Shown here piece by piece: positions 1 to 43,197 of a DNA stretch of 43,197 bases. Position 1 is the first letter of the stretch, and each line of letters opens with the position of its first letter. The notes under the pieces are model-generated. The model saw only the letters and a program-made list of their open reading frames with translations. It did not search any database and was not told where the DNA came from. The position numbers and the translations under genes were made by a program. Origin of the DNA: Planctomycetota bacterium (GTDB lineage Bacteria; Planctomycetota; UBA1135; UBA2386); the NCBI GenBank assembly GCA_020425925.1, contig JAGQRB010000379.1:1-43197 (forward strand), read 5' to 3'.

Positions 1-1
1 G

Positions 2-1075
2 CCGATCTCATGGTTCCGCGTGTCGCACGACGAGTCCATGGTCGTGTCGTTCGACACGGCGCTGCAGGACTCGGGGCGTCTCTGGGACGTGACCGAGGCC
101 GGCGAGCCATGGGTGCTGGCCGGTCACACGAGCTACGTCTATGGACTCGCCGTGAGTCCGGACGGCAGCCGCATCGCGTCCGGCGGCTGGGACGACACGA
201 TCCGCTGCTGGGACGCGCGCACGCTGCGCTCGACCGCGACCCTGCCGGTCGACGCCGATTGGGTCGGCGGCGTCGCGTTCAGTCCCGACGGCACGCTGCT
301 GGCGGCCGTCGATTCGCGACATCGCCTGAGGATCCTCGACGCCGCCACCGGCACGCCTCGAGCCGAGATGGCGGACTACGGCCTCGACCGAACGATGCCG
401 ATCACCTGGCACCCCGACGGCCGGCGCCTGCTCGTGGCGGTCGCGGACCGCGAGATCTCGGTGTTCGATCGCGAGTCCGGTGCGGTCACTGCGGCACCGC
501 TCGAGCGGCTGCGCGAGTTCCGCTCCGGAATCGTCAGCCCGGACGGCACCCGCTTCGTGCGCTGCGACGCCGCGGAGCTCGATCTCGGGATCGGCGATGT
601 CGAGGCTCGGCTCTTGCTCTGTGCGACCGACAGCGGTCGCGAACTCGCGCGCGTGGAGTGCAGCAACAACGGCTTCAAGATCGCATTCTCACCGCCCGGC
701 GCCGGTCCGCTGCGGGTCCTCGTGCCGTTCCGGCGGCGACAAGGCCAGCACGAGCGCCATGGCTGGTGCCTGCTGGACGGCCGGACCGGCGCGAAGATCG
801 CCGAGCGCGAAGTCGGGCGAGCGGCGACCATGGCGGTCGCGTTCTCGCCCGATGGCACGCGGTTCGTGACCGGCGGCTACGCGCGGACGATCCACGTCTG
901 GGACGCCGAGCATCTCGACGAGCTGGTGCGGCTCAACGGGCACACCGACTACGTCTTCCGGCTCGCGTTCAGCCCCGACGGCAGCCGGCTCTACTCGGCG
1001 TCGGGGGACGGCAGCGTGCGGGTGTGGGACACGGCGCCGCTGAGCTCCGTGCTGCTGGCGCGGCGGCGGCAGTAG
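2..1075 (+). CDS. WD40-repeat protein, C-terminal part (cut by window edge)
   Basis: The reading frame is open to the first base of the window, so the N-terminus lies outside and the GTG at 20 or internal ATGs need not be the start. About 357 residues are visible. They hold several WD40 beta-propeller blades, recognisable from repeated F/VSPDGxx(L/I)A(S/T)GG and xxWD elements (for example near nt 160-220, 270-340, 840-905 and 960-1030). The best blades are the first and the last two; the middle ones are degenerate. In planctomycetes such propellers often sit behind a Ser/Thr kinase domain and a membrane helix, as in the kinase at 6457-9696, so this may be the tail of a similar receptor. That is inference, since no kinase sequence is visible here. 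The next gene is convergent, with 39 bp between the stops. Confidence 0.85.
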   Translation, partial: PISWFRVSHDESMVVSFDTALQDSGRLWDVTEAGEPWVLAGHTSYVYGLAVSPDGSRIASGGWDDTIRCWDARTLRSTATLPVDADWVGGVAFSPDGTLLAAVDSRHRLRILDAATGTPRAEMADYGLDRTMPITWHPDGRRLLVAVADREISVFDRESGAVTAAPLERLREFRSGIVSPDGTRFVRCDAAELDLGIGDVEARLLLCATDSGRELARVECSNNGFKIAFSPPGAGPLRVLVPFRRRQGQHERHGWCLLDGRTGAKIAEREVGRAATMAVAFSPDGTRFVTGGYARTIHVWDAEHLDELVRLNGHTDYVFRLAFSPDGSRLYSASGDGSVRVWDTAPLSSVLLARRRQ

Positions 1076-1114
1076 CGGCCGCCGCTCCGGCCGATCGGGT
1101 TCGCGGGGTCGCCG

Positions 1115-4100
1115 TCAGTTGACATCGAGCCGCAGTCTGAGGCCGTTCGACGTCAGCACGCCGGCGCCGTTCTGGCCCGGAGCGAGATGGATGCCCTGCA
1201 GGTGGATCGGCAGTCCGGCGAATGCCGGGTCGGAGGGCCAGGTCTGCGTGAAGCTCACGGTCGGCGCGCCGAACAGGGTCGGGCTGAAGGGCACGTTCGC
1301 GAACGGTGAGACCATGTAGTCACAGCCCGGTGCATCGAGCCCGAGCCCGGTCAGCGGCATGCCGGGGTCCACCCCGGCGAGACTCGCGAGCAGGAGCGAG
1401 ATGCCGAGGTTGGGGTGCAGGTTGTCGAGGATGTAATCGACCGACTGGCCGAGCACCGGTCGCCCCGACGCGCGCAGCTCGACCGCGTCGACGTCGAAGC
1501 CTCGGGTGCGGACGACCTGGCCGGTGAGGTCCGAGCCGCCGGGATCCGCGGCGCCGCCGCCGAGCGAGAAGCCGGTGAGCATCGCGCCGCCGCCGGTGTC
1601 GGACTCGTTGAACACCAGGTCGTAGCGGAACTCGACACGGCCGTCGCTGAAGAGTGCGACCTGGAAGTTCGACAGGTTGGGGTTGGGCACCGGCGTCGCC
1701 AGGTACGGCGGCACCCACCACCACGTGATCCGGTATTCGCCGGCCGCACCGGGCTCGGCGTAGACGTTCTGGACGTTCGTCGCGCCATCGCACAGCAGGT
1801 CCTGCATCGACGGCGACAGCACGTGGCGCGTGTTCTGCAGCAGGTCCGCCGGCGTCGAGGCGTTGTTCATGAACGGCACGCCCGGACCGTCGAGCGTCAC
1901 GCTGCCGTTGCTGTGCGCCCAGACCTGGGTGGTGCTGTTGCCGCCGGGATAGGGGAACGTGAAGCCGAGCGGCAGCGCGCCGCTCGAGCCATCATCGGGC
2001 AATGCGAGCCCAGCGTGGATCGCAGGCGGCACGACCCAGGCACCGGCGTGCGTCGCGACGTCGTAGCCGCCGGTGGAGTTCGGTGTCAGCGTCACGGTCG
2101 TGCCGCTCAGGTCGTTGCTGCTGGCCGGGAAAGCCCCGGGGAAGATCTCGTAGAACGAGACCCGCTTGTCGTAGCAACCGGCGCCGTAGGACTCGTGGCT
2201 CGCCGCGTACGGCACCGGTGAATAGCCCAGGCGGACGATCGGCACGTACGAACTCAGCGTGCCGGTCGCGGCCGTGTTGGAAGCGGGGGAGCGAACGCAC
2301 TGGCAGGCGTGGGTCGCGGGGTTGAACGAGCACGCCAGAGCGAGCGCTCCGGACGGCGACGGTGCGCCCGTGATCATGATCTCGAGCATCAGGTCCCTGC
2401 CGAGCGCGGGATCGAACCGGAACGGTGTGTCGAGCCGGACCTCCAGCACCCAGTCGTTCGGGGTGGTGCCGCTGGCCGGTCTCGAGGTCACCGGCCCGGA
2501 GTAGACCAGGGTGTGGCCGGCGCTGCGGTTGCTGCTGAAGGTCGTGCTCGGGCTGGCGTAGTCGGCGGCGCTGTGGTCGAGCCAGACGTCGACCCGCGGC
2601 CAGGTCTGCGCTGCATTCATCGTGCCGCCCGGCACCCGCCACTGCAGGCGCTCGATGTCCACCGGCGTCGAGCGGCCCTGCGCCAGGAAATGCGACGTGT
2701 CGTAGATCGCCTGATGGCGCGAACCGACCGTCGGCGAGTTGAAGAAGCTCAGGCTCGATCCCAGCTCACCGATGCCGGCGGCCGGCACGTAGATGCCCTG
2801 GCGCTCGTAGCGCCCGTACGAGTTGCTGCTGCCGGCGGCGACCTCGACGTATTCGAAGCCGTCGGGCGCCGGCGTCACGGCGGTCGGGCCCTGCGCGCCC
2901 TGCACGCCCCAGGCGACGAGCTGGCCGTCGCGCCGCAGCGCGACCGAGTGCTGCCAACCGGACGCGAGCTGGGAGAACGTGCCGATCGGCAGTTGCGAGA
3001 TCTGGCCGTCGGAGTCGCTGCCCCATGCGACGAGCGTGCCGTCGCTGCGGCGGGCGACACCGTGGTCGATGCCGGCGGAGACCTCGACGAAGCCGGTGCC
3101 GGTAGGTAGCTGCGAGACCTGACCGGAGCCGTTGGCCCCGAACGCGCGCAACGAGCCGTCGCTGACCAGCGCGAGGGTCCAGTAGCCGCCGCTCGCGATG
3201 TCGACATCGACGTAGGAGAGTCCCGGCGCGAGCGCCGGCGCGTTGCCTTGACCGGCGCCGTTGGCGCCCCAGCCGACCAGCGATCCATCGCTGCGCAGGG
3301 CCACGGAGTGGAAGCGGCCGGCGGCGATGGCGACGTAGCTCACGCCGCTCGGCAACGCCGGGACGGTCGCCTGGCCCGCCGAATCGTCGCCCCAGCCGAC
3401 GACCTCGCCGTCGCTCTGCAGCGCGAGCGAATGGCGGTAGCCGGCGGCGACCGCGGTGTAGCGTTGGCCGGGGGCGAGGTGGGGCACGTCGAGCTGGCCG
3501 TAGGTGTTGCTGCCCCAGGCCGTGATGCGGCCGTCGCTCTGCAGAGCCAGGCCGTGCAGTTCGCCGCCGGTGATCGCGGTATGTGCCGGCAGCAGGTCGG
3601 GGGGGACGTCGGCCTGGCCGAGAGTGTTGCGGCCCCAGGCGACGACGGAGCCGTCGCTGCGCCGCGCCAGCGAGTGGTAGATACCCGCCGCGACCTCGAC
3701 GTAGGAGAGCCCGACGGGCAGCGCGGGGACGTTGGTCTGACCGTAGTAGTTGTCGCCCCAAGCGACGACGGAGCCGTCACTGCGCCGCGCCAGGGAGTGC
3801 CAGAAACCCGCCGCGACCTCGACATGGGAGAGCCCGGCGGGCAGCGCGGGGACGTTGGTCTGGCCGTAGAAGTTTTCGCCCCAAGCGAAGACGGAACCGT
3901 CGGTGCGCCGCGCCAACGAGTGATACCAGCCAGCCGCGACCTCGACGTACGTGAGCCCGATGGGCAGCGCCGGCCCGTTGGTCTGGCCGTAGGAGTTGTC
4001 GCCCCAGGCGACGACGGAGCCGTCGCTCCGCCGCGCCAGTGAGTGGTTAGCACCGCCTGCGACCTCGACGACCGTCGGCGGCAACGGCACGTCCCGCTGC

Positions 4101-4690
4101 CCCGACGAGTCGGCCCCCCAGCCGAACACCCCGGACTCACGGCTCATCAGCCTGGCGTCGCCAAAGCCGCCCTGGCCGGCGAAGGGCCCGAGCACCCGCA
4201 GTCGCAGCGTGTTCGCCCGCGCGACGTCGATCCGCAGCGTGCGCGGTGCATCGTATGGACTCGGCGAGTCGACCACGCTCTCGGCCAGAATGCCGTCGAG
4301 GTAGACCTCGAACTGCAATCCCTGAGCCGACGGGTCGACGATGCCGACCGTCGTTTCGAAGACGTCGAGCCGGCTCCCGACTTGATGCCGGATCGCCGCG
4401 AGGTCGAACTGGACGACCTCCAGAGCCGACCCGGTCGTGCGGATCCCGATGCCCTTCTGCCGCACGAGGCCGTCAGGGAAGACGATCGGAGAGCAGTCGG
4501 GCAAGGCGTCCCGACCGAGCCCCAGCGTGGTCTGGACGAACGTCACGAACGGTGGATTGGCGGTGCTCACCGCACAGCCGGCGCCACCGCCGAGGAAGTC
4601 GCTGAGGTAGACCGGGGCCGCCGACTGGGCCTGGCCGGTGGCAAGGAACACGAGCGCGGCGGCCGCCGCACGGAGCAGAGTGGATGGCAT
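1115..4690 (-). CDS. Secreted RCC1-repeat protein with NPCBM-like N-terminal domain
   Basis: This is a 1191-residue exported protein. It starts at ATG 4690 with a signal peptide ending near GQAQSAA. Residues about 25-185 resemble an NPCBM (carbohydrate-binding-module-associated) beta-sandwich, by the pattern KGIGIRTTGSAL, then a strand-rich core and FGDARLM. Residues about 190-620 contain about eleven RCC1-type blades, each with (A/G)WGxNxxGQ and xxHSLAxxxDGSV. This predicts a seven-bladed or larger propeller, or two propellers. The following 450 residues are beta-rich with several Cys and are not recognised. The last ~110 residues carry the C-terminal module seen in other exported proteins of this window (GC..., AGLPIHLQG, TSNGLRLRL). 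No partner gene is obvious; the gene lies alone between a convergent WD40 gene and a divergent lipoprotein gene. A surface adhesion or scaffold role is a guess. No Shine-Dalgarno precedes the start. Confidence 0.9.
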   Translation of the reverse strand: MPSTLLRAAAAALVFLATGQAQSAAPVYLSDFLGGGAGCAVSTANPPFVTFVQTTLGLGRDALPDCSPIVFPDGLVRQKGIGIRTTGSALEVVQFDLAAIRHQVGSRLDVFETTVGIVDPSAQGLQFEVYLDGILAESVVDSPSPYDAPRTLRIDVARANTLRLRVLGPFAGQGGFGDARLMSRESGVFGWGADSSGQRDVPLPPTVVEVAGGANHSLARRSDGSVVAWGDNSYGQTNGPALPIGLTYVEVAAGWYHSLARRTDGSVFAWGENFYGQTNVPALPAGLSHVEVAAGFWHSLARRSDGSVVAWGDNYYGQTNVPALPVGLSYVEVAAGIYHSLARRSDGSVVAWGRNTLGQADVPPDLLPAHTAITGGELHGLALQSDGRITAWGSNTYGQLDVPHLAPGQRYTAVAAGYRHSLALQSDGEVVGWGDDSAGQATVPALPSGVSYVAIAAGRFHSVALRSDGSLVGWGANGAGQGNAPALAPGLSYVDVDIASGGYWTLALVSDGSLRAFGANGSGQVSQLPTGTGFVEVSAGIDHGVARRSDGTLVAWGSDSDGQISQLPIGTFSQLASGWQHSVALRRDGQLVAWGVQGAQGPTAVTPAPDGFEYVEVAAGSSNSYGRYERQGIYVPAAGIGELGSSLSFFNSPTVGSRHQAIYDTSHFLAQGRSTPVDIERLQWRVPGGTMNAAQTWPRVDVWLDHSAADYASPSTTFSSNRSAGHTLVYSGPVTSRPASGTTPNDWVLEVRLDTPFRFDPALGRDLMLEIMITGAPSPSGALALACSFNPATHACQCVRSPASNTAATGTLSSYVPIVRLGYSPVPYAASHESYGAGCYDKRVSFYEIFPGAFPASSNDLSGTTVTLTPNSTGGYDVATHAGAWVVPPAIHAGLALPDDGSSGALPLGFTFPYPGGNSTTQVWAHSNGSVTLDGPGVPFMNNASTPADLLQNTRHVLSPSMQDLLCDGATNVQNVYAEPGAAGEYRITWWWVPPYLATPVPNPNLSNFQVALFSDGRVEFRYDLVFNESDTGGGAMLTGFSLGGGAADPGGSDLTGQVVRTRGFDVDAVELRASGRPVLGQSVDYILDNLHPNLGISLLLASLAGVDPGMPLTGLGLDAPGCDYMVSPFANVPFSPTLFGAPTVSFTQTWPSDPAFAGLPIHLQGIHLAPGQNGAGVLTSNGLRLRLDVN
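3619..4060 (-). repeat. 123-bp tandem repeats encoding RCC1 blades
   Basis: Near-identical units recur at exact 123-bp spacing, with anchors at 3619, 3742, 3865 and 3988. Each encodes 41 residues of one RCC1 blade (WGDNxYGQTN ... VEVAAGxxHSLARR). The DNA similarity between units is much higher than between the other blades of the same protein. This points to recent in-frame duplication. Confidence 0.85.
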
Positions 4691-4904
4691 CGGGAGGTTG
4701 GGTGGGGCTCGATCGGGTCGTTGGAGCGAGAACGGAAGCCGGCCAACCGGCGGTCCGCCGCGGCACCGTCACGGCTCCATGCGCCGCACCGCGGCGGCGA
4801 CCGTCAGAAACTCGACAAACACTCCACCGCAGCGGTTCGGCCGGTCCGGGTATCGCTCGGTCGGTCGGAGGCGCCGGTCGCGTGCGAGTGGCGGTTCGGC
4901 GCCA

Positions 4905-4910
4905 TACTCT
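4905..4910 (+). promoter_or_regulatory. TACTCT -10-like box 7 nt before ATG 4918
   Basis: TACTCT ends 7 nt before the ATG of the lipoprotein gene, and no Shine-Dalgarno is visible in the intervening bases. If it acts as a -10 element, transcription would begin at or next to the A of ATG (leaderless). The same TAYNCT-N6-8-ATG arrangement is found before four other genes here. No convincing -35 hexamer was seen. The remainder of the 227-bp gap 4691-4917 shows nothing I recognise. Confidence 0.4.
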
Positions 4911-4917
4911 CTCGGGC

Positions 4918-5499
4918 ATGAGGACGATCGTTCCGAGTCTCGCCCTGCTGCTCGCCGCCTGCGCGGCCACCGACGGCACCGACACCAGCGACCCCGCCGC
5001 TACGCGCGTGTGGCTGCAGGAGTTCGCGGCGCAATACTCCTACGACACCGGCTACATGGAGCAGCTGCTGGACCTGTCACCGGCGGCCTACGACACGTTC
5101 GCCGCCGCCATGGGCATGTCGGAACTCCGCGTGCACCTGCCGGTCGACGCGCACTACGTCGGCTGCATCAGCGCGCTGCTCGCCGACGACTGCGGCGCGT
5201 GCACGCAGCTGAACCTGCGAATGGCGGTCGAGGCCGGGATCGATCGGGCGCTGCTCCGGCAGGTGCTGGAAGACCCCGCCAGCCTGCCGCCCGTGCTGCG
5301 TGCGGTGCACGACTACGCCACGGCGGTCGTGCGCGGCGGCAACGCCGAAGCCGGGCGGGTGCAGCAGCTGCGTGGGCAGCTGGGTGACGAGGCCTTCGCC
5401 GAGCTCGCGGTCAACGTGCTCGGGTGTCGGATCTATCCGGGGCTGCGACGGGCGATGGGCGCGGAAGTGTCCTGTCCGCCGCCGACGCTCGACTTCTGA
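4918..5499 (+). CDS. AhpD/carboxymuconolactone decarboxylase-like lipoprotein
   Basis: This is a 193-residue protein. The start at ATG 4918 was chosen because it opens directly into a lipoprotein signal peptide with lipobox LLAAC (Cys15), so the mature protein is predicted to be membrane-anchored outside the cytoplasm. The body follows the all-helical AhpD/CMD fold: CGAC (Cys92, Cys95), then an AxxAGI helix, a LRAVHDYA helix and a final FAELAVNVLG helix. In catalytic AhpD-type proteins a Glu 12 residues before the CxxC and a His four residues after it form the proton relay. Here those positions are Tyr80 and Asn99, so peroxidase activity of the classical kind is doubtful, although the CxxC could still be redox-active. 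Export of a CMD domain as a lipoprotein is unusual. The family assignment is moderately sure; the function is unknown. Confidence 0.7.
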   Translation: MRTIVPSLALLLAACAATDGTDTSDPAATRVWLQEFAAQYSYDTGYMEQLLDLSPAAYDTFAAAMGMSELRVHLPVDAHYVGCISALLADDCGACTQLNLRMAVEAGIDRALLRQVLEDPASLPPVLRAVHDYATAVVRGGNAEAGRVQQLRGQLGDEAFAELAVNVLGCRIYPGLRRAMGAEVSCPPPTLDF

Positions 5500-5855
5500 C
5501 GGTGCGAGGCCGTCGACACCGCGCGGGGGGGACGGGTCGTCGGGTCGTCGAGTCGAACGGGCCGCGTCCGCTATCGGGTCTGCGACAGCTGCACCCCCTG
5601 ACCGGCGCCCCGACCGTCGAGATCCTGCCCCGCGCCGGCGGCTGCTGCGCGCCTCGGCGTCGCTTCGCGAGGGAGGCAACGAGAGCGGGAGGCGGTCCCG
5701 TGGCGAACGACGGTACGTTCTCTTACGCGGCCAGGTCCGCCCCCACCCGTTTGACGTTCACATCAACCGTGACCGACAGCGCCGGCCGCACTTCGCAGCG
5801 CTTCGAAGGCCAACTCGAAAGTACTGACGGCGCCGAAGCCCACTGCAGTCAGAAG
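5500..5855. other. Intergenic stretch with a possible gene remnant
   Basis: This 356-bp interval between a forward and a reverse gene has no convincing gene. The forward frame ending at the TAA at 5889-5891 contains, from about 5701 to 5840, a protein-like stretch (DGTFSYAAR ... TSTVTDSAGRT) resembling the tail of an Ig-like beta domain. It runs into the 3' end of the opposite sigma-factor gene. The codon use is less GC-biased than that of the neighbours (ACA, TCA, AGT, ACT). There is no clear start or signal peptide. It may be a fragment of a lost surface-protein gene, or chance. Confidence 0.25.
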
Positions 5856-6389
5856 CTACGCCGAAGTCTCGATCGCCTCGATCTCCCGTAACAGCCAGCT
5901 GCGCGCCACGGCCCACTTGCGATCGAGCTGACGACGTGTGAGCGCGAGCACCTCACCGGTCTCCTTGCCGTCGAGCCCGGCGAAGAAGCGCAGCTCGACG
6001 ATCTGCGCGAGGTCGTTGTCGAAGCCCGCGAGCCGTTCGAGCGCGATGTCGAGCGAGGTCACCCGCATGTTGCACTGCTCGAAGATCGCGAGCTGCTCGT
6101 CGAGCGCGACCTGTTCGCGGCCGCCGGCGCGTTTGCCCGCGGACCGTGCGCGCGCGTGGTCGACGAGGATCCGGCGCATCGCCTGCGCCGCGGTGCGCAG
6201 GAAGTGCAGCCGGTTCTCGAAGCCGAGGTCGGCCTTCTGCAGCTTGAGCCAGGCCTCGTGCACGAGCGCGGTGGTCTGCAGGGTCTGGCCCGATGCGCCG
6301 TCCCGACGGATCCTATGCGCGAGCCCGCGCAGCTCGCCGTAGACGACCGGAAACAGGTCGCTCTTCGCGTCGGAGGGGCCCGGTGCCAT
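5856..6389 (-). CDS. ECF-type RNA polymerase sigma factor (planctomycete TIGR02999-like)
   Basis: This is a 177-residue sigma-70 family factor. The N-terminal region 2 carries LFPVVYGELRGLAHR, LVHEAWLKL and FLRTAAQAMRRILVDHARA, typical of the planctomycete/acidobacterial ECF group. Region 4 near the C-terminus has LAQIVELRFFAGL, then a helix-turn-helix ending in RQLDRKWAVARSWLLREI. ATG 6389 was chosen because upstream codons are Arg/Ser-rich and unlike the family, and because a TACGCT box lies 7 nt before it. The gene is divergent from a kinase/WD40 gene, and the two starts are separated by 67 bp. This group of sigma factors commonly travels with Ser/Thr kinases, so the two probably act in one signalling route. 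That link is inferred from position. No anti-sigma factor is seen. Confidence 0.93.
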   Translation of the reverse strand: MAPGPSDAKSDLFPVVYGELRGLAHRIRRDGASGQTLQTTALVHEAWLKLQKADLGFENRLHFLRTAAQAMRRILVDHARARSAGKRAGGREQVALDEQLAIFEQCNMRVTSLDIALERLAGFDNDLAQIVELRFFAGLDGKETGEVLALTRRQLDRKWAVARSWLLREIEAIETSA

Positions 6390-6396
6390 CTCCGAG

Positions 6397-6402
6397 AGCG
6401 TA
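6397..6402 (-). promoter_or_regulatory. TACGCT -10-like box before the ECF sigma gene
   Basis: Read on the minus strand, GATACGCT is followed by 7 nt (including GGAG directly against the start codon) and then ATG 6389. The GGAG is too close to serve as a normal Shine-Dalgarno, which favours leaderless initiation from this box. It lies 41 bp from the opposing box at 6444-6449, so both promoters are packed into the same short interval. Confidence 0.4.
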
Positions 6403-6443
6403 TCGGACGCGCGGGAATTTTCGTGCCACGTCGACGCCCGGTC

Positions 6444-6449
6444 TATTCT
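6444..6449 (+). promoter_or_regulatory. TATTCT -10-like box before the kinase/WD40 gene
   Basis: TATTCT is followed by 7 nt (no Shine-Dalgarno) and ATG 6457. It matches the TAYNCT-N7-ATG layout of the divergent sigma gene. It is a candidate leaderless promoter. No clear -35 was found, which could mean use of an alternative sigma factor. Confidence 0.4.
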
Positions 6450-6456
6450 CCGCGCG

Positions 6457-9400
6457 ATGGTGGAACGCACGGAACAGGAGACCGAGCGCCTCGCGCTGCG
6501 CACCTACGAGGCTCTGCTCGACGTGCCGGCCGGCGAGCGCGAGGCGCGTCTGGACGAGCTCCGGGCCGACCAGGCCGTGCGCGCGCGCGTACGCGAGCTG
6601 CTGGCGCGCGATTCGAATGCGGCCGCGCGTGCTCGCGGCGCCGAGTTCGATGCGCTGACCGAACTGCTCGGCGACCGCGTGCCCGAGGTCGCCGGTGCGA
6701 TCGGGGGCTACGAGATCGTGCGGCAGATCGGGCGCGGCGGCATGGGGGAGGTCTACGAGGCCCGCCAGCGCGATCCGGCGCGCACCGTGGCGATCAAGGT
6801 GCTGCGGCACGGCCTCTTCGACGCTGACGCGCGCCGTCGCTTCGAGGACGAGGCGCGCCTGCTCGCGCACCTGCGTCATCCCGCGATCGCCCAGGTCATA
6901 GAGGCTGGCGTGCACACCGAAACGACGGCCACAGGCACGCGTGAGCTGCCGTTCCTCGTGCTCGAGTACGTGCCCGGGGCGCGCACGCTGGTCGACCACG
7001 CGCAGCACGAAGGGCTGCCGCTCGCGGCGCGGCTGCGGCTGCTCGTCGAAGTTGCGCTCGCCGTGCACCATGGCCACCAGAAGGGTGTCATCCACCGCGA
7101 TCTCAAGCCCGCGAACCTGCTCGTCGGCGAAGACGGTCGCCCGAAGGTCATCGACTTCGGGGTCGCGAGCGTGCAGGGTGGCGAGCTCGCTCGCACGACT
7201 GCGATGACGCAGGCCGGCCAGGTGATCGGCACGATCGGCTACATCGCGCCCGAAGCGCTCGCGGGCGAAGCCGACGTCGCCGACGTGCGTGCCGACGTCT
7301 ACGCGCTCGGAGCCGTGGCCTTCGAGCTCGCAACCGGGGTGACGCCGTTCGATCTCGACGGCGTGCCGCTCGCGGAGGCCGCGCGCCGGGTCACCACGAC
7401 CTCGCCGCGGCGGCCGCGCGAAGCTGCGCCGGGCGTCGACCCCGACCTCGCCGCCGTGCTGCTGCAGGCGATCGCCAGAGAGCCGGCCGATCGCTACGCG
7501 TCCGCAGCAGCGCTGGCCGACGATCTCGGGCGCTGGCTCGGAAGCCAGCCGGTGGTCGCCCGGCGACCCGGTGCCGCGCGCCGACTGCGGCTGTTCGCGC
7601 GCCGCAACCCGCCGCTCGCGGCCGCGATCGTGGCGCTCCTGCTCGTGATCGTCGGTGCGCTGGCGGGCGTGCTGTGGATCCAGCACGCCGCGATAGCGAC
7701 CGCGGAGCGCGACGGCTATCGCACCGGGATCATCGCCGTGGCCGCGATGGCCGACACCGGGGAAACCGGCCTGGCGCACGATCTGCTCGCGAACGCGCCG
7801 CCCGGCGAGCGCGCGTGGGAGTGGCGGCACCTCGACCTCGCGTTCGAGAGCAGCGAACGCGGGAACGCACCGTTCCGGGCCTACGAGCCGCGCGGGACCT
7901 CCGAGTCGGGGGCCTACGAGTGGAGCCGTCAGGTGCTCGCGGATTTCGATCTCGACCGTGATGCGAAGCGGCTCGTGGTCGGTCATCCGAACGGCAAGCT
8001 GCTCGTGCTCGACGCCGCGGACGGCACCGAGCTGGCCGCGTACGACCTCGATGCCGACGTGCGTTTCGTGCGGTTCGCCGGCGAACACGCGGTGTTCTGC
8101 GCCGGACTCGGCGATCGGGCGCCGATCCGCCTCGTCGATCTGCGCGACGGCAGCTCGCAGCGGCTCTACGAACTGCCGGATCGCGGCGTCGTGAACTCGG
8201 TCGCGGTCTCGGACGATGGCCGTTTCGGTGCCAGCGCCGGCGCGACCTCGCCGTTTCGCGGTGGCGAGATCCTGGTCTTCGACCTGGCGCGCGGCGCGCG
8301 CCTGCATCGGCTCGGCAACGACGACGATCCGCCCGTCCTGCGCGTCGAGTTCGCGGCCGACGGTCGCTACGTCTTCGCCGGCAACTTCCGCGGCGAGATC
8401 ACGCGTTGGGACCTGCGTGCCGAGGGCGGTCCGCAGGCGCTGCGGATGCGTGCCGAGCGCTTCGAGAAGCACGGCAACCTGATCTCCTGTCTTGCCAGGT
8501 CCACGGACGGCAAACGTCTCGCATCGGTCGGCGGCGAATCGATCGCCGTCTGGCAGATCGACTCGCTGCAGCTCGAGGCAGTCATGACGGGGGCGATCCA
8601 GGAAGTCGGTTGGACACCGCACGGTGATCAGCTGGTCGTTTCGCAGCGCAAGAACCCGATCGTTGCGCTCGCCGCGATCGCGGATGGGCCGGCGCTGCTC
8701 AGCGCGCCCGGGCTGGGCCATGAAGCCATGCTGAGTCGGATCGTCGCCATCGAACAAGGTCGCCGCGTGTTCACCTCGGCCTACGACGGCACGATCCGCG
8801 TCTGGAGGCTCGATCGCCTCGCCGCCCGACACGCCTTGAACTGGCACACGAAGGCCGTGCGAGCGGTTGCGGCCTCGAACGACGGGGAGCGAGTCGTCTC
8901 GATCGGCAGCGCCGACCGGCTCGTGGTATGGGATCGCGCGAGCGGTCGCCGGCGCGCCGCCCTCGAGCTGCCGCAGCGGGTCAACGCGATCGCCGCCGAT
9001 CCGGGGTCGGACCAGTTCGTGCTCGCGGGTCGCGGCCTCTGGCGGCTCGATTCGCTCGAGGCGCCCGCGCTGACGGCGCTCGGATCGATCGACGGTGAGC
9101 TCAATGACGTCGCGTGGCGACCCAATGGCAGCGCGTTCGCGACCGCGAGCAGCGCCGGGGTGGTCACGCTCCACGACCCGCAGGGCGGGGCCCTCGTCGA
9201 GCGAACGGTGGGAGGTGGAGCGGCGATCAAGCGCGTCGCGTTCTCCGCGTCCGGTGAACGCTTGCTGACGGGCACGGTCGCGGGCGCACTGGAGGAGTGG
9301 TCCGGCACCGATCTGACGTCCCACCACACGATCGGTGAGGTCGGCGAAGTGACGGACATCGCGTATTTGCCCGGAAGTGACGAGCACGTGCTCTCGGCCT

Positions 9401-9696
9401 CGGTCGACCGTCGGCTGATCTTGTGGCGTCGGCACGGAGACGATGCGTTCGAGCCCCAGGAAATCGACCGCGGCCGATTCCTGCAGCGCATCGAGTTCCA
9501 TCCGACCGAGGCGCGCATGTTCACGTGCTCGACCAACGGTCGCGTCACGGTCTGGGACACGACCGATTGGCACCGCATCGTCACGCTGCCCGGCCATCGC
9601 ACGATGATCATCGACTCGTGTTTCGTGCCGATGTCCGACGAGCTCGTCACCAGCGGGATGGACCGCACGGTGCGGATCTGGCGCACGGCGCGATGA
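6457..9696 (+). CDS. Membrane Ser/Thr protein kinase with WD40 sensor domain
   Basis: This is a 1079-residue Hanks-type kinase receptor. The catalytic domain spans about residues 85-345: a glycine loop GRGGMG at 92-97, Lys114 in VAIKVL, catalytic Asp215 in HRDLKP, DFG Asp233, and an APEAL element in the activation segment. One hydrophobic helix at about 387-408, preceded by Arg-rich residues, predicts a single membrane span with the kinase inside. Residues about 480-1079 form WD40-type blades, seen as repeated WxxD/VWD and SxDGxxxxSxGx elements, giving a propeller on the far side of the membrane. The first 80 residues are helical and unassigned. All kinase catalytic residues are present, so it is probably active. 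It is divergent from an ECF sigma factor. What it senses is unknown. Confidence 0.95.
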   Translation: MVERTEQETERLALRTYEALLDVPAGEREARLDELRADQAVRARVRELLARDSNAAARARGAEFDALTELLGDRVPEVAGAIGGYEIVRQIGRGGMGEVYEARQRDPARTVAIKVLRHGLFDADARRRFEDEARLLAHLRHPAIAQVIEAGVHTETTATGTRELPFLVLEYVPGARTLVDHAQHEGLPLAARLRLLVEVALAVHHGHQKGVIHRDLKPANLLVGEDGRPKVIDFGVASVQGGELARTTAMTQAGQVIGTIGYIAPEALAGEADVADVRADVYALGAVAFELATGVTPFDLDGVPLAEAARRVTTTSPRRPREAAPGVDPDLAAVLLQAIAREPADRYASAAALADDLGRWLGSQPVVARRPGAARRLRLFARRNPPLAAAIVALLLVIVGALAGVLWIQHAAIATAERDGYRTGIIAVAAMADTGETGLAHDLLANAPPGERAWEWRHLDLAFESSERGNAPFRAYEPRGTSESGAYEWSRQVLADFDLDRDAKRLVVGHPNGKLLVLDAADGTELAAYDLDADVRFVRFAGEHAVFCAGLGDRAPIRLVDLRDGSSQRLYELPDRGVVNSVAVSDDGRFGASAGATSPFRGGEILVFDLARGARLHRLGNDDDPPVLRVEFAADGRYVFAGNFRGEITRWDLRAEGGPQALRMRAERFEKHGNLISCLARSTDGKRLASVGGESIAVWQIDSLQLEAVMTGAIQEVGWTPHGDQLVVSQRKNPIVALAAIADGPALLSAPGLGHEAMLSRIVAIEQGRRVFTSAYDGTIRVWRLDRLAARHALNWHTKAVRAVAASNDGERVVSIGSADRLVVWDRASGRRRAALELPQRVNAIAADPGSDQFVLAGRGLWRLDSLEAPALTALGSIDGELNDVAWRPNGSAFATASSAGVVTLHDPQGGALVERTVGGGAAIKRVAFSASGERLLTGTVAGALEEWSGTDLTSHHTIGEVGEVTDIAYLPGSDEHVLSASVDRRLILWRRHGDDAFEPQEIDRGRFLQRIEFHPTEARMFTCSTNGRVTVWDTTDWHRIVTLPGHRTMIIDSCFVPMSDELVTSGMDRTVRIWRTAR

Positions 9697-9705
9697 GGCG
9701 GCGCA

Positions 9706-9721
9706 CGCCCGGCGGCGGGCG
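9706..9721 (+). terminator. GC-rich hairpin after the kinase gene
   Basis: CGCCCG and CGGGCG form a 6-bp stem around a 4-nt loop, 10 bp after the kinase stop codon. A short T run (TTTTCT) follows about 12 nt later. It is a weak candidate for intrinsic termination. The rest of the 174-bp gap up to 9870 shows only the Shine-Dalgarno of the next gene. Confidence 0.3.
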
Positions 9722-9870
9722 GCGGAATCGGGTTTTCTCGGTGCATTCCGGTGCGGTCCCGCGGAGGGGGCGGTGAACAGGACGCCGTCACCGTTGGTGT
9801 GCTGCGCGACGTCGCGCGAGTCAGGTGGGCGGTGCCTGTCGAACCGAGTCCGTTCTGCCAGGAAACCAGT

Positions 9871-12057
9871 ATGAAAGGCTTCTCCGCTGCCCCGATGCGC
9901 AGCCAAGTCCCCTTCGTCGTGCCCGCCGTTCTCGCGCTCGCGACGTGTTCCTTCGATTCCCTGTACGCCCAGGCCTTGCCCACGCCGGTCCATTGGTATC
10001 GCGGTGACGGCGACGCCACCGACTCGATCGGCGGTGTTCACGGCGCCGAACAGAACGGCGCCAGCTACGCCCCGGGCCTCAGCGGGAATGCGTTCTCGCT
10101 CGACGGACTCGACGACTACGTCGTGATCCCGGCGGCTGCGGCCCCGACCGGGGACTTCTCGGTCGAGGCGTGGGTGCAGTACGCGAGCCTCGGCGCCGGT
10201 AATGCGCCGACGATCGCGTCCAACGGGTTCAGCAACAACGGCTGGCGCGTCGCCAAGCTTGCCGGCGCGAACCCGTTCGTCGTGTTCACGCAAACGAGCG
10301 GCGGCAGCTCGATCGCGCCGAGTGCGACCACGCCGACGCCGGGCCCCTGGTATCACGTGGTCGTGACCTTCGCGGACTGGACGACTCCGCTCGGCACGAT
10401 CTCGATGTACGTCGACGGTGTGCTGGAAAACTCGGTGACGATCGCGCCGGTGCTTCGCCCGACGTACCCGGTGTGGATCGGTGCCCACGGTGGCGGCGGC
10501 GGCTCCGTTCCGGATTCCTTCCACGCCGGCCTGATCGACGAACTCAGGATCTACGATTCGGCGATCAGTGCGAGCGAGGTGGCGGGACTGTACGCCGCGG
10601 GCGCCGGCGCGCCGCCGGCCTGTGGGCCCGAATGGCAGGCGCTGCCGGGGCCGGGCACCGACGACACCGTGTTCGCGACCGCCGCGCTGCCCGGCGGCGG
10701 TGCGGTGATCGGCGGCGACTTCCTGCAGGCCGGCGGCGTGTCGGCCGATCGCATCGCGCGGTTCGACGGCAGCAGCTGGCAGGCGCTCGGCACCGGTGTC
10801 GACGGTTCGGTTCACGACGTCGTGACCCGGCCGAACGGCAATGTCATCGCCGGCGGCACGTTCACGATCGCGGGCGGCGTGCCGGTCGCGAACGTCGCCG
10901 AGTGGAACGGCACGAGCTGGCAGGCGCTCGGACCGGTCGGCGCCAACGGCAACGTTCGCGAACTCGCCGTGCTGTCGAACGGCAACGTCGTCGCGGGCGG
11001 CAACTTCACCCAGATCGGCGCCGTCAGCGCGACGAACATCGCACGGTTCGACGGCAGTGCGTGGAACGCGATGACACCCGCACCCACGGGCGAGATCGAC
11101 GCGTTGCTGGCTCTGCCGAACGACGATCTGCTCGCTGCCGGTCGCGGCGCGGCCGCGGTCGTGCGCCGCTGGAACGGCAGCACCTGGACGATGGAGACGA
11201 CGCCGCTCAACAACGACATCCGCTGCATGGTCCGGCTGCAGGACGGCGACCTCGTCGTCGGCGGAACGTTCACCGGCGCGCCGTCGCAACCGGGTGTCGC
11301 GCTCAATCGGGTCGCGCGCTGGGATGGCACGATGTGGCAACCGGTCGGCACCGGGATCGCGTTCGGCGCGGTCTATGCGCTCGAGACGTTCTCGGGCGTC
11401 GAGGTACTCGCCGGCGGCAACTTCACGATCGCCGGTGGCGTCTCGGTGAGCTCGATCGCGCGCTGGGACGGCGCGTCGTGGCATGCGATCGACGGCGGGT
11501 TGACCGGCGTCGGGATCTTCCAGGAGTGCTGGGACCTCGCGACGCTCGCGGATCAGGCCGTACTCGCTGGTGGCGCCTTCACGACGGCCGGCGTTCCGGC
11601 GATCGACGTGGACCGCGTCGCGCGTCTCCACCTGCGCTGCCCGCCGATTGTCGAGGCGACGGCGCCGACGTGCACGGCGACCGGTGCGTCCGAGCCGGCG
11701 CGGCTGTTCGCGACCTCGTTGCCGAAGGCCGGGACGACCTACTCGCGCACCGCGACCGGGCTGCCGGTGTCCTCGCTCGTGTTCGGCATGACGAGCATCG
11801 TCCCCGCCGCCGGTCCGGTGCCGCTGTCGTTCTACGGGCCCAGCCCCGCCGGTTGCGATCTGCTGGTGAACCCGGTCGTCGTCGAGCTGGTTTCCCTCGG
11901 CGGCACGCCCATCTGGAACCTGATCGTCCCGGCGGATCTGTCATTCGTCGGGCTGCCGCTCCAGCAGCAACTCATCGCGATCGAGATCAGCGGTCTCGGC
12001 AGTCTCGTCGAGCTCACGTCGACGAACCGGTTGACGTCGGTGCTCGGGTCCTTCTGA
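9871..12057 (+). CDS. Secreted LamG-like / WNGxxW propeller protein
   Basis: This is a 728-residue exported protein. The start at ATG 9871 is supported by the AGGA Shine-Dalgarno just upstream and a signal peptide ending in YAQA. Residues about 32-240 are a LamG/concanavalin-type jelly roll (HWYRGDGDATDS, SLDGLDDYVVIP, FSVEAWV, WYHVVVTF, GLIDELRIYD), a fold often binding glycans or other surface ligands. Residues about 245-590 contain six blades, each with aGGxFTxAGGV and IARWDGxxW, a kelch-like propeller family. From about 591 to 728 comes the C-terminal module shared with other exported proteins here. The next intact gene on the same strand, at 12894, uses the same blades. Function is unknown; cell-surface binding is an inference from the domains. 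Confidence 0.9.
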   Translation: MKGFSAAPMRSQVPFVVPAVLALATCSFDSLYAQALPTPVHWYRGDGDATDSIGGVHGAEQNGASYAPGLSGNAFSLDGLDDYVVIPAAAAPTGDFSVEAWVQYASLGAGNAPTIASNGFSNNGWRVAKLAGANPFVVFTQTSGGSSIAPSATTPTPGPWYHVVVTFADWTTPLGTISMYVDGVLENSVTIAPVLRPTYPVWIGAHGGGGGSVPDSFHAGLIDELRIYDSAISASEVAGLYAAGAGAPPACGPEWQALPGPGTDDTVFATAALPGGGAVIGGDFLQAGGVSADRIARFDGSSWQALGTGVDGSVHDVVTRPNGNVIAGGTFTIAGGVPVANVAEWNGTSWQALGPVGANGNVRELAVLSNGNVVAGGNFTQIGAVSATNIARFDGSAWNAMTPAPTGEIDALLALPNDDLLAAGRGAAAVVRRWNGSTWTMETTPLNNDIRCMVRLQDGDLVVGGTFTGAPSQPGVALNRVARWDGTMWQPVGTGIAFGAVYALETFSGVEVLAGGNFTIAGGVSVSSIARWDGASWHAIDGGLTGVGIFQECWDLATLADQAVLAGGAFTTAGVPAIDVDRVARLHLRCPPIVEATAPTCTATGASEPARLFATSLPKAGTTYSRTATGLPVSSLVFGMTSIVPAAGPVPLSFYGPSPAGCDLLVNPVVVELVSLGGTPIWNLIVPADLSFVGLPLQQQLIAIEISGLGSLVELTSTNRLTSVLGSF

Positions 12058-12063
12058 CCCGAG
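12043..12063 (+). terminator. 8-bp GC hairpin spanning the stop codon
   Basis: CTCGGGTC and GACCCGAG form a perfect 8-bp stem around loop CTTCT, and the TGA stop at 12055-12057 lies inside the structure. A further TCGGGT copy follows at 12064-12069. There is no T tract. It is a possible terminator or 3'-end stabiliser. Confidence 0.35.
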
Positions 12064-12078
12064 TTCGGGTACGGTGCC

Positions 12079-12162
12079 GGAAGCGAGGTTGGCGGGGCCA
12101 TGCAGCACGATGCGGCGTCGATCGGAGTCGTATGCCATCGCGTGCGAGTCGCACCCCGCAGG
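12079..12162 (-). pseudogene. Remnant of a kelch-type repeat gene
   Basis: On the minus strand this stretch encodes CDSHAMAYDSDRRRIVLHGP and a few more residues. This is the kelch-like blade pattern ESHVMAYDSxRxxTVLFGG that the intact gene at 31882-33285 repeats six times. The surrounding minus-strand frame is not protein-like, has no signal peptide and holds no second blade. So only about one blade survives. It lies antisense in the gap between two propeller-protein genes, next to the delta-60 fragment at 12283-12732. Confidence 0.5.
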
Positions 12163-12282
12163 ATGTGGTGGCCGGATGAACCCGGCGATGGGCCGCGACA
12201 GTTCTGCCGCGCCGCCGACCCTGGCTGCCGATGATGTGCTCTGAATCAGCCGCCCTGTCTCGGGCCGGCGGCGGACGGCGCG

Positions 12283-12732
12283 TTGGTGATCGCGGGGATC
12301 GACACGGTCTCGGTCTCGGACCAGGAGGACTTCGCGATCTGGAAGCTCAACGCCGACGGTTCGGTCGCGACCGGTTTCGGCGGCGGCGACGGCCTGGTGA
12401 CGTTCACGAGCATCGGCGGCAACGGCAACGACCAGGACTTCGCGACCGGTCTGTTCGTCGACGCGCAGGGGTTCTACGTCGTCGGCGGATCGATGGACAA
12501 CGCGGTGGCGCCGGCCAGCAACGACGACTTCGTCGTGCTGCGGCTCCAGCCGGACGGGACGCTGGATACCGGCTTCAACTCGCCGAACGGCTACTTCGCC
12601 GACGACATCGCCGGCAGCAGCGGCGACCAATGCCAGGGCAAGCAGATCGTCCAGGACGCCAAGGGGCGCATCCTCGGGGTCGGGTGGACCGAATCGTCGA
12701 CCGTCGACGCGGCGATCTGGTGCATCAAGTGA
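12283..12732 (+). CDS. Delta-60-repeat protein fragment (probably 5'-truncated)
   Basis: The 149 residues from TTG 12283 contain two delta-60-type propeller repeats: DFAIWKLNADGSV ... LFVDAQGFYVVGGS and DFVVLRLQPDGTLDTGF ... VQDAKGRILGVGW. These are followed by a natural-looking end (AIWCIK). The frame is open back to 12235, just after a TGA, and already reads like the middle of a repeat at AADGALVIAG, so the usual signal peptide and earlier repeats are missing. No Shine-Dalgarno precedes the TTG. The simplest reading is the 3' remnant of a longer secreted protein gene. A short expressed cytoplasmic protein is less likely. It is kept as a coding entry because the frame itself is intact. The interval 12733-12893 after it shows nothing recognisable. 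Confidence 0.5.
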   Translation: MVIAGIDTVSVSDQEDFAIWKLNADGSVATGFGGGDGLVTFTSIGGNGNDQDFATGLFVDAQGFYVVGGSMDNAVAPASNDDFVVLRLQPDGTLDTGFNSPNGYFADDIAGSSGDQCQGKQIVQDAKGRILGVGWTESSTVDAAIWCIK

Positions 12733-12893
12733 GCGCGTAGGTGGCAGCGGCCTTCGGCGCGCCGGAAGCCGAGCTCGTCGGAGATGCCAGAAACCCGGAA
12801 CTCGCGCGGGCAGCAGCGACACCAAGGCTCCCGCGCCGGCCGATCCGCCGTGCTACGCTTCGCGACCGCCCTGTTCGAGCATCCGAGACCTGC

Positions 12894-15449
12894 ATGATTC
12901 CTGCCGACTCGCGGCGATCCCACCTCACGGGTCGCCGTCAAGCCGTCCTTCTCGCCGCGTCGTGCGCGGTCCTCGCCGTGGTCGCCCCCGGGCAGTGTGC
13001 GCTCGAGTGGCAGTCCGGGCTCGGACTGACCGGCGTCGACGGCACCGTGTACGACACCATGATGTGGGACGCGGACGGTCCGGGGCCAGCCCCCGAACTG
13101 CTCGTGCTCGTCGGCGCGTTCGAATACGCCGGCGACGTCGCCGCGCGCAACATCGCGGCCTTCGATCCGGCCAGCGGCGAATGGTCGGCGCTCGGCTCGG
13201 GGCTCAACAGCACGGCCTACGCGCTGGCGTCCGACGCCAACGGCGATCTCGTCGTCGCCGGCTACTTCTCGAATGCCGGTGGCATCGCGGCGCTGCGTGT
13301 CGCGCGCTGGAACGGCAGTTCGTGGTCCGGCTTGCCGGGGATCTCCAGCGCGAGCGCGGCCAGCACGGCGATCGCCGTCCTGCCAGGCGGTGACGTCGTC
13401 GCGGCGGGCTACCTGGGGGTGGCCGGATCGCCACCCAGCCGCGGTGTGGTCCGCTGGGACGGTACGACCTGGTCGCGGCTCGCCACCTCCGACAACGAGG
13501 TGAATCGGCTGTATGTCCTGGCCAACGGCGACCTGCTCGCCGGCGGCAGCTTCTCGCTGATCAACGGTCTGCCGCGGCGGGTCCTCGCACGCTGGGACGG
13601 TGTGACCTGGTCGGGCCTCGGACTCAACAACGCGATCGCCGGTTACCTCACGGATGTCGCGCAGCTGCCCGGTGGCAACCTGCTCGCCGCCGGATTGATC
13701 CCGCTCGCCGGTGGCGCGGTGCCCGCGGCGCTCTGGAACGGTGCGGCATGGACTGCGATTGCGCCGATCAGCAGCGTCGGCGCGCTGCTGGCCGTGCCGG
13801 GCGGCGCGGTCGCCACCGGCAGCTTCACCGCGGTCGGAAGCACTCCGGCGCCGGGGCTGGCGTACTGGGACGGCTCGACGTGGACCGCGCTGGGCAGCGC
13901 TTCCAGTGCGGTCGGCGGCAGCTCGTTGACCTTGCTGCCGAACGGCGATCTCGCGATCGGCGGTGGCATGACGTCGACACGGTTTCCCGGTCAGGGCGTC
14001 GTGCGTTTCGCGCCCGGCGGCTTCGCGCCGCTCGGCGCCGGCATATCGGGCTGGGCCAATGCGATCACGACGCTGCCGAGCGGCGAGGTCGCGGTCGGCG
14101 GCGGCTTCAACGCGATCGGCGGCCTGGCGACCACGGGCATCGCGACCTGGGATGGCACGGCCTGGTCGGCGTTGGGCGGGGGCGTCGGCGGCGGGTCGTC
14201 GGACCAGGTGGAGACCGCCGTACTCCATGGCGGTGCCCTGATCGTCGGCGGCCGGTTCACCACGGCAGGTGGTTCGCCGGTGAGCTGCATCGCGAGCTGG
14301 AACGGCAGCGCCTGGTCGGATCTCGGCGGCGGCGTCACCGGCACCGCGGCGTACGTGCGGCGTTTTCTCTCGTTGCCGGGCGGTGACCTGCTCGTCGCCG
14401 GCACGTTCGCGACGGCCGGCGGGGTCAATGTCGCCAACATCGCGCGCTGGGACGGCACGTCCTACGCGCCGCTCGGCACCGGCACCGACGACTGGGTGTC
14501 GGCGCTGCTGCCGCTGCCCAACGGTGACCTGCTCGCGGGCGGCGCGTTCGGAACCGCGGGCGGTGTGGCGGCGACCGGCGTGGCCCGTTGGGACGGAACC
14601 TCGTGGTCCGCGTTCGGCACGCTGCTCCAGAGCGCCGGCGCTGCGGTCCGCTACGTGAGTGCTCTCGCGCAGCTGCCCGACGGCACCCTCGTCGCGGGTG
14701 GGTGGTTCAGCACTCCCGGCGGCGCGACCAACGTCGCGCGCTGGGACGGTTCGGCCTGGCAGGGGTTGGGAACCGGACTGCCCTTCATCGTGTTCGGCCT
14801 GCACGCGCTGCCGAACGGCGACCTGCTCGCGGTCGGGGTGGCGTCCGGGTCCACGGGTTACGGCGGGATCGCGCGTTGGAACGGTAGCTCGTGGTCGCCC
14901 GTCGCCGGGGGCACCGAGGGCTTTGCCGTCCGGACGGTCCACTCCGCCGCCGACGGCTCGCTGCTGCTGGGCGGCCGGTTCCGCGCTGGCTCCGGTACGT
15001 TCTCGTGGAACCTCGCACGACTCACGAACGACTGCCTCGCATCGGTCGCGAACTACGGCGCCACCTGCGCCGGCTCTGCTGGCGTGAGTACGATCTCGAG
15101 CCAGCAGCTGCCTTGGGTCGGAACGACGCTGCAAGCCAGCGTCTCGAACGTGCCGGCGAACGCGCTCGGCGTCGCCGTCTGGGGCCTCGCGCCCGCCGCG
15201 GTTCCGCTGCCGACGCTGCTGCCGCAAGGTGTGCCAGGCTGCGCGCTGCTCGCGAGTCCCGACGTCGTCCTGCCAGCGCTGGCTCCGGCCGGCGGCGAGC
15301 TGCACACGATGCTCGCGATTCCCAACTCCGCGGTGTTCGCCGGGGTGATGCTCTTCCACCAGGTCGGTATCGCAGAGTTCGGGTCTCTGGGTCAGGTCGT
15401 CGCGCTGACGAGCTCCGACGGACTGCGACTCGAGATCGGCAGCCTCTGA
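12894..15449 (+). CDS. Secreted WNGxxW-repeat propeller protein
   Basis: This is an 851-residue exported protein. ATG 12894 was chosen because it leads into an Arg-containing signal peptide (AVLLAASCAVLAVVAPGQC); upstream codons are Arg-rich and unlike a signal. Residues about 35-715 are built of thirteen to fourteen repeats of about 51 residues, each with L(P/A)NGDLLAGGxFxxAGG and xARWDGxxWxxLG. They are kelch-like propeller blades, so probably two propellers in series. A final module from residue about 720 (NYGATC ... FAGVMLFHQ ... TSSDGLRLEI) matches the C-terminal module of other exported proteins here. The blades are close to those of the 9871-12057 product, so the two genes are likely paralogues. 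The stop lies 4 bp from the stop of the convergent next gene. Function is unknown. Confidence 0.9.
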   Translation: MIPADSRRSHLTGRRQAVLLAASCAVLAVVAPGQCALEWQSGLGLTGVDGTVYDTMMWDADGPGPAPELLVLVGAFEYAGDVAARNIAAFDPASGEWSALGSGLNSTAYALASDANGDLVVAGYFSNAGGIAALRVARWNGSSWSGLPGISSASAASTAIAVLPGGDVVAAGYLGVAGSPPSRGVVRWDGTTWSRLATSDNEVNRLYVLANGDLLAGGSFSLINGLPRRVLARWDGVTWSGLGLNNAIAGYLTDVAQLPGGNLLAAGLIPLAGGAVPAALWNGAAWTAIAPISSVGALLAVPGGAVATGSFTAVGSTPAPGLAYWDGSTWTALGSASSAVGGSSLTLLPNGDLAIGGGMTSTRFPGQGVVRFAPGGFAPLGAGISGWANAITTLPSGEVAVGGGFNAIGGLATTGIATWDGTAWSALGGGVGGGSSDQVETAVLHGGALIVGGRFTTAGGSPVSCIASWNGSAWSDLGGGVTGTAAYVRRFLSLPGGDLLVAGTFATAGGVNVANIARWDGTSYAPLGTGTDDWVSALLPLPNGDLLAGGAFGTAGGVAATGVARWDGTSWSAFGTLLQSAGAAVRYVSALAQLPDGTLVAGGWFSTPGGATNVARWDGSAWQGLGTGLPFIVFGLHALPNGDLLAVGVASGSTGYGGIARWNGSSWSPVAGGTEGFAVRTVHSAADGSLLLGGRFRAGSGTFSWNLARLTNDCLASVANYGATCAGSAGVSTISSQQLPWVGTTLQASVSNVPANALGVAVWGLAPAAVPLPTLLPQGVPGCALLASPDVVLPALAPAGGELHTMLAIPNSAVFAGVMLFHQVGIAEFGSLGQVVALTSSDGLRLEIGSL

Positions 15450-15453
15450 GCGA

Positions 15454-16440
15454 TCAGCGCGCGATCGTCGGCGCGTCGAGCACGATCGAGTTCGACACCG
15501 AGTTGCCGAGCTCGTCGAAGTGCTCGAAGCGCCAGACGACGCGGCGGCTGACCGGGTCCAGTTCCACCAGCGATGGCTGGCCGGGACCGGCGTGGCAGTT
15601 GCCGAGCACGTAGTTGCCGTTGCCGAGTACCTGCAGCGTCGTGACCCAGGCGAGTCGGATGCCCGGCAGGTCGTCCTGACGGAGCTGCCAGACGATCTCG
15701 CCGCCGGGCGTCACCTCGAGCACGCCGTGGCCGTTGCCGGTCGAGATCAGCGTGTTGCCGCCGGGCAGGCGCAACGCGCAGAAGCACTTGTCGCCGTAGG
15801 CCTCGGGGCCGTGGCCGCCGGCGGGCTCGCGGCCGAACAGCGGGACGTCGTATTCCCAGACCACCCGGCCGGTGCCGCGTTCGTATTCGCGGACGACGCC
15901 GTCACCCTCGTGGCAGACGAGGTAGCGCTCGGCGCTGATCTTGCGGACCAGACGCGTGTCGGTGTGCGCGTTCGGGCGATCGACGTGCAGCGGCGTCGTG
16001 CACAGCAGCGTGCCGTCGCGGTCGACCTCGACGATGCGGGCCGGACCGCTCTCGGCGACCATCACGACGCCGTCGGCGAGCGGCTCGAACGAGTGCACCT
16101 CGACCCGTTGACCCTGGTTTCCGCTGGGGCCCTGATTGCCGCTGGGGCCCCGATTGCCGTTCGCCGTCGCGGCATCGTATTCCCATACGACCTCGCGGGT
16201 CGTGCGGTCGATCTCGACGACCCGATGCGCGCCGCGCTGCACCATGACGTGACCGTCGGCAAGCACGTGGAGGTCATGGATGCCGCCCCACGGCATCTGC
16301 CAGACGATCTGGCCGTCGCGATCGAACAAACAGAGTCTGTCGTTGCCCTGCGTCAGGACACGGTGGCCCGGTGCGCTGCACGCAGCGAACGCGAACGCGA
16401 GCGACGGCAGCGCGAGGATTGGGCGGCGACGGTGCACCAT
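15454..16440 (-). CDS. PQQ-like/arylsulfotransferase-type propeller lipoprotein
   Basis: This is a 328-residue protein. ATG 16440 opens a signal peptide with lipobox FAAC, so it is predicted to be a lipoprotein. The body is a six-bladed-type propeller of the PQQ/ASST kind, with repeats such as GQIVWQMPWGGIHDLHVLADGH, REVVWEYD, GRVVWEYDVP, GGEIVWQL and RRVVWRFEHF. The conserved GNGHGVLEV and NTLIS elements resemble arylsulfotransferase-like proteins, but I cannot identify the catalytic His/Arg set, so an enzymatic role is not claimed. Between blades two and three sits a short collagen-like insert (GNRGPS, GNQGPS, GNQGQR) encoded by 18-bp repeats. No Shine-Dalgarno is evident. The gene is monocistronic and convergent with the propeller gene at 12894-15449. 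Confidence 0.85.
   Translation of the reverse strand: MVHRRRPILALPSLAFAFAACSAPGHRVLTQGNDRLCLFDRDGQIVWQMPWGGIHDLHVLADGHVMVQRGAHRVVEIDRTTREVVWEYDAATANGNRGPSGNQGPSGNQGQRVEVHSFEPLADGVVMVAESGPARIVEVDRDGTLLCTTPLHVDRPNAHTDTRLVRKISAERYLVCHEGDGVVREYERGTGRVVWEYDVPLFGREPAGGHGPEAYGDKCFCALRLPGGNTLISTGNGHGVLEVTPGGEIVWQLRQDDLPGIRLAWVTTLQVLGNGNYVLGNCHAGPGQPSLVELDPVSRRVVWRFEHFDELGNSVSNSIVLDAPTIAR
16105..16158 (-). repeat. 18-bp minisatellite encoding GNxGPS repeats
   Basis: Three tandem 18-bp units encode GNRGPS-GNQGPS-GNQGQR inside a loop of the propeller lipoprotein. The first two units differ by a single base; the third is diverged. Length changes here stay in frame, so copy number could vary among strains. 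Confidence 0.75.
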
Positions 16441-16639
16441 GCCGGATCTTGGCCGGTCCGAGCGCCGATCGCAATCCGCAGCCCGCCCCCTTCGCAAGCT
16501 GACGAAGTTGCTCGGCCCGGTGTTTCACAAATCGATCGCCGATTGGAAAAAGTCGAGGACCATCGTCGGCGCCGGAACCACGTTTGGCGCTGCGCAGTTG
16601 TGACAATCGCGCCGACGCTGGCTAGGAGGAGCGTCCTGT

Positions 16640-16645
16640 TACAGT
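16640..16645 (+). promoter_or_regulatory. Extended -10-like element before the radical SAM gene
   Basis: TGT-TACAGT at 16637-16645 resembles an extended -10 (TGn-TAnAnT) and lies 24 nt before the TTG start. It leaves a short leader with the purine-rich AGAAGGGGG at 16655-16663 as Shine-Dalgarno. The upstream interval 16515-16605 is richer in A/T than its surroundings. No good -35 was found at the right distance. Confidence 0.35.
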
Positions 16646-16669
16646 CGCCCGAACAGAAGGGGGTGTCGC

Positions 16670-17839
16670 TTGTGTGATCCGCTCTGTGTTGCGCCGTTCA
16701 CGTCCGTCTTGATCGATTCCGACAAAGGGATCCGACCCTGCTCCGCCTATGGCGGCGTGGGCAAACACATTCCCGGCAGCGCGGGCATCGGTCGCCTGAG
16801 CCCGGATTGCTCGATCTCGGACGTGATCCACGGCGAGATCTGGCGCGGTGTCACCGACGACTTCGCGAACGGCAGGGTCCCGGCGGGCTGCACCGATTGC
16901 ATGAACCGCGAGCGGCAGACCGGCTACTCGAAACGGAAGTACTTCTACCGACCCAACTGGCGGAGCGGGATCACCTTCCTCGAGGTCAACTCGACCAACC
17001 TCTGCCCGCTGCAGTGCCGCCACTGCGGCCAGCATCTGTCTCACCGCTGGGCCAGACAGCGCGGCGCTCCGGTCCACAAACCCGACAGCGCGCTGCTGCT
17101 CAAGAACCTCCGCGAGCTGGATCTCTCGCATCTCGAGCGCGTCGCGTTCAAGGGCGGGGAGCCGATGATGAACTCCGACGTACCTACCGTGCTCGCCCAT
17201 CTGCAGGACATCGGTCGGCTCTCCGAGGTCACCGTGGTGTTCACCACCAGCGGCAGCCTCATCCGCGAAGACGTCGTGCCGTGGCTCAGCGCTGCGAAGC
17301 GGACCTACTTCGGCATCTCGATCGACGGCATCGACGAGGTGCAGACGTACATCCGGCACGGTCCCTCCAATGTCGCACGCATCGACGACTTCGTTCGTTT
17401 CTACTCGCAGGTGCCGCGAGTCGCCTTCGGCATGCAGCCGTCGGTCATGATCTACAACGTGTTCTCGCTCGATCGCATGGCCGAATGGTGGCGAGGGCTT
17501 CCCGGTCGTGTCCCCGGCAGCGTGGTCGGTGGACCGCGCTTCGAGAACATGGTCCTGCTGCCGCCGGAGCTGTCCGTGCGCTGTCTGTCCGACGCGACGC
17601 GCGCCCGCCTCGCCGACCGCTACGAGCAGCTCGACCCGAAGCTGTACGCGAACGTCGTGCGAACGCTGCGGCTGCCGTTCGCCGGCGCCGAGATCCACGA
17701 TCAGTTCGTGCATCTCACCCGCAAAGTCGACCGGATGTTCGGTCGCCCGGTGCTGGAGAGCGTGCCCGAGCTCGCACCTGAGCTGGAGCTGCTCGGTTCC
17801 GAGGCCGACCCGGCGGCGGGGAACGGCGCGTCGGGCTAG
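16670..17839 (+). CDS. Radical SAM protein with N-terminal twitch-type cluster domain
   Basis: This is a 389-residue enzyme. The radical SAM core begins at about residue 100 with CxxxCxxC (Cys112, Cys116, Cys119; LCPLQCRHC), followed by KGGEPMMN (SAM-binding GGE motif) and GISIDGIDEV. Ahead of it, Cys2, Cys6, Cys24, Cys74 and Cys77 (CVAPF ... RPC ... GCTDC) fit the N-terminal 'twitch' half-SPASM domain, which would hold an auxiliary [4Fe-4S] cluster. Such enzymes often modify peptides or activate maturation targets, but no precursor peptide or partner is adjacent. TTG 16670 was chosen: the frame has no ATG or GTG upstream before a stop, the N-terminal Cys pattern starts here, and a strong AGAAGGGGG Shine-Dalgarno sits just upstream. 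Substrate unknown. Confidence 0.85.
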   Translation: MCDPLCVAPFTSVLIDSDKGIRPCSAYGGVGKHIPGSAGIGRLSPDCSISDVIHGEIWRGVTDDFANGRVPAGCTDCMNRERQTGYSKRKYFYRPNWRSGITFLEVNSTNLCPLQCRHCGQHLSHRWARQRGAPVHKPDSALLLKNLRELDLSHLERVAFKGGEPMMNSDVPTVLAHLQDIGRLSEVTVVFTTSGSLIREDVVPWLSAAKRTYFGISIDGIDEVQTYIRHGPSNVARIDDFVRFYSQVPRVAFGMQPSVMIYNVFSLDRMAEWWRGLPGRVPGSVVGGPRFENMVLLPPELSVRCLSDATRARLADRYEQLDPKLYANVVRTLRLPFAGAEIHDQFVHLTRKVDRMFGRPVLESVPELAPELELLGSEADPAAGNGASG

Positions 17840-18079
17840 GGCGGATACGGCGAGGACTCGGGTCGCGCTCCGTCCTCGGCTTCAACGCGTCGCAGCATCG
17901 CGTATGTTCGAAGCGGCCGAGTTACGACCGACTCGCCAACCGCTCGCCCCGTGCCCGAACCGCCTTGCGACCGAACGATCCCGCCCCTGGAGCCGACGTG
18001 CCCGTTCGGCAACTCGCGTGATTCCGAGAAACCCGCGTCCGGTCCGCGGCAACCGTTGCGTCCTCATCTGCACAGCCCC

Positions 18080-18715
18080 ATGAGCCCGGCATCGCTCGAC
18101 TTTCCGACCCTGCTCACCGCCGCCCGCCGCGGCGATTCGTCGTCGCTGGACACGCTCTGCTCCGTCCACTACCCGACGGTGGAGCGCATCGCACACCGTG
18201 AGCTGCGGGTCGAGCTCGGCGCCAACGCCGGCAACCTCGTGTCCCTGTTCAGCACCGGCGACGTCGTGCAGGACGTTTTCCGGAAGGTGCTCGCGAGCCT
18301 CGACGGCTTCGAGGGCACGACCGAGGGCGAGTTCGTCAACTACGTCGCGACGGCGGTGCGCACGCGTCTGCTCGACCTCGTGCGCTTCCACCATGCCGTG
18401 CGCCGGGATCGTCGCCGAACGACGCACGAGGACGGCGCGTTGGCGCAGCATCCCGACCCCGACCAGCCGGTGCGCAAGCTCTGTGCCGACGAGCAGGTCC
18501 GGATCTACTTCGCGATCCTCGACGGCTTCGAGGCCAGGGAGCGCGCGCTGCTGGTGCGGCGTCTCGACGGCGAGGCGACGTTCGAGATGCTCGCCGAGGA
18601 GCTCGGCTTCCCGACGGCGGACGCGGCGCGCAAGGCGTTCAATCGCCTGCATGCGCGGCTGCTGATCCGGTTGCAGCAGAGCGGCGTGTCGGCCGACGCC
18701 GGAGACATCGCGTGA
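18080..18715 (+). CDS. ECF-type RNA polymerase sigma factor
   Basis: This is a 211-residue sigma-70 family factor, first gene of an overlapping operon. Region 2 contains DVVQDVFRKVLASLDGFEG and FVNYVATAVRTRLLDLVRFHHA; region 4 has FEARERALLVRRLDGEATFEML and a helix-turn-helix ending in ARKAFNRLHARLLIRL. ATG 18080 was preferred over an upstream GTG at 17951 because the intervening Pro/Arg-rich codons do not resemble a sigma N-terminus. Its TGA overlaps the GTG start of the kinase gene by 4 nt, so the two are translationally coupled. The 240-bp interval before it (17840-18079) has no gene; TATGTT at 17903-17908 is a weak -10 candidate. The sigma-kinase coupling implies that the kinase modulates this factor or shares its regulon. 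Confidence 0.92.
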   Translation: MSPASLDFPTLLTAARRGDSSSLDTLCSVHYPTVERIAHRELRVELGANAGNLVSLFSTGDVVQDVFRKVLASLDGFEGTTEGEFVNYVATAVRTRLLDLVRFHHAVRRDRRRTTHEDGALAQHPDPDQPVRKLCADEQVRIYFAILDGFEARERALLVRRLDGEATFEMLAEELGFPTADAARKAFNRLHARLLIRLQQSGVSADAGDIA

Positions 18716-21174
18716 CCGGTGGCGGCTCCGAGCGCGAGGACCGCCTCGAGCAACTCGTCGCCGACGCCTTGCACGAGCTCGAGCAGGGCCACGCGCTCGA
18801 TCTCGACGCGCTCTGCGCCGACGATCCCGAACTGAAATCGGCCGTGGCGGAGACGATCGCGCTCGCCGGGGCGCCGGGGTATCGCCTGCAGACCAAGGCG
18901 GCGGGTTCGCTCGCGGGGCAGGTGTTCGGCGGACGCTACGTGCTGACCGAGTGCATCGGCTCCGGCGCGATGGGGGCGGTCTACCGCGCCGACGATCTCG
19001 ACCTCGGCCGAACCGTCGCCATCAAGTGCCTGCGCACGGAGTTGCTGCACGGCAAGGAGAACGAGCGCCGCTTCGAGCGCGAGGGCGAGGTGCTCGCTCG
19101 ACTCAGTCATCCGTCGATCGCGGCGATCTACGATCGCAAGCGTTCGGAAGACGGGGCGGCCTACATCGTGATGCAGTACGTCGACGGTATCTCGATGCAG
19201 CATGCGCTCGAGAACCGGGCGGCGCTGGGCAAAGACGGCTGCATGCCGGTGCGCGAGGCCGTCGAGCACGCGACCCAGCTGGCGCGCGCGCTCGAGCTCG
19301 TGCACGAGAACGGCATCGTGCACCGCGACATCAAGCCGTCCAACATCATGCTCTCGAGCCGCGGTCCGGTGCTGATCGATTTCGGCATCGCCGCGCTCGG
19401 GGCGCACGAGACCCTCGCCGAGGGCACGCGCGGTGTCGGTACGCCGGCCTACATGGCGCCCGAACAGCTGCGGAGCGACGCGCCGGCCGGTCCGAGCGTC
19501 GACATCTACGGCCTGACGGCGTCGCTCTACCGCGCGCTGACCGGCAAGGCGCCGTACGAGGGAACGCCGGCCGAGGTGCTCGGCGCGATCCCGCTGCGCG
19601 ATCCGACGCTGCCCGCGACGCTGCGCCCGGATCTGCCGCGCGACCTGCTGGCGATCCTCGACGTCGGCCTGAACCGCGATCCGAGCCAGCGCTACGCCTC
19701 GATGCGGGGCCTGCGTGAGGATCTCGAGGCCTTCCTCGCACACGCGCCGGTCAGGGCACGCTACCCCGGCGCGCTGGCACGGTTCGGCCGGCGGGTGCGT
19801 CGCTCGCCGGCGGCCCTGGCGGCGAGCGCGGTGGCGCTCGCGTTCGCGATCGGCCTGCTCGGGTTCTGGGGCTACGGCGAGTACGAGCGCGATCGGCGCG
19901 CCCGGATGCAGCGCGCGCACGACGAGGCCAGCGCACAGCTGCAGCCGATGCTGACGCTGTGGAATCCCGCCGATCGCGCGATGCCTGACGACGAAGCCCG
20001 CCGGCGCGAGTTCGAGCTGCTCGACCGCGCGGTGGCGAACGCCCTGCAGCCGCTGCCGACGCTGGCGACGCGCGCCGCCTTCCGTTGGGACCAGGATCGA
20101 CGCGAGGACGCGGTCGCCGACATCGAGACCCTCGCCCGGCGTCTGCCGGGACCGGTGACGGCGTTCCTGGCAGAGGCCTATCGCGACGCGGTCGCGGCCG
20201 AGGCGGCGGCGCCGGTGATCGACGGCGCGCCCGTGCCAACGACCGCGGAAGACGTCTATCTGCTCGCGTTCCACGAGCTGCGCCGCCGCAACTTCCGGGT
20301 CGCGCGCGACCTGCTGTTCGACCCCAGGCTCGATGCCTACGACCCCGCACTGGAGCAACGGCTGTTGATCGAGATGGACGGTCTCGACCGCCGACCGGTG
20401 GAGGAGTGCAAGGCCAAGGCGCTCGAGGCTCACGCCGCGATCCTGCGCATGGAGGAGCGCTGCGGTCGCACGACGGCGATGACCGCGCACCTGCGGGGGG
20501 TCGCGCTGCTGTACCAGCAACTCTACGAACAGGCGCTCGCCGCGATCTTCGAGGGCCTGCGCCTCGCGCCGCATTCCGCCAACCTGCACGAGAATGCCGG
20601 CGTGGCGCTGCGGCGGCTCGGCGGGCTCGACGCGGCCGCCGAGCACCTGAGCCAGGCGATCGCGCTGCGGCCGCACACGCTGTCGGCCTATCGCACGCTG
20701 TTCTGGGTGCACCTGATGCGCAGCCAGGCCGATCGGCCCGAAGCGTGGCAGCAGGCCGTCGATCTGCTCGAGTCTCCCGCGATGCCGGACGCGTGGCGCG
20801 ACCGGCTGCGCGGCGAGCTCGACCTCGACCTCGCGATCGGCCACCTGCTGCACGGCGAGCCCCAACTGTCGCGCGAGTCTGCCGATGCCGCGCTGACGGC
20901 GTGGCAGCGCTCCGGCGGCGGCGACGAGTTCAAGGTCGCCGTTGCGACCTGCCTGAGCGAGGGGCGGCAACCGTTCGCCGACCTGGCCGCGCTCGCGGCC
21001 GACGAGCCGTCGCAGTGGTATCGCACGCTGATCACGCTCGGCCTGATGCCCGAGGAACTCGGGCAACGCGACACCGAAGCGATCAAGACACTCCTGCTGG
21101 CGTTGGTGCGCGAGAAGGCTCCGAGGGCCGCGATCGACACCTGGCTGTCCACCAACCTTCCTTCCAAACGATGA
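18712..21174 (+). CDS. Membrane Ser/Thr protein kinase with TPR C-terminal region
   Basis: This is an 820-residue Hanks-type kinase starting at GTG 18712, overlapping the stop of the sigma gene (GTGA). A short N-terminal helical region precedes the kinase domain at about 78-340. That domain has a loop GSGAMG, Lys105 in VAIKCL, catalytic Asp206 in HRDIKPSN, DFG Asp223 and a GTPAYMAPEQL activation segment, so all key residues are present. A hydrophobic span at about 366-388 gives one membrane helix. The remaining ~430 residues are helical, with tetratricopeptide-type repeats most evident at about 600-690 (LHENAGVALRRLGGLDAAAEHLS). TPRs bind proteins, so this is likely the sensor or partner-binding part. 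The end overlaps the next start (ATGA at 21171). The regulated partner is unknown. Confidence 0.94.
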   Translation: MTGGGSEREDRLEQLVADALHELEQGHALDLDALCADDPELKSAVAETIALAGAPGYRLQTKAAGSLAGQVFGGRYVLTECIGSGAMGAVYRADDLDLGRTVAIKCLRTELLHGKENERRFEREGEVLARLSHPSIAAIYDRKRSEDGAAYIVMQYVDGISMQHALENRAALGKDGCMPVREAVEHATQLARALELVHENGIVHRDIKPSNIMLSSRGPVLIDFGIAALGAHETLAEGTRGVGTPAYMAPEQLRSDAPAGPSVDIYGLTASLYRALTGKAPYEGTPAEVLGAIPLRDPTLPATLRPDLPRDLLAILDVGLNRDPSQRYASMRGLREDLEAFLAHAPVRARYPGALARFGRRVRRSPAALAASAVALAFAIGLLGFWGYGEYERDRRARMQRAHDEASAQLQPMLTLWNPADRAMPDDEARRREFELLDRAVANALQPLPTLATRAAFRWDQDRREDAVADIETLARRLPGPVTAFLAEAYRDAVAAEAAAPVIDGAPVPTTAEDVYLLAFHELRRRNFRVARDLLFDPRLDAYDPALEQRLLIEMDGLDRRPVEECKAKALEAHAAILRMEERCGRTTAMTAHLRGVALLYQQLYEQALAAIFEGLRLAPHSANLHENAGVALRRLGGLDAAAEHLSQAIALRPHTLSAYRTLFWVHLMRSQADRPEAWQQAVDLLESPAMPDAWRDRLRGELDLDLAIGHLLHGEPQLSRESADAALTAWQRSGGGDEFKVAVATCLSEGRQPFADLAALAADEPSQWYRTLITLGLMPEELGQRDTEAIKTLLLALVREKAPRAAIDTWLSTNLPSKR

Positions 21175-22637
21175 CCCGAACCGCCATGAACCACCTTCCT
21201 CTCGTCGTCGCGTTCGCGACCCCGCTCTGTCTGCTGCCGGCCCAGTCACCGCTGTCCGGCTTCGCGCAGGGGGTGGTCGTCACCGATACCCTGGCGCCGT
21301 CCGCGCCGCGCACCGTGATCCAGAAGCCCGCCGGCGACATGGTCCTGACACCGTTCGTCGCGGTCGATCCGGCGGCGCCGACCTACACGGTCGAAGCCCT
21401 GCTGCACCATCTCGGTGCCGGCGCGAGCAGCGCGGCGGCACACTTGTCGATGAGCGCGATCTCGACCGGCAACGACGTGCTGCCGCTCGTCGCGGGGCCC
21501 TTCACCGGCGACGAGCCTGACTACTACGTCGTGACGACGGGCGGGTTCTGGGCTGCCATCGCGTTGTCCTTCACCGAAGCGGCGCTGCCCGATCCGACCG
21601 ATCCGGGCAGCGCCTTCGCGCTCCGGTACGCCGCGCACCCCGGGGCGGGGATCGGCATCGACCTGTTCAGCTACTGGTTCGACTCCAACGTCGGTCTGCC
21701 GCCGAACCTGATCGACACGGCCCACTTCGAGCTCGGTCGCGAACACACGGGTGCCGACCTGAACGAGCAGGTCACCGGCCTCGATACCTACATGCCGGCC
21801 GTCGTCGAAGCCCGCGGCATTCCGACCAACGTGGTGCAGATCGTCGACCAGTGGTACTTCGCGTTGACGCCCGGATCGGCGCAGTACATCAGCGCCAACG
21901 CGAACTGGGGGACGTTCGATCCCGCGTTCAGCTGCGCCAAGGCGGAGATCGGCGCGAACTACGTCTACCAGGCGCACTGGTCGAACGGGCAATGGTCGGA
22001 GATCAGCGTGCTGTTCACGCCGGAGGACCTCGGTCTGACCGAAGGCGGCGACATCGACGCGATCGCGTTCTATCGCGGCCAGAACTCGCAGGACCACATC
22101 GTGTTCTCGCTGACGGGCGAGAGTTCGGCCGGGCGCGAGCAGATCCTGGTCGGGGGACCTGATATCCGTGGTCCGGGCATGCCGGGCAACAAGCCGGTGC
22201 GCGCCGGTGACGGCGGTGACATCCGGATCAAGATCGGCGCCCGCAACGACACCGATGTCGATGCCATCTGCACCTACGACCCGGATGCCCAGGACGCCTA
22301 CGGCTACTGGCTCGCGCTGCCGGTGGAGAATCGGACCCCGGTCGGGATCGGCAGCAGCGTGGCCCGCTACCGCACCTACGACGACAACGGCAACCTCACG
22401 GGCGAGGAGTTGCTGCTGCAGGTGACGGGCCTTCCGACCCCGAGCGGCCAGGCCGGCTGGGCCGTGTCGTTCGACGGTGCGCCGCCGATGCTGGTCCGCA
22501 AGAACACCTCCGGCGATCGGGCGCAGACCACTCTGCCGCTGCTTCCCGGCCAGGCGATAGACGAGATCGTCGTGGTCGCGGCGTACGTGTCGGGCAACAC
22601 GGGCTGGCGCAGCTGGGGTCTGAAGCTGCTCCAGTAG
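21171..22637 (+). CDS. Secreted protein of unknown function, coupled to the kinase gene
   Basis: This is a 488-residue exported protein of no family I recognise. ATG 21171 overlaps the kinase stop codon by 4 nt (ATGA) and was preferred over ATG 21186; both lead into the signal peptide NHLPLVVAFATPLCLLPAQS. The mature protein is acidic and strand-rich. It has a central segment with FDSNVGLPPNLIDTAHFELG and IDAIAFYRG, and a later Asp-rich part. It lacks the shared C-terminal module of other secreted proteins in this window. Being translationally coupled to a sigma factor and a kinase is the main clue: it could be the extracellular ligand, sensor component or output of that system. That is inference. 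Codon use matches the neighbours. Confidence 0.85.
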   Translation: MTRTAMNHLPLVVAFATPLCLLPAQSPLSGFAQGVVVTDTLAPSAPRTVIQKPAGDMVLTPFVAVDPAAPTYTVEALLHHLGAGASSAAAHLSMSAISTGNDVLPLVAGPFTGDEPDYYVVTTGGFWAAIALSFTEAALPDPTDPGSAFALRYAAHPGAGIGIDLFSYWFDSNVGLPPNLIDTAHFELGREHTGADLNEQVTGLDTYMPAVVEARGIPTNVVQIVDQWYFALTPGSAQYISANANWGTFDPAFSCAKAEIGANYVYQAHWSNGQWSEISVLFTPEDLGLTEGGDIDAIAFYRGQNSQDHIVFSLTGESSAGREQILVGGPDIRGPGMPGNKPVRAGDGGDIRIKIGARNDTDVDAICTYDPDAQDAYGYWLALPVENRTPVGIGSSVARYRTYDDNGNLTGEELLLQVTGLPTPSGQAGWAVSFDGAPPMLVRKNTSGDRAQTTLPLLPGQAIDEIVVVAAYVSGNTGWRSWGLKLLQ

Positions 22638-22663
22638 CGCAGCAGTCCACTCTGCCGGCAGTG

Positions 22664-22678
22664 CGGCGCCCGGCGCCG
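22664..22678 (+). terminator. GC-rich hairpin after the sigma-kinase operon
   Basis: CGGCGC and GCGCCG form a 6-bp stem with a 3-nt loop, 26 bp after the last stop codon of the operon. No T tract follows. It is a weak terminator candidate; the 187-bp gap to the next gene otherwise shows only that gene's Shine-Dalgarno. Confidence 0.3.
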
Positions 22679-22824
22679 AGCGACCGTTCGCATCGTCGAA
22701 CGCGTGCTCGGGCCGGGCGCGCTGCGTTTCGGGAGGACCCGCCGACGAGTTTCGGGCTCGTGGCGTCCGCACCGCGGCGAGTGCGTCGTCTCCACGGTGA
22801 AACCATCTCCAACGAGAGGAACCC

Positions 22825-24516
22825 ATGAAGACGAATCGAATCCCCTCCCTGTCCCTGCTCGCCGCGTTGGCGGGCACCTCCTTCGGCGGCCCGCTGGTCG
22901 CCCAGACCGCGCAGACGCAGATCGCGCCGGTTCCGTCCGACGTCGCGCCGTGGAGCTGCGGCAACATCTACTACGTCTCGATCGCGGGCAGCAACAACAA
23001 CGCCGGCACGCTCGCATCGCCGTGGCGAACGGTGACGCACGCGGTCTCGCAGGCCCTGAGCCAGACCTCGAGCGGCAATCCGATCACGATCAACGTCCGC
23101 GCCGGCAGCTACTCCGCCGGCGAGTCGTTCCCGATCGAGTTGCCGGCCCGCGGCATCAAGCTGCAGGCGTTCGAACCCGGTGTCACCATCAGCGGCACGC
23201 AGTTCGAGCCGGTGTTGCGCGTCGACCGTGCCGGCGCGTCGAACGGCAGCTGCGGCGTGACCCCCGGCACGGTGATCCGCGGGCTGACGCTGCGCGACGG
23301 CATCACCGGCATCGAGATCGACACCTCGCTCGCGGGTGGCGTCGCCAACACTCCCGATCGCGTGCACGTGCACCGCTGCCAGCTGGTGCAGAACCGCGGC
23401 AACGGCATCGCGATCTGGACGCGCGCCGGGCACTACTCCCAGCACGTCGTCGAGGAGTGCGAGATCGCCTTCAACGCCAACTCCAACGGCTTCGGCACCG
23501 GCGTGAACGCGCTCAACCTCGGCGGCACCTCGACGAACCTGATCCGCGCCAACAACATCCACGACAACGAGGTCGGCATCAACGTCTTCGGCACGCCGAC
23601 GACTACCGAGCCCCGCATCCTGTCGAACTTCGTGCGCGATGCCGAGTGGGGCATCGCCCTGCTCGACTGCAGCGCCCGCGTCGTCAACAACACGCAGGGC
23701 TACGGTCGCCCGTTCTCGTTCAATCAGCCGGTGTTCGGCGTCATCCTCGCGGGCGGCGGCAACGTCGTGCTGGCCAACAACATCATCTGGAACCCGCCGG
23801 GCTACGCCGTCGGTGCCGCAGGGGTCACCGATCTCAGCAACGGCTCGACCGGCGTGGTGACGCAGGCGAGCAACTGGATCCTGTCGACGGTCGGTGCCGG
23901 CAATCCGCCGCAGTTCGTCGCGCCGCCGACCGACCTCCATCTGCAGGCGAGCTCGCCGCTGCTGGACGCCGGCACCAACTCGTACGTGCTGCCGACGATC
24001 AACGTCCAGGTCGGCCCGCTCAGCGCACGCGCCGACTGCGCCGTCGACATCGACGGTGACTCGCGGGTGCTCGACTTCGCGCAGGACACGGCGCCCGACG
24101 TCGAGATCGGTGCCGACGAACGCAGCGATGGCGGGGGCGCGCCGGTGCGGCTGTCGTGCCAGCAGCTCGACGCGTTCGGCAATCTGCACACCAACGGCGT
24201 GCCGACGGCGGTCAACATCGACCTCGGTGGCATGCCGGGCGATCTCGCCGTGGTGTTCTTCTGGATCCCGCAGAGCGTCGACCCGATCCCGTACCACCGC
24301 TTCACGACACTCGGCAGCTGGAGCATGCCGGGCAACAACGAGGTCCGGCGGGCCGGTTCCGGCGTCGTCGGCACGGCGGGCACCTTCACCGTGCCGCTGG
24401 TCATCTCGCCGGCGCTCGGCCTCGAGCTCGAGGTGTTCCTGCAGGGCGCGACGCTGAACGGCGGCACCGGGGCCGGTGCGGTCAGCAACCGTCTGCTGCT
24501 CGAGATCGACGAGTAG
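22825..24516 (+). CDS. Secreted right-handed beta-helix (DUF1565-like) protein
   Basis: This is a 563-residue exported protein. ATG 22825 has a clear GAGAGGAA Shine-Dalgarno and a signal peptide ending around VAQT. Residues about 48-110 match the DUF1565-type start of parallel beta-helices (YYVSIAGSNNNAGTLASPWRTVTHA). Residues about 110-400 are beta-helix coils, with repeated short turns such as NRGNGIAIW, IHDNEVGINVF, DAEWGIALLD and NNIIWN. Such folds are common in polysaccharide lyases and surface adhesins. I see no catalytic residues that allow a lyase call. Residues about 415-435 have DIDGDSRVLDF, a calcium-loop-like segment. The final ~120 residues end in LGLELEVFLQG and SNRLLLEI, like the shared C-terminal module. 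The next gene is a glycoside hydrolase, which makes a polysaccharide-related role plausible. Confidence 0.9.
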   Translation: MKTNRIPSLSLLAALAGTSFGGPLVAQTAQTQIAPVPSDVAPWSCGNIYYVSIAGSNNNAGTLASPWRTVTHAVSQALSQTSSGNPITINVRAGSYSAGESFPIELPARGIKLQAFEPGVTISGTQFEPVLRVDRAGASNGSCGVTPGTVIRGLTLRDGITGIEIDTSLAGGVANTPDRVHVHRCQLVQNRGNGIAIWTRAGHYSQHVVEECEIAFNANSNGFGTGVNALNLGGTSTNLIRANNIHDNEVGINVFGTPTTTEPRILSNFVRDAEWGIALLDCSARVVNNTQGYGRPFSFNQPVFGVILAGGGNVVLANNIIWNPPGYAVGAAGVTDLSNGSTGVVTQASNWILSTVGAGNPPQFVAPPTDLHLQASSPLLDAGTNSYVLPTINVQVGPLSARADCAVDIDGDSRVLDFAQDTAPDVEIGADERSDGGGAPVRLSCQQLDAFGNLHTNGVPTAVNIDLGGMPGDLAVVFFWIPQSVDPIPYHRFTTLGSWSMPGNNEVRRAGSGVVGTAGTFTVPLVISPALGLELEVFLQGATLNGGTGAGAVSNRLLLEIDE

Positions 24517-24560
24517 TCGCCGGTCGCAGCCGGCGAACGCCGGGAAAGTGCGGTTTCCGG
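24517..24560 (+). terminator. Two consecutive hairpins after the beta-helix gene
   Basis: TCGCCGG / CCGGCGA form a perfect 7-bp stem at 24517-24536, immediately after the TAG. A second imperfect stem follows at 24540-24560 (CCGGGAAA / TTTCCGG with a bulged G). The pair looks like a transcription or degradation barrier between the beta-helix and hydrolase genes. No T tract is present. Confidence 0.4.
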
Positions 24561-24671
24561 GCGCGCGCGCGCCGCCCTCGGGGACGGACCGCTTCCACTT
24601 GCCGATGCCGGCGAGGTCGCGGTCCCGTGTTCTGCCCCGATTCGACGGCTCGCGCCGACGACCCGACCCCG

Positions 24672-27101
24672 ATGAAGCACCTCTTCCCGGCTCGCTCTCC
24701 CCACCGCGCGGCGGCGCTCGCCGCGCTCACCCTGGCGCTCGCGCCGCTCGTGTCCCAGACCGTTCCGCCGCGGCCGCCGGGCTGGTCGACCGCCGAGCAG
24801 ATCGACGCGCAGTGCCAGAACGTGCGCGGCCTGTGCTACCTCGCGGCCTTCGACGGCACCTACCCCGACGCTCCGTACGGCAGCCCGGTGGCGATGTGGA
24901 GCATCCTGCAGGTCGATTGCGCGACCGCGCAGCCGTCGCCACGTTTCGCCGATGTCGCGACCCAGCTCGGACGACTGAAGCAGATCGGGGTCAACTCGAT
25001 CCGGGTGTGGTTGTCGTATCCGCTCTGGAAGTACTACGACGACTACCCGCCCGCGGGTTGTGCGAACAACCCCGTCATCGACGGGCTCACCGAGTTCCTG
25101 CAGGTCTGCGACGCGGCCGAGATGTACGTGGTGCCGGTGCTGTTCGACGCGGTCTCGACCACGAGCCCGGCGGACATCGTCGATCCCGACAATGTCTACT
25201 GGTCGAACCCGGAGGAGGCCGACAAGGTGATCAACGCGCTGCGTCAGGGCGGCTGGCACTCGGCGCCCGGCGAGCAGGTGATCCAGGACATCGTCGCGCA
25301 GTTGCCGACCCAACCGTTCGCGGCGACGTCGACCGGCCGCTACGTCAGCGCGGTCGTCGGCGCGCTCAAGAACGAGAACGCGCTGCTGATGTGGGATCTG
25401 TTCAACGAGCCGAACATCGACGACGACCCGGCCAATGCCACGGCGCAGGACTACCGCGTCTTCATCGAGCAGACCGCCCAGCTGATCCGGTCGGTGTACG
25501 GCACGGGAAGCTACCATCATCCGCTGACGGTCGGCTCCATCGACTACAGCAACGTCCCCGGCGCGCCCGACAAGCTGGTCGCCGACGCGATCGATGTGCT
25601 CGGCGTGCACATCTACACCCAGCATCGCGAGGGCGCCGCCGGCTTGACCGCGAACACCAGTCACCCGGGCAAGCCGATCCTGTGCACCGAGACCGGCGCC
25701 GGCGGGTGGGGGCAGGCCTACGAGGATGCGATCAACATGTGCGATCATTGCCCGAGGCCCGACCTCGGCGCCGGCAGCGCCGCCGGCCTCGGGTTCATGA
25801 TCTGGGGCGCGATGCTGCACACGACGACGCCGTTCGCGATCTCGGACGGCGTGTTCTACGTCGACGGCGAAGTGCGCAGCGCCGCCGCCTGCGGCGCCTT
25901 CATCCGCGCCGCCCTGCGCGACGGGGTCACGACCGGGCTGCTCGAGCCGGCCGAGAAGCAGTATCCGGCACCGGGCAGCGCCGGTGACGGGATCTTCCAG
26001 CTCGACGTCTACTCGGGTGCCGGAACCTACGGCAACCAGGTCGCGCGCATGCAGGAGACGGTGCCGGGCACCGTGCCACACGCCGAGCTCGCCTACTGGT
26101 ACTGGTGGATGGTGGAGACCCGCGCGATGCTGTTCTGGATGCAGTTCGCCTGGGCCGGCGGACGCGCGCACTACCAGGACTTCGGGTTCCTCGACAACTG
26201 GGCGACGCAGCGCGCGCCGGGTGCGTTCCCGCGCAGCTGGGATCCCCTGCTGCTGCAGCCAGCGACCGCGGGCACGACCGAGACCGGGTACCTCTACGAG
26301 ATCCTGCTCGGGCACCTGCTCGGCGAGCCGGTGCTGGGGGATCTGCTCAACGCCGCGCCGGGCTCACCGCCGTACGTCGCGAGCAAGACCGCGCTGGAGC
26401 GCAACCTCGCGCTCATCGAGGATCTGATGGACATCCACACCAACGCCTCGACCGGCCACCTGGCGCCGGCGCACAACTACCTCGTGCCGGACGGCAGCGT
26501 GAACCACGGTCCGTACGTGACGTGGAACGAGAACCTCGTCGCCAACCCGCGCGCGCTCTACTTCCGCGACAGCTTCTACAAGATCATCCACGGCCAGCCG
26601 CTGCCGGCCGCGCCCGCCCAGATCCTCGACGGCCCGGTCGGCAAGGCGGTCTACGGCTGGATCTACGAGCCCGACCGCACGGCGACCTCCGACGTGTTGA
26701 CCGCGCAGCTCTACTCGCGCAACCCGAACGTCGCCGGCAACGCCACGACCGGTGACTACTACTTCGGGCGCAACACCGGCCAGGCGTTCACGGCGACGCA
26801 GACGGTCTACCTGACGGACCTTCGGAACCCGACGCTGCCGGCGTCCGCGAAGGTCGTAGTCGCCGGCTTCTTCTGGCGGGATGTCGGCCTCCGCGTCAAA
26901 GCGATCGACGCCCTCGGCAACGTCCTGAGCACGACTTCGGTCGCGCAGGGACCGGCGGTGACCGCGCCGACCCCGGCGATGGCGCAGTCGACGGCGAATC
27001 TCGCGAATGCGGTCCGGCTCGATATCGAGCTGGTGTTCGGTCCGGGCACCCCCGGGCTCGGTGGCGCCGACGTGCTCTGGGTGCACATAGCGCCGTTCTG
27101 A
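24672..27101 (+). CDS. Secreted glycoside hydrolase, GH5-like (clan GH-A)
   Basis: This is an 809-residue exported protein. ATG 24672 gives a signal peptide (AAALAALTLALAPLVSQ). Residues about 45-400 fit a (beta/alpha)8 GH-A barrel. IGVNSIRVWLSYPLW marks an early barrel strand, MWDLFNEPN places the acid/base Glu at 246, VHIYTQH is the strand with the conserved aromatic, and LCTETGAGGWGQ places the nucleophile at Glu340. This is the GH5-type pattern of endo-acting mannanases and cellulases. Substrate cannot be read from sequence. After a helical region (about 420-650), a beta-rich C-terminal domain (about 655-809; AVYGWIYEPDR, VVVAGFFWRDVGLRVKAID) is unrecognised and differs from the shared C-terminal module. 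No Shine-Dalgarno is visible. The neighbouring beta-helix protein suggests joint action on polysaccharide. Confidence 0.8.
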   Translation: MKHLFPARSPHRAAALAALTLALAPLVSQTVPPRPPGWSTAEQIDAQCQNVRGLCYLAAFDGTYPDAPYGSPVAMWSILQVDCATAQPSPRFADVATQLGRLKQIGVNSIRVWLSYPLWKYYDDYPPAGCANNPVIDGLTEFLQVCDAAEMYVVPVLFDAVSTTSPADIVDPDNVYWSNPEEADKVINALRQGGWHSAPGEQVIQDIVAQLPTQPFAATSTGRYVSAVVGALKNENALLMWDLFNEPNIDDDPANATAQDYRVFIEQTAQLIRSVYGTGSYHHPLTVGSIDYSNVPGAPDKLVADAIDVLGVHIYTQHREGAAGLTANTSHPGKPILCTETGAGGWGQAYEDAINMCDHCPRPDLGAGSAAGLGFMIWGAMLHTTTPFAISDGVFYVDGEVRSAAACGAFIRAALRDGVTTGLLEPAEKQYPAPGSAGDGIFQLDVYSGAGTYGNQVARMQETVPGTVPHAELAYWYWWMVETRAMLFWMQFAWAGGRAHYQDFGFLDNWATQRAPGAFPRSWDPLLLQPATAGTTETGYLYEILLGHLLGEPVLGDLLNAAPGSPPYVASKTALERNLALIEDLMDIHTNASTGHLAPAHNYLVPDGSVNHGPYVTWNENLVANPRALYFRDSFYKIIHGQPLPAAPAQILDGPVGKAVYGWIYEPDRTATSDVLTAQLYSRNPNVAGNATTGDYYFGRNTGQAFTATQTVYLTDLRNPTLPASAKVVVAGFFWRDVGLRVKAIDALGNVLSTTSVAQGPAVTAPTPAMAQSTANLANAVRLDIELVFGPGTPGLGGADVLWVHIAPF

Positions 27102-27125
27102 GCCGCGGCCGAGCGCCGCGTCACC

Positions 27126-29153
27126 TCACCGGCGCGCCGGCACGTCCGGCGCGTTGGCGAGGCCCTCGAGCTCGCGCTGCTGCGGTACGCCCTGCAGGAC
27201 CGCCGCACCGTCCGCCCCGACCCGCGCGGACCAGATCGGAGTCGACGTGTCCCAACCGCGCAGCGTCCAGCCGGCGACGTCGCCGGGCGCGATGGCGGGA
27301 CACGCGACCGGCAACGGTTCACGGCTGGCGAAGATCGGCTGCAGCGACGAGACCCGCGGCGGCTCGTGCACCGTCGCGAACGCGAAGCGGTGCGGCTCGT
27401 CGAGCTCGCGGAAGAACAGCTCCTGGTCGCACCGCGGTGCGAGCACGTGCAGGTACGGCAGATCGTCGAGCCCGCGGGGGCCGCGCACCTCGAGGCGGCG
27501 GACCTCGCCGTCCAGCGCCCGTCGGCTCCAGACCTCGAACGGCCGGCCGAGGAACTCGGCGGGCAGCTCGAGCAGCCAGGCGAGTCGCCGTTCGACCTCC
27601 AGGTGCAGCCGGTGCTGGCTGTCGGGCTCGAGGCGGGTGTGGACGCCGGGGGTGGCCGCGAGGTCGTTGGTGACGCTGCCGGCGAGCAGCCACGGCGGTA
27701 CCCGCGGCTCGAGCGACAGCGTGCCCGGACGGAAGCCGCGCAGCTCGTAGGTGGTCTCGAACTCCACGGGCAGCGCCTCGAACACCTGCTCGTGCGCGAG
27801 CCGGCTGTCGGGCACGCTCTGGACCATCACCGCACCGAGGGGCCGTTCGATCTCCGGCAGCGCTTCCGCCGGTGACAGCGTGCAGCCGGTGTCGCGCTCG
27901 CGCAGGTCGAGACGCACGAACACGCTGTCACCGCTGACGACGTCGATCTCGCCGAAGTCGACGTCCTCGCTGGCGAGCACGCAGGCGGCCGAGCAGAACT
28001 GCACGACTCGCGCCGTTCGCCACCAGGCCCGCACCGCGTAGGTGCCGGGCGCCAGGCCGTCGAAGCGGAAGCCGCCCTCGGCGCTGGCGACCACGAACGC
28101 GAGGTCCTGCGATCGGCAGACCGCCGGGCCGTTGCTCGGCTGCAGCGTCTCCAACCGGTAGAGCTTGACCTGTGGCGGCACCTCGCAACCCGCGACCGGG
28201 AACACCCCGCGGATCGATGCCGTCGGCAGCAGGCGCACGTCGAAGGCGGTGGTCTCCGCGGCACGGATGGCGAACGGTCCCGACAGATGCTCGGGTTCGC
28301 TCGAGGCGATCCGGGCCTGACCATCGGCATTCTCGGCCAGCGCCGGGCGTTCGAACGGCGGGTTCATGAGCGCCGGGCCGCCGCGCCAGAGCGCCCAACG
28401 ATAGTCCGGGCCCGGCGGCAGGCCTTCGATGCGGGCTACGCCGGCGACCAGCCGGTGCACCGCGGGGCGCGGTTGCGCGGCGGCGAGCCAGACGCCGTCG
28501 CCGCGCCGGCGCAGTTCGACCCCGTCGTCGTTCGCGAGATTCTCGGCCAGCGGCACGATCCGTCGCCAGTCCTCGCCCCAGTCGCCGAGACGCGGACACG
28601 GCGGCAGCAGCACGACCTCGGCAGCTTCGCTGCGTTCGGGGCGGTCGACGCCGAAGCGGAGTTCGAGCGCGCCGGCGGGCTGCAGGCCGATACGCAGCGC
28701 GTGTTCGGCTTCGGCGGCGGCGACCTCGTCCAGCCGTGCGTCGAGGCGAACGTAGCCGTCGGCCTGGATCGTGATCCGTGTGCCGGCAGCCGGTGACAGC
28801 GGGATCTCGCCGGCAGCATCGCTGGTCCGGACCGCGCGTCGATCGTCCGCGTAGGTGATCTCGACGCGGATACCGGCGATCGCATCGGCGGTCGTCGCGT
28901 CCTGCAGCAGCAGTCGGCCGCGGGCGTCTTCGCTGGGCGCGGCGAAGACCCGGTCGGGCGACGCGACATCGCCTGCGGGTGTCGTCGTCGCCGTGCTGGA
29001 AGGCGTCGTCCGCGCCTCGGCAACGGTCTCGCCGGGTGGGGAGTCTGCAGGTGGCGCGCTGCGGTCGCGGGCGAGCCACACGATCGCGCCGATCGCGGCG
29101 ATGACGGTCGCGAGCAGCGCGGACGGCAGGCGGCGTGATTGAGAACGGGACAT
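27126..29153 (-). CDS. Membrane-anchored protein with carboxypeptidase-regulatory-like domains
   Basis: This is a 675-residue protein. ATG 29153 has a GAGGAG Shine-Dalgarno about 8 nt upstream. A single hydrophobic helix near the N-terminus (LLATVIAAIGAIVWLA) is preceded by Arg residues and followed by a Thr/Ser/Pro/Ala-rich linker. This suggests an inner-membrane anchor with the bulk outside the cytoplasm. A first beta-sandwich at about 80-155 (GRLLLQDATTADAIAGIRVEI ... ITIQADGYV) and a second near 335-400 (FRFDGLAPGTYAVRAWW) look like CarboxypepD_reg/transthyretin-like folds. The rest is beta-rich and unassigned, with scattered Cys. It is convergent with the glycoside hydrolase gene. The small secreted protein at 29260-29928 lies 106 bp upstream on the same strand and may be co-transcribed. 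Function unknown. Confidence 0.85.
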   Translation of the reverse strand: MSRSQSRRLPSALLATVIAAIGAIVWLARDRSAPPADSPPGETVAEARTTPSSTATTTPAGDVASPDRVFAAPSEDARGRLLLQDATTADAIAGIRVEITYADDRRAVRTSDAAGEIPLSPAAGTRITIQADGYVRLDARLDEVAAAEAEHALRIGLQPAGALELRFGVDRPERSEAAEVVLLPPCPRLGDWGEDWRRIVPLAENLANDDGVELRRRGDGVWLAAAQPRPAVHRLVAGVARIEGLPPGPDYRWALWRGGPALMNPPFERPALAENADGQARIASSEPEHLSGPFAIRAAETTAFDVRLLPTASIRGVFPVAGCEVPPQVKLYRLETLQPSNGPAVCRSQDLAFVVASAEGGFRFDGLAPGTYAVRAWWRTARVVQFCSAACVLASEDVDFGEIDVVSGDSVFVRLDLRERDTGCTLSPAEALPEIERPLGAVMVQSVPDSRLAHEQVFEALPVEFETTYELRGFRPGTLSLEPRVPPWLLAGSVTNDLAATPGVHTRLEPDSQHRLHLEVERRLAWLLELPAEFLGRPFEVWSRRALDGEVRRLEVRGPRGLDDLPYLHVLAPRCDQELFFRELDEPHRFAFATVHEPPRVSSLQPIFASREPLPVACPAIAPGDVAGWTLRGWDTSTPIWSARVGADGAAVLQGVPQQRELEGLANAPDVPARR

Positions 29154-29259
29154 GGTGGGGCTCCTCGACTTGGTTCGAGTGGAAGGTCCGGGTCGGCGCG
29201 AGGCCGGCCCGGACGAGCGCTGGAACGCCACCGTGACCGGCGGCGCTCCGCGCTTCAGA

Positions 29260-29928
29260 TCAGCAGCCGGGGCCCTCGGTGAGGGTGGCGCTCACCGACG
29301 CGGTCGCGCCGAGGCGCAGGAACGCGTAGCCGTTCGGCCCGTAGCCGCGCAGCAGGATGACCGAGTTGGTGGCGGTGTACATGTCGTAGAACTGGCCACA
29401 CCATGTGCCCGTCTGCTGCCCGGAGGTGCCGCCGGTCGAGAAGCTGCTGCCACCGTTGACGTGGCTCACGACGGAGTTCTTCGACTGGATGCCGCTGCAG
29501 CTGGAGTAGGCCGTCGCGGTCACGCTGCCGAACGCATCGACGGGATCGATGATCTGCGCCGTCGGCACGTTCGAACCGGCGTAGACGTTGTCGAAGACCA
29601 CGCCGGTCTGGCTGCCGACGTAGGTCCACTGCCCCGACGAGCCGCTCATCGCCGACTGGCTGGCTTCGAAGGTCTGTACCGGGCCGCTGCCGTACGTGAG
29701 CAGGCCGGCCGCGCTGGCCGTGCCCGAATCGGCACCGGCATAGAGCCGGATCGAGGCGTAGATCGTGCCACCCTGCGACAGGGCGTTGCCGCCGATGTTG
29801 GTCTGCGGCGGCAGGATGTTGACGGCGCCACCCGTCCACGGGGCGTTGATCGTGACCGACTGGGCGGTCGCGGGGATGGCGATGCCGACGACGAGAGCGG
29901 CCGTCGACAGGAGTTTCGAGAACTTCAT
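29260..29928 (-). CDS. Small secreted protein of unknown function
   Basis: This is a 222-residue exported protein. ATG 29928 has a GAGGAA Shine-Dalgarno and a signal peptide ending in ATAQS. The mature part is rich in Gly, Ser and Thr, predicted beta, with four Cys: two in the middle (SSCSG, TWCGQ), plus the terminal Cys of EGPGC and no obvious free partner for each. It resembles a small pilin- or adhesin-like sandwich more than an enzyme, but I recognise no family. The strong ribosome binding site and small size would suit an abundant surface component. It is followed on the same strand by the membrane-anchored protein at 27126-29153. Confidence 0.85.
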   Translation of the reverse strand: MKFSKLLSTAALVVGIAIPATAQSVTINAPWTGGAVNILPPQTNIGGNALSQGGTIYASIRLYAGADSGTASAAGLLTYGSGPVQTFEASQSAMSGSSGQWTYVGSQTGVVFDNVYAGSNVPTAQIIDPVDAFGSVTATAYSSCSGIQSKNSVVSHVNGGSSFSTGGTSGQQTGTWCGQFYDMYTATNSVILLRGYGPNGYAFLRLGATASVSATLTEGPGC

Positions 29929-30111
29929 GATGGGTTCCTCGCGTTGCGAGAAGTGACTGACCCCGCGGGGTGACGCCGGCGTGCCGCGATCGCGGCACCT
30001 CGAACCGGAATCGAATGGCAACCCGCGGGTCATTCGTGAGGACGGCGTTTGGGCGCCGATGCGTAATGCCCTTTCGCGATTCCCTGCGATCCTGCCGGTG
30101 GCCGTTCGCCG

Positions 30112-30672
30112 CTACGTCGCGTACTGGGCGGCGATCGCGTCGTCCGGCTCGGGTGCGATCAGTCGGCCGGCGTAGTTGGCCATCACGGACAACGCAGCGC
30201 GCGCGATGATCTCGAGGGCCTGGGCCGGCTCGAAGCCGGCGGCCAGGAACGCGTCGAAGTCGGTGTCGGCGACCTTGCCGCGGGTCGCGAGCACGGCGCG
30301 GGTGAACTCGACCAGCGCGCGATGGGAGGGGTCGGTCGGCAGACCGCCCGTTCGCACGTTCGCGACCGTCTCGGCCGGCAGACCGGCGGCGAGGCCGAAG
30401 GTCGAGTGGATGGCGGTGCAGTAGCGGCAGCCGTTGGCGACCGCATTGGCGAGCGACAGCAGCTCGCTGGTCGCAGCATCGAAGGTGCCCTGGCTCTGGA
30501 CCAAAGCGCGCAGATCGGCAAACGCGCCGAGCAGCACGGGTGATTCGGCCATCGCGCGCGCGAGGTTGGGCAGCGCGCCGACGGCCTGCTGCAGGCGTGC
30601 CATGGCGGGATGAGAGCCGGCGGGTGCCGTTTGCTGCGTGTGGATCGTGAAGCTGTGGGATCGGTTGGTCAT
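30112..30672 (-). CDS. Carboxymuconolactone decarboxylase / AhpD-family protein
   Basis: This is a 186-residue cytoplasmic protein (no signal peptide). The CMD/AhpD motif is complete: Glu70, Cys82-x-x-Cys85 and His89 in E...NGCRYCTAIH. This supports an AhpD-like alkylhydroperoxidase-type redox function, in which the CxxC cycles between thiol and disulfide. The helical ends fit the family (RALVEFTRAVLATRG; ALEIIARAALSVMANY). ATG 30672 was chosen as the last start before the conserved region, with GGAACGAA upstream as a weak ribosome site. The gene is divergent from an XRE-type regulator, with 134 bp between starts, an arrangement typical of a regulator controlling its neighbour. Compare the lipoprotein CMD at 4918-5499, which lacks the Glu and His. 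Confidence 0.92.
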   Translation of the reverse strand: MTNRSHSFTIHTQQTAPAGSHPAMARLQQAVGALPNLARAMAESPVLLGAFADLRALVQSQGTFDAATSELLSLANAVANGCRYCTAIHSTFGLAAGLPAETVANVRTGGLPTDPSHRALVEFTRAVLATRGKVADTDFDAFLAAGFEPAQALEIIARAALSVMANYAGRLIAPEPDDAIAAQYAT

Positions 30673-30728
30673 GGATTCGTTCCGTCGTGATGCGCGCCGG
30701 CCGGAGTGCCGTTGCGCGAGTGGACAGA

Positions 30729-30742
30729 GGGTCGGCCGACCC
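30729..30742. promoter_or_regulatory. Perfect 14-bp palindrome, candidate operator
   Basis: GGGTCGGCCGACCC is a perfect inverted repeat. It lies about midway between the divergent CMD and XRE-regulator starts, 57 bp from the CMD ATG and 65 bp from the regulator ATG. A dimeric helix-turn-helix protein could bind it, and the adjacent XRE protein is the obvious candidate. In GC-rich DNA a chance palindrome of this size is not negligible. Confidence 0.4.
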
Positions 30743-30806
30743 CTGCAGCCCCTCAATTCCCTCCGAGGTAGTCGAGGTCACGATCCCGGCGCGCCACACT
30801 CCTGTC

Positions 30807-31646
30807 ATGCAACGTCCGGACATCGCGCGCCGCGCCACGCCTCTCGGTCATCTGTTGAAGCACTGGCGCGCGACCCGCGGGATGAGCCAGCTGGCGCTCT
30901 CGTTGCAGGCGGAGGTCTCGCCGCGGCACGTCAGCTTCGTCGAGAGTGGCCGTTCGCAGCCGTCGCGCGACATGGTGCTCCGGCTGGCGGCGGCGTTGCA
31001 CGTGCCGCTGCGCGAGCAGAACGCGCTGCTGTCGGCCGCCGGCTTCGCGCCGGTCCACCGCGAGAGTGCGTTGGCCGACGAGCCGCTGGCCGCGGCGCGC
31101 CAGGCGCTCGACCTGATCCTCGCGCACCAGGAGCCGTTCCCTGCCGTCGTCATGGATCGCTATTGGCACCTCGTGCGAGGCAACGACGCCGCCCAGTCCT
31201 TGTTCGGCGAGTTGCTCGGTGACGCAGGCGAGGCAGCGAAGGTCGACGAGCCGCCGAACGTCCTGCGCCTCGTGTTGCATCCGGAGCGTCTGCGTCCGGC
31301 GATCGCAAACTGGCAGGAGCTCGCACCCGCGTTGATCGACCGGGTGCACCGCGAGTCGCCGGGCGGCGTGGTCGACGACGCGATGTCGGCGCTGCTCGAC
31401 GAGCTCACCGCCTACCCGGGTGTCGCCGACGCGATGCGGCACGCGCGCGGCGCGGCGGTGCCATGGCCGGTGGTGCCGGTGCACTTCCGGTCCGGTACGG
31501 TCGACCTGCGCTTCTTCTCGGCGGTCACGACCTTGGGTTCGCCGGGTGACGTGACCTTGCAGGAGCTGCGCGTCGAGTGTTTCTTCCCGGCCGATGCCGC
31601 GACCGCCACGGCGATGCAGACCCGTCGCGATGCGTCGCTGGCCTGA
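30807..31646 (+). CDS. XRE-family transcriptional regulator with MmyB-like ligand domain
   Basis: This is a 279-residue regulator. Residues about 10-66 form an XRE/Cro-type helix-turn-helix (LKHWRATRGMSQLALSLQ; SPRHVSFVESGRSQPSRDMV). Residues about 95-270 match the MmyB-like PAS-type ligand-binding domain that accompanies it in this family (AVVMDRYWHLVRGNDAA, NVLRLVLHPERLRP, DLRFFSAVTTLGSPGDVTLQELRVECFFP). The family is known to bind small ligands such as fatty acids or cofactors; the ligand here is unknown. ATG 30807 was chosen from the start of the family-like sequence; CACACT lies 6 nt upstream and resembles the TAYNCT boxes of other genes. It is divergent from the CMD gene across a 14-bp palindrome, which suggests it controls that gene and itself. 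Confidence 0.93.
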   Translation: MQRPDIARRATPLGHLLKHWRATRGMSQLALSLQAEVSPRHVSFVESGRSQPSRDMVLRLAAALHVPLREQNALLSAAGFAPVHRESALADEPLAAARQALDLILAHQEPFPAVVMDRYWHLVRGNDAAQSLFGELLGDAGEAAKVDEPPNVLRLVLHPERLRPAIANWQELAPALIDRVHRESPGGVVDDAMSALLDELTAYPGVADAMRHARGAAVPWPVVPVHFRSGTVDLRFFSAVTTLGSPGDVTLQELRVECFFPADAATATAMQTRRDASLA

Positions 31647-31796
31647 CGGTTCACCGGGCGGCCCGAGGCACGATGCCCGGCCTGGATCGATGGTGTCGCT
31701 ACTTCGCCGGAGTCGGTTGTTGCGGATCGACGACACACTGATCCGTCCGCGGCCGCGGCATCCGGCGCGCTTGCCGTCGGTCGCCACGCGACCGGC

Positions 31797-31802
31797 GATA
31801 AT
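31797..31802 (+). promoter_or_regulatory. GATAAT -10-like element before the kelch-type gene
   Basis: GATAAT in an otherwise GC-rich gap matches the -10 consensus at five of six positions. TTGCCG lies 20 bp upstream, a longer spacer than ideal. The ATG at 31882 is 79 nt downstream, with a GGA just before it. The rest of the 235-bp gap 31647-31881 shows nothing else. Confidence 0.4.
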
Positions 31803-31881
31803 TTGCCGAAGCCATCGCCGTCCGCCGGCGCCCGGACTAGGAGTTGCACGGTCGCCGCGGACCCTTCGCCAACGGAATCCT

Positions 31882-33285
31882 ATGCGCTTGCTCGATCGTT
31901 CTCCCTCCGCCCGCTTCACCCTCGCCACGCTCACGACCCTGGCGTCGCTCGGCAGCCCTGCAACGGCGCAGGACTGGGCGCTCCGCAGCTTCACCACGAG
32001 CCCCGCCGGCGCGACGTTCCCGCGCATGGCCTACGACACCCAACGCGCCCGTTGCGTCGTGTTCGGCGGCTGGAACGCGCCGTCCGGCACGATCGTGTTC
32101 CAGGAGACCTGGGAATACGATGGTGCGGCCTGGACCCTGCGCGCACCCGCGACCGTGCCGCCCGAACGCGAGAGCCACGTGATGGCCTACGACAGCAACC
32201 GCGGCAAGACAGTGATGTTCGGCGGCTGGGACTTCAACTTCAACATGCTGCCCGGCACCTGGGAATGGGACGGCACCGACTGGACGAACACGCTGCCGGC
32301 GAACGCGCCGGGCCCGCGGCTGCTCAGCGCGATGACGTTCGACAGCGGTCGCAACGTGATCGTGCTGTTCGGCGGCTCGGGGGTCGGTGGTCGCGTCGCC
32401 GATACCTGGGAGTACGACGGCACCAACTGGAACCAGATTGCGACCGCGGCGCCGCCGAGCGCGCGCGAGAGCCACGTGATGGCCTACGACTCCGCCCGCG
32501 CCCGCACGGTGCTGTTCGGCGGTCGCGACGCCAACGGTCTGCTGGGCGACACGTGGGAGTACGACGGCGCGAACTGGACGCAGATCATGCCGGATGGCGC
32601 ACCTTCGCCGCGGGTCGACGCGGCGCTGGTGTTCGACGTGCAGCGCGCTCGCTGCGTGCTGTTCGGCGGTGCCGACAACGTCTTCGATCTCGACGAGACC
32701 TGGGAGTACGACGGCGGCGGTTGGCGCGAGCTGTTCACGGCGAATCGGCCGCAGGGCAACTCGGCGCTGGCGATGGCCTACGACCGCAGCCGCGGCCAGG
32801 CGGTGGTCTTCGGTGGCTTCGACGGCGCGGCCGCGATCGCCGACACCTTCGAACTCGGCGGCAACGCCGCGACCTACCGCACGTTCGGCACCGGTTGTGA
32901 TGGCAGCAACAACCTGCCGCCGCGGCTCGTACCGAACGCGATGCCGACGCTCGGTTCCACGACCGCGGTCGCGATCGTCGATCTGCCGGCGGTCGGCGGC
33001 GCGGTGTTCGTGACGGCCGGGTTCAGCGCGACGATCTGGAACGGCATGGCGCTGCCGTTCGATCTCGGCGGTTTCGGCCTGACCGGCTGCCGGGCCTACA
33101 CCTCGGCGGACGCGGCGCTGCTGGTGACGCACGGCGGCAGCACGGCCAACTGGTCGCTGGCGCTGCCGTCGACCCCAACGCTGAGCGGTCTGGTGCTGTT
33201 CCTGCAGGCGCTCTCGATCGATCCGGCGGTCGCCCGACCGGTGCCGGCGGCGGCTTCGAATGCCGCCGAGATGAACGTGCGCTGA
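31882..33285 (+). CDS. Secreted kelch-type propeller protein
   Basis: This is a 467-residue exported protein with a signal peptide ending in ATAQD. Six kelch-like blades span about residues 45-330, each with xxMAYDSxRxxTVLFGG, a loop, and DTWEYDGxxW. They should close into a six-bladed beta-propeller. The C-terminal 130 residues from about 335 (FGTGCDG ... LTGCRAYTSAD ... LSGLVLFLQALS ... ASNAAEMNV) are the shared C-terminal module. ATG 31882 has only a weak GGA upstream but marks the start of the signal peptide. A single blade of the same family survives as a remnant at 12079-12162. Kelch propellers usually bind proteins or glycans; no enzyme residues are visible. Confidence 0.92.
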   Translation: MRLLDRSPSARFTLATLTTLASLGSPATAQDWALRSFTTSPAGATFPRMAYDTQRARCVVFGGWNAPSGTIVFQETWEYDGAAWTLRAPATVPPERESHVMAYDSNRGKTVMFGGWDFNFNMLPGTWEWDGTDWTNTLPANAPGPRLLSAMTFDSGRNVIVLFGGSGVGGRVADTWEYDGTNWNQIATAAPPSARESHVMAYDSARARTVLFGGRDANGLLGDTWEYDGANWTQIMPDGAPSPRVDAALVFDVQRARCVLFGGADNVFDLDETWEYDGGGWRELFTANRPQGNSALAMAYDRSRGQAVVFGGFDGAAAIADTFELGGNAATYRTFGTGCDGSNNLPPRLVPNAMPTLGSTTAVAIVDLPAVGGAVFVTAGFSATIWNGMALPFDLGGFGLTGCRAYTSADAALLVTHGGSTANWSLALPSTPTLSGLVLFLQALSIDPAVARPVPAAASNAAEMNVR

Positions 33286-33338
33286 CCCTGGTATCGTGAC
33301 GGCGGCCGGGAACGTGTCGACCACGCCCGGCGCCGACG

Positions 33339-34463
33339 ATGACCAGGCCGACGATCTTCTTCAGCCATTCGTCCAGCGACCGCGATCCGCTCGAGCGCCT
33401 GAAGGCGGCGTTCGTCGCCAAGACCGGCGGCGCAATCGACGTCTTCCTCGCCAGCGACGGTCAGAGCATCCCGCTCGGTAGCAACTGGGTCGCAACCCTG
33501 CAGCAGCGCCTCGAGACCGCGCAGCTGATGTTGGTGTTCGTGACGCCGAGTTCGGTCGACTCGCGCTGGATCCACTTCGAGGCCGGGTTCTCGCACGCGA
33601 AGGGCACGGCGGTCGTGCCGATCGGGTTCCTCGGCGTCGACCTGCGCGAGCTCGGGCCACCGCTGACCCTGCTGCAGGGATTCAACATCACGGGCGCCGA
33701 TTCGCTCAACAACCTCATCGCGCTCGCGAACCGGACCTTCGGCCACGACCATGCGCTGGCGTTCACGCGCGACGACTACGGCGCGATCGTCGACGTCGAG
33801 AACGGCCTCGGCGGCGGGCCGCTGGCGCACCTGCTGCCGTGTCTCGAACGGCTGCGGTTGATCAACCACTGCGACGTGCCGACCGTCGAAGGCCGCGACG
33901 CGGAAGAGACCTCGCTCGACGAACTCGAGCAGATGCGACCGCGCCTCGAGGCGGTGCTCGCCGACGCCGGCGTCGGCGGCGACGTCAGGGTCGAACGCGG
34001 CTCCTGCGCGTGGCGGCTGCCCGGGATGCAGGTCGAGCTCGAGGTCCGGGGCCGCTATCTGGACCTTCGCATCAAGGTGGAGCCGATCACGGTGCACCGG
34101 GTGTTCGAGCTGGTCTGCGCGATCGTCCGTGCGTTCCGCGGCGGAACGCTGCGCGGCCAGCGCTTCGCGTTCCGACTCGTCGCCGGCACCGCGGCGATCG
34201 AGCGCGAGAGCGGCATCACAGCGCGCATCGATGCCGACACGTTCGGGTTCCTGCCCGGACGCGGCCTCGCCATCGGCGAGCTCGAGTTCGAGGTTCAGCA
34301 TTGGGCCGAAGCGACCGGCGCTCCGGCCGATCGCGTCTCGCTGATCGTCTCGCCGCTGGTCGAGCGGCTCGAGCTCGGCGAGGTCGCGGATCTGCTCGAC
34401 CTGCTGCTGGCGCGGCGCGTGATCGTTCCGCCGGCAGCGATCGCGGCGCGGATGCGTGGCTGA
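33339..34463 (+). CDS. TIR-domain protein with unrecognised C-terminal domain
   Basis: This is a 374-residue cytoplasmic protein. Residues 5-140 form a TIR-type domain: IFFSHSSSDRDPLERLKAAF (first strand and loop), LMLVFVTPSSVDSRW, and Trp77-x-x-x-Glu81, where Glu81 aligns with the catalytic glutamate of NAD-cleaving TIR domains. This makes NADase activity plausible. Residues about 170-374 have no family I recognise; they alternate strands and helices (VELEVRGRYLDLRIKVEP; VHRVFELVCAIVRAFRG). In bacterial immune proteins such a part is often the sensor or oligomerisation domain. No typical antiphage partner gene is adjacent, so it may act alone or have another job. ATG 33339 lacks a Shine-Dalgarno; TATCGT at 33292-33297 could be the -10. 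Confidence 0.85.
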   Translation: MTRPTIFFSHSSSDRDPLERLKAAFVAKTGGAIDVFLASDGQSIPLGSNWVATLQQRLETAQLMLVFVTPSSVDSRWIHFEAGFSHAKGTAVVPIGFLGVDLRELGPPLTLLQGFNITGADSLNNLIALANRTFGHDHALAFTRDDYGAIVDVENGLGGGPLAHLLPCLERLRLINHCDVPTVEGRDAEETSLDELEQMRPRLEAVLADAGVGGDVRVERGSCAWRLPGMQVELEVRGRYLDLRIKVEPITVHRVFELVCAIVRAFRGGTLRGQRFAFRLVAGTAAIERESGITARIDADTFGFLPGRGLAIGELEFEVQHWAEATGAPADRVSLIVSPLVERLELGEVADLLDLLLARRVIVPPAAIAARMRG

Positions 34464-34505
34464 TCCGCGATTGACCTGCGGCGGGCACGGCGCGATCGTG
34501 CGCCG

Positions 34506-35375
34506 GTGCGCCGTTCCTCGCTGTTCGTCTCGTTCCTGCTCACCGCCCTGGTCCGGATCGCGGCCCAGGATCCCGCGCTCGCGCTCTGGCCGGATGGCGC
34601 GCCGGGCCAGCTCGGCACCGCCGAGAAGGACATACCGCGTCTGACGCTCTACCGCGCGCCCGGTGAGTCACCGCGGCCGGCGTTCGTCGTCTGCCCCGGC
34701 GGTGGCTACCACGCGCTCGCGATGGCGCACGAGGGCCGCGACATCGCCGCCTGGCTGAACGGCATCGGCATCACCGCTGCGGTGCTCGACTATCGCCACC
34801 GCGCCAAGGGCTATGGGCATCCCTGGCCGCTGCGCGACGTGCAGCGCGCGATGCGGCTCGTGCGCCACCGCGCCGCCGAATGGCAGGTCGACCCGGCGAA
34901 GGTCGGCGTGATCGGGTTCTCCGCCGGCGGCCACCTCGCCGCCAGCGTCAGCGTGCATCACGACGGCGGCGATGCCGATGCGGCCGATCCGATCGATCGC
35001 GAGTCGTGCCGCCCGGACTTCGCGGTGCTGTGTTACCCGGTGATCGCCTTCGGCCAGGACTACACCCACAAGGGCTCGCAGAAGAACCTGCTCGGCGACG
35101 ACGCCGCGCCCGAGCTGGTCGCCGAGATGTCGGCCGAGCGGCAGGTCGCCGACGACACCCCGCCGACGTTCCTCTGGCACACGACCGCGGACACCGTCGT
35201 GCCGCCCGAGAACAGCGTCGTCTACTACCTCGCACTGGTGCGCCATCACGTGCCGTGCGAACTGCACGTGTTCGAGACCGGCCGCCACGGCCTCGGTCTC
35301 GCGCCCGAGATGCCGTGCGCCGCCTGGTCGCAACTGTGCCAGCGCTGGCTCGAGGTTCGCGGCGTGCTGCCCTGA
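34506..35375 (+). CDS. Secreted alpha/beta-hydrolase esterase (acetylxylan-esterase-like)
   Basis: This is a 289-residue protein starting at GTG 34506, with an exported N-terminus (RRSSLFVSFLLTALVRIAAQ). The alpha/beta-hydrolase fold is clear: VVCPGGGYHALA oxyanion loop, nucleophile Ser139 in GFSAGG, Asp229 in TTADTVVPP and His261 in GRHGLGL. The sequence fits the BD-FAE/acetylxylan-esterase-like group found near carbohydrate-degradation genes, so deacylation of a plant-type polysaccharide is likely but not shown. The gene is 42 bp after the TIR gene on the same strand and could be co-transcribed, although the two products have no obvious relation. The stop faces the HEAT-repeat gene with 12 bp between. 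Confidence 0.9.
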   Translation: MRRSSLFVSFLLTALVRIAAQDPALALWPDGAPGQLGTAEKDIPRLTLYRAPGESPRPAFVVCPGGGYHALAMAHEGRDIAAWLNGIGITAAVLDYRHRAKGYGHPWPLRDVQRAMRLVRHRAAEWQVDPAKVGVIGFSAGGHLAASVSVHHDGGDADAADPIDRESCRPDFAVLCYPVIAFGQDYTHKGSQKNLLGDDAAPELVAEMSAERQVADDTPPTFLWHTTADTVVPPENSVVYYLALVRHHVPCELHVFETGRHGLGLAPEMPCAAWSQLCQRWLEVRGVLP

Positions 35376-35387
35376 GGTGTCCGGGGG

Positions 35388-36473
35388 CTAGTCCGGCGAC
35401 CGGCCGTCCGCGAACGCGCGCAGCAGACGCGCGGCGCGTTTCCTGACCTTCTCGCTGCGATCGCCGAGCGCTTCGACGGTGCAGAGGGCCAGGGCACCGC
35501 GGGTTGCCGGTGGCGCCGCGTGCCAGAGCGCGCGCAGCGCCAGTTCCCGGGTCTCCTCCCGTTCGTCACCGGCGAGCGCGTGGAGCCGCGGCAGTGCGGC
35601 CTCGGCCGCGACCCCGAGCCCGGCAACCGCGCCCAGCGCCGCGAGCACGACCTTGTAGTCCTCGGGATCGTCGAGGCAGCGGATCGTCTCGTGCACCGCG
35701 CGTTCGCCACCGAGTCCGAGCTTCCCGATCGCGTCGAGCGCGGCGGTGCGCACCTTGGGCTCGCGATCGCGCAGCGAGCTGACGATCTCGGCGGCGGTTG
35801 CGGAGTCGACCGCGCCGGCATGCGCGAGGCTCTGCAGCACATGGCGCCGGACGTCGACGTCCGGGTCCTGGATGGCGGCGCGCAGCGCGCCGGCGATCGC
35901 GGGGCTGTCGCTGTGCCGGGCGAGGCCTTCGGCTGCAGCCCGGCGGACGACGGCGGACTCGTCGCGCAGCGCCGCGAGTACCGCGGCGCGCACGGCGTCG
36001 GAGAAGCCGATCCCGCCGGCGAGGCGCGCGACCGCGGCGCGGACGTCGGCATCGGGATCGGCGGCGCGCGCGAGGATCTCGGCCTCGAACGGCTGCGCGG
36101 CGTCGCCGAGCGCGCAGAGCGCCACGATGGCCCGCTGCCGAACGTCGGCGTCGACGCTCGCGAGGTCGGCGCGGCGAGCCGGTACGTCGTTGCCGACTGC
36201 TGGTCGCAGGCCGCCGAAGACGACTCGTCGCGGCAGGCGGCGCACGACCGGCGCCGCGCGCTCGGCGACGATCTCGAGCAGCTCCGCCTGCAGAGCACGG
36301 AGATCCGGGCGCAGCGTCAGGAGCCGCTCGACCGCGGCTCGCCGCGCCGACGGCTCGCGTGCACCGAGCTTCGCGGCGACCTGCGCGGCGTTGGGAGTGG
36401 TGTCGGTCTGCGACCGGATCGGCGCGGCGGCGATCGCGAGCAGCGCGGCAAGCACGGCGCGGTGGAGTGCCAT
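35388..36473 (-). CDS. Secreted HEAT-repeat protein
   Basis: This is a 361-residue protein with a signal peptide (LAALLAIAAAPIRSQ) and about eight HEAT/armadillo-type helical repeats. Examples are DADVRQRAIVALCALGD, DADVRAAVARLAG, VVRRAAAEGLARH, VDVRRHVLQSLAHAG, VRTAALDAIGKLG, and VRKRAARLLRAFA near the end. These alpha-solenoids bind proteins or act as scaffolds. No enzyme domain is fused. ATG 36473 is preceded by TACACT and 6 nt, so it probably has its own promoter although it lies 22 bp after the calcium-loop protein gene on the same strand. Role unknown. Confidence 0.9.
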   Translation of the reverse strand: MALHRAVLAALLAIAAAPIRSQTDTTPNAAQVAAKLGAREPSARRAAVERLLTLRPDLRALQAELLEIVAERAAPVVRRLPRRVVFGGLRPAVGNDVPARRADLASVDADVRQRAIVALCALGDAAQPFEAEILARAADPDADVRAAVARLAGGIGFSDAVRAAVLAALRDESAVVRRAAAEGLARHSDSPAIAGALRAAIQDPDVDVRRHVLQSLAHAGAVDSATAAEIVSSLRDREPKVRTAALDAIGKLGLGGERAVHETIRCLDDPEDYKVVLAALGAVAGLGVAAEAALPRLHALAGDEREETRELALRALWHAAPPATRGALALCTVEALGDRSEKVRKRAARLLRAFADGRSPD

Positions 36474-36479
36474 CGCGCC

Positions 36480-36485
36480 AGTGTA
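36480..36485 (-). promoter_or_regulatory. TACACT -10-like box before the HEAT-repeat gene
   Basis: On the minus strand TACACT is followed by GGCGCG and ATG 36473, a 6-nt gap with no Shine-Dalgarno. It sits inside the 22-bp gap after the preceding gene, which suggests separate leaderless transcription of this gene. Confidence 0.4.
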
Positions 36486-36495
36486 GACCGACGGG

Positions 36496-37923
36496 CTAGG
36501 GCGTGACGGTCAGCAGCGCCCCGTTCGTGAGATACGGCCGGAACAGGTCGCCGGCGAGCGCCTGGAAGCCGTAGCCGCCGACCAGCGCCGGGTTGTTCGG
36601 CACCGCCAGCGAAGCCGTCGTCTGGCCGCCGGCGTTGGCGATCGACAGGCCGAACGACACCAGCAGCGCGGTGTCGAGCTCGACGTAGCCGAACGGCGCG
36701 ATCGGCGTCGGCGCCACCAGTCCGAACGAACCGGCCAGCACGACGAGGTCACCGGGTCGTGTCGCCTCGATCACGACGGTCGCGGAGTTGCCGACCTGCA
36801 CCGTCGCGGGCGCGACGCTCAGCGACGGCCCGCGCATCAGCGCCGCGCCGCGCGGTCGCACCGCGGTCGCGCTCAGCGTCGCGTCGTAGACGTCGTAGCT
36901 CTCGTTCGGATCGAGCGCATCGCCGTCGGCGTTGAGGTCGACCAGCGCGGTGATGCGATCGGGAGTCTGATCCTCGCACACCAGCACGACCCCGTCGTCG
37001 CGGAGCACGACGTCCCACCACGTCGATCCGCTGGTCTGGTAGAACAGGTTCTCCTCGCTGGGGTCGATCGCGCCGCTGTTGTCGAGATCGCGCGCGCGCC
37101 AGATCGTCTCGTTGCCGTGGTCGGTGACGTAGAACGTGCCGTCGCTGCCGACCGCGAGCGACCAGTAGAACGCGTTGGCGGGTGCTGGCGGTGACCAGAA
37201 CAGCGTGACCTCGCCCGGATCGTTGCAGTCGCCGTCCATGTTGCCGTCGTGCAGGCGCCAGACGCCCTTCGCGATCACACCGGTCGAGCCGACGTCGGTG
37301 TAGTAGACGTCGAGGTTCGGTGCGACCACGACCTTGGTCGGAATCGAGTCACCGACGCTGGTGCCGGCGTTCGGGATCTGGCAGTAGATCGTCGCCTCGC
37401 CGGCGTCGTTGGCATCGCCGTCGCCGTTCTGGTCGGCGAGCCGCAGGATCATGTCGGTGCCGGAGCTGCCGGCGTTGGAGACCGCAGCGAAGATCTCGTC
37501 GGTGGCGGCCACCGTGATGCCCTGGATCGACGCCATGACGATGCCCGACGCGTTGGTGGCGCTGTCGAAGAACACCGTGTGCTCGCCGGCGTCGAGCGCG
37601 TCGCCGTCGCCGTTCCGATCGGTCAGCGCCAGCACGATGTCGACCGTCGAGTCGCCGACGTAGGCGGTGCCGAAGCGCGACACCGCGATGCAGCTCGGGT
37701 TGGTCAGGACGATGCTGCCGAGGACGTCGTCGTAGAACGTCGTGATCTCGGAACCGCCGAGGTAGTCGCCGTTCTGCGAACGGTCGCCGAGCCGGAAGAC
37801 GCCGTCGAACGTGCTGTCGACGACGAGCAGATCGAGGGTGTGGTCGAACGGCACCAGCGGCACGACCTGGGCCGAGATCGTGCCGGTGCCGAGGAGCATG
37901 AGCAGGGTCGAGAGCGTTCTCAT
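36496..37923 (-). CDS. Secreted repeat protein with EF-hand-like calcium loops
   Basis: This is a 475-residue exported protein with a signal peptide ending in ISAQ. Five to six loops of the type DxNGDGDxxDxGE (for example residues 47-59 and 102-114, then about every 50-60 residues: DQNGDGDANDAGE, DGNMDGDCNDPGE, DLDNSGAIDPSE, DLNADGDALDPNE) look like calcium-binding EF-hand-like loops inserted between propeller-like blades (FGTAYVGDST, GTFYVTDHGNETIWRA). The final 80 residues (GQTTASLAVPNNPALVGGYGFQAL ... LTNGALLTV) match the shared C-terminal module. A calcium-stabilised propeller on the cell surface is the most likely reading. ATG 37923 was chosen for the signal peptide and for TATCCT 8 nt upstream. 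Confidence 0.88.
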   Translation of the reverse strand: MRTLSTLLMLLGTGTISAQVVPLVPFDHTLDLLVVDSTFDGVFRLGDRSQNGDYLGGSEITTFYDDVLGSIVLTNPSCIAVSRFGTAYVGDSTVDIVLALTDRNGDGDALDAGEHTVFFDSATNASGIVMASIQGITVAATDEIFAAVSNAGSSGTDMILRLADQNGDGDANDAGEATIYCQIPNAGTSVGDSIPTKVVVAPNLDVYYTDVGSTGVIAKGVWRLHDGNMDGDCNDPGEVTLFWSPPAPANAFYWSLAVGSDGTFYVTDHGNETIWRARDLDNSGAIDPSEENLFYQTSGSTWWDVVLRDDGVVLVCEDQTPDRITALVDLNADGDALDPNESYDVYDATLSATAVRPRGAALMRGPSLSVAPATVQVGNSATVVIEATRPGDLVVLAGSFGLVAPTPIAPFGYVELDTALLVSFGLSIANAGGQTTASLAVPNNPALVGGYGFQALAGDLFRPYLTNGALLTVTP

Positions 37924-37931
37924 GTCGGCGC

Positions 37932-37937
37932 AGGATA
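37932..37937 (-). promoter_or_regulatory. TATCCT -10-like box before the calcium-loop gene
   Basis: TATCCT on the minus strand lies 8 nt before ATG 37923, in the 46-bp gap after the small membrane protein gene. No Shine-Dalgarno is present between box and start. It is the fifth TAYNCT-N6-8-ATG case in the window. Confidence 0.4.
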
Positions 37938-37969
37938 GCCGACCGCGACGCGGCGTCACGCGGCCGCGA

Positions 37970-38185
37970 TCAGCGGCCGGCCTGCAGCCGTACGGCGAGC
38001 AGCACACCGAACAGCATGCCGAACGCGCTCAGCGCCATCGCGATCATCGCTGCCGCACCGGGGTCGGCGCCGAAGCCGTGTACCGGCACGAGGTAACCGG
38101 TGGCGAGCCCGATCAGGGTCGGGACCAGCACGACCGTGACGAAGCGCACTGTCTCACGGGCGGAGCCGGGTTCGGGCGGCGTCAT
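37970..38185 (-). CDS. Small two-helix membrane protein
   Basis: This is a 71-residue protein with two predicted membrane helices, at about 14-34 (VRFVTVVLVPTLIGLATGYLV) and 45-67 (AMIAMALSAFGMLFGVLLAV), joined by a short Gly/Pro loop. ATG 38185 was chosen as the only ATG giving this compact form; upstream in the frame the codons are Arg-rich and shadow the cytochrome gene. It lies 26 bp after the stop of the PSCyt1-LRR gene on the same strand and is probably the last gene of that operon. Function unknown. It may be a small subunit or anchor for the surface cytochrome proteins. Confidence 0.7.
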   Translation of the reverse strand: MTPPEPGSARETVRFVTVVLVPTLIGLATGYLVPVHGFGADPGAAAMIAMALSAFGMLFGVLLAVRLQAGR

Positions 38186-38211
38186 TCGGGGCGGTCGGGC
38201 GGACGGCGGAT

Positions 38212-39288
38212 CTACCTGCGGCGGCGCGGTCGACCGTCGGCGGCTTCGGCTGGCGGTTCGGGCAGGTCCGCCGCCATCACGATGCGGAGGTCGGGAAGCG
38301 TCTCGCGCAGCCGGACCGCGGTCTTGGCCGAGACCTCGGTCTGCCAGAGGTAGAGCTCCTCGAGGTTCGCGAGCGGCGCGAGCGCGGTCGCGCCGTAGTC
38401 GCCGACCTTGGTGCCGTAGAGGTTGAGCGAACGCAGTTCCTTGCACTTGCCGAGCTCGGCGACGCCGTGGTCGCCGATCTCGGTCTGCCGCAGGTCGAGC
38501 GTGACCAGGCGCGGCATCTTGGCGAGGACCGCGCCGGCCTTGTCCGTGATCCGGGTGGCCGCGAGGTCGAGCTCGGCGATGTGGTCCGCGATCGGCAGCA
38601 GGTCCGCGAGCCGCGCGTCGTCGATCGCGTCGGTCTCGCCGAACGAGGTCACTTCGAGCAGCGGGCTGTCGTCGCCGACGCTCGCGATGCGGAACGGTCC
38701 CTGGGCCAGGCCCTTCAGCACGTCCTCGGGCACCGGCTTCAGGTTCTTGGCAAGCGTCGTCAGCGGTGAGCCCTTCTTCTTGGACTTGCTGCCGGAGCCG
38801 GCCTTCGGCTTCGACTTGCCGTCGGACTTGCCGTCGGACTTGTCGCGGCCCTTGTCGTCCTTCCGTTCCTCGTCGCTCTTGCCCTTCGCCGTGCCCGTCC
38901 AGCTGCCGAAGTCGGCGCCGCCGTCGATCCAGCGCTTGATCAGATCGGTTTCCTTCTGCGACAGCGGCTTGCCCTTCTTCTTCGGCGGCATCACGTCGTC
39001 GTCGTCGGCCGGCAGCGTGATGACCTCGTAGAGGATCGATTTGCCGGAGTCGCCCGCGACCACGAGCTTGCCGCGCTTGCTCTGCTTGATGCCGTCGAGG
39101 CTGTCGAGCTCGACGCGGCCCTTGGGCTTGTGCTCGCGGCCGTCGTCGCCGGTGTAGGCCGCGCGGTGGCACTCGGTGCAGCGCTTCTCGAAGATCGGCC
39201 AGATCTGCTTGGCGAAGTCGACCTTCGCACTCTGGGCCGGAACGGATGCCGCGCCGAGCGCGGTCAGCGACAGGAGGAGTCGTTTCAT
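38212..39288 (-). CDS. Exported planctomycete cytochrome (PSCyt1) with leucine-rich repeats
   Basis: This is a 358-residue exported protein. After the signal peptide, residues 24-125 are a PSCyt1-type c-type cytochrome domain, with heme site Cys37-x-x-Cys40-His41 (CTECH) and a likely distal Met100 in VMPP. A charged low-complexity linker of about 50 residues (about 128-176; Lys, Asp, Ser, Gly) follows. About five leucine-rich repeats come next, at about 200-335 (ELDLAATRITDKAGAVLA, TLDLRQTEIGDHGVAELG, SLNLYGTKVGDYGATALA). The combination of PSCyt1 and LRR is typical of planctomycetes. It lies in a run with DUF1549/1553 and DUF1501 genes on the same strand, which usually co-occur, so they probably form one surface-associated system. 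Its reaction is not known. Confidence 0.92.
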   Translation of the reverse strand: MKRLLLSLTALGAASVPAQSAKVDFAKQIWPIFEKRCTECHRAAYTGDDGREHKPKGRVELDSLDGIKQSKRGKLVVAGDSGKSILYEVITLPADDDDVMPPKKKGKPLSQKETDLIKRWIDGGADFGSWTGTAKGKSDEERKDDKGRDKSDGKSDGKSKPKAGSGSKSKKKGSPLTTLAKNLKPVPEDVLKGLAQGPFRIASVGDDSPLLEVTSFGETDAIDDARLADLLPIADHIAELDLAATRITDKAGAVLAKMPRLVTLDLRQTEIGDHGVAELGKCKELRSLNLYGTKVGDYGATALAPLANLEELYLWQTEVSAKTAVRLRETLPDLRIVMAADLPEPPAEAADGRPRRRR

Positions 39289-39332
39289 CGGGTGGGAGGG
39301 GCCTGGGGCAGGCGCGGCGGCTTCTCGGCCTC

Positions 39333-40661
39333 TCAGCCGAAGATCGCGGTGGCGGGCTGGCCGCGGTCGGCGACCTTGAACGGGCGCCCGGATGCCGACA
39401 TCACGACGTGATCGAGCGGGATCCCGACCGCGTGCGCGATGGTGGCGTTGAAGTCCTGGATCGTCAAAGCGTCCTCGACCACCTCGCGGCCTTCGCCGTC
39501 GGTCTTGCCGTAGCGCTGGCCGCCGCGGACACCGCCGCCGGCCATCATCGCGCTGAACGCCTTCGGATAGTGGTTCCTGCCCTGGTCCTCGTCGATGTCC
39601 GGGGAACGCCCGAACTCGGTCGCGAGCACGACCAGCGTCTGCTGCAGCAGACCGCGGGCATCGAGATCGGCGAGCAGCGCCGCCACCGCCTGGTCGACCG
39701 GCGGGCAGAGATCGCCGAGCCGGTCGAAGTTGTCGGAGTGCGTGTCCCAGCCGCCGCTCATGACCTCGACGAAGCGCACACCGTGCTCGACCAGACGGCG
39801 CGCCAGCAGGCAGCCGCGACCGAACCCGGAATCGCCGTACGCGGATCGGATCGTGGCGGCCTCCTGATCGATGTCGAACGCGGCCAGATCACTGCTGCGC
39901 ATCAGGCGGACCGCGTCGTCGTAGGCGTCGGCGTAGGCCTTGACGCCGCGATGATCGTGCTTGGCGGCGAACGCCTCGTTGAGCTCCTTGAGCTTCTCGA
40001 GCCGGCGCAGGAAGCGCTCCTCGCTGATTCCGCCCGGCAGGGTCGCGTTCTGCAGGCCGGCCTCGGCGCTGCCGATCGGCAGTGCCTGGAACTGCGGCGG
40101 GAAGTAGCCGGCGCTCGGCGTGTCGGCGCCGCCGCCGATGATGACGTGGCCCGGCAGCGTGCGGTTCAGGCGGCCGGCGAGACGATGGTGCCAGGCGCCG
40201 AGACTGGCGTGCTGGATCGTGCCGCGCATCTCGTAGCTGGTGCGCATCACGTACTGGGCCTGCTCGTGTGCGCCCTGCTTGCTGGTCATCGAGTTGATGA
40301 CGCAGATCTTGTCGGCCTGCTGGGCGAGCTTGGGCAGGTAGCTGCCGAGACGCACGCCGTCGGCGCGGGTGTCGATCGCCTCGGTCGGCCCGCCGGTCGC
40401 CTTGCCCGGCTTCGGGTCGAAGGTGTCGATGTGGCTCATGCCGCCGCGCATGAACAGGAAGATCACCTGCTTCGCGGTCGCGCGCGCCAGCACCGCAGCG
40501 GTCTGGCCCGCGGGATCCTGCGGTGCGTTGAGCGCCTGGGCCAGCGCGCGGCTGCCGAACAGGCCGGTGGTCGAGACGCCGAGCGCGGTCGTCGCCATGC
40601 CGCCGAGGAACGAGCGGCGCGTCGCGAGATCGCTGCCGGAGATCAGATTGCGGAGAGTCAT
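39333..40661 (-). CDS. Tat-exported DUF1501 protein
   Basis: This is a 442-residue protein. Twin arginines at 15-16 (TRRSFLGG) followed by a hydrophobic stretch and an ALAQAL cleavage region predict Tat export, consistent with folding in the cytoplasm. DUF1501 features are clear: VIFLFMRGGMSHIDTFDPKPG, the central GGWDTHSDNF, and VVLATEFGRSP near the later part. This family resembles sulfatase-like hydrolases, but its substrate is not established. ATG 40661 has a GAGGAAG Shine-Dalgarno 8 nt upstream. It is 16 bp after the DUF1549/1553 gene, and the cytochrome gene starts 44 bp after its stop, so all three are likely co-transcribed. Such pairs are very abundant in planctomycete genomes. Confidence 0.95.
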   Translation of the reverse strand: MTLRNLISGSDLATRRSFLGGMATTALGVSTTGLFGSRALAQALNAPQDPAGQTAAVLARATAKQVIFLFMRGGMSHIDTFDPKPGKATGGPTEAIDTRADGVRLGSYLPKLAQQADKICVINSMTSKQGAHEQAQYVMRTSYEMRGTIQHASLGAWHHRLAGRLNRTLPGHVIIGGGADTPSAGYFPPQFQALPIGSAEAGLQNATLPGGISEERFLRRLEKLKELNEAFAAKHDHRGVKAYADAYDDAVRLMRSSDLAAFDIDQEAATIRSAYGDSGFGRGCLLARRLVEHGVRFVEVMSGGWDTHSDNFDRLGDLCPPVDQAVAALLADLDARGLLQQTLVVLATEFGRSPDIDEDQGRNHYPKAFSAMMAGGGVRGGQRYGKTDGEGREVVEDALTIQDFNATIAHAVGIPLDHVVMSASGRPFKVADRGQPATAIFG

Positions 40662-40677
40662 CGGAGTCTTCCTCGGT

Positions 40678-42786
40678 TCAACGCACGAAGCGGAATTCGT
40701 TCGAGTTGCACAGCACCCAGACCAGGTCCTTGATCGCGTCGTCGCCGTCGATCGCGATCGTGCGACGCCACGAGCGGGTCTCGTCGGGCGTCGGCGGGCG
40801 GTTCAGCGTGGTGAGGAACGCGATCTCGACGCGGCGCTTGCCGTCGGGTGCGGTCAACAGGTCGCTCGACAGCGCCGAGGCGCCGCGCAGCACGTTCTGG
40901 TCGAGGAAGCCGTTCAGCAGGGTGAGAACCTGCGGCACGGTGGCGTCGGCGTTGCTGCCCTCGATCGTCTCGCGGTCGGACTGTCCGAACTGCCGCAGCA
41001 GGTGGTCGGGGTCCGCCGGCTGTTCGAGGTCGCTCGCCCGCACCATGCCGCGCTCCGCGCCCTTGCGCGCGCGCCGCCCGAGCGGCATGCCCATCGCCTC
41101 GAGCTGGTCGGCGATCTCGGCGACGCGGTCCTGGTCGCCGTCGCGGCGCGCCTCGGCGAGCTCGCGCAGCAACGGCCGGGCGCGGCGCCGCAGCTCGGCG
41201 TCGTTGACCATCGCGCGCTTGGTCTCGGCGGCCTGTTCGTCCATCGTCGCGCGCATCATCTGGCGCGGTCCGATGCGCTGCTCGGCCATCGCGATGATGT
41301 CGTCCACCGAGGCGTTCTCGAGCTTGGTGAAGCTCTCGTAGACCGGCGCCGCGCGCGCGTCCATCGGGCGCAGACGCTCGTCGACGTCGGCGTAGACCAG
41401 CGTCAACAGCGAGTCCCACATCTGCTCGGCGGTCATCCGGCGCACGATCGGGCCGGCGAAGACGTAGGGCTCGTCGGCGGGCGGATCCACGTTCGGGCAC
41501 TCGCGCTGGAACAGCTGGCTGCGGACCAGCACGCGCTCGAACTGGCGCAGGTCGTAGTTCAACCGCACCAGCAGCTTCTCGAGGTGCTCGAGCACGTCGG
41601 GGTACACCGCGTCGCTGTCCTTCTTCCAGTCGTCGATCGGCTCGAACAGGCCGCGGCCGAAGATGCGGGCCCACATCCGGTTCACGATCACCTTCGTGAA
41701 CATCGGGTTCTTCTTGTCCGTCATCCAGTCGGCGAACGCGGCGCGCGAGTCGACGCCGCCCTCGTAGGCGAGACCGAGCTCGCGGGCGCGCGCCCTGCCC
41801 TTGCGGCGCTCGCTGCCGCTGGCGCGCTTGAGCTTGACGTTGGCACCGAAGATCGTGCTCGCGACCACCGGCGACTGCGGCCGGGCGTCGTCGTACTTGT
41901 AGTCGGCCGGCAGCCGCTCGACGCCGGTGCCGTCGCCGCTGATACCGTAGGTCAGCGTGCGGGCGAGCTGTCGCGCCAGCAGGCGCGTGCGATCGCTGGC
42001 GCCCTGGAGCTTCTCACGCGCACCGCGCAGCTGCATCAGGCGTCCGTCGTCGCGGTAGCGGATGCCGCCGAAGAACGCGGCCATGCCGTAGAAGTCGCGC
42101 TGCGTCCAGATGTCGTGCGGGTGGTTGTGGCACTGTGCGCACTCGAGCCGGGTGCCGAGGAAGATCCGCAGCGTGTTCGCCATCGAATCGTGCGGCATGT
42201 TGAAGTCGCGCATCAGGAAGCCGGTCGCGCCGTTGCCCGGCGCCTGCGACGAACCGGATGCCGTGATCATCTCGCGCACGAATTGGTCGTAGGGCGTGTT
42301 CTGCTGCACCGCTTCGCGCACGAAGTGGGCGAACGGCTCGCCGCTGATCTGGCCGTTGCGCGACTTCACGCGCAGGATGTCGAACCACCAGTTGGCGACG
42401 TGGCTGGTGTGGCCCGGCGAGTCGAGCAGGCGGTCGGTCAGGCGCGCGCGCTTGTCGGCGCCCTGGTCGGCGAGGAAGGACTCGGTCTCGGCCAGGGTCG
42501 GGATCCGGCCGACGATCTCGAGGTAGGCGCGGCGCGCGAACGTCGGATCGTCGACGATCGGGTTCGGCTCGACCTGTCGCCGGCGTAACGCGTGCTCGAG
42601 CAGCGCGTCGAGGCGGGCGACCTCGCTCTCGATCCGGGCCGCGGGCACGTCGTCCTCGACGGTCCGTTTGGGGCGCTGGGGGTTGACCGCGCCGGTCTGC
42701 GCGCTGGCGACGGCGGCGAACGCCGCGAGCGCGACGGGGAGAAGGCTCCGGAAGGGACTTGGCGTTCCCATGGCTTGAATCGACAT
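40678..42786 (-). CDS. Exported DUF1549/DUF1553 (PSCyt2/PSD1) protein
   Basis: This is a 702-residue exported protein, probably first gene of the operon. After a signal peptide (LLPVALAAFAAVASAQ), the DUF1549 domain (about 45-240) has RRAYLEIVGRIPT, a HTSHVANWWFDILR segment and a heme-like site Cys216-x-x-Cys219-His220 (CAQCHNHP). The DUF1553 domain (about 330-700) has NPMFTKVIVNRMWARIFGRGLFEP and a C-terminal EIAFLTTLNRPPTPDE ... LVWVLCNSNEFRFV. A coiled-coil-like Arg/Glu-rich insert lies at about 500-560. The start is either ATG 42786 or ATG 42771; both give the signal peptide. Its family is predicted to be redox-active on the surface, but the substrate is unknown. The preceding gap 42787-42903 shows nothing clear. 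Confidence 0.94.
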   Translation of the reverse strand: MSIQAMGTPSPFRSLLPVALAAFAAVASAQTGAVNPQRPKRTVEDDVPAARIESEVARLDALLEHALRRRQVEPNPIVDDPTFARRAYLEIVGRIPTLAETESFLADQGADKRARLTDRLLDSPGHTSHVANWWFDILRVKSRNGQISGEPFAHFVREAVQQNTPYDQFVREMITASGSSQAPGNGATGFLMRDFNMPHDSMANTLRIFLGTRLECAQCHNHPHDIWTQRDFYGMAAFFGGIRYRDDGRLMQLRGAREKLQGASDRTRLLARQLARTLTYGISGDGTGVERLPADYKYDDARPQSPVVASTIFGANVKLKRASGSERRKGRARARELGLAYEGGVDSRAAFADWMTDKKNPMFTKVIVNRMWARIFGRGLFEPIDDWKKDSDAVYPDVLEHLEKLLVRLNYDLRQFERVLVRSQLFQRECPNVDPPADEPYVFAGPIVRRMTAEQMWDSLLTLVYADVDERLRPMDARAAPVYESFTKLENASVDDIIAMAEQRIGPRQMMRATMDEQAAETKRAMVNDAELRRRARPLLRELAEARRDGDQDRVAEIADQLEAMGMPLGRRARKGAERGMVRASDLEQPADPDHLLRQFGQSDRETIEGSNADATVPQVLTLLNGFLDQNVLRGASALSSDLLTAPDGKRRVEIAFLTTLNRPPTPDETRSWRRTIAIDGDDAIKDLVWVLCNSNEFRFVR

Positions 42787-42903
42787 CGCGGATTTCTCGG
42801 GGCGTGCCTGTTGGGGCGGGGCGAGCGGACCGGTGGCTAGCCGCCCGGCCGCCCACTACCGACCCATTGAACGGGAATCATCGGCAGACGACCACCGGGG
42901 GGG

Positions 42904-43197
42904 TCACAAACGTTGGTCCGGAACCAGGTCCGGGGACGCCAGGGACTTCGGTTTCGGCTGCGGCGGCGCCGTGCTGCGGTCGACGACTCGGTTCCTGGCG
43001 CGCGGCCGCACCAGCACGCGACCGCCGGCCTCGAGACCGTCGGCGACGACCGCGCGCGCGGCCCGCAGCTCGATGCGACTGGCTGCATCCGGCCCGAGAC
43101 GCCGCAGCAGGTCGGCCTGGACCGCCGCCAGCCGGACCTCGGCGAGGCCGAGCGCCGCGCGCCGGGTGCGCCGGCGGCGGTCGCGCGGACCGTCGCC
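42904..43197 (-). CDS. C-terminus of an unrecognised protein (cut by window edge)
   Basis: A minus-strand frame is open from the window end to a TGA at 42904-42906. The 97 visible residues are mostly helical and very Arg/Ala/Leu-rich (GLAEVRLAAVQADLLRRLG, AARAVVADGLEAGG), ending in a short Pro/Lys tail. No start is visible, since it lies beyond the window. The composition is plausible for a real coding end, but I recognise no family and other frames here are also open, so the call is tentative. It would be transcribed toward the DUF1549/1553 gene. Confidence 0.45.
   Translation of the reverse strand, partial: GDGPRDRRRRTRRAALGLAEVRLAAVQADLLRRLGPDAASRIELRAARAVVADGLEAGGRVLVRPRARNRVVDRSTAPPQPKPKSLASPDLVPDQRL

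Follow-up and report, generated by a model that had tools for sequence, protein, structure and literature searches.

In canonical ECF sigma factors, an acidic D-A-E-D motif in region 2.2 forms a contact with RNA polymerase. The ECF43 sigma factors carry an STTA/QTTA motif that is phosphorylated on the threonine at position 3, and they are activated by a neighbouring kinase, as described for the pairs EcfP/PknT of Vibrio parahaemolyticus and EcfK/PknS of Xanthomonas citri (PMC8999054, PMC13147305). PknS possesses periplasmic TPRs, the role of which is described as still open (PMC13147305). In planctomycetes, activation by a kinase has been proposed from the gene neighbourhood for the groups ECF59, ECF61, ECF62 and ECF217, which are linked to Ser/Thr protein kinases (PMC8999054), and the TPR kinases of these organisms are in general predicted to have their TPRs outside and their catalytic part in the cytoplasm (PMC11032199). 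Finally, in the GlnH–GlnX–PknG system of Mycobacterium and Corynebacterium, an extracytoplasmic protein signals inward to a TPR Ser/Thr kinase (PMC11032199). How the kinases of phosphorylation-activated ECF sigma factors perceive their signal is still an open question, and the locus described here offers a concrete candidate for an outer component.

The locus lies in a window of 43,197 nucleotides (the whole stretch of DNA that was analysed) from a bacterium of a sparsely studied branch of Planctomycetota. It comprises the genes of an ECF sigma factor, a TPR Ser/Thr receptor kinase (K) and an exported protein, here called S, with the following features in and after the triplet:

18080..18715, + strand: ECF sigma factor gene, 211 aa; ATG at 18080, TGA stop ending at 18715
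18251..18262, + strand: codons 58-61 of sigma region 2.2, S-T-G-D in place of the canonical D-A-E-D; Ser58 and Thr59 are the proposed phospho-acceptors
18712..21174, + strand: TPR Ser/Thr receptor kinase gene, 820 aa; GTG start at 18712, in a GTGA overlap with the sigma stop
18928..19731, + strand: Hanks-type catalytic domain of the kinase, residues 73-340; HRD and DFG present
19810..19881, + strand: single predicted transmembrane helix of the kinase, about residues 367-390; strongly basic on its N-side
19894..21171, + strand: predicted extracytoplasmic TPR region of the kinase, residues 395-820 (weak TPR matches, topology prediction)
21171..22637, + strand: gene of exported protein S, 488 aa; ATG at 21171, in an ATGA overlap with the kinase stop
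21171..21245, + strand: signal peptide of S (...LLPAQ/S); alternative start at 21186
22825..24516, + strand: gene of an exported right-handed beta-helix protein (DUF1565), a candidate target outside the core triplet

The first-pass annotation had described an ECF sigma factor, a membrane Ser/Thr kinase and an exported protein joined by GTGA and ATGA overlaps, and these coordinates were confirmed. Its reading of the second overlap as translational coupling of the third gene stands only in part. The ATGA overlap is present, but the signal peptide is cleaner when S is started from an alternative in-frame ATG at 21186 (+11) than from the ATG at 21171 and, in the nearest orthologous locus (L024), S starts at +7 or +13 after the kinase stop and not at −4. 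For these two reasons, coupling of S to the kinase at −4 appears possible rather than fixed. The sigma–kinase overlap of −4 (GTGA) is kept in L024 and, among the 58 loci with the order sigma-K-S, 32 sigma–kinase junctions offer a −4 start, versus 18 kinase–S junctions. Scans of the triplet region for sigma-70 promoters, terminators and Rfam families were all negative, alignment of the upstream region with that of L024 revealed no sigma-specific promoter and, in agreement with the earlier annotation, no anti-sigma gene lies within the triplet.

A radical SAM protein is encoded directly upstream on the same strand (16670-17839), separated from the triplet by a gap of 240 bp. The downstream beta-helix gene is also syntenic after the triplet in L024, with 73% identity; it is more conserved than S and is a candidate regulon member. 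Elsewhere in the window, a second sigma factor with an ECF43-like motif, LQTTALVHEAW (5859-6503, minus strand), adjoins a divergent large kinase gene (6343-9693, plus strand), forming a sigma–kinase pair of a different type from that of the triplet.

A single-sequence search with the window S was positive in 10 of 101 genomes, counting the host; nearly all the homologues lay about 3.5 kb from an independently found sigma homologue. Iterative HMM searches of all the sigma loci showed that the vast majority also encode this kinase together with S. The S profile (A1), searched on its own, was found in 27/61 relatives, 46/154 genomes of the host's class and 7/246 genomes across the phylum, including two of a different class (loci L146, L147 and L148); the additional S loci nearly all have the kinase, and mostly the sigma factor too. 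A scan of genome contigs gave no match with the window S alone and 18 loci, nearly all in planctomycete MAGs, with a closer subset of S sequences. All the S members found belong to one phylum and mostly to one class.

Applied to the 102 S homologues (E<1e-15), a strict rule of direct adjacency and common strand places 91 beside this kinase type. The exceptions are nearly all contig edges or cases with an insert-lengthened N-terminus: six of the 11 lie at contig ends (L031, L072, L101, L123, L139 and L144), L083, L087, L099 and L148 have a kinase upstream of S but beyond the distance limit, and L125 offers only about 1.1 kb of sequence upstream of S. With 124 Pkinase matches in the 7.76 Mb of the host genome, few genes picked at random would lie next to a kinase, and the S–kinase adjacency is far beyond chance. 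The module is also paralogous within genomes, with up to 11 S matches per genome. The first-pass annotation had named conservation of the triplet across genomes as a check, and the finding of S mainly without the sigma–kinase pair as a refutation; conservation is borne out by 79 complete same-strand triplets, and the opposite distribution of S is observed.

Three gene orders were found among these 79 triplets: sigma-K-S (58), K-S-sigma (20) and S-K-sigma (one), with L116 resembling a second locus of the last order. Mapped onto the ML tree of S, the labels for gene order require six changes, and the well-supported branches alone force at least three changes for the sigma-K-S label. The existence of three orders and several rearrangements implies maintenance of the linkage rather than a frozen arrangement: sigma factor, kinase and S are co-inherited as one unit. 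The restriction of the members to one phylum, and mostly one class, would also be expected if three unrelated genes had simply stayed together by common descent. This passive linkage is rejected as extremely improbable, given that the gene order was reshuffled repeatedly with all the partners retained, that the linkage has survived deep divergence (S homologues are often only 20-30% identical to one another) and that the module is present in a second class. The K-S-sigma version (L078-L093) occurs, usually as a single copy, in many genomes belonging to the host's family. Its conservation exceeds that of the sigma-K-S paralogues, and it is possibly the housekeeping member.

Pairs of kinase and S with no adjacent sigma factor also exist (L103, L104, L131 and L134, the last two from a one-contig genome), and their persistence indicates that S is tied mainly to the kinase. 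No firm sigma–kinase pair without S was found among the loci examined. Two loci, L037 (C596, in the host genome) and L077, have no S downstream, and a contig end cuts the upstream side of both; in the genome that carries L077, an S-sigma-K order would be consistent with the S found at the end of L031. The host genome also contains neighbouring sigma and kinase genes of another type (L040-L045), which are transcribed divergently and lack an S. One triplet of the one-contig genome G147, L132 (3530-8473), is possibly a decaying copy: the reading frames of its kinase and S are interrupted by stop codons, with split ORFs and, in S, an internal TAA.

The protein S was described in the first-pass annotation as belonging to no known family, and the searches agree: it has no match in Pfam, NCBIfam, PHROGs, PADLOC or PDB sequences. 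Judged from its sequence, it is the founding member of an undescribed family of exported proteins, which the module adds to those on record. Members are about 480 aa long, nearly every S examined bears a signal peptide, with the A-Q cleavage context kept across the family, and they share the motifs DIDAxSxGxD, YFSVT, DIDALAVD and DDVDAxCxxDP. Repeats of about 90-120 aa inside S (hhalign E ~4e-6) leave its fold unsettled. The AlphaFold model of the window S was poor (pLDDT 52, pTM 0.57) and its Foldseek matches were given no weight for this reason. The family member L150 was modelled better (pLDDT 85, pTM 0.87), with Foldseek returning only low-probability propeller matches (LRP6-like, probability ~0.2-0.5) and local beta-sandwich matches, so fold comparison by Foldseek provided no functional lead. 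A near-invariant cysteine in DDVDAxCxxDP (C367 in the window S) is found in 74/79 members and is the sole cysteine of the S domain in 13. Redox sensing through this residue was weighed and set aside, as most members carry further cysteines.

The kinase is of the Hanks type, with a Pkinase domain (PF00069; 1.1e-43, 150 bits against a cut-off of 31.7) and both catalytic motifs. Among its full-length relatives, HRD is present in 58/59 and DFG in 59/59, with both in 58/59. The TPRs give weak Pfam matches. Hydropathy indicates one transmembrane helix in 44/59 relatives and, around it, the mean net charge is +6 before and +1 after; a single helix with this charge difference predicts that the TPR part lies outside and the catalytic part in the cytoplasm. 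By hydropathy, charge and weak TPR matches, the predicted layout is thus that of a PknS-like TPR receptor kinase.

The window sigma factor matches the NCBIfam sigma70-ECF superfamily (TIGR02937) with 46.4 bits, above the cut-off of 42.9, and has weak, sub-threshold matches to Pfam sigma families. It falls outside Sig-70_plancto1 (TIGR02984), with 37.1 bits against a cut-off of 183.75. In region 2.2, the motif S-T-x-D is found in 77 of the 79 aligned family members, with Ser58 in 77/79 and Thr59 and Asp61 each in 79/79; ordinary AEDL motifs occur among the other sigma factors of these loci. S-T-x-D is a distinct sigma motif that predicts which residues are switched.

Taken together, we consider it probable, from these sequence comparisons, that the kinase receptor has S as its outer subunit and that the kinase switches on the sigma factor by phosphorylating Ser58/Thr59. 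In the circuit that we infer, with S–kinase binding, sigma phosphorylation, a regulon and a signal as its elements, S would be exported to act outside the inner membrane, where it would bind, or be bound by, the TPR region of the kinase and make kinase activity depend on a ligand or the envelope state, either activating the kinase or holding it off. The kinase would phosphorylate its cognate sigma factor on Ser58 and/or Thr59, at the site of the usual D-A-E-D polymerase contact. The phosphate would restore negative charge, allowing the sigma factor to join the polymerase and switch on the operon and nearby genes, among them possibly the beta-helix gene at 22825, whose product is exported. Phosphorylation would act in place of an anti-sigma factor, which would not be needed. 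This last idea had been put forward in the first-pass annotation together with that of a signalling circuit with its own outer component. The former gains from the replacement of DAED by S-T-x-D across the 79 sigma factors and the latter from co-inheritance, with phosphorylation and the physical S–kinase link as the predicted steps.

Several observations count against this circuit. Position 3 of the motif, the phosphosite of ECF43, is mostly G/H/R/Q here (also S/A/N), the host pair C596/L037 lacks S downstream, and no kinase–S fusion protein was found. Furthermore, the conserved Asp61 means that the sigma factor is not wholly uncharged, and it might be partly active when unphosphorylated. The retention of Asp61 would also suit S and the kinase acting through other substrates, with the sigma factor regulated mainly by its amount and S-T-x-D a tolerated variant, as would the K-S pairs without a sigma factor. 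Such an arrangement appears rather improbable, since the near-invariance of Ser58 and Thr59 is unexpected for a tolerated variant, the distances of the kinase catalytic domain and the sigma factor are tightly linked (partial rank correlation 0.57), and EcfP and EcfK provide a precedent for sigma phosphorylation.

The outer parts of the proposed receptor were compared in the same way. Between the window and L024, identity is about 77-78% for the sigma factor, 80% for the kinase catalytic domain, 62% for the kinase ectodomain and 44% for S, so divergence grows outward. The partial rank correlation of distances is 0.35 between S and the kinase ectodomain (0.40 within one gene order) and 0.01-0.04 between S and the catalytic domain, and, when 60% subsamples were drawn, the S–ectodomain link was the strongest one of S in 94% of them, or 86% when a single gene order was considered. 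This suggests that S tracks the outer TPR part of the kinase and not its catalytic part, although the correlation is suggestive only because the distances are large and saturated and rates differ, and two fast-evolving extracytoplasmic parts could correlate by rate alone.

Exported proteins are frequent targets of ECF sigma factors. It could be that S is such an output, a surface or envelope protein under sigma control and placed in the operon for autoregulation, with the TPR region of the kinase sensing alone. S is the last gene in the commonest order (58/79), and the next gene downstream also encodes an exported protein. We regard this as unlikely, though less so than action through other substrates: K-S pairs persist without an adjacent sigma factor, S precedes sigma in the K-S-sigma loci, S distances follow the kinase ectodomain more than the sigma factor, and one particular kinase type is found at nearly every S-bearing locus. 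Returning to S as the outer subunit, a more speculative extension is that the many paralogous sigma-K-S modules of a genome are parallel private channels, forming a new class of envelope receptor in which the TPR-kinase chassis would be common to all, a fast-diverging S would determine which ligand or partner is recognised, and phosphorylation of the Ser-Thr pair in sigma region 2.2 would replace the anti-sigma factor.

In comparison with the described systems, the triplet is closest to the ECF43 pairs, with which it shares a sigma factor without the full acidic DAED, its first acid being absent and Ser/Thr available, an adjoining transmembrane Hanks-type kinase and the lack of an anti-sigma gene; as in PknS, the TPRs of its kinase are predicted on the outer side. 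However, ECF43 carries STTA/QTTA with the phospho-Thr at position 3, whereas the triplet sigma factors carry S-T-x-D (77/79), with Asp retained and the candidate sites at positions 1-2. The triplet sigma factor thus appears to resemble ECF43 in its working, without being shown to belong to that group. The triplet also has a linked, dedicated exported third protein, and none is mentioned for ECF43 in the parts of the reports available to us (PMC8999054, PMC13147305). The groups ECF59, ECF61, ECF62 and ECF217, compared by their descriptions, share with the triplet sigma factor the phylum and a neighbouring Ser/Thr kinase (PMC8999054). In the literature searched, a scope that leaves aside the main ECF classification, neither an exported third component for these groups nor a description of the triplet was found. 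In GlnH–GlnX–PknG, the sensor reaches a cytoplasmic kinase by way of a distinct membrane protein (PMC11032199), whereas the triplet has a kinase that is itself membrane-spanning, a sigma factor as its proposed output and an S for which no relative was detected. Planctomycete sigma–kinase pairs are already known; within the same literature, the new part is a dedicated third protein that is exported, is inherited with the pair and belongs to an undescribed family; this partner makes the question of signal perception testable with three proteins.
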